Positions 1 to 21,360 of a DNA stretch of 21,360 nt are shown piece after piece. Positions within the stretch are counted from its first letter, which is position 1; every line of letters begins with the position of its first letter. The position numbers were made by a program, and so were the translations under genes. This DNA comes from a virus: IMG/VR virus record IMGVR_UViG_3300025418_000393, positions 1 through 21,360 of that record. The stretch is one strand, 5' to 3'. The notes beneath the pieces were generated by a model. That model made no database searches. It was not told where the DNA came from and saw nothing but the letters and a program-made list of their open reading frames with translations.

Positions 1-663
1 GTTGCTAGTCAAACAACCGGCGTAACAGGCATCCTCGCTACATCATTTACAACTGCCAAGACTCTTACGCTTCCCGATGCGACTGATACCGTAGTCGCTA
101 GAAATACAACAGATACTCTTACCAATAAGACTCTGACTTCCCCGATCATTTCAACAATTTCTAACACCGGAACCCTTACGCTTCCGACTTCTACGGATAC
201 GCTCGTAGGTCGTGCAACAACCGATACGCTTACCAATAAGACTCTTACAACGCCAGCAATTAACGGTGGAATCTTTGCCTATCCTGTTGAGGCTTGGTAT
301 ATCAACGCAACAAACTTTGCCGGATATACCGCATATCTTCAAACTAACAACGCAGTTCATTATTTAACTACTGCCTCGACTGCAAACGGTACGCTTAATA
401 TCACTTACGCATCAGGCACGACCCTGAACACCGCGATGGCTACTGGTCAAGCAATTACTTTCTCCTTGCTTATCACTAACACAACTGCGTATTATGTGAA
501 CGCCGTTCAGGTTGACGGATCAGCCGTTACTCCTAAGTGGTCAGGTGGTACTGCTCCTTCGGCTGGTAACGCAAGCGCAGTAGATATTTATTCATTTACC
601 GTTCTCAAGACTGGATCTGCGGCATTTACTGTTCTCGCCGCTGGACCAATCAAGTACGCATAA
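1..663 (+). CDS. Tail fibre protein, C-terminal part (open at left edge)
   Basis: The frame is open from base 1 to a TAA at 661-663, so this is the last 220 residues of a longer protein. Two tandem 37-residue repeats (bases 61-171 and 172-282) each carry the string TTDTLTNKTLT, a Thr/Asn-rich repeat very common in phage tail fibres and other virion appendages. After the repeats comes a beta-rich C-terminal domain of about 125 residues (YINATNF..., then ...FTVLAAGPIKYA), which could be a trimerising or receptor-facing tip. The next gene also encodes a fibre-like protein, which supports a structural role. The function is inferred from composition, repeats and position; the receptor is unknown. 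The true start lies left of the window. Confidence 0.85.
   Translation, partial: VASQTTGVTGILATSFTTAKTLTLPDATDTVVARNTTDTLTNKTLTSPIISTISNTGTLTLPTSTDTLVGRATTDTLTNKTLTTPAINGGIFAYPVEAWYINATNFAGYTAYLQTNNAVHYLTTASTANGTLNITYASGTTLNTAMATGQAITFSLLITNTTAYYVNAVQVDGSAVTPKWSGGTAPSAGNASAVDIYSFTVLKTGSAAFTVLAAGPIKYA
61..282 (+). repeat. Two tandem 111-base repeats in tail fibre gene
   Basis: Copies at 61-171 and 172-282 are in frame (37 residues each). Both start TLTLP and contain TTDTLTNKTLT. Similarity is strongest over the first 28 residues and fades at the end of the second copy. Repeats of this kind can expand or contract to change fibre length. More copies may lie left of the window. Confidence 0.8.
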
Positions 664-673
664 GGAGGCAACT

Positions 674-1498
674 GTGAGTCCGTTCTTTAACCCTGTTGGT
701 GGTGGTGGTATTGGTAAGGCTACCTATACTGCGACAACCGGATCACCAACGATCGATACATCTTCACGCCCGGGCAAGACAATTATCAAATACACAGGTT
801 CGGGTTCGATCACTATTGGTACGGCTGGATATGTTGAACTCTTACTAATTGGCGCAGGAGGTGCCGGTGGAGTTGGAGGTCAAACACCAGGGGGTGGCGG
901 AGCAGGAGGTTATCTATACAACACAAGCGTATTTTTACCGACCGGAACTTTAACCGTCACGGTCGGCGCTGGTGGAGGTTCAGGTAGCGCAAGCGGTGGA
1001 GCATCTGCAATTGGAAATTACGCGATGCCGGGTGGTGGTGGTGGCGGTACTTTATGGTCAACTTATACATTTACTCCGGGTAACGGGGGCTCAGGTGGTG
1101 GCGGCGGAGTAGGTATGACCGGAGGGATTGGATTGGTAGGTTTTGGAAATAACGGAGGCACAGGAAACGCTGGTAACGCCGCAGGTGGTGGTGGAGCAGG
1201 AAGTGCCGGAGTTGCTGGAATAAATGCAAACCCATATACAGGCGGAGCAGGAGGCTCGGGTCTTTCTAATTCCATTACTGGATCTTCGGTAACTTATGCT
1301 GGCGGAGGTGGCGGAGAATCTGCCGGAACCGGAGCGGGCGGAACTGGTGGCACAGGTGGAGGTGGAAACGGCGGAACTACTACATCTTCGGGAACTTCGG
1401 GAACCGCAAACACAGGTGGTGGCGGCGGTGGCGGATACAATAACACTTACCCTGCTGGCGCTGGCGGTTCGGGTTATGTCGTAGTAGTGATTGGATAA
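674..1498 (+). CDS. Glycine-rich tail tip/fibre protein
   Basis: This is a 274-residue protein from a GTG start, with a GGAGG ribosome site at 664-668. About 40 residues of beta-type sequence lead into a very long Gly-rich region with Gly-Gly runs, ending in GGSGYVVVVIG. The arrangement (a YVELLLIGAGGAGG entry strand, repeated GGGGAGG runs, and a hydrophobic exit strand) matches the glycine-rich domain found in phage tail and adhesin proteins. Such domains can form polyglycine-II type sandwiches whose loops bind cell-surface receptors, as in the T4-like S16 adhesin. It lies 10 bases after a fibre gene, so a receptor-binding or fibre-tip role is likely, though unproved. Low-complexity DNA of this kind is prone to slippage. 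Confidence 0.8.
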   Translation: MSPFFNPVGGGGIGKATYTATTGSPTIDTSSRPGKTIIKYTGSGSITIGTAGYVELLLIGAGGAGGVGGQTPGGGGAGGYLYNTSVFLPTGTLTVTVGAGGGSGSASGGASAIGNYAMPGGGGGGTLWSTYTFTPGNGGSGGGGGVGMTGGIGLVGFGNNGGTGNAGNAAGGGGAGSAGVAGINANPYTGGAGGSGLSNSITGSSVTYAGGGGGESAGTGAGGTGGTGGGGNGGTTTSSGTSGTANTGGGGGGGYNNTYPAGAGGSGYVVVVIG

Positions 1499-1502
1499 TT
1501 CA

Positions 1503-1826
1503 ATGGCACACTTCGCAAAAATAAACTCAGACAACATTGTCGAACAAGTAATTACTTTATCAAATTGTGCAATCGGTGGTTGCATTGGCAAAGATCATTG
1601 GGATTATCAAGAGGAATATCACAAAGATCACGACAAAGAAATTGACTTTCCTGAGTCGGAAAAATTAGGTCAAGCAGTTCTTGTTGAATCAGGGTTCGAG
1701 GGTAAGTGGCTTCAAACTTCTTTTAACGGGAAGTTTCGAGGCAAATTTGCCGGCATGGGTTATTCTTATGATCCAATTAAGGATGAGTTCGTAGCACCTG
1801 CAACTCCCATAGACCCAGTAAAGTAG
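1503..1826 (+). CDS. Small tail-fibre-associated protein (MAHFAKI family)
   Basis: This 107-residue protein begins MAHFAKINSDNIVEQVI, the hallmark opening of a small family found with phage tail fibre genes (cyanophages, T4-like phages and actinophages). The family's second conserved part is also present near the C-terminus: WLQTSFNGKFRGKFAGMGYSYDPIKD. A central His/Asp/Glu-rich stretch (DYQEEYHKDHDKEID) is unusual and might bind metal. An upstream in-frame TTG at 1491 would add four residues but overlaps the previous gene; the ATG at 1503 matches the family start. No strong ribosome site is seen, so translation may be coupled to the previous gene. A structural role is likely; the exact role is unknown. 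Confidence 0.75.
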   Translation: MAHFAKINSDNIVEQVITLSNCAIGGCIGKDHWDYQEEYHKDHDKEIDFPESEKLGQAVLVESGFEGKWLQTSFNGKFRGKFAGMGYSYDPIKDEFVAPATPIDPVK

Positions 1827-1830
1827 CCCT

Positions 1831-2928
1831 ATGGCTACGACCTACTACCGCTACCTTCTTGCCGATGTTCTGACTAATCAGATCCTCGCTGAGTTGCCTT
1901 TAACAAATGTTAATTTCACTCAGCAACTTAATGCGGCTGGTACTTTTACGGGAGATCTCCTTTTATCCGGTGTTAATAGTGCGGGGCTAAATGTCCTGAA
2001 CTCTACGATTCCGGGTCGTTGCGCCGTCTATGTAGATCGCTCCGGCGTTCTTGTATGGGGCGGAATTATTTGGGGCAGAGAATACGACTCGTCAAATCAA
2101 CACCTAAAGATTACGGCTCGAGAGTTCGAATCTTATTTTGAGCGTAGAAGAATCACAACGACTCAGGCTTACTCAAATGTGGATCAACTTACCGTCGCTC
2201 AACAGTTGATCCAAGCCGCTCAAGCCGTCCCGTATGGAAATCTTGGCGTGATTATCCCGTCAAATACTTCGGGTGTTACTGTGTCGCAAGTTTATTATTC
2301 TTATGAATTGAAGTCGTATTTTAATGCGCTCTCTGATCTCGCTAAGAATAACAACGGCTTCGACTTCAACATTAAGGTTGCTTACGATGGCGATGGAAAC
2401 CCCACGAAAACCCTTCAACTAGGTTATCCACGACTAGGCAACACCTATTCTGCTACTTCCGCAAGCGTTCCTACCTTCATCCTCCCTGCCGGAAATATCG
2501 TGCAATATAACTACAAAGAGGATGGCTCGAAAGCCGTTAATACCGTGTACGCAACGGGTGCCGGATCTAACGAAGGCAAGTTAATCGCTACTGGAACAGA
2601 TGCAACAAAAACCGGATCGGGCTGGCCGCTCCTTGAGGATGCAACTAACTATTCCAATATTACGGATTCAACCTTGCTTACCGGATTGGCAAATGGTCAA
2701 GTATTAGCCGCTTCTTATCCTCCGCAGACATTACAAGTTGTCGCACCGCCTTATGCCGATCCTGTATTCGGAACTTACAATCTCGGAGATCAGGCTCGCG
2801 TAGTTATTACGGATCCGTTCTATCCTTCTGAGTTCGATGGTAACTTCCGTATCATTGGGCTTAATGTGTCGCCGGGCGAAAATGGACCGGAGCGCGTAAC
2901 CTTAACTCTTACAACCACTTCGAACTGA
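1831..2928 (+). CDS. Minor tail protein, ReqiPepy6 Gp37-like
   Basis: This 365-residue protein resembles the siphovirus ReqiPepy6 Gp37-like family, a baseplate or tail-tip component of actinophages. Family-like features are an N-terminal beta domain (YRYLLADVLTNQILAELPL), a GVLVWGGIIWGREYD segment near residues 70-85, a central helical part (LTVAQQLIQAAQ), and a C-terminal beta domain (LGDQARVVITDP ... FRIIGLNVSPGE) resembling tail-hub domains. It starts 4 bases after the previous stop. It probably builds the tail tip that carries the fibre proteins encoded upstream. The family identity comes from recognition of sequence style, not from a search. Confidence 0.8.
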   Translation: MATTYYRYLLADVLTNQILAELPLTNVNFTQQLNAAGTFTGDLLLSGVNSAGLNVLNSTIPGRCAVYVDRSGVLVWGGIIWGREYDSSNQHLKITAREFESYFERRRITTTQAYSNVDQLTVAQQLIQAAQAVPYGNLGVIIPSNTSGVTVSQVYYSYELKSYFNALSDLAKNNNGFDFNIKVAYDGDGNPTKTLQLGYPRLGNTYSATSASVPTFILPAGNIVQYNYKEDGSKAVNTVYATGAGSNEGKLIATGTDATKTGSGWPLLEDATNYSNITDSTLLTGLANGQVLAASYPPQTLQVVAPPYADPVFGTYNLGDQARVVITDPFYPSEFDGNFRIIGLNVSPGENGPERVTLTLTTTSN

Positions 2929-2936
2929 GGTAACAA

Positions 2937-3152
2937 ATGCCGTATGTTAATTTTCCACCTGCGTTGCGTGATCTCTTTCAGAACCTTGACGCTCGCCTAA
3001 ATAAATTAGAAACCGCAGGTCGCTTCACTGTTCCCGTTGTCGCTACTGATCCAACCAATACTCGCAAGGGTGATATGTGGCTCAACTCCACAACTAACAC
3101 TCTGAAAATTGTCGATGCGAACGGTACAATTAGAACGATCACACTCGTCTAA
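2937..3152 (+). CDS. Small tail-associated protein
   Basis: This 71-residue protein has an N-terminal helix with coiled-coil character (LRDLFQNLDARLNKLE). It is followed by the segment DPTNTRKGDMWLNSTTNTLKIVDANGTI, a pattern common at the ends of phage fibre and tail proteins (roughly 'DP-x-NPRKGDxWxN'). GAGG at 2926-2929 gives a ribosome site. It is likely a trimeric minor structural protein or a detached fibre module. Position after the Gp37-like gene supports this; there is no enzymatic signature. Confidence 0.7.
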   Translation: MPYVNFPPALRDLFQNLDARLNKLETAGRFTVPVVATDPTNTRKGDMWLNSTTNTLKIVDANGTIRTITLV

Positions 3153-3176
3153 ACAATAACCCGAAAGGGCGCAACG

Positions 3177-3431
3177 ATGCTATTTTGGAATAACGCGAAC
3201 ACGGTTTCGAACGCTATATGGGCGGTTTTGGAAAGCGTGGTAATTATAGGAGCGCCGATTTTCTGGATTAACAAAAAGTTCAACAAGATGGATAAGCGTT
3301 TAGACAAAATCGAATATCAGATGTACGAAAACGGTGGGGGATCTATTAAGGATCAACTAAACCGTCAAGATGTGGCACTTCACGAATTACAAGTTAATCA
3401 AGCCGTAATCAAAACCAAACTCGATATTTAA
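3177..3431 (+). CDS. DUF2746-like membrane protein (holin candidate)
   Basis: This 84-residue protein has one N-terminal membrane segment (about residues 12-30, IWAVLESVVIIGAPIFWI), then a basic patch and a coiled coil (FNKMDKRLDKIEYQMY ... LHELQVNQAVIKTKL). The NGGGSIKDQLNR motif resembles the 'GxSLRDAVDR' motif of DUF2746 proteins, which are common in actinophages between tail and lysis genes and are sometimes labelled holins. A GAAAGGGCG ribosome site lies just upstream. It could be a holin, an accessory lysis protein or a membrane-anchored tail chaperone. Its TAA shares a base with the next ATG, so the two are co-translated. Confidence 0.7.
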   Translation: MLFWNNANTVSNAIWAVLESVVIIGAPIFWINKKFNKMDKRLDKIEYQMYENGGGSIKDQLNRQDVALHELQVNQAVIKTKLDI

Positions 3432-3883
3432 TGGATGCCCACGATCAAGCGATTACGAACAATTATGTTGTTCACTATCCTCCGCACGAAGCGCGAGAAA
3501 CGGATCCCCACTATCGGGATTTTAATGCGTACCGCAACGCCACAAAGGATTCGGCTAAATGCTCAATCGGAGAGCACCGAGCCGACTTCTCTGAGTGCGC
3601 CGGAGGCTTAGAGTTACACCACGCCCATGTTGAGTTCAGCCTACAAAATGGAGTCGATCTTAAATGGCTCGAGATTGACTATCCGGGGATCAGCAACCCC
3701 GATGAGGTAGGAAAGTGGGTAGAATCAGGAGCGAATCTTTTATGGCTCTGCGAAAAGCATCATAGGGGAGTCGGCGGAATCCACCACGCTTCGGCTAGTG
3801 ATTTCGAAGCAGAAAAATATGTTCGCAACCTAATTGGAAAGAAGGACAAAGATGGCAAAGTTGAACCTCAACCTAACGCCTAA
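3431..3883 (+). CDS. HNH endonuclease-like protein
   Basis: This 150-residue protein has an HNH-type metal-binding core. It shows C44, C56, the ELHHAHVEF motif (H63, H64), N102 in GANLLWLCEKHHRG, and H110/H111, with a later HH pair at 118-119. The family cleaves or nicks DNA using a beta-beta-alpha metal fold. Its place between tail and lysis genes is unusual for a packaging HNH protein, which normally sits beside the terminase. It may be a free-standing homing-type nuclease or a phage-specific DNA processing enzyme. The start overlaps the previous stop (TAATG). The C-terminus overlaps the next gene by 32 bases. Confidence 0.8.
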   Translation: MDAHDQAITNNYVVHYPPHEARETDPHYRDFNAYRNATKDSAKCSIGEHRADFSECAGGLELHHAHVEFSLQNGVDLKWLEIDYPGISNPDEVGKWVESGANLLWLCEKHHRGVGGIHHASASDFEAEKYVRNLIGKKDKDGKVEPQPNA

Positions 3884-4169
3884 GGAAAAGGCTCTTATCG
3901 AGCACTATGGCTATGGAATTGTCGCCGCTGGCTACGGTTCTTACCAATACAACCCACACATCACAACAAAGGATCTTGTTATCGCCGCGCTCGTTGGCGG
4001 ATTGCTAGTTCCTCTCGCCGCTCGAGTTAATCCGAAGTCATTGGTCAATCAGATTTCTAAAGCAACTGGCGCGCCTGCAACTCTCGTAGCACCTGCGGTA
4101 GATGCCGCACTTGCTGAGGCAAATAAAGTGATTGCCGCCGAGACTCCTAAGGCAGATCCAGCAAAGTAG
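3852..4169 (+). CDS. Small membrane protein, holin candidate
   Basis: This 105-residue protein starts at an ATG preceded by GAAGGA. An upstream TTG in the same frame has no ribosome site and would extend the overlap. One membrane segment is evident at residues 41-58 (DLVIAALVGGLLVPLAA). The N-terminus is charged and the Ala/Pro/Lys-rich C-terminus ends in ETPKADPAK. Size, hydrophobicity and place just upstream of the endolysin fit a holin or other lysis protein. There are other holin candidates nearby (3177, 4228, 5149), so the assignment is tentative. A terminator follows immediately. Confidence 0.7.
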   Translation: MAKLNLNLTPKEKALIEHYGYGIVAAGYGSYQYNPHITTKDLVIAALVGGLLVPLAARVNPKSLVNQISKATGAPATLVAPAVDAALAEANKVIAAETPKADPAK

Positions 4170-4179
4170 TAAAATTAGA

Positions 4180-4217
4180 TAGCCTCGATCTTTAGGGGTC
4201 GGGGCTATTTTTATTTA
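4180..4217 (+). terminator. Rho-independent terminator after tail/holin genes
   Basis: An 11-base-pair stem (4180-4190 with 4197-4207) includes two G-U pairs and has a 6-base loop. It is followed by a run of T (TTTTTATTT). It sits 11 bases after the stop of the 3852 gene and separates it from the 27-residue peptide and endolysin. With this terminator the lysis genes need readthrough or their own promoter; none is obvious in the 10 bases that remain. Confidence 0.8.
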
Positions 4218-4227
4218 AGGGGAGAAA

Positions 4228-4311
4228 ATGAATCGCAAGGCAGATCTATTGCACGGCGTATTTATCCTCACAACTTTTTTCGTAATGTTTAGGGTCGTGC
4301 ATCGTGGCTAA
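4228..4311 (+). CDS. 27-residue single-span membrane peptide
   Basis: A short reading frame runs from the ATG at 4228 to the TAA at 4309-4311, with a very good ribosome site (GGGGAG at 4219-4224). The peptide starts MNRKADLLHG, continues with a hydrophobic span (VFILTTFFVMF) and ends in basic residues RVVHRG. It overlaps the GTG start of the endolysin by 8 bases, so the two are probably coupled. It could be a small lysis effector (holin, pinholin or antiholin) or only a leader that feeds ribosomes to the endolysin gene. The ribosome site and the membrane segment make it more than chance. Confidence 0.55.
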   Translation: MNRKADLLHGVFILTTFFVMFRVVHRG

Positions 4312-5152
4312 CGCGCTCGATATTGTGACGACTGCACAAAAACAGGTCGGTTTTTACGGTGGCACTACTGATGCCAACCCGTATGGCGATTGGTATGGAG
4401 TTCCAAACGAGCCGTGGTGCGCTATGTTCGTATCGTGGGTATTCGCGCAAAATGATCTCTCTCATCTCGTAGCCGCTCAAACTCCTAAAGGGTTCTCGTA
4501 TTGCCCTGCCGGACTTTCGTGGTTTCAGCAACGCAAGGGCGTGGTCAATAAATATGAAGGAAAGCCGGGAGATCTAGTTTTCTTCTCGTGGGCTGGTAAT
4601 GGAATAGCCGACCATGTTGAGATCATCGTTAATGCTTCTCGAGATGGAATTACTACCGTTGGCGGAAATACTGGACCGGAGCACATGACGGATGTATCTC
4701 AATACAACGGACACGGGGTTTATCTTCGGCATCGCTCTTACCTCTATGTGCTGGCGATAGTGCGCCCTGAGTATGAAACTCCGCTCAAGCCAACTACCTC
4801 TCTCGGAACTAACAAACCTTTAGCCATTGGAACCGCCGCCACAACGGCTCTAGGGGCTGGCGGAGTGGCTATCCATCAAAGCACTACGACCCCACCTGCT
4901 AAACCGCTCACAACCGCCTCTGCGCCAGCGTGGAAGGCATCGGATCTAGTGGTAGGGAAGAAAACCGCCGCCGAACTGATAGTCGAAAAGGCTCTCTATA
5001 ACGCCGGACTGATTCCTGCCGTGGCTCAGAACTCGACTTTCACCGCGGCTGATCTTGCCGCCGTTAAGTTGTATCAGAAGAAAGTTGGACTCCCCGTTAC
5101 TGGGATACTGGATCAGGTGACTTATGCCTTACTCGTAAAGGGGATCCAATGA
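4304..5152 (+). CDS. Endolysin: CHAP amidase/peptidase + peptidoglycan-binding domain
   Basis: This 282-residue protein has an N-terminal CHAP domain (about residues 5-155). The catalytic Cys39 is in EPWCAMFVSW, the His104 in ADHVEIIV, and Asn122 in VGGNTG fits the third polar residue. A linker rich in Thr, Ala and Pro (158-210) leads to a C-terminal PG_binding_1-like domain (about 220-282; FTAADLAAVKLYQKKVGLPVTG). The enzyme should cleave peptide or amide bonds in host peptidoglycan. There is no signal peptide, so it needs a holin. The start is a GTG with AGGG about 10 bases upstream, inside the 27-residue peptide frame. The stop overlaps the next ATG (ATGA). Confidence 0.92.
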   Translation: MANALDIVTTAQKQVGFYGGTTDANPYGDWYGVPNEPWCAMFVSWVFAQNDLSHLVAAQTPKGFSYCPAGLSWFQQRKGVVNKYEGKPGDLVFFSWAGNGIADHVEIIVNASRDGITTVGGNTGPEHMTDVSQYNGHGVYLRHRSYLYVLAIVRPEYETPLKPTTSLGTNKPLAIGTAATTALGAGGVAIHQSTTTPPAKPLTTASAPAWKASDLVVGKKTAAELIVEKALYNAGLIPAVAQNSTFTAADLAAVKLYQKKVGLPVTGILDQVTYALLVKGIQ

Positions 5153-5373
5153 TTCGTGTACCGATAACCAACCCGAAGGCGATTGCTCTCGGGAGTGCTG
5201 GATTTATGGCGGCGTGGGCAAATAGTGGGTATGCGATGGACTCTCATCACTTGATCGTTGCCGCAGGTGCCGCCCTTGCTGGTAGTTCTGTGCCACACAA
5301 TCCCCCATCAAGTCCGGATGTGTTGCCGGAATCTCACATCATCACGCCTTATGTGAACAATGTTCAGGGGTAA
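5149..5373 (+). CDS. Small hydrophobic protein downstream of endolysin
   Basis: This 74-residue protein is coupled to the endolysin by an ATGA overlap. Two moderately hydrophobic stretches (residues 11-24, AIALGSAGFMAAWA; 34-46, HLIVAAGAALAGS) could form a hairpin of weak membrane spans. The Pro/Ser-rich tail (HNPPSSPDVLPESH) looks exposed. Position suggests a lysis accessory protein or holin. No family recognised. It is the last gene before the 348-base control region. Confidence 0.65.
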   Translation: MIRVPITNPKAIALGSAGFMAAWANSGYAMDSHHLIVAAGAALAGSSVPHNPPSSPDVLPESHIITPYVNNVQG

Positions 5374-5379
5374 TGCTTG

Positions 5380-5401
5380 AATATGTGTTTATCCACATAT
5401 T
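5380..5401. promoter_or_regulatory. DnaA-box consensus inside an inverted repeat (origin or operator candidate)
   Basis: TTATCCACA at 5389-5397 is identical to the strong bacterial DnaA box. It lies within the perfect inverted repeat AATATGTG (5380-5387) / CACATATT (5394-5401) with a 6-base spacer. One box is not enough to prove an origin. The palindrome could instead be the operator of a dimeric repressor controlling the possible promoter just downstream. Confidence 0.5.
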
Positions 5402-5416
5402 CCGGTACGATAGAAT
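5388..5416 (+). promoter_or_regulatory. Possible promoter
   Basis: The -10 candidates are TAGAAT (5411-5416, five of six matches to TATAAT) or TACGAT (5406-5411). A weak -35 (TTTATC, 5388-5393) lies 17 bases upstream of the first and overlaps the DnaA-box palindrome. If active, it would make an RNA starting near 5422 that contains the hairpin and ends at the 5611-5661 terminator. Weak evidence. Confidence 0.3.
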
Positions 5417-5437
5417 TAACACCCTCAGTTCATTTCG

Positions 5438-5491
5438 ATGGCTGACCGCGAGAACCCTGTCGTACTGGCTTCGATAGCCCGTGCTAATTAG
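5438..5491 (+). other. 17-codon frame overlapping a 13-bp hairpin (5450-5504), attenuator candidate
   Basis: The ATG at 5438 opens a 17-codon frame ending in TAG at 5489-5491. The left arm of a 13-base-pair stem (5450-5462) lies inside it. The right arm (5492-5504, one G-U pair) begins at the base directly after the stop codon. The loop contains a smaller stem (GGCT 5467-5470 / AGCC 5476-5479). The right arm runs into TTTTCT. This resembles a translated leader controlling a hairpin, but there is no ribosome site before the ATG, so it may be only a structured RNA. Confidence 0.3.
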
Positions 5492-5520
5492 CGACAGGGT
5501 TTTCTGCTAGGCTGAACTTA

Positions 5521-5583
5521 ATGTCAAATGGCATAAAAACTGAATACGGATTCACACCGGAAAAAACCCTAGAGTGCCGGTAG
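5521..5583 (+). CDS. Possible 20-residue peptide
   Basis: A short frame runs from the ATG at 5521 to the TAG at 5581-5583 (starts MSNGIKTEYG). Only a poor ribosome site (AGG about 10 bases upstream) is seen. No family recognised. It lies between the hairpin and the terminator and could be part of a small non-coding transcript rather than a gene. Confidence 0.2.
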   Translation: MSNGIKTEYGFTPEKTLECR

Positions 5584-5610
5584 CACTTTATTGACCATGA
5601 GTGCAAGACT

Positions 5611-5661
5611 GAGCCGCCTCGAATAACCCTAAAAATTATTCGCCGCGGCTCTTTTCTTTTT
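5611..5661 (+). terminator. Strong rho-independent terminator
   Basis: Outer stem GAGCCGC/GCGGCTC (5611-5617 with 5645-5651) and inner stem CGAATAA/TTATTCG (5620-5626 with 5636-5642) are separated by a two-base mismatch, with a 9-base loop. A T-rich tail TTTTCTTTTT follows at 5652-5661. It would end transcription coming from the lysis genes or the control region before the DNA-metabolism operon. Confidence 0.85.
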
Positions 5662-5721
5662 AGCGTTTCTACTCGCTTCTCAAGATTTTTCTCGGTACGC
5701 TTCTCTCATAAGGGGGCAACT

Positions 5722-5958
5722 ATGGCGCTAGCCGATTCTATTGAACGACACACAACCAAATCTGAAAGCAAATGCACTCTCGCAATTATTCTCGAGATGC
5801 TGGACGAAGTAGATCGCAAAGATCTCCTTGATCATATTAAAAAAGGCACTCCGTCTATGACACTCGTAGCCGCTCTTAGGTCTGAGGGTTATCACATCGC
5901 TGAAGTTACTTTCAACAATCATAGAAATGGACGATGCAAATGCCCCGTAGTCGAGTAG
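5722..5958 (+). CDS. Small HTH-like protein, first gene of the DNA-metabolism operon
   Basis: This 78-residue protein sits behind a strong ribosome site (AAGGGGG, 5710-5716). Residues 1-40 look helical and charged (SIERHTTKSES, LEMLDEVDRKDLLDHI). Residues 43-66 (TPSMTLVAALRSEGYHIAEV) have the rhythm of a helix-turn-helix, and the end FNNHRNGRCKCPVVE holds a His and two Cys. Similar small proteins open early operons in actinophages, but the function is not established. A DNA-binding regulator is my best guess. The end overlaps the next gene by 25 bases. Confidence 0.7.
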   Translation: MALADSIERHTTKSESKCTLAIILEMLDEVDRKDLLDHIKKGTPSMTLVAALRSEGYHIAEVTFNNHRNGRCKCPVVE

Positions 5959-6197
5959 ATGAAATCCTCGAAGAACGCTTAGATGAGTACGGCGACGCGT
6001 TTATTGAGTTCACTGCTATTGGTCGCGTATGGGCTGGATTCTTAAAACTTGAGGACGATATTCCTGCGTATCAAGTTGCGTTGATGATGGATGCACTTAA
6101 GTCCGTTCGTCTTTTCTACAACCCTTACAAAAATGATTCGTGGCTCGATAAAGAGGGTTACACGAAACACGGTAAAGACATAATGGGGATCGAATGA
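5934..6197 (+). CDS. DUF6378-like small protein
   Basis: This 87-residue protein matches the pattern of DUF6378 phage proteins: a RLDEYGDAFIEFTAIGRVWAGFL segment, a central VALMMDALKSVRLFYNP segment and a C-terminal NDSWLDKEGYTKHG segment. In the family these read roughly as 'RxxxYGDF...', 'ALxMxxLKxxR' and 'DSWxDxxGY'. The family is widespread in phage early regions and has no established biochemical role. The start may be the ATG at 5934 or the one at 5940; both overlap the previous gene and neither has a clear ribosome site. The stop overlaps the next ATG (ATGA). Confidence 0.75.
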   Translation: MQMPRSRVDEILEERLDEYGDAFIEFTAIGRVWAGFLKLEDDIPAYQVALMMDALKSVRLFYNPYKNDSWLDKEGYTKHGKDIMGIE

Positions 6198-7246
6198 GCC
6201 TCAGCGACCGACTAAAAAATATCCCCGAGCCGGAATCGCAAGATGTTAATGAACTTCGCAGAGCCCTTTTAAGATCTCAGAAAACTATTGCTGATCTTAA
6301 AAGAAACAAAGAAGACTTTACGCAAGCCGTAGTTAATGCCGCCCATGATGCGATGTTGTCACATGGGCCGGTTTTGCCCGTTCCAACTCCTATTAAAGAT
6401 TCTCGAAAGAAACGAGGAGAGGTTGCCCTTCTACATTCGACTGACTGGCAATTAGGCAAGCAAACTCTCACATATAACACTAAAGAGTGCGAGCGCCTTG
6501 TAAAGCAATCAGTTGAAAAAACAATCCGGATTGCAGACATTCAGCGAGCAGATCATCCGGTCAAAGAGATTGTCCTCATGCTTGGCGGAGATATTGTTGA
6601 AAATACAACAATCTTCCCTGCGCAAGTTTATGAAGTTGACTCAGACATCATGACTCAATTTGTTGAGGCTTCGCGTATTTTGATCGACATAGTTCGCACA
6701 CTTCTTGCTAATTTTGAGAAAGTTACAGTTATTTGCGAACCGGGCAACCACGGTCGCATTGGAAAGTTTGGCGAATTGCCTAAAGATATTAACTGGGACA
6801 AATTGACTTATATGTTCGCAGGGCAAGCACTTAGAGATGAGAAGCGCCTTACTTGGCAAATGACCAAGGAGGACATTCAGCGCGTGACTATTGGAAACTA
6901 TAAAGCGTTGCTCATTCATGGAGACGAAATCCGTTGGGGAACCGCATCAACAATCGTGCGTTTTGCCGATCGTTGGAAATCCGGCGCGTATAAGTTCTTC
7001 GATGAAGTTGATGAGATCACTAAGGGATTTGATTTTCGCGACCTCTATATCGGTCATTACCATCAGCATCAGTCGTGGAATATGGCCAACGGCGAAGGAT
7101 CTGTGTTTATGTCCGGAGCAGTTGAGACTGGCAACAGATACGCTCGTGATCTTCTTGCCGCAAATGGCGAAGCCTCTCAGCGCTTGCACTTCGTTGATCC
7201 TGAGAAGGGTCGCGTAACTTCCGAATACCGGTTGTGGCTTGAGTAA
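6194..7246 (+). CDS. Calcineurin-like metallophosphoesterase (Mre11/SbcD-like nuclease)
   Basis: This 350-residue protein has the five phosphoesterase blocks in order. They are STDWQLGK (82-89; D84, with Gln in place of the usual His at 86), GGD (131-133), GNHGR (184-188), HGD (242-244) and GHYH (287-290). They bind two metal ions that hydrolyse phosphodiester bonds. The N-terminal 70 residues form a predicted coiled coil (LRRALLRSQKTIADLKRNKE), perhaps for dimerisation or partner binding. Neighbouring recombination genes (Erf-like, Cas4-like, RusA) make a DNA-end-processing nuclease likely. No Rad50/SbcC partner is seen in the window. Gln at the DxH position is shared by other phage members of the family as I recall it. 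Starts and stops overlap both neighbours. Confidence 0.88.
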   Translation: MSLSDRLKNIPEPESQDVNELRRALLRSQKTIADLKRNKEDFTQAVVNAAHDAMLSHGPVLPVPTPIKDSRKKRGEVALLHSTDWQLGKQTLTYNTKECERLVKQSVEKTIRIADIQRADHPVKEIVLMLGGDIVENTTIFPAQVYEVDSDIMTQFVEASRILIDIVRTLLANFEKVTVICEPGNHGRIGKFGELPKDINWDKLTYMFAGQALRDEKRLTWQMTKEDIQRVTIGNYKALLIHGDEIRWGTASTIVRFADRWKSGAYKFFDEVDEITKGFDFRDLYIGHYHQHQSWNMANGEGSVFMSGAVETGNRYARDLLAANGEASQRLHFVDPEKGRVTSEYRLWLE

Positions 7247-7806
7247 TGACTACCCTCGTAGGAATTCAAGGCGACGGCTGGTGCGTATTAGGAGCCGACT
7301 CAAAGGCAAGTGATACAAACGGTGAATTCATTTATGTCCGAGATCCTAAGATTTTCCAAAACGGACCGACTTTTATTGCCGGTTCAGGTGCCGTTCGCGG
7401 ATTGAATATCCTCGAACATGGATGGACTGCGCCTCGATTCCGTGGATCGCCGGAAAGTTATATGACTCGACTCTTCATTCCATCCCTTCGCCGGAAATTA
7501 TTAGACGCCGGATCTGAGTGGAAAAAAGAAGATGAAACAGTCCGCCTCGATAACAATTTGTTAGTTGCCGTCCGAGGGCAGATATTCAAGGTTTCAGATG
7601 ATTATTCGTGGGAAACATCGACAAGCAAACTTTACAGGGCTGGATCCGGCGGAGATTATGCTCTCGGAGCGCTCAAGGCTCTAGGCGCGGAGGATGTGGA
7701 ATTCCCTGAAGTTGCGGCAGTTTTGGTTAGAAAAGCGATCGAAGCGGCCATCCAATGCGACAATTTCTCGGGCGGAAATATAGACATTTTCACCCAATTC
7801 GTCTAA
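7246..7806 (+). CDS. Proteasome beta/HslV-like Ntn-hydrolase
   Basis: This 186-residue protein begins MTTLVGIQGDGWCVLGADSKAS, the start pattern of HslV and mature proteasome beta subunits. Removal of Met1 would expose Thr2 as the catalytic Thr1; Asp18 then falls exactly at position 17. Lys35 in DPKIF lies one residue from the position of catalytic Lys33. Later signatures are RAGSGGDYALGALKALG (131-147, compare GSGGxYAxxAxxAL of HslV) and CDNFSGGNIDIF (171-182), with Asp172 near the conserved Asp166. Length is close to HslV. There is no propeptide, so it resembles HslV more than actinobacterial PrcB. No HslU-type ATPase is seen in the window. Substrate unknown: a phage protease, or a subunit using a host ATPase. 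It overlaps the phosphoesterase gene (TAATG). Confidence 0.85.
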   Translation: MTTLVGIQGDGWCVLGADSKASDTNGEFIYVRDPKIFQNGPTFIAGSGAVRGLNILEHGWTAPRFRGSPESYMTRLFIPSLRRKLLDAGSEWKKEDETVRLDNNLLVAVRGQIFKVSDDYSWETSTSKLYRAGSGGDYALGALKALGAEDVEFPEVAAVLVRKAIEAAIQCDNFSGGNIDIFTQFV

Positions 7807-8006
7807 TCCTCTTCGGCGGATGATTCATCCCCGAGGTCGATAAAATTGACTTGTGTGATGTCTAGATCCTGATTTTTGGCCGCCATAAGCCCCGTTACAA
7901 AGAGTGTAGAGGCGCGGTTAACAATATCGTCGATCTGATCGGGATACTTCAATTCAGCCTCAACCATGACGGCAAGGCTCCACAGGGAGATTTGGACTCG
8001 GATCAT
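7803..8006 (-). CDS. Hypothetical protein, the only leftward gene
   Basis: This 67-residue frame has a good ribosome site (GAGGA about 10 bases before its ATG at 8004-8006). Its codon choice resembles that of the neighbours. The protein opens MIRVQISLWSLAVMVEAEL, continues with helical sequence (DQIDDIVNRASTLFVTGLMAAK), and has an acidic end DLGDESSAEED. No family recognised. Its TAG overlaps the stop of the peptidase gene by two bases, so the two genes converge. Leftward transcription would run antisense into the peptidase gene. Between 8007 and 8140 it shares a divergent region with the 8141 gene. Confidence 0.65.
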   Translation of the reverse strand: MIRVQISLWSLAVMVEAELKYPDQIDDIVNRASTLFVTGLMAAKNQDLDITQVNFIDLGDESSAEED

Positions 8007-8072
8007 GGCTCAATCCTCGCATAAATCCCCGCGCCGCGCCGACGGGCAGAAATGGGCAGGATCTTCCCTTTT

Positions 8073-8104
8073 CGTAATTTATGGGCTACTGTTCCTTTTA
8101 ACAG
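8073..8104 (+). promoter_or_regulatory. Conserved upstream element, copy 1
   Basis: CGTAATTTATGGGCTAC (8073-8089) is followed by TGTTC and then TTAACAG, 32 bases in all. It matches the element at 12694-12725 at 29 of 32 positions, with the same spacing. TACTGT (8087-8092) fits an actinobacterial TAnnnT -10 box, but no convincing -35 is seen. That suggests an activator or operator site. A 6-base-pair hairpin (GATCCG/CGGATC) lies just downstream, then the AAAGG ribosome site of the 8141 gene. Confidence 0.7.
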
Positions 8105-8140
8105 ATCCGAGAGAACGGATCCCAACAGAAAGGCAACAAA

Positions 8141-8482
8141 ATGTTCAAGGCAAGCGTAGGACTTACAGCGGAAGAACTTGATCTTATTATCCGTGCACTC
8201 AATGTTCAATCTGAAAGCAAAGCAACAAGCGAAGAAAAGCGCGAGTTCATTCTAAACCTTAGCCAAATGCTATGCGGTGAATTGGATACCAATCTTCGCA
8301 TTAACGGAAAATATATTCAGCGCGCTGAAATGGGTGCATCTTTACAAGTTTGCGATCGTCCTGAGTGCTTAGACTCTCAGGCTAAGAATTGGAATTCCAT
8401 CGCCAACACACAAGGAACTCCCCGCCCAACCCGTGAGGGATTTTGCTCATGGTGCTGGTCTGAGATTAAGGTAAGTGCATAA
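8141..8482 (+). CDS. Hypothetical Cys-rich protein
   Basis: This 113-residue protein is the first gene after the conserved upstream element, with AAAGG as its ribosome site. The N-terminal half is helical (LTAEELDLIIRALNVQSES ... REFILNLSQMLCGEL). The C-terminal half carries VCDRPECLD and FCSWCW, i.e. C-x4-C ... C-x2-C, a likely zinc-binding pair. No family recognised. It heads an operon of recombination genes, so a regulatory or DNA-associated role is possible. Confidence 0.75.
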   Translation: MFKASVGLTAEELDLIIRALNVQSESKATSEEKREFILNLSQMLCGELDTNLRINGKYIQRAEMGASLQVCDRPECLDSQAKNWNSIANTQGTPRPTREGFCSWCWSEIKVSA

Positions 8483-8483
8483 C

Positions 8484-8717
8484 ATGACTCACACAAAACG
8501 CGAAGGTCAAAAAGCATTTAAGTATCTAATGCAGTGGCGCGAACTCGGAGTGCCTGATCTCATTACAAAGTTTGAGGCTTATCAACTCACCGATGGATTG
8601 GTCGGAGTTCCTTATAGCCATGCAAAACAATTTTACGGGATGCGATTGGTCGATGTCGCTATCGAGTACGCAAAGAAAACAACCAAGAAAACCAAACTAG
8701 AAAAGGAAGGCAAATAA
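8484..8717 (+). CDS. Small basic hypothetical protein
   Basis: This 77-residue protein starts at the ATG at 8484, preceded by AAGG at 8469-8472. A GTG at 8475 in the same frame lies within the previous gene and is less likely. The sequence is helical with aromatic residues (KAFKYLMQWRELGVPDL) and a very Lys-rich tail (KKTTKKTKLEKEGK), suggesting nucleic-acid contact. No family recognised. Its stop is directly followed by the start of the Erf-like gene, so it belongs to that operon. Confidence 0.7.
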   Translation: MTHTKREGQKAFKYLMQWRELGVPDLITKFEAYQLTDGLVGVPYSHAKQFYGMRLVDVAIEYAKKTTKKTKLEKEGK

Positions 8718-9266
8718 ATGGCGGGTCGCTTCAACCTCGAGGATTACGACACAGTCGAATCTCGAATCAAAAAGTTTTGGGAGCAGTTCCCAAACGGGCG
8801 AATTCATACCCAGATTATGCACAACGACGATTCTCGATTCATTGTTCAGGCTTGGATCTACACCGATCGAGAAGATCAGCGCTCCGTGACTAGCGGAATG
8901 GCTGAGGAGATTGTTGGCTCTTCAATGGTCACCAAGACTTCCGCTCTCGAAGTATGCGAAACCTCAGCGATTGGCCGCGCACTCGCCAACTTTATCTTCT
9001 CCGGCAATAAGCGCCCATCACGCGAAGAGATGGAAAAGGTTGAGCGCTATGAAAAGAATCCTCGAAAGAATCTTTACGCGGTTCGCACATTAACTCCGGA
9101 GGAATTGGACAAACTTGAGATTGTTCTGGATGAGATCTACAAAACCAACGAAGTTTCCCGACTTCGTGAAATATGGGCAGAACAGAAGGATTTTTTAGAC
9201 TTCTCGATCAAAGGCACAACGCTAAAGGACGCGCTCAATCGAAGAGTTCAGGAGTTGGCAGGATGA
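8718..9266 (+). CDS. Erf-like ssDNA-annealing protein (candidate)
   Basis: This 182-residue protein has the stretch TSALEVCETSAIGRALA at residues 74-90. It is preceded by a beta region including FPNGRIHTQIM, VQAWIYTDREDQ and a TSGMAEE segment. This combination is typical of phage Erf-type and related recombination proteins, which anneal single strands during phage recombination and replication. The C-terminal 70 residues are helical (LTPEELDKLEIVLDEIY). Neighbours (Cas4-like nuclease, phosphoesterase, RusA, SSB) fit a recombination module. The call rests on motif memory. An alternative is the broader group of actinophage proteins with the same motif but no tested function. Confidence 0.65.
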   Translation: MAGRFNLEDYDTVESRIKKFWEQFPNGRIHTQIMHNDDSRFIVQAWIYTDREDQRSVTSGMAEEIVGSSMVTKTSALEVCETSAIGRALANFIFSGNKRPSREEMEKVERYEKNPRKNLYAVRTLTPEELDKLEIVLDEIYKTNEVSRLREIWAEQKDFLDFSIKGTTLKDALNRRVQELAG

Positions 9267-9544
9267 CGACACAACGCACCTCAATAGAGGCAAGGGAGAA
9301 GATCGAGCCGAAAGTTGGATCACTTCGCCGCAAAGTCTATGAACTTTTCATCAACCGAGGACTCACCGGCTTAACTGATAATGAGATCGAGAAGTATCTC
9401 CACTTAGATGGCAATACAGTACGACCGATTCGCGGATCCCTCGTAACAGATGGCTTCGTAATAGATAGCGGCACAACTAGAGATAACGAAAAAGGCAACC
9501 GGTGCATCGTATGGCGATACGCCGAGAATGGGATGATGTTATGA
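9263..9544 (+). CDS. Winged-helix DNA-binding protein
   Basis: This 93-residue protein starts at the ATG at 9263, which overlaps the previous stop and has GGAG at 9251-9254. Longer upstream starts in this frame would lie wholly inside the previous gene. The sequence LRRKVYELFINRGLTGLTDNEIEKYL, followed by TVRPIRGSLVTDGFVIDSG and a beta wing (RCIVWRY), reads as a winged helix-turn-helix. Likely a small regulator or a DNA-binding accessory of the recombination module. No specific family is claimed. Confidence 0.72.
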   Translation: MTTQRTSIEAREKIEPKVGSLRRKVYELFINRGLTGLTDNEIEKYLHLDGNTVRPIRGSLVTDGFVIDSGTTRDNEKGNRCIVWRYAENGMML

Positions 9545-9807
9545 AACTGTTTTGCAAAACTAAACAACACTGGGAAATCAACAACGGCAAGTTAATCCTC
9601 GGAGCAAAAACTGACGAGTTCCTCGCTCAGCAACTTGCAAAGATGACGGCTCGCCTTGAGGCAGAGATCCGCCTCGATATTTACGATCAGATCTGCGCTC
9701 TCGATTTCACTAATAATCGAAAAGTGATCGTCAAAGCGGGTATCGAGAATGTCGCTCTGCAAGTGCAGGATATTTGCGCTCAGATTGCGTTAGGTGAGAA
9801 AAAGTGA
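9541..9807 (+). CDS. Small hypothetical protein
   Basis: This 88-residue protein is read from the ATG at 9541, which overlaps the previous TGA. An alternative ATG at 9502 would overlap more. It is mostly helical (FLAQQLAKMTARLEAEIRLDIYDQICAL), with an Asn/Lys-rich turn (DFTNNRKVIVKAGIE) and a second helix ending ALGEKK. No catalytic motif and no family recognised. Its coupled position in the recombination operon suggests a partner or regulator role. Confidence 0.7.
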   Translation: MKLFCKTKQHWEINNGKLILGAKTDEFLAQQLAKMTARLEAEIRLDIYDQICALDFTNNRKVIVKAGIENVALQVQDICAQIALGEKK

Positions 9808-10169
9808 GCGTAGTCACCCCTGTGCAAGTTGAAACCCGCCTCAAGGATCTCAGCAAGTTAATCGACGAGGCGCACAACGATCTCGTAGATGCTGAAGCCG
9901 CTTATCATCAACACAAGGCATATTACGAAGTTGCGATGGCTACTTCCCGCATGGGGTTAGCGCAAATATCTTCACCTACTGGTAGGAATTACACGGTGCA
10001 GGAGCGCGAAGATATTGCACTCCTTGATAACAAAGATTCTCACATGGCGCTTGCCGAATCTGAAGCGACCGTCAAGGCTAATCGGGCAAATGTGGCTCGC
10101 CTTAGAGTTCAGGTAGATATTGCTCGCTCGATCGGAACTTCGGTTCGCACAGGATTTGATGCTTCGTGA
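9804..10169 (+). CDS. Coiled-coil hypothetical protein of the recombination operon
   Basis: This 121-residue protein reads from a GTG that overlaps the previous TGA. Nearly the whole protein is helical with heptad character (VETRLKDLSKLIDEAHNDLVDAEAAYHQH; later ESEATVKANRANVARLRVQVDIARSIGTSVR). A short YTVQEREDIALLD segment lies in the middle. Similar proteins ending in 'ARSIGTSVR' occur beside exonuclease genes in actinophages as I recall. No function is known to me. It is coupled to the Cas4-like nuclease by a 4-base overlap. Confidence 0.72.
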   Translation: MSVVTPVQVETRLKDLSKLIDEAHNDLVDAEAAYHQHKAYYEVAMATSRMGLAQISSPTGRNYTVQEREDIALLDNKDSHMALAESEATVKANRANVARLRVQVDIARSIGTSVRTGFDAS

Positions 10170-10825
10170 GCGATATTAAGAAAATGTTGGTTGGAGCGCT
10201 GGCCGGACATGATGCTCAGCGCGACAGATCTTTACAAATCGACATCGGTCCGTCAGCCGTTGGCGATTGTAAGCGGCGCGTGTTTATGAATATCACGCAG
10301 GCCCCGAAGGTAAATCCAACGGATAAATTACCCGCGATACTCGGGACATTTATTCACGCCGGAATTGCCGAAGCGATCAAGCGAGAAGATCCGTTCGGGG
10401 ATAACTTTATGATCGAGCAGGAGTTCGCAATCGAAGGGTTGCGGGGCCATGTCGATCTCTACATTAAAGATAAACAACAGATCGTGGACTGGAAAACAAC
10501 AAAGAAAAAGTCCCTTCGCTACTTTCCTTCGCTCCAACAAAGGATGCAGGTTCAACTTTATGGCTATCTTGTAAGTGAGAATGGCTATCCGGTAGAAACA
10601 GTCACCCTTGTAGCAGTGGCGCGTGATGGCGAATCCGAAGATGTTCGAGAACACACCGAGCCTTATGATCCCGAGATGGCTCAGCAAGGCTTGGCGTGGA
10701 TTGCCAATCTTCAAGAAATGGCGGCGAACGGCGAAGTTCCGGAACCTGAAAAAGATGTTTATTTTTGCCGCTCTTATTGTGATTATTACGATGCGACAGG
10801 AGTAAACGGTTGCTCATCAAAATAA
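10166..10825 (+). CDS. Cas4/RecB-like PD-(D/E)XK nuclease with Fe-S-type cysteines
   Basis: This 219-residue protein has the RecB-family nuclease core. H64 is in GTFIHAGIAEA, D97 in GHVDLYI, D108 and K110 in IVDWKTTKK, and a QxxxY motif (Q128-Y132) follows. One cysteine near the N-terminus (C35) and three at the C-terminus (C201, C205, C216) form the Cas4/AddB arrangement that holds an iron-sulfur cluster. It probably degrades or trims DNA ends for the annealing protein encoded nearby. No cas1/cas2 genes or CRISPR repeats are seen, so it is a recombination exonuclease rather than a CRISPR gene. GTG start, overlapping the previous TGA. Confidence 0.85.
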   Translation: MSDIKKMLVGALAGHDAQRDRSLQIDIGPSAVGDCKRRVFMNITQAPKVNPTDKLPAILGTFIHAGIAEAIKREDPFGDNFMIEQEFAIEGLRGHVDLYIKDKQQIVDWKTTKKKSLRYFPSLQQRMQVQLYGYLVSENGYPVETVTLVAVARDGESEDVREHTEPYDPEMAQQGLAWIANLQEMAANGEVPEPEKDVYFCRSYCDYYDATGVNGCSSK

Positions 10826-11292
10826 CAATCTCCGAAGCGGTCAGCCGATACGGAGTCACGCAACGGACAATTCACAGGTGGATTAAAAAGTACGAGATCC
10901 ACCAATTTGCGGACGGAACTTATGATCGCGATCAACTTGATGCCCTTGTTGATAATTATGAAAATCCGACCTACATGGATGTCGATTGGGATCGAGCCGC
11001 TTGCAAGGATTTGCCGACAAACTTTTTCTACAAGATCGAGGATCGAGGCGTATCAAAGTTGATCGACATAGATGTTTTCCGCTTCACCTGCGCTCCTTGC
11101 CCAATTTGGAGTCAATGCTTAAAGTACGCCACCAATCAAGAACAATACGGAGTTTGGGGCGGAATGACTAACGACGAAAGGCAATCTCTATTGAGCCACA
11201 ACAAATCATCGGTTCGCGACAAAGTCATAAAAGATTTTGAGCGATACGGGATAACTAAACAAATGATTATGCAGTCAGTCGGGAGGGAGTAA
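10810..11292 (+). CDS. HTH-WhiB fusion transcription factor
   Basis: This 160-residue protein joins two domains. Residues 3-45 form a MerR/excisionase-like helix-turn-helix (ITISEAVSRYGVTQRTIHRWIKKY). Residues 58-125 form a WhiB domain with C65, C94, C97 and C103 (C-x28-C-x2-C-x5-C) and the GVWGG turn at 114-118. WhiB proteins bind a 4Fe-4S cluster and act with the main sigma factor in actinobacteria. The start is TTG, supported by GGAG at 10799-10802; the gene overlaps the nuclease gene by 16 bases. WhiB genes in phages are usually single-domain, so the added DNA-binding domain is notable. It may control the phage promoters at 8073 and 12694. Confidence 0.88.
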   Translation: MLIKITISEAVSRYGVTQRTIHRWIKKYEIHQFADGTYDRDQLDALVDNYENPTYMDVDWDRAACKDLPTNFFYKIEDRGVSKLIDIDVFRFTCAPCPIWSQCLKYATNQEQYGVWGGMTNDERQSLLSHNKSSVRDKVIKDFERYGITKQMIMQSVGRE

Positions 11293-12063
11293 ATGAATTC
11301 CCTGCCTTATATGCAACTGTATGTGAACGATTATCTTGCTGATACCGCCCATCTCAACGCCGTTCAGCATGGCGCGTATATGTTACTACTGATGAATTAC
11401 TGGCAACAGGGCAAGCCGCTCAACAATAGCCGCGAACGCCTAGCCACAGTTGCTCGAATGACTCCGGAGGAATGGGAAGACAATCGAGAGATTCTGGCGG
11501 AGTTTTTCTGGATTGACGGAGATATTTGGACTCATGCAAGAGTTGAGAATGATCTGGCGAAAGTTCGAGAGAAATCAGAGAAGGCCTCAACAAGCGCTCG
11601 TAGTGCGTTCGTTAAGCGTTCGCTAAGCGATCGCAGTGCGAATGTTGAGCAAACGCTTGTATATACAGATACAGATACAGATACAAAAAAAGATATATAC
11701 AGTGAAGATTTCGAGAAGTTTTGGGCGGTCTATCCGATCAAGGTTGGAAAAGGCTCAGCGATGAAGGCGTGGGTCAAGGCGATCAAGAAAACAACGGTTG
11801 AGGTGATCGTCGAAGGCGCTGATCGCTATGCTCGAGATCCGAATCGGGATCCGGCCTTTACTGCTCATCCTTCGACTTGGCTCAATGGCGACCGATGGCT
11901 TGACTCCCCGTTACCCCTTAAAAAGCCACAGGGTGGCTTCAGGGAGCCGATCACGACCCCAACCATAGTCCCGCCTAGATTCTCCGAAGAGGATCGGGTA
12001 GAAGGGGCTCCAATGCCCGAATCGGTCAGGGCATTTCTTGACCAAGTTCGCCGTAATTCGTAA
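11293..12063 (+). CDS. DUF1376-type replication initiator
   Basis: This 256-residue protein opens with a DUF1376/YdaU domain (about residues 3-85; LPYMQLYVNDYLADTAHLNA). The C-terminal part (FEKFWAVYPIKVGKGSAMKAWVK ... TAHPSTWLNGDRWLD) is the second half typical of phage replication-initiation proteins. A low-complexity linker TDTDTDTKKD (residues 125-134) joins them. In such phages the protein is thought to bind the origin, often within its own gene, and recruit host replication proteins. Short direct repeats in the linker region (11608-11702) fit that. The start abuts the WhiB stop, with GGGAGGG as ribosome site. No helicase or polymerase gene is nearby. Confidence 0.8.
   Translation: MNSLPYMQLYVNDYLADTAHLNAVQHGAYMLLLMNYWQQGKPLNNSRERLATVARMTPEEWEDNREILAEFFWIDGDIWTHARVENDLAKVREKSEKASTSARSAFVKRSLSDRSANVEQTLVYTDTDTDTKKDIYSEDFEKFWAVYPIKVGKGSAMKAWVKAIKKTTVEVIVEGADRYARDPNRDPAFTAHPSTWLNGDRWLDSPLPLKKPQGGFREPITTPTIVPPRFSEEDRVEGAPMPESVRAFLDQVRRNS
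11608..11702 (+). repeat. Iteron-like short repeats inside initiator gene
   Basis: Two tandem 11-base copies, TTCGTTAAGCG (11608-11618) and TTCGCTAAGCG (11619-11629), are followed by the palindrome GCGATCGC (11627-11634). Then come three copies of ATACAG plus ATACAA (11663-11686), an A run, and a second TATATACAG (11694-11702) repeating 11660-11668. The AT-rich part encodes the TDTDTD linker. Repeats plus an AT-rich tract within an initiator gene resemble the lambda-type origin in gene O. An origin is inferred, not shown. Confidence 0.5.
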
Positions 12064-12064
12064 G

Positions 12065-12105
12065 TAATCTGTTACTATTATCGTAAGCATTACGAACCGA
12101 GAGGG
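12065..12105 (+). promoter_or_regulatory. Possible promoter with inverted repeats and strong ribosome site
   Basis: TACTAT/TATTAT (12073-12081) is a good -10 candidate. Around it, TCGTAA and TTACG-like words recur (TCGTAA at 12058-12063 and 12081-12086; TTAC at 12072-12075; TTACGA at 12090-12095), making operator-like symmetry. The ribosome site GAGGGGAAG follows at 12101-12109. A TTGACC at 12038-12043 is too far for a standard spacing to this -10. Moderate to weak evidence. Confidence 0.35.
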
Positions 12106-12111
12106 GAAGTT

Positions 12112-12291
12112 ATGACTATCGTTACACCGGACAAAGTTCAATTTGGCGACCGCGTTTTTCATAATGGGGAAGCGATGATCGTCAAGGATATCGAGGGGCC
12201 GGATCACACTGGCACTTACGATCTTTATTTGACCGATGGCACCAAGGTAGTTCATTCTGTGGTCACAGATCACATCGCGTTGCTCGGCTAG
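12112..12291 (+). CDS. 59-residue hypothetical protein, small beta-barrel type
   Basis: This short frame from the ATG at 12112 has a strong ribosome site (GAGGGGAAG). The protein (starts MTIVTPDKVQFGDRVFHNGE; ends VVTDHIALLG) alternates beta strands and turns in the style of SH3-like or KOW-like small barrels. Such proteins often bind nucleic acid or protein partners. It lies between the replication initiator and RusA and may belong with them. No family recognised. Confidence 0.7.
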   Translation: MTIVTPDKVQFGDRVFHNGEAMIVKDIEGPDHTGTYDLYLTDGTKVVHSVVTDHIALLG

Positions 12292-12300
12292 AATTAGCCG
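12285..12300 (+). promoter_or_regulatory. Hairpin at the rusA start
   Basis: CGGCTA (12285-12290) pairs perfectly with TAGCCG (12295-12300) around a GAAT loop, covering the stop of the 12112 gene and ending two bases before the rusA ATG. A ribosome finishing the upstream gene would melt it. This could couple translation of the two genes. With no T run it is not a terminator. Confidence 0.4.
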
Positions 12301-12301
12301 G

Positions 12302-12673
12302 ATGATCTCCTTTTCCTGCGATGGCACTCCTGTGCCACAGGGCTCGATGAAGGTGATCAACGGCCATGTTCTGCACTCTCAGGGCTCAGCCCTTGCCGTG
12401 TGGCGCTCCACAGTGGCTCTTTCGGCTCGATTTGCCGGAGCCAAGCCTGTTGAGGGCGGGATCGGGATTGAGATCATTTTCCGAGTCCGGAGGCCTAAAA
12501 CAGTGAAAAGGGAGTTCCCGACTGTGGCTCCCGACCTCGATAAATACATCCGTGGCGTTCTTGATGCGCTTACGGGGATCTGTTATGCGGACGATTCGCA
12601 AGTAATAGACATAAAAGCCGTAAAAGTCTATTCTGATGAAGCCGGAGCGGACATAAAAATTTTCCAAAAATAA
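12302..12673 (+). CDS. rusA: RusA-family Holliday junction resolvase
   Basis: This 123-residue protein has the RusA pattern. An N-terminal GTPVPQGSMK strand and a central IGIEIIFRVRRPK segment come first. The catalytic block follows: APDLDKYIRGVLDAL (D78, D80, D88), then YADDSQV (D97, D98) with a basic follow-on. RusA dimers cut four-way junctions, resolving recombination and replication intermediates before packaging. It completes the module with the Erf-like and nuclease genes. Start: ATG 12302, with a 6-base-pair hairpin (12285-12300) ending two bases upstream and no clear ribosome site. Translation may therefore depend on the preceding gene. Confidence 0.9.
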   Translation: MISFSCDGTPVPQGSMKVINGHVLHSQGSALAVWRSTVALSARFAGAKPVEGGIGIEIIFRVRRPKTVKREFPTVAPDLDKYIRGVLDALTGICYADDSQVIDIKAVKVYSDEAGADIKIFQK

Positions 12674-12693
12674 CGCCAAATTGACCCCTAGAC

Positions 12694-12725
12694 CGTAATT
12701 TATGGGCTACAGTTCTTCTTAACAG
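12694..12725 (+). promoter_or_regulatory. Conserved upstream element, copy 2
   Basis: CGTAATTTATGGGCTAC (12694-12710), then AGTTC and TTAACAG, match copy 1 (8073-8104) at 29 of 32 bases. TACAGT (12708-12713) is the -10 candidate. A TTGACC lies at 12681-12686, but 21 bases away. As in copy 1, a small hairpin (GGGC/GCCC around ATCA) and a purine-rich ribosome site follow before the ATG at 12760. Confidence 0.7.
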
Positions 12726-12759
12726 GGCATCAGCCCCCAAACAGGAAGAAGGCAAGCAA

Positions 12760-13269
12760 ATGGCAACAAGTATCTCAACAACAGATACCGCGAAGATGAT
12801 CCGCAAGGCTCTCAAAAATTCTTTCCCTTCAACTAAGTTTTCGGTTCGCTCTCACTCATATTCAGGCGGATCCTCGATCCACATTTCATGGATTGACGGA
12901 CCAATGGAAAGCGAAGTAGATGCAATCTCAAAGTTTTACCAAGGCGCATCATTTGACGGAATGACCGACATGAAGGATTACCACAACTCGCTCATTATCC
13001 TTGAGGGCGACGATCTTCCAACAGAGGTTCATTTTGGAGCGGATTTTGTTTTCACGAACCGCGAAGTTTCAAAGGAATACAAAGCCAATCTCATCGCAAA
13101 GTTTGAAGAGATCTCAGGCAAAGAATACAACGACAATGAAACTTACGAATTAGCCGAAACTGGACTTTATGCCTTCGGATCGTTTTTCGGTATGCCTCGA
13201 ATGTATGGATGCCAAATCGTAAGCCGTATGTCCTACATCTTCCCTGCTCAGGAAAAGGCGGTGGCATAA
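12760..13269 (+). CDS. LPD29-domain protein
   Basis: This 169-residue protein resembles the LPD29 'large polyvalent protein-associated' domain found in phage and plasmid proteins. It shows MIRKALKNSFPSTKFSVRSHSYSGGSSIHISW, then DGPMESEVDAI and FDGMTDMKDYH, then FGADFVFTNREVS. In large polyvalent proteins the domain travels with anti-restriction and DNA-entry functions; here it stands alone. Its biochemical role is unknown to me. It is the first gene after the second conserved element, so it is probably co-regulated with the 8141 operon. The Ser-Gly-Gly-Ser turn and aromatic strands look structured. Confidence 0.7.
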   Translation: MATSISTTDTAKMIRKALKNSFPSTKFSVRSHSYSGGSSIHISWIDGPMESEVDAISKFYQGASFDGMTDMKDYHNSLIILEGDDLPTEVHFGADFVFTNREVSKEYKANLIAKFEEISGKEYNDNETYELAETGLYAFGSFFGMPRMYGCQIVSRMSYIFPAQEKAVA

Positions 13270-13270
13270 C

Positions 13271-13378
13271 ATGATCACAATGAAAGAAATTTTAGAAAAT
13301 CTTAATCATCAACTTTCATTAAATTGGAACGATGAAATCGCAAAGGCGCGGGATTTAGTGGAAAAGGCAGGGGCATAA
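13271..13378 (+). CDS. 35-residue helical peptide
   Basis: A short frame from the ATG at 13271 has AAGGCGGTGG upstream and sits one base after the previous stop. The peptide is amphipathic and helical (MITMKEILENLNHQLSLNWN ... ARDLVEKAGA). No family recognised. The next gene starts one base after its stop, so it looks like a genuine member of the chain of tiny genes. Confidence 0.55.
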   Translation: MITMKEILENLNHQLSLNWNDEIAKARDLVEKAGA

Positions 13379-13379
13379 C

Positions 13380-13574
13380 ATGAAGTACGAGTGCTTCAAC
13401 TGCGGCAAGAAATTTGCAAAGCAATACCAATTGTTTCTCCACTATGACTTCCACAAGGGCGAGCCAATCGTAAGCGCGGCCGGATGCACTTGCGGCAAAG
13501 ATTACGACATTCGCTCAGGCACTTGCTTGAATTGCGGAACAACACACTCAACAGGATGGGCGGTAAAAGCATGA
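13380..13574 (+). CDS. C2H2 zinc-finger plus zinc-ribbon protein
   Basis: This 64-residue protein starts MKYECFNCGKKFAKQYQLFLHYDFH. C5, C8, H21 and H25 give C-x2-C-x12-H-x3-H with Phe and Leu at the usual core positions, a classic C2H2 finger. Residues 36-52 (CTC...CLNC) form a second, ribbon-like Cys cluster. C2H2 fingers are rare in bacteria and phages and can bind DNA, RNA or protein. It precedes and overlaps the next gene (ATGA). A regulator role is likely but unproved. Confidence 0.75.
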   Translation: MKYECFNCGKKFAKQYQLFLHYDFHKGEPIVSAAGCTCGKDYDIRSGTCLNCGTTHSTGWAVKA

Positions 13575-13861
13575 GAATTACTAGCAACGATTTTGATCAC
13601 TTAACAGTCAATTCGACTAACTGGAAATCAACGGCGAGCGCATGGAGAGAGCAAGAAGGCCGCTTCGAGGATGTTGATTTCGCTCAACCAGACACGGAAG
13701 TCGATTACTCCTTCGAGCGCGCTTACTGGGCTCAGGATTATCCGGCGGTATTATTCATTAAAGCATTTCTTGAATCGCTTGGCCATGAGTATCGGATTTA
13801 TTGGGATACCGCTGACGATAGTTACATGATCACAACAAACTATGGAGGGATCCTTCAATGA
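13571..13861 (+). CDS. Hypothetical acidic protein
   Basis: This 96-residue protein starts at the ATG at 13571, overlapping the previous TGA. An upstream start in the same frame at 13484 would lie inside the zinc-finger gene and is unlikely. It is acidic and aromatic (FEDVDFAQPDTEVDYSFERAYW, then FIKAFLESLGHEYRIYWD and a beta end DSYMITTNYGG). No catalytic motif or family recognised. It overlaps the next start by 4 bases. Confidence 0.7.
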   Translation: MRITSNDFDHLTVNSTNWKSTASAWREQEGRFEDVDFAQPDTEVDYSFERAYWAQDYPAVLFIKAFLESLGHEYRIYWDTADDSYMITTNYGGILQ

Positions 13862-13962
13862 TTGAGATCATCGGATTAGGGCTGGCGACAGTTACCGCAC
13901 TTTTCTGCATTATCTTGTGGCTTGAGCAGACTCCCGATTGGGATGAGGATGTGACCTTATGA
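13858..13962 (+). CDS. 34-residue single-span membrane peptide
   Basis: A short frame is coupled by ATGA to both neighbours. Residues 2-23 form a membrane span (IEIIGLGLATVTALFCIILWL). The tail EQTPDWDEDVTL is acidic and would lie on one side of the membrane. One of three such peptides in the accessory block (with 14104 and 14791). No family recognised. Confidence 0.6.
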   Translation: MIEIIGLGLATVTALFCIILWLEQTPDWDEDVTL

Positions 13963-14111
13963 ATTGCATTTGGTGCGGAACTAAGGGCGGATTTGTGAAC
14001 CGCTTGATAATTAACCTCGTCGGAGATGATGAGGCGATCTACGAGTGCGAATGGTGCTCGCTAAAAATAAGCGTTGACCTACTAAAAAAAGGAGTTGATT
14101 GGGATGATTAA
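13959..14111 (+). CDS. 50-residue zinc-ribbon protein
   Basis: A short frame starts at the ATG at 13959, overlapping the previous stop. C3-x2-C6 and C30-x2-C33 make a four-cysteine zinc ribbon (NCIWCG ... ECEWCS) around a short beta hairpin. The C-terminal part is helical and basic/acidic mixed (LLKKGVDWDD). A nucleic-acid- or protein-binding role is likely; no family is assigned. AGGAG near its end serves the next gene, whose ATG overlaps. Confidence 0.65.
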   Translation: MNCIWCGTKGGFVNRLIINLVGDDEAIYECEWCSLKISVDLLKKGVDWDD

Positions 14112-14268
14112 GAAGATGGATCGTAAATATGTAATTCGCCGCCGGGTGGTATTCGGAACGCTGGCGATCGTTGCCTTGATCGGCGCGTACTTTATCGTCA
14201 ATCACATTTGGTGGACAGGCTCAGGCTACTGTTGGGGCGACATGATCAAGTGCGAAGGCGGTCTCTAA
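14104..14268 (+). CDS. 54-residue single-span membrane protein
   Basis: A short frame from the ATG at 14104 with a good AGGAG ribosome site. A basic N-terminus (KKMDRKYVIRRR) precedes a membrane span (VVFGTLAIVALIGAYFIV). A short C-terminal part has two Cys (C43, C50; GYCWGDMIKCEGG) that could form a disulfide outside the cell. The topology, basic end inside, follows the positive-inside rule. No family recognised. Its TAA shares a base with the next ATG. Confidence 0.65.
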   Translation: MIKKMDRKYVIRRRVVFGTLAIVALIGAYFIVNHIWWTGSGYCWGDMIKCEGGL

Positions 14269-14588
14269 TGCGATACGATGAAATGATGAACATTCCAACT
14301 TGCGGAAATAAATGCGGCAAGTTGACGAAATCAACGCCGGTTCTTGTTGCGGTGTATTACGCGCAGTACGACTATGACGACTCAGACCAGTTCACCTGTG
14401 GTTGGTGTTCAAACAACGATCTATGGACAATTCCTGAGATGATGTTTAACGAAGAAGAAAATTACTTTGTGACCCCTTGTTGTCATACTGAGGCAATTAC
14501 TTCGCTAGTACCTGAAAACCCTAGAGAAGATCACGATCAAGCGCGGGAAGATTACGAGTCTTTCGTATGGGCGGTAACGGGTCGATGA
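14268..14588 (+). CDS. Cys-rich hypothetical protein
   Basis: This 106-residue protein starts at the ATG at 14268 (TAATG with the previous gene). Cysteine pairs occur at CGNKCG, CGWC and PCC, suggesting one or two zinc sites. The middle is Tyr/Asp-rich (VYYAQYDYDDSDQF), and the acidic end is NPREDHDQAREDYESF. No family recognised. It is one of several Cys-pair proteins in the block. Confidence 0.7.
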   Translation: MRYDEMMNIPTCGNKCGKLTKSTPVLVAVYYAQYDYDDSDQFTCGWCSNNDLWTIPEMMFNEEENYFVTPCCHTEAITSLVPENPREDHDQAREDYESFVWAVTGR

Positions 14589-14791
14589 CACACGATGAAT
14601 TGCTGGCAAGTATAAACAACTTTACAGTTGTTGACGGTATCTTTATGAAAGATGCCCTTCGTGCTGTATTGGAATTGCATAAGCCGATTGAAGGGAAATG
14701 TAATGCTTGCGAACAATGGACAAACGAAGGTGCTTATCAACTTCCTTATCCCTGCCCAACCATTCAAGCCATTGAGAAGGAGTTACAGTAA
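14585..14791 (+). CDS. Small protein with YPCPT motif
   Basis: The ATG at 14585 overlaps the previous TGA and gives 68 residues; an alternative ATG at 14567 lies further inside the previous gene. It has a helical part (FMKDALRAVLELHKP), then KCNACEQW and YPCPTIQAIEKEL. The 'LHxP...CxxC...YPCPTIxxI' pattern is common in small actinophage and Streptomyces proteins, with no known function. Probably a zinc-binding small protein. Confidence 0.7.
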   Translation: MTHDELLASINNFTVVDGIFMKDALRAVLELHKPIEGKCNACEQWTNEGAYQLPYPCPTIQAIEKELQ

Positions 14792-14898
14792 TGGGATACG
14801 ACACAAGAGATCACGATCATACAATTCCAATCGTATTAAGCATTATCGCCATAATTTTTAATATCGTTACGATTCTCACTTCAACAAGAGGTCACTAA
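14791..14898 (+). CDS. 35-residue single-span membrane peptide
   Basis: A short frame starts at the ATG at 14791, overlapping the previous TAA. AAGGAG at 14777-14782 is a strong ribosome site. A polar, His-rich start (GYDTRDHDH) precedes a membrane span (IPIVLSIIAIIFNIVTIL) and a short basic end. No family recognised. Its TAA shares a base with the next ATG. Confidence 0.6.
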   Translation: MGYDTRDHDHTIPIVLSIIAIIFNIVTILTSTRGH

Positions 14899-15062
14899 TG
14901 CCCGTATATGAGTACAAGTGCGATGGATGTTTTAGGATCTATGAGGTTAGCGCCTCAATCCATGCCACGCCCGAATTACCCGAATGTTGCGGAAAGATGG
15001 AGCGGATCTTCTCGTCCTTCGGCGTTTCCTTCAAAGGCGACGGATGGGGCGGAAGTAAATAG
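14898..15062 (+). CDS. FmdB-like zinc-ribbon protein
   Basis: This 54-residue protein begins MPVYEYKCDGCFRIYEV, the signature of the FmdB/CxxC_CxxC_SSSS zinc-ribbon family. C8, C11, C30 and C31 bind the metal. The ending FGVSFKGDGWGGSK also matches the family's 'FxxKGxGW' end. FmdB was named as a putative regulator of formamidase; the biochemical role of phage copies is unknown. It closes the stop/start-overlap chain that begins near 13571. Confidence 0.85.
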   Translation: MPVYEYKCDGCFRIYEVSASIHATPELPECCGKMERIFSSFGVSFKGDGWGGSK

Positions 15063-15108
15063 CCGCTAAACTTAGACAGTCCGCTATCTCCCGAAAGGAT
15101 GTACGAAA

Positions 15109-15207
15109 ATGGATGATACAAAAGTAAGCCGCCACAAATGTGGTGAATGGATTTACGAGGGTAACGCCTGCCAAGTCTGCACGAATCGGGGTAAGGTCGC
15201 CCGATAA
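15109..15207 (+). CDS. 32-residue Cys/His-rich peptide
   Basis: A short frame from the ATG at 15109 has AAAGGA upstream. H9, C11, C21 and C24 could form a small zinc site (RHKCGEW ... ACQVC). The C-terminus is basic (TNRGKVAR). The AAGG inside its end lies 7 bases before an ATA that may start the next gene. No family recognised. Confidence 0.5.
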   Translation: MDDTKVSRHKCGEWIYEGNACQVCTNRGKVAR

Positions 15208-15239
15208 GGGCTAAAGGAAAGATCCTTTTAGTAGCCATC

Positions 15240-15596
15240 TTGGTGGGATCTTTTCAAACGGTTGTAGCGCAGGCGGCAAACGCTCCGCGTGAAAGCCTCT
15301 CGTTTCTCATGCACCCAAAACTTTACGCTCACATGAAAGTGCCAAGCATGGGTCAATTCGTGTGCCTCGATAAATTGTGGACACAGGAGTCGCACTGGAA
15401 CGCTAAAGCCTTGAACAAATCCTCCGGTGCGTTCGGTATCGCTCAATTCCTGCCGACCACATGGGGTAATTACAAGTTCGAATACAAGCCTAAAAGCCCA
15501 ATGACTCAGATCGACTACGGCCTGCACTATATTAAGGTCCGTTACGGCTCTCCCTGCGCCGCATGGAGGCACGAGATGAGATACGGCTGGTACTAG
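15240..15596 (+). CDS. Secreted lytic transglycosylase-like (SLT) protein
   Basis: With the first standard start (TTG 15240) the protein has 118 residues. The SLT-type core shows the catalytic Glu in WTQESHWN (E50), then SSGAFGIAQFLPTTWGNY, and a final YIKVRYGSPCAAW. These enzymes cut the glycan strands of peptidoglycan. The frame is open upstream to 15195. Translating it from an ATA at 15204 adds RAKGKILLVAIL, giving a full signal peptide with a basic start, hydrophobic core and AQAANA end. The annotated TTG would cut this signal in half, so the true start is probably upstream and non-standard. Separate from the endolysin; it may act at the cell surface early in infection. Confidence 0.75.
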   Translation: MVGSFQTVVAQAANAPRESLSFLMHPKLYAHMKVPSMGQFVCLDKLWTQESHWNAKALNKSSGAFGIAQFLPTTWGNYKFEYKPKSPMTQIDYGLHYIKVRYGSPCAAWRHEMRYGWY

Positions 15597-15917
15597 GTGG
15601 ATCAAAAAATCGTTGCGCTTGTAGAGGCAAGGGCGGGGTATTACTGCGAAACCTGCGGTGGCCCTGCCCTTGAGTCTATGGCGCTCCACCACAGAAAATT
15701 AAAGTCCCGAGGCGGCAAGGATTCCGTTTCTAATTTGATCCGCGTTCACCATGAGTGCCATAACCTCGGGACTAATTCAATTCATAAGAACCCATCTATC
15801 GCAACGGATAAAGGGTGGATGGTCAGTAGTTGGGCAGATCCGGAGGCCGAGCCATTTCTGCAACCTGATGGCAAGTGGGTAATCTTGAAAAATGACGGAA
15901 GCGTTCAAGTAATGTAA
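15597..15917 (+). CDS. HNH endonuclease-like protein
   Basis: This 106-residue protein reads from a GTG directly after the previous TAG. HNH features are C17-x2-C20 (YYCETCG), LHHRKLKSRGG (H31, H32), N46 in SVSNLIRVHHECHN (H51, H52, C54, H55), and H63. The family cuts DNA with a bound metal ion; Cys pairs hold a structural zinc. The C-terminal 35 residues form a beta segment (WVILKNDGSVQVM) not needed for catalysis. It is unlike the HNH gene at 3431 and lies about 2.1 kb from the terminase, with SSB and DNA-modification genes between. Confidence 0.85.
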   Translation: MDQKIVALVEARAGYYCETCGGPALESMALHHRKLKSRGGKDSVSNLIRVHHECHNLGTNSIHKNPSIATDKGWMVSSWADPEAEPFLQPDGKWVILKNDGSVQVM

Positions 15918-15947
15918 TGTAAGCGATCCAACAGGAAAGGCAATTAA

Positions 15948-16316
15948 ATGAATCAGATCATTATCGAAGGCAATCTCGGGTCAGATCCGGAAATTAAAAT
16001 GCTCAAGGACGAAGTGCTTGCATCGTTCTCGTTAGCCCATACGCCGCGCAAGAAGGTCAATGGCCAGTATGAAGATGGCGAAACAATTTGGTTCCGAGTT
16101 ACTTTTTGGAATAGCAAGTCAGATGCAGTGATCGAGAATCTCCAAAAAGGAGATCGCATCGCAGTCGTTGGCCGATTGGCACAATCAACTTATACGACAA
16201 AAGATGGCGAGAAAAAAATCTCACTTGAAATTTCTGGAACAGATTTTTATCTAAAGGCGCGCACAAAGCCTAAGGAATCATCATTTACTCAGGTTGAGGA
16301 AATGCCATCATGGTAG
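15948..16316 (+). CDS. ssb: Single-stranded DNA-binding protein
   Basis: This 122-residue protein has an OB-fold SSB pattern: MNQIIIEGNLGSDPEIKML, WFRVTFWNSKSDAVIENLQKGDRIAVVGRL, and a final strand KKISLEISGTDF. Length is short compared with bacterial SSB, since the flexible tail is only about 20 residues. The C-terminus EEMPSW keeps the acidic-plus-hydrophobic form of the usual DDDIPF tip, so it could still call host partner proteins. The ribosome site GGAAAGG is strong. It protects single strands during replication and recombination. Confidence 0.92.
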   Translation: MNQIIIEGNLGSDPEIKMLKDEVLASFSLAHTPRKKVNGQYEDGETIWFRVTFWNSKSDAVIENLQKGDRIAVVGRLAQSTYTTKDGEKKISLEISGTDFYLKARTKPKESSFTQVEEMPSW

Positions 16317-16492
16317 ATGAACTCTGGAACTCGCAACAGGTTGTCGATCACTTACAGATTACGATCAACAATCTTCGTCAGTTGCAATTTCGTAAAACTA
16401 TTGCATGGGTGAAAAAAGAAGGAAAATCTGTTTTCTATCGCGCTGAAGATATCAAGGCGTATAGGGAAAAACGCGAGGCCCGCAAACGGTAA
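16310..16492 (+). CDS. Excisionase-like helix-turn-helix protein
   Basis: This 60-residue protein overlaps the SSB stop by 7 bases. The sequence LWNSQQVVDHLQITINNLRQL, then RKTIAWVKKEGKSVFYRAEDIKAYREKR, matches the HTH_17/excisionase fold (winged helix with a beta hairpin and a final basic helix). Such proteins act as Xis, Cox or small regulators. No integrase is seen in the window, so a regulator is more likely than an excisionase here. Confidence 0.78.
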   Translation: MVDELWNSQQVVDHLQITINNLRQLQFRKTIAWVKKEGKSVFYRAEDIKAYREKREARKR

Positions 16493-16493
16493 T

Positions 16494-16727
16494 ATGATCC
16501 CCATGATTATCGACAAGGAAGTGATCACGCTCGCCGATATAGACGAAGCGATCGCCCATCTTGCCGTTATGCTCAAGGATCGGTACGGAAATAGGCTCAC
16601 CCATCAGCGGAAGGCGTTCCTGATGGGCGAGATGGATTCATTACTTGACGCTAGATTAGAGGCAGTAAATAATGGAATTGGAAACGGTAGCAATCGGGGG
16701 CCTGACTCTCGATCCACAGAACGCTAG
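16494..16727 (+). CDS. Small hypothetical protein
   Basis: This 77-residue protein starts one base after the previous stop. It is helical (LADIDEAIAHLAVMLKDRYGNRLTHQRKAF, then EMDSLLDARLEAVNN). The last 18 residues (from GIGNGSN onward) lie in the overlap with the ParB-like gene and look unstructured. No family recognised. Confidence 0.65.
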   Translation: MIPMIIDKEVITLADIDEAIAHLAVMLKDRYGNRLTHQRKAFLMGEMDSLLDARLEAVNNGIGNGSNRGPDSRSTER

Positions 16728-17271
16728 GAAACATTCGAGCCGTAATCTTGCCGCGATTAAGGCCAGCCTCGAAAAGTTTGGCCAGCGCAAACCTCTCGTT
16801 GTTCATAATGGCGTAGTAATTGCTGGCAACGGAACGCTTGAAGCCGCTCGATCTCTCGGATGGAAAGAGATCGCAGTAAGCGTATGTCCTGATGATTGGG
16901 ATTCCGAGACCGCCAAGGCTTATGCGCTCGCAGATAATCGCTCCGCTGAATTAGCCGAATGGGATGAGATCGCGCTATCTAACCAACTTGTTGATCTTGA
17001 GGATCTTGGTTGGGATATTGAAGGCCTAGGATTTGAGAAGGTCGCTAAAGCCTCCGCCGATGACTGGTCAGATGCGTTTGATAAGACCACTAAAGAGCAG
17101 TCGCCATTTCAGCAAGTCACTTTTACCCTGAGCCATGAGCAAGTCGAAATCGTGAACAACGCGATTTCTGCCTCCCTTGCGTTGGGCGAATTCCCTGATG
17201 AGGAAAATACGAACAAGAATGGCAACGCCTTGACTCGGATGGCTGAGATATTCCTAGGGACTCAGGTATGA
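16672..17271 (+). CDS. ParB-like nuclease-domain protein
   Basis: This 199-residue protein has an N-terminal ParB/Srx-type domain: LDPQNARKHSSRNLAAIKASL, then GQRKPLVVHNGVVIAGNGTLEA (37-58) and YALADNRSAELAEWD. In phages this domain is often next to DNA methyltransferase or Mom-type genes, sometimes labelled nuclease. The C-terminal 70 residues (FQQVTFTLSHEQVEIVNNAIS ... ALTRMAEIFLG) are a separate helical part. Its stop overlaps the Mom-like gene (ATGA), so the two are expressed together and probably work together in DNA modification or its targeting. Confidence 0.85.
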   Translation: MELETVAIGGLTLDPQNARKHSSRNLAAIKASLEKFGQRKPLVVHNGVVIAGNGTLEAARSLGWKEIAVSVCPDDWDSETAKAYALADNRSAELAEWDEIALSNQLVDLEDLGWDIEGLGFEKVAKASADDWSDAFDKTTKEQSPFQQVTFTLSHEQVEIVNNAISASLALGEFPDEENTNKNGNALTRMAEIFLGTQV

Positions 17272-18044
17272 GCGCGAAAGACATAATCTTAAAGCCGATC
17301 ACCTCCGCTGAGGCCAATGCCTTAGTCCGGAAGATTCATTACAGTAAAAAGGTCGCGCCAAACTCCCAAATCCACATCGGCGTTTTCTATAACGGGAAAT
17401 TAGAGGGAGCGCTTCAATTTGGCCCGTCTATGGATAAGCGCAAGACTCAGGGGCTCGTCAAAGATACCCCGTGGAACGGCTTCATCGAATTAAACCGGAT
17501 GGCCTTTAGCGATGCCCTGCCTAAGAACAGTGAGTCCCGCGCAATAGGCGTAGCGCTTAAGATGCTCAAGAAGCACGCTCCCCATTTGCAGTGGGTAATC
17601 TCTTTCGCCGATGGCACTCAGTGCGGAGATGGAACGATCTACCGCGCCTCAGGCTTCGTGCTGACTCAGATTAACAAGAACAAGACTATTTGGAGACTGC
17701 CTGACGGCGAATATGCCGCAGACATTAACTTCACCACAGGGGTTTCATCAGAGTTGCAGAAAAAGTGGGGCAAGGTTGGCACTGAGTCAAGCCATAAGTT
17801 CCTCAACAGTATTGGCGCACAGAAGGCTGAGGGATTCCAACTGAGGTATGTCTATTTCCTCGATCCTGCGGCTAAAGAGCGCCTCACAGTTCCTATCTTG
17901 CCGTTCTCTGAGATCGACAAGGCAGGTGCTAGGATGTACAAAGGTTCACGCCCTGAAAGCATAAACAGCGATGCGTCTAACTTCCTGTTAGAAGATAGCG
18001 GTGCAATTCCGACTTCAGGGCTCCAACCTAACGAAGAATCGTAA
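17268..18044 (+). CDS. Mom-like DNA adenine modification protein (GNAT fold)
   Basis: This 258-residue protein resembles phage Mom proteins. Markers are LVRKIHYSKKVAPNSQIHIGVFYNG, LEGALQFGPSMDKRKTQ, the block WNGFIELNRMAFSD followed by NSESRAIGVALKMLKKH, and FADGTQCGDGTIYRASGF (113-130). Phage Mu Mom has an acetyltransferase-like fold and converts adenine to N6-carbamoylmethyl-adenine, protecting DNA from host restriction. Actinophage homologues sit beside ParB-like genes, as here. The C-terminal 50 residues (from about 205) are an extension of unknown function. The position just upstream of terminase fits modification shortly before packaging. The chemical product cannot be known from sequence. 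Confidence 0.82.
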   Translation: MSAKDIILKPITSAEANALVRKIHYSKKVAPNSQIHIGVFYNGKLEGALQFGPSMDKRKTQGLVKDTPWNGFIELNRMAFSDALPKNSESRAIGVALKMLKKHAPHLQWVISFADGTQCGDGTIYRASGFVLTQINKNKTIWRLPDGEYAADINFTTGVSSELQKKWGKVGTESSHKFLNSIGAQKAEGFQLRYVYFLDPAAKERLTVPILPFSEIDKAGARMYKGSRPESINSDASNFLLEDSGAIPTSGLQPNEES

Positions 18045-18051
18045 TCCGTTT

Positions 18052-18537
18052 ATGGGTGAAAATAATCCGGATGTAATTAGTATTGACCCTGCTCTGTTTG
18101 AGAAGGAGCGGCAGGTTGTTCAGTATCGCCAAGGCGGAGCAACATTCGATCAGATCGCCAAGCGCTTAAATTATGCAGATGAGTCAGGCGCTCGAGCCGC
18201 GTTCAAACGAGCGATGGAGCGTATGCGTGATGATGCCCTTAGCGCTGAGATGCGTGAGTTGCATAGGCAGAGGCTCGAAGTTGCTCTCACTGCTATTTGG
18301 CCTGATGTCGTTAAAGGCGATCTCGAGGCAATTAAGGTTATGCTCAAGATATTGGAGCGCGATGCAAAACTCTATGGAATTGACGCGCCAGTAAAAACTG
18401 AGGTGGAGGTGACGAGTTACGATGGAAACCTTTTACGACAGAGAACACGAGAAATTATCAAAGTTATACGAGAAGTTTCAGGATCGCCGGATAGCGTGGG
18501 AGAACGATCTAGCGAGGCCGGAGCAATTACCGAGTGA
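18052..18537 (+). CDS. terS: Terminase small subunit
   Basis: Read from the ATG at 18052 (161 residues); an in-frame GTG at 18001 lies inside the Mom-like gene. An N-terminal helix-turn-helix (VVQYRQGGATFDQIAKRLNYADES) and a helical middle (MRELHRQRLEVALTAIWPDVVKGDLEAIKVMLKILERDAKLYGID) match small terminase subunits, which recognise the packaging site and load the large subunit. The last 38 codons overlap the large-subunit gene by 116 bases in another frame. No strong ribosome site is seen. Position directly before the large subunit is decisive. Confidence 0.8.
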   Translation: MGENNPDVISIDPALFEKERQVVQYRQGGATFDQIAKRLNYADESGARAAFKRAMERMRDDALSAEMRELHRQRLEVALTAIWPDVVKGDLEAIKVMLKILERDAKLYGIDAPVKTEVEVTSYDGNLLRQRTREIIKVIREVSGSPDSVGERSSEAGAITE

Positions 18538-19795
18538 TGATGAAAACTGGTCAATCTATCTTTATTTAGCAGGTCGAGGCGCTGGCAAGACTCGCACTGC
18601 CGCTGAATGGCTGGCGTGGGAAGCAACAACGCAGAACAACACTAGGTGGGCGATTGTCGCTCCGACCTTTAGCGATGTCCGTGATGTATGCGCCGAAGGT
18701 GAGTCGGGAATTATCAACATCCTCAGAGATTACGGATCGCTTGCCGATTACAACAGATCTCAGGGAGCGATCTCTTTAACCAATGGCTCAAAGATCAAAC
18801 TCTTCTCAGCCGATGAGCCTGATCGCTTGCGCGGTCCTCAGCATCACGGGGCTTGGTGCGACGAATTGGCGGCGTGGCGTTATCCGGATACATGGGATCA
18901 ACTTCAGTTCGGTATGCGCTTAGGTAGCCATCCTCGAACTATTGTCACCACAACCCCGCGCCCTGTTGCCCTAATTAGGAATCTTGTTAGCCGCACAGAT
19001 GGCACTGTGAAGATCGTCAGGGGCTCGACCTTCGATAATGCCGACAACCTCGCTCCGCAGGCTCTAGTCGAACTACAAGCCCGATACGCAGGCACCAGAA
19101 TGGGACGACAGGAACTTTACGGCGAGATCCTTGACGAATCAGACTCAGCCCTATGGACGAGAGCGCTGATCGAGGAGGCTCGAATCAAGCCCGAAAATGC
19201 CCCGCCTTATTTCAGGGTTGTCGTTGCTATCGACCCCGCCGTCACAAGCGGAGAAGGCTCGGACGAAACTGGAATCGTGGTCGCTGGCGCTACGCCGGAT
19301 GGTCATTACTACATCCTTGAAGATGCCTCGATGAGAGGAACGCCTGAGAATTGGGCAAGAAAAGCGATCGAGATGTATCGCAAATGGAAATGTGATCGAA
19401 TCATCGGCGAGGCCAACAATGGCGGCGACATGATTGAGTCCCTGCTCCGGCAAGTTGATGCAACGGTCCCGTATCGGAAAGTTCACGCCTCTCGAGGCAA
19501 GCGAGTGCGAGCAGAACCGATCTCTGCGCTCTCTGAACAGTTGCGCCTTCATTTAGTTGGATCAGATTTCTCTCAACTTGAAGATCAGTTAGTCACATGG
19601 GAGCCGGATTCAGATAAGTCGCCCGATCGTATGGATGCGATGGTCTGGGCGGTTTCTGATTTGATGAGCGGATCTAATGCTCTTCGATCTCTGGCGGCCA
19701 TGGCTGATTTCTGTCCGTCTTGCAGATTGCCAGTTGTTAAAAAGACTAAGTTCTGTCCGCGATGTAATACCGCTATCATTACACCTAGTCCGTAA
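18422..19795 (+). CDS. terL: Terminase large subunit with C-terminal zinc ribbon
   Basis: This 457-residue packaging motor has an ATPase domain with Walker A GRGAGKT (51-57) and Walker B GAWCDE (D147, E148). The nuclease domain shows D271 in VVAIDPAV, E330 in GEANNGGD, and D405 in PDRMDAMVW. It pumps DNA into the prohead and cuts it. After the nuclease domain comes a Cys-rich tail, C431-x2-C434 and C445-x2-C448 (CPSC ... CPRC), an added zinc ribbon that most large terminases lack. The start at 18422 has GGAGGTGA at 18405-18412. Confidence 0.95.
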   Translation: METFYDREHEKLSKLYEKFQDRRIAWENDLARPEQLPSDDENWSIYLYLAGRGAGKTRTAAEWLAWEATTQNNTRWAIVAPTFSDVRDVCAEGESGIINILRDYGSLADYNRSQGAISLTNGSKIKLFSADEPDRLRGPQHHGAWCDELAAWRYPDTWDQLQFGMRLGSHPRTIVTTTPRPVALIRNLVSRTDGTVKIVRGSTFDNADNLAPQALVELQARYAGTRMGRQELYGEILDESDSALWTRALIEEARIKPENAPPYFRVVVAIDPAVTSGEGSDETGIVVAGATPDGHYYILEDASMRGTPENWARKAIEMYRKWKCDRIIGEANNGGDMIESLLRQVDATVPYRKVHASRGKRVRAEPISALSEQLRLHLVGSDFSQLEDQLVTWEPDSDKSPDRMDAMVWAVSDLMSGSNALRSLAAMADFCPSCRLPVVKKTKFCPRCNTAIITPSP

Positions 19796-19822
19796 TACAA
19801 GGGACATAACTAAGGGGACAAC

Positions 19823-21360
19823 ATGGGTCTAATCGACCGTCTAGCCAAGGCAGTAGCACAACAGATTGAAAAGGCTCCATCTAATTTACCTGCGGGTGCA
19901 GTCGTTATGACTGAACAGCAGATGAGAGATGCAAATACTCAGAACACTTACGGCGCACAAACTCCACTGCCTCGTAATCCAATTCTTGCAGGCGTTCCAT
20001 TTGGACCAGGTTCTCCAATTCTTCCGGGTGCAATCAACCCACTTCGTGAAGACGGCCGCGCAGATCCTCGCCGTTATGAATACCAAGTTGCCCAAAACAT
20101 CAACATCGGTACTGAGCAGAAACTCGTACCATTCAAAACACTCCGTGGTGCCGCTGAACAGATCGACATTGTTCGCCGTTGCGTAGAAGTGTTAAAGGCT
20201 AAGATCTCCGGACTCGACTGGGATATCACTATCGCCGAAGATGCAAGCGAAAAAATTATTGCTGAGATCGGTGGAGATCACACTCGTGCTATGAGCCAAG
20301 CCCGCTCAAAGTTCTCTGATGAGATTTATCGCCTTCGTACATTTTGGGAGAACCCCGATCGTGCTAATGGTCTGACCTTCATCGACTGGATGATGATGGC
20401 GCTCGAAGAAATCCTCGTTCTTGATGCGTGGGCAATCTGGCCACAACGCACCGTTGGTGGAGATCTCTACGGCTTCCAAATCCTCGATGGATCTACTATT
20501 AAGCCACTCCTTGATGATCGTGGTATGCGCCCAATGCCTCCGCAGGCCGCTTACCAGCAAATCCTTTACGGCTTCCCTCGTTCTGAGTTCCAAGCAAACT
20601 CCGATAATATCGAAGCCGATGGAGAGTTCACTTCGGACGATCTTTCTTACTTCATCCGTAACCGTAGAGCAAACTCCGTCTATGGATCATCACCAGTTGA
20701 GCGTTGCTTACCTCTAGCCGATCTCTACCTTCGTCGCCAACAATGGCTTCGTGCTGAATATACCGATGGCGTTAGCCCTGAGATGATGCTGACTTCAGAT
20801 GCGGACTTCGGTAACGATCCGCTCGTAATGAAGCAATACGAAAACATCATTAACGACAACCTTGCTGGACAGACTGAGCAACGCAAGCGCGCTCTGATCT
20901 TGCCATCCGGCCTCAAGCCTCAGTTCTATGAAGGCTATGGAGAGAAGTTTAAGTCGAACCTCGACGAGTACCTCATCACTTCGATTACTGGGCACTTCGG
21001 CGTACTTCCAACCGAAATTGGATTCTCCGCTAAGGGTGGACTAGGACAGTCCGGACACCAAGAAGGTGAAGCAGAGGCCGCTCAGTCAATCGGTGTGGCT
21101 CCGCTTGTCCAATGGATCAGCAAGATGCTCACCAACATTTCTTACACATACCTCGGTATGCCACGCGAACTTGAGTTCAAGTTTATGGTGGGCGAGATCC
21201 GCGATAACGAGCAAATGGCAAAGAAGTCTGATCTCGAACTTCGTGGTGGTACCAAGACTATGAACGAGCGCCGTAGCGAACTCGGACTTCCACTATTAGA
21301 CACTCCTGCCGCTGATCAGCCAATCCTTGTCGCTGGCAATGGTGTTTATCTCTTTACCCC
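19823..21360 (+). CDS. Portal protein (open at right edge)
   Basis: Read from the ATG at 19823 (AAGGGGA ribosome site, 19812-19818); 512 codons lie in the window and no stop is reached. Portal features include LRTFWENPDRANGLTFIDWM near residues 172-191, YGSSPVERCLPLADLYLRR (helical core of portals), the segment ILPSGLKPQFYEGY, and ITGHFGVLPTEIGFS. The protein forms the dodecameric ring through which DNA enters the head; it follows terminase as usual. Codon choice (many CGT, CTT, GGT) suggests high expression. The C-terminus and capsid genes lie right of the window. Confidence 0.9.
   Translation, partial: MGLIDRLAKAVAQQIEKAPSNLPAGAVVMTEQQMRDANTQNTYGAQTPLPRNPILAGVPFGPGSPILPGAINPLREDGRADPRRYEYQVAQNINIGTEQKLVPFKTLRGAAEQIDIVRRCVEVLKAKISGLDWDITIAEDASEKIIAEIGGDHTRAMSQARSKFSDEIYRLRTFWENPDRANGLTFIDWMMMALEEILVLDAWAIWPQRTVGGDLYGFQILDGSTIKPLLDDRGMRPMPPQAAYQQILYGFPRSEFQANSDNIEADGEFTSDDLSYFIRNRRANSVYGSSPVERCLPLADLYLRRQQWLRAEYTDGVSPEMMLTSDADFGNDPLVMKQYENIINDNLAGQTEQRKRALILPSGLKPQFYEGYGEKFKSNLDEYLITSITGHFGVLPTEIGFSAKGGLGQSGHQEGEAEAAQSIGVAPLVQWISKMLTNISYTYLGMPRELEFKFMVGEIRDNEQMAKKSDLELRGGTKTMNERRSELGLPLLDTPAADQPILVAGNGVYLFT

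Follow-up and report, generated by a model that had tools for sequence, protein, structure and literature searches.

A proteasome-fold peptidase of phages that belongs to a separate clade and may act as an ATP-independent barrel early in infection

Why a phage should carry a peptidase of the proteasome type, and what that peptidase might act on, are questions raised by a gene in IMG/VR virus record IMGVR_UViG_3300025418_000393. The window analyzed here is the whole stretch of 21,360 nt from that record (positions 1 to 21,360), and its relevant features are collected in Table 1. An initial annotation, made from the letters of the sequence, described the gene product as an HslV-like or proteasome-like peptidase that could degrade host or restriction proteins or take over a host unfoldase. 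A phage-borne proteasome homologue is not new in kind, since two groups of them, PPH and AAH, are already published (PMC8665760). However, a search of the literature for functional studies of phage proteasome homologues found none.

Table 1. Positions of the features discussed in the text, with the evidence for each
Feature	Position	Strand	Evidence
Proteasome-fold (group I, BPH-like) N-terminal-nucleophile peptidase, 186 aa	7246..7806	+	PF00227, phrog_1040, AlphaFold, Foldseek, dN/dS
Thr2 codon (mature Thr1), predicted nucleophile, exposed once Met1 is removed	7249..7251	+	Thr in 84/88, Ser in 4/88 distinct relatives
Asp18 codon (Asp17 equivalent)	7297..7299	+	Asp in 83/88, Glu in 5/88
Lys35 codon (Lys33 equivalent)	7348..7350	+	invariant, 88/88
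Pore-loop region, residues 89-102, elongated and acidic as in BPH	7510..7551	+	alignment with BPH and HslV
Ser134 codon (Ser129 equivalent, GSGG motif)	7645..7647	+	Ser in 85/88, Thr in 3/88
Asp172 codon (Asp166 equivalent, DNFSGG)	7759..7761	+	invariant, 88/88
Mre11/SbcD-like exonuclease, upstream; stop overlaps peptidase start (TAATG)	6194..7246	+	phrog_284, E=3.9e-43
Convergent 67-aa gene, overlaps peptidase stop by 4 bases; a neighbour, membership unproven	7803..8006	-	adjoins peptidase in 12 contigs
WhiB-like regulator, marker of an actinobacterial host	10810..11292	+	phrog_472, E=5.6e-15

The reading frame has exactly the limits first assigned to it, from an ATG at 7246-7248 to a stop codon at 7804-7806 on the + strand, and its 186-residue product does begin with Met-Thr-Thr. 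This protein matches the Pfam proteasome family (PF00227; E=1.7e-7, 31.5 bits against a gathering cut-off of 22.4) and phrog_1040, 'peptidase HslV family' (E=2.9e-24), a label that is an annotation only and among whose members none with a tested function was found. An AlphaFold model based on 38 natural relatives has high confidence (mean pLDDT 91.7, pTM 0.88), and its strands and helices follow one another as in the proteasome fold, with helices 50-58 and 69-88 both present; confidence is lowest in the pore loop (pLDDT 61, residues 91-100). In a Foldseek search of the PDB, BPH is on top (5ovs, TM 0.79), HslV is next (TM 0.64-0.67) and proteasome beta chains are close behind. There are 1167 PDB chains that match at E<=0.001, and the best 50 of these 1167 are all BPH, HslV or proteasome. 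The top solved structure by sequence search is also a BPH (5ovu, E=8e-6), and among viral structures the highest-ranking match (TM 0.95) is an uncultured phage's protein that bears the name HslV. The two family matches, together with the confident BPH/HslV/proteasome-like fold, put the identity of the peptidase far beyond chance. The four-layer Ntn fold, which the initial annotation had set beforehand as a test of its proposal, is thus what the model and its structural matches predict, and the assignment of fold and active site to a proteasome-type Ntn peptidase is computationally well supported.

The catalytic residues expected at positions 17, 33 and 166 are found, by alignment, as Asp18, Lys35 and Asp172. 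Counted from mature Thr1, these are residues 17, 34 (aligned with Lys33) and 171 (aligned with Asp166), respectively; Ser134 pairs with Ser129. In viral contigs, 88 distinct relatives bear out the predicted conservation of Thr, Asp and Lys, the sole exchange of note being Glu for the Asp17 equivalent, and the equivalents of Gly47 and of the residue next to the nucleophile (Thr2 when counted from mature Thr1) are also kept (88/88 each). Glu occurs at residue 18 in loci L008, L079, L080, L085 and L148, all of which retain the other catalytic residues. The ATG of the peptidase gene overlaps the upstream stop codon (TAATG) and Thr follows Met directly, so that, as the annotation had proposed, there is no propeptide and Thr would be residue 1. 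Close relatives of the window peptidase yield dN/dS of ~0.05, with a range of 0.05-0.13 where dS is computable, dS being saturated in several pairs; values this low indicate strong purifying selection at the protein level. Computation supports both of these features well.

HslV is not the appropriate family name. The score of the peptidase is far below the curated HslV cut-offs, at 25.8 bits for TIGR03692 (cut-off 157.75) and 25.7 for NF003964 (cut-off 137), and the protein lies on a separate branch. HslV (ClpQ) and the peptidase have the fold and the catalytic residues in common, but the peptidase has its own pore loop, and no HslU was found encoded in the phage relatives searched. BPH is a double ring that has no propeptide and no known partner unfoldase, and a long acidic pore loop is its distinguishing mark (PMC5777263). 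The peptidase resembles BPH (PDB 5ovs and 5ovu; TM 0.73-0.79) in lacking a propeptide, in its complete Thr/Asp/Lys/Ser/Asp site and in the elongated acidic loop that follows helix 2. That loop is absent from HslV, whose alignment is uncertain in this stretch, and alignment with BPH and HslV indicates that an HslV-like basic cluster is missing from the peptidase. However, the peptidase is encoded by phages, its identity to BPH is ~22-24%, and BPH sequences fall outside its branch in both trees, each of which is rooted on HslV as the outside branch. BPH was also inactive in the assays tried (PMC5777263), and activity of the phage peptidase is therefore not assured.

It may be that the phage barrel docks on an unfoldase ring of the host, such as Mpa/ARC, ClpC or ClpX, and redirects protein turnover, given that the nearest studied relative other than BPH is HslV, which depends on HslU, and that the phage appears to encode no unfoldase of its own. 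The domain AAA_2 is found in both HslU and ClpX. It has no match over the cut-off in any of 13 records searched, and neither AAA_2 nor AAA is matched in G001, a near-complete 35.6-kb relative of the window, for which the lack of an encoded unfoldase is well supported by computation. Outside G001, AAA hits are either short ATPases of ~260 aa that look RecA/DnaB-like or, in the cases inspected, distant AAA_5/MoxR-like or plain AAA proteins. A phage-encoded AAA+ partner was rejected on these grounds, and the earlier statement that none is seen in the window holds.

As for the host, WhiB genes mark actinobacteria (PMC6802176), and WhiB-like genes are present in 23 of 106 loci in a motif scan of partial flanks. 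With one such gene in the window, an actinobacterial host is well supported there, but only partly so for the clade. The named control genomes include a single actinobacterium, Corynebacterium glutamicum, which has no HslV match, and Table 1 of PMC8665760 gives no HslV for Actinobacteria; a host HslU is therefore unlikely. Take-over of HslU, a partner that the initial annotation named for modelling, is not supported in view of these results and of the BPH-like pore loop. Docking on a host ring of any kind is weakened further by the missing basic cluster and by the report of Fuchs et al. that no new homologue has a co-occurring AAA+ partner (PMC8665760), and it is considered unlikely, if still the most plausible of the alternatives weighed here.

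Both phages and bacteria carry the group I proteasome homologues AAH and PPH (Fuchs, Alva, Lupas 2021; PMC8665760). PPH proteins have about 140 aa and lack helix H2 (PMC8665760); membership in this group is excluded for the peptidase, with its 186 aa and its helix H2. Like the peptidase, AAH and PPH belong to group I and are carried by Caudoviricetes without an AAA+ partner, and they are likely its sister branch. Relatives are also found on plasmids of Rhizobium, Sinorhizobium, Mesorhizobium, Paraburkholderia and Streptomyces, and, judged by taxonomy, these are presumably AAH. Where the plasmid homologues of loci L188-L193 (rhizobial, Paraburkholderia and Streptomyces) are annotated, they are called only 'hypothetical protein'. 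The presumed AAH plasmid proteins and the homologues of large phages form one clade (99/92), which is sister to the clade of the window peptidase (94/88). The latter includes proteins from DSL-LC01, Microbacterium phage Pumpernickel (a distant relative), ct2KA10 and a gammaproteobacterial MAG, three of which are on long branches and unsure in their exact placement, and the 14 closest viral sequences make up a single group (100/100). Whereas the window's clade keeps both the Ser129 and the Asp166 equivalents, most of the presumed AAH plasmid members carry Cys in place of Ser129 and are without an Asp166 equivalent.

Among GenBank phages, the top match is an HslV-annotated subunit of DSL-LC01 (OQ999401), an actinophage from lake water, with 33.5% identity over 99%. 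It differs from the window peptidase in its length (229 aa), a basic C-terminal extension and its gene neighbourhood. A near-identity DNA search of GenBank phages returned no match, and neither did a search of a defence-system library. As judged from these sequence comparisons, the peptidase belongs to a separate, supported clade within a kind of phage gene that had been described before. No AAH had been found in phages of Actinobacteria as of 2021 (PMC8665760), and the window peptidase bears on this gap, no AAH-carrying actinobacterial phage being known at that time.

At least 572 relatives are confirmed in viral contigs. The genes that flank them fall into several unrelated sets in the 105 loci fetched: the peptidase gene is directly behind a portal gene in 39 contigs and behind an Mre11-like exonuclease, as in the window, in 14. 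The flanking genes named in the initial annotation are right in part. The Mre11-like nuclease is indeed upstream, but a recombination gene does not come next; the position is occupied by the convergent minus-strand gene, in which change is mostly synonymous and for which no family match was found. Between the window and locus L010, dN is 0.44 for the Mre11-like neighbour (6194-7246 against L010:4334-5368) and 0.11 for the peptidase.

The portal-adjacent contigs invite a different explanation, in which the peptidase serves in the virion or in head assembly by trimming scaffold or internal virion proteins. The order in this set is terminase, portal, peptidase, phrog_8200, a 1680-aa protein, two more proteins, a scaffold-like protein and capsid, which places the peptidase behind the portal and before the genes for scaffold and major capsid protein, where a head protease is usually encoded. 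In the window, however, the gene has early-type neighbours and is distant from the head module, as first described, and G001 has a separate HK97-type candidate of 694 aa (phrog_80, E=1.5e-8), so that the window peptidase need not be the head protease. In Streptomyces phages of the Beephvirinae type (Manuel, Dennebes and Abafar), the same portal-scaffold-capsid order occurs with no proteasome homologue annotated there, and none of the three is matched by the peptidase query among GenBank phages. The gene is thus an accessory in the portal module and dispensable for that type of head. For the window phage, a head-maturation protease was rejected on these three counts, and for the peptidase generally such a role appears quite improbable. 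Expression is likely to be late in the 39 portal-adjacent contigs, and it is not certain that the clade as a whole has one early role. The portal and capsid genes of loci L087, L089, L090, L092 and L029, all portal-adjacent, resemble those of Streptomyces Beephvirinae, in which the peptidase is absent.

The reading preferred here, to which a probability of roughly one half (about 0.52) is assigned, is that the phage makes the peptidase early in infection as a BPH-like threonine-peptidase barrel that needs no ATP and is directed at host or defence proteins. Host methionine aminopeptidase would remove Met1 and leave a free N-terminal Thr, which would serve as the nucleophile with help from the Asp17, Lys33, Ser129 and Asp166 equivalents; with no propeptide, no self-cleavage would be needed. 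Subunits most likely stack as a closed two-ring barrel with the active sites inside, as in BPH. The long acidic pore loop could stand in for an ATPase gate, and small, unfolded or specifically recognized proteins might then enter without ATP. Because the peptidase is probably translated together with the exonuclease where the early region begins, we infer that its targets are most likely host or host-defence polypeptides early in infection and not the capsid.

Two further roles were weighed against such a barrel. The fold class includes connectase, a monomeric ligase (PMC8665760), and a QGDGW motif is conserved in nearly all relatives of the peptidase and is missing from the aligned HslV and BPH sequences; both points are consistent with a specific hydrolase or ligase that acts on one host or phage protein. 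However, the peptidase lacks a connectase-type insertion between strands 3 and 4, and its closest solved folds are barrel peptidases, so that a single-substrate enzyme is rather improbable. A recycling peptidase, supplying amino acids for virion synthesis, could explain why the gene occurs in unlike phages at positions that have nothing in common, which would suit a general helper gene. Bacterial hosts already own many peptidases, however, and this is the least probable of the roles considered.

A broader form of the preferred reading, held only tentatively, is that the clade represents a large, separate set of actinophage proteasomes, free-standing ATP-independent barrels that remove specific regulatory or defence proteins of the host. 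If so, this would be a proteasome-based system of host take-over that has not yet been described. The members of the clade are abundant and small, with a full canonical active site and neither a propeptide nor an unfoldase, and these traits make them a simple system in which to ask what purpose proteasomes serve in phages and whether a group I barrel can function with no ATPase.

Elsewhere in the window, a ParB-like gene is followed by one for a Mom-like DNA modification protein (16672-18044; phrog_1384, E=1.7e-51), and the two are possibly an anti-restriction pair. An intergenic, long-loop inverted repeat (aaccctgtcg ... cgacagggtt) lies at ~5430-5520, between the lysis and early genes, and could be a terminator or a structured RNA.

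Follow-up and report, generated by a model that had tools for sequence, protein, structure and literature searches.

A conserved membrane micro-protein and its zinc-ribbon-type neighbour in a small-gene block of putative actinobacterial phages

Two-part exclusion systems of actinophages have been described for Butters (gp30/gp31) and the related Sbash and CarolAnn (PMC7542560, PMC6426606). In the portions of these reports considered here, a membrane protein and its soluble partner are encoded by adjacent genes, a complex at the membrane is proposed, and the systems are expressed from prophages; the membrane component has four helices, and the soluble component is not described there as a zinc ribbon. 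The gene pair reported here, TM2 and Zn2, can be likened to these systems by layout alone. It also consists of adjacent genes for a membrane and a soluble protein in phages of probable actinobacterial hosts, but TM2 has one helix and 54 residues, and Zn2 is of the zinc-ribbon type. A second comparison is offered by LysF1b (PMC13056207), like TM2 a one-helix membrane protein from phages of Actinobacteria. LysF1b is predicted to be N-out/C-in and lies in a lysis cassette with endolysins, whereas TM2 is predicted to be N-in/C-out and lies away from the endolysin gene. The reading that we rank first, and hold tentatively, is that the coupled TM2/Zn2 pair would act at the actinobacterial envelope, either in superinfection exclusion or in takeover of the host envelope.

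The pair lies in virus record IMGVR_UViG_3300025418_000393, of which a stretch of 21,360 bases (the window) was analysed. The window encodes a WhiB regulator (E 4e-13) together with RusA, HNH, a Mom-like protein and the large terminase. WhiB genes are markers of actinophages (PMC10202952, PMC6802176), and from this gene alone the host is therefore probably an actinobacterium. No near match to a 12-kb stretch of the window was present among 50,697 GenBank phages, and the terminase was less than 60% identical to those of GenBank phages. We read the relatives as lake phages from their record names and from published work on phages of this kind. In lakes, Actinobacteria rank among the most abundant bacteria, and their phages are known mostly from metagenomes alone. 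The block that contains TM2 and Zn2 occupies a zone of exchangeable small genes with RusA on one side and the SLT, HNH and SSB genes on the other (the SSB-like single-strand-binding protein, judging by sequence, at 15948-16316). A stand-alone LPD29 (large polyvalent protein associated domain 29) gene adjoins RusA at 12760-13269 (E 1.4e-24). Elsewhere in the window, a ParB-like gene (16672-17271) shares an ATGA junction with the gene for the Mom-like DNA-modification protein (17268-18044; Pfam E 3.6e-57, PHROG E 1.7e-51), and the large terminase (18422-19795) has a weak C-terminal zinc-ribbon match (DZR, E 0.0024, below cut-off).

An earlier note on this DNA had proposed a chain of eight micro-genes, joined by shared stop and start bases, in which membrane peptides alternate with cysteine-pair proteins. 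All eight frames were found with the coordinates and lengths it gave, on the + strand: 13571-13861 (96 residues), 13858-13962 (TM1, 34), 13959-14111 (Zn1, 50), 14104-14268 (TM2, 54), 14268-14588 (Zn2, 106), 14585-14791 (68), 14791-14898 (TM3, 35) and 14898-15062 (54, FmdB-like). The junction offsets, counted from the overlap of 13571 with its upstream neighbour, are -4, -4, -4, -8, -1, -4, -1 and -1. This neighbour (13380-13574, + strand, 64 residues) meets the block at an ATGA junction, resembles C2H2 and zinc-ribbon proteins (zf-C2H2 E 6e-4, below cut-off) and has homologues in relatives that are 57-77% identical. The three membrane peptides are strongly hydrophobic as claimed, with mean Kyte-Doolittle values over 19 residues of 2.47 (TM1), 2.24 (TM2) and 2.59 (TM3). 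Of the four supposed cysteine-pair proteins, Zn1, Zn2 and the FmdB-like protein do contain paired cysteines, while the 14585 product has one CxxC and a lone cysteine. The alternation is not strict: the Zn2 and 14585 genes are adjacent, the 13571 product is of neither type, and three membrane genes among eight would by chance all be kept apart from one another with P=0.36. Nor does the coupling count as special evidence, because start/stop overlaps are common in the rest of the window, where other ATGA/GTGA and TAATG junctions include four consecutive ones at 9263-10169. Each chain gene also has its own purine-rich, ribosome-site-like stretch upstream (weak for 14585), so the coupling need not be obligatory. 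The frequency of overlaps elsewhere in the genome fits the explanation that we rank second and consider doubtful, namely that these are independent accessory morons in a dense genome, with TM2 and the zinc ribbons acting separately and lying side by side simply because small genes accumulate in this zone.

Frame conservation in relatives, on which the note had staked its proposal, was found: the core frames are kept with the same overlaps, and 73 of 81 junctions at 11 loci had offsets of -1 (33), -4 (31) or -8 (9), the loci not being independent of one another and many contigs being fragments. Homologues in the same order were present in viral-collection contigs L005, L007-L012, L020-L022, L024-L028 and others. 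The core genes are under purifying selection. The five best conserved are Zn1 (dN/dS 0.08), Zn2 (0.09), the FmdB-like gene (0.10), 13571 (0.11) and TM2 (0.14), against a comparison value of 0.04 for the SSB-like gene; TM1 (0.44), 14585 (0.42) and 15109 (0.54) are looser. Genes of 35-60 residues, easily overlooked in annotation, can thus rank among the best conserved of a phage group. In the clade of the window the usual order is 13571, TM1, Zn1, TM2, Zn2 or another zinc ribbon, a variable slot, the FmdB-like gene, a 32-residue Cys-rich gene, SLT, HNH and SSB. The core order is kept in at least seven divergent contigs, but 14585 and 14791 form an exchangeable cassette, and more distant phages retain TM2 but have lost Zn1 and TM1 or carry them in another order. 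The chain is thus not one fixed complex.

The genes around the core pair differ in their relationships. The soluble 13571 protein, at the left edge of the core, belongs to no known family (17-member alignment). Its AlphaFold2 model is confident (pLDDT 86), and a search with it gave no significant fold match in the PDB and four uncharacterised proteins of uncultured Caudovirales in BFVD (E 1e-7 to 1e-8); the protein had no match in INPHARED. An assignment as a LAGLIDADG nuclease half-domain was rejected, as the fold is only faintly alike and I-DmoI matches over about 42 residues only, with E of about 1. The TM1 slot holds a hydrophobic single-helix peptide in 8/8 aligned sequences, with only three invariant residues. 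Zn1 is a two-CxxC protein found at 18 loci in the viral collection; its C3, C6, C30 and C33 are invariant in eight sequences. The FmdB-like protein at the right edge of the block carries MPVYEYKCDGC...CCGK, that is MPxYEYxCxxC and a second Cys pair. It matches positions 1-40 of the 41 of the FmdB-type zinc ribbon (Pfam PF09723, Zn_ribbon_8, E 2.7e-7), nearly the whole model, but with 30.9 bits it falls below the curated cut-off of 34.4.

The variable slot is filled in the window by 14585 and 14791, and both are accessory. The 14585 product, of the CxxC...YPCPTIQAIEKEL type, matches PHROG 23623 (E 6e-4) and 38849 (E 1e-3), a family itself uncharacterised. Its gene is absent in L005 and stands in another order in many relatives. 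The C..C...YPCPTIQAIEKEL family recurs in many of these phages at shifting positions. TM3, a putative membrane peptide, has weak holin-like Pfam and PHROG matches (E 6e-3); it was seen in near-identical contigs only, and its coding status is therefore without independent support. In L008 the slot holds an FmdB-like gene and a different membrane peptide, of 33 residues, in the place of TM3; other small genes occupy it elsewhere, and in L005 and L011 it is empty. The pair region itself appears mosaic. Between the window and L005, identity is mostly 97-100% to either side but drops to 70-87% over most of 14140-15840, with the FmdB-like gene at 97%. Between the window and L008, it reaches 96-100% over 14240-14539, where L008 has a near-identical copy of Zn2, and is 66-88% in the adjoining genes. 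These profiles indicate that the pair region was exchanged recently, and such mosaicism of the zone also suits the view of the genes as independent morons.

TM2 consists of a basic N-terminal anchor, one hydrophobic stretch and a C-terminal tip, HIWWTGSGYCWGDMIKCEGGL, with two cysteines. A search with a 16-member alignment gave 118 matches in the viral collection, from which 80 contigs were kept; the family is present in at least 80 phage contigs with at least three genome architectures. These comprise a window-like set, a clade with the anchor MTRKWRL, in which the genes behind TM2 are mostly encoded on the opposite strand, and another whose anchor is KYYQ.RK. In L132 and L134, TM2 lies upstream of Zn1, so TM2 is kept even where gene order differs. 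A mobile small-gene family, F.DE...YLVT......W.AP..L.RTE.TETE, occurs near TM2 at L046:1364-1522, L041:6511-6669, L030:5753-5950 and L038:5814-6020. Among 26 diverse TM2 members C43, G45 and C50 are invariant and W37 and K49 nearly so, and most invariant residues sit in the tip rather than in the helix. TM2 had no match in Pfam, PHROGs, the PDB or INPHARED (GenBank phages), and two scans of 84,980 prokaryote genomes (GTDB) with TM2 alignments found none. Queries with the block, 13571, Zn2, three versions of TM2 and the FmdB-like gene likewise gave no meaningful match among GenBank phages. The suspicion that these genes may be undescribed was supported, and TM2 and its putative zinc-binding partner are an undescribed pair.

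By the positive-inside rule TM2 is predicted to be N-in/C-out, which would probably place the two cysteines outside the cell. Exported disulfides are expected to form there, and the tip cysteines may well be joined in this way. In the mechanism that we favour, TM2 would sit in the cytoplasmic membrane with its basic N-terminus inside and its short two-cysteine tip outside, and Zn2, made from the overlapping next gene, would most likely cooperate with it at the inner face of the membrane. The tip would probably bind a component of the host surface or cell wall, or an incoming phage; facing its target, it would be swapped among phages while the anchor is kept. The most likely outcome would be that competing phages are shut out or that the host envelope is altered in the course of infection. 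The evidence for this mechanism is drawn entirely from sequence. The earlier suggestion of an anti-defence or host-takeover role for the block is plausible from its context.

Where SLT loci have no type I tip, the corresponding slot encodes proteins whose basic anchors are similar but whose tips differ. The type II tip (P..CRV......FCK in L166) is carried by L044 and L166, with a further type II protein, in L160, located elsewhere and on the other strand; the type III tip (TRD.CYVG..GNALGYGSC in L175) is carried by L163, L175, L185 and L189. The slot protein of L046/L047 has an anchor and no cysteine tip. The anchors compared are short and basic, which tells against the favoured mechanism; their similarity to type I was judged against 386 basic N-termini. 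The anchors of L160, L166, L175, L185 and L189 scored 55-67, reached by 0-1/386, and the single N-terminus that scored as high was that of the L046/L047 slot protein itself. The L163 anchor (type III) was marginal (score 37, 1/386), and the similarity of the L044 anchor (type II) was not significant against the same set. We favour the interpretation that tips were exchanged on a kept anchor. The alternative, divergence of the tip beyond recognition, sits less well with the repeated combinations of tip and anchor, three anchors carrying type II tips and four carrying type I tips. Strong conservation of the tip within each type, combined with its exchange between types, suggests contact with a target that varies among hosts or rival phages, and a conserved, unannotated micro-protein of this kind suggests a contact surface on which selection keeps changing.

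Zn2 (TC...C, CGWC and PCCH motifs; 10-member alignment) is the usual gene directly behind TM2 in the clade of the window, and the one-base overlap between the TM2 stop and the Zn2 start is kept in relatives. Zn2 homologues also stand directly behind TM2-type genes with other tips, in L166 (E 5.8e-18) and L175 (E 8.7e-28). That Zn2 stays behind the membrane gene across tip types I, II and III argues against independent morons. So does the excess of mutually unrelated CxxC families in this position. At least two CxxC motifs were present in 44 of the 85 genes directly behind TM2-type genes, or 9/23 families, compared with 31/418 families in the whole background (P=5e-5) and 13/146 in the multi-member background (P=5e-4); with multi-member families on both sides the figures were 5/9 and 13/146 (P=1e-3). 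The enrichment was tested after the pattern had been noticed, and the background holds some spurious frames. Upstream of TM2-type genes the enrichment was not significant (4/21 families, P=0.15). The proposed succession of a membrane gene and a zinc-ribbon gene is thus a real pattern beyond the window, and the downstream enrichment makes a membrane/zinc-ribbon complex, as the note had envisaged, a reasonable inference. Two observations side with the independent-moron view: small genes with CxxC motifs are frequent in the zone (50/450), and in TM2 clade I-B such a gene stands behind TM2 in 0/18 cases, so a zinc-ribbon partner is not universal. Zinc binding by Zn2 is predicted; its structure model (pLDDT 54) was too poor to support a fold search.

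Binding to nucleic acid or polymerase is frequent among CxxC ribbons. This general tendency and the adjacency of TM and Zn genes could be explained if the ribbons bound host RNA polymerase or nucleic acid for takeover and TM2 tethered or sequestered them at the membrane. We regard this as improbable: Zn1 and Zn2 match no nucleic-acid-binding family in Pfam or PHROG, and the conserved, exchangeable outer tip is left unexplained. The link to nucleic acid raised in the earlier note thus found no support. A broader form of the envelope reading is possible, if rather uncertain, in which TM2 would represent an undescribed and widespread class of phage membrane micro-proteins that keep their anchor, interchange their two-cysteine outer tips and are paired with unrelated zinc-ribbon partners. 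Such proteins would confer specificity in modular fashion at the cell surface of freshwater Actinobacteria, with each tip directed at its own host component or rival phage. TM2 and Zn2 offer a short, testable pair for studying how these phages may alter the host surface or exclude rivals.

Downstream of the block, a 32-residue Cys-rich peptide gene (15109-15207, + strand), which keeps its position before the SLT gene in most relatives, is followed by a gene for a secreted SLT transglycosylase (15204-15596, + strand; Pfam SLT E 3.1e-7, PHROG transglycosylase E 3e-25). SLT lies at most 3.5 kb from TM2 in 8/8 clade B and 8/8 clade C loci with long flanks, and single-helix lysis proteins such as LysF1b are known in actinophages (PMC13056207). 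Together with the weak holin-like matches of TM3, this raises the third-ranked explanation, that TM2 is a small holin-like or accessory protein which times lysis with the nearby transglycosylase. It is unlikely, however. A separate endolysin gene lies at 4304-5152 (PHROG E 9e-39), about 9 kb from TM2, which itself stands among RusA, SSB and WhiB genes, away from lysis genes; only 19 of 34 long SLT loci have TM2; its conservation is in the tip rather than the helix; its predicted orientation is the reverse of that of LysF1b; and the 26 TM2 members have no holin match in Pfam or PHROG. Linkage of SLT and TM2 was not accepted as proving that the two act together: WhiB and other genes show linkage just as close, and TM2 is missing from many SLT loci.

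The SLT gene probably starts at the ATA at 15204, whose last two bases lie within the TAA stop of the preceding gene (ATAA). An ATA was present at this position in 13 of 14 loci read upstream, L134 alone being without it, and behind it comes a stretch that resembles a signal peptide and is conserved, I(R/K)...K(I/V)L..A..VG...V.A.AA (15195-15260 region). An AUA start, if conserved, would be unusual.
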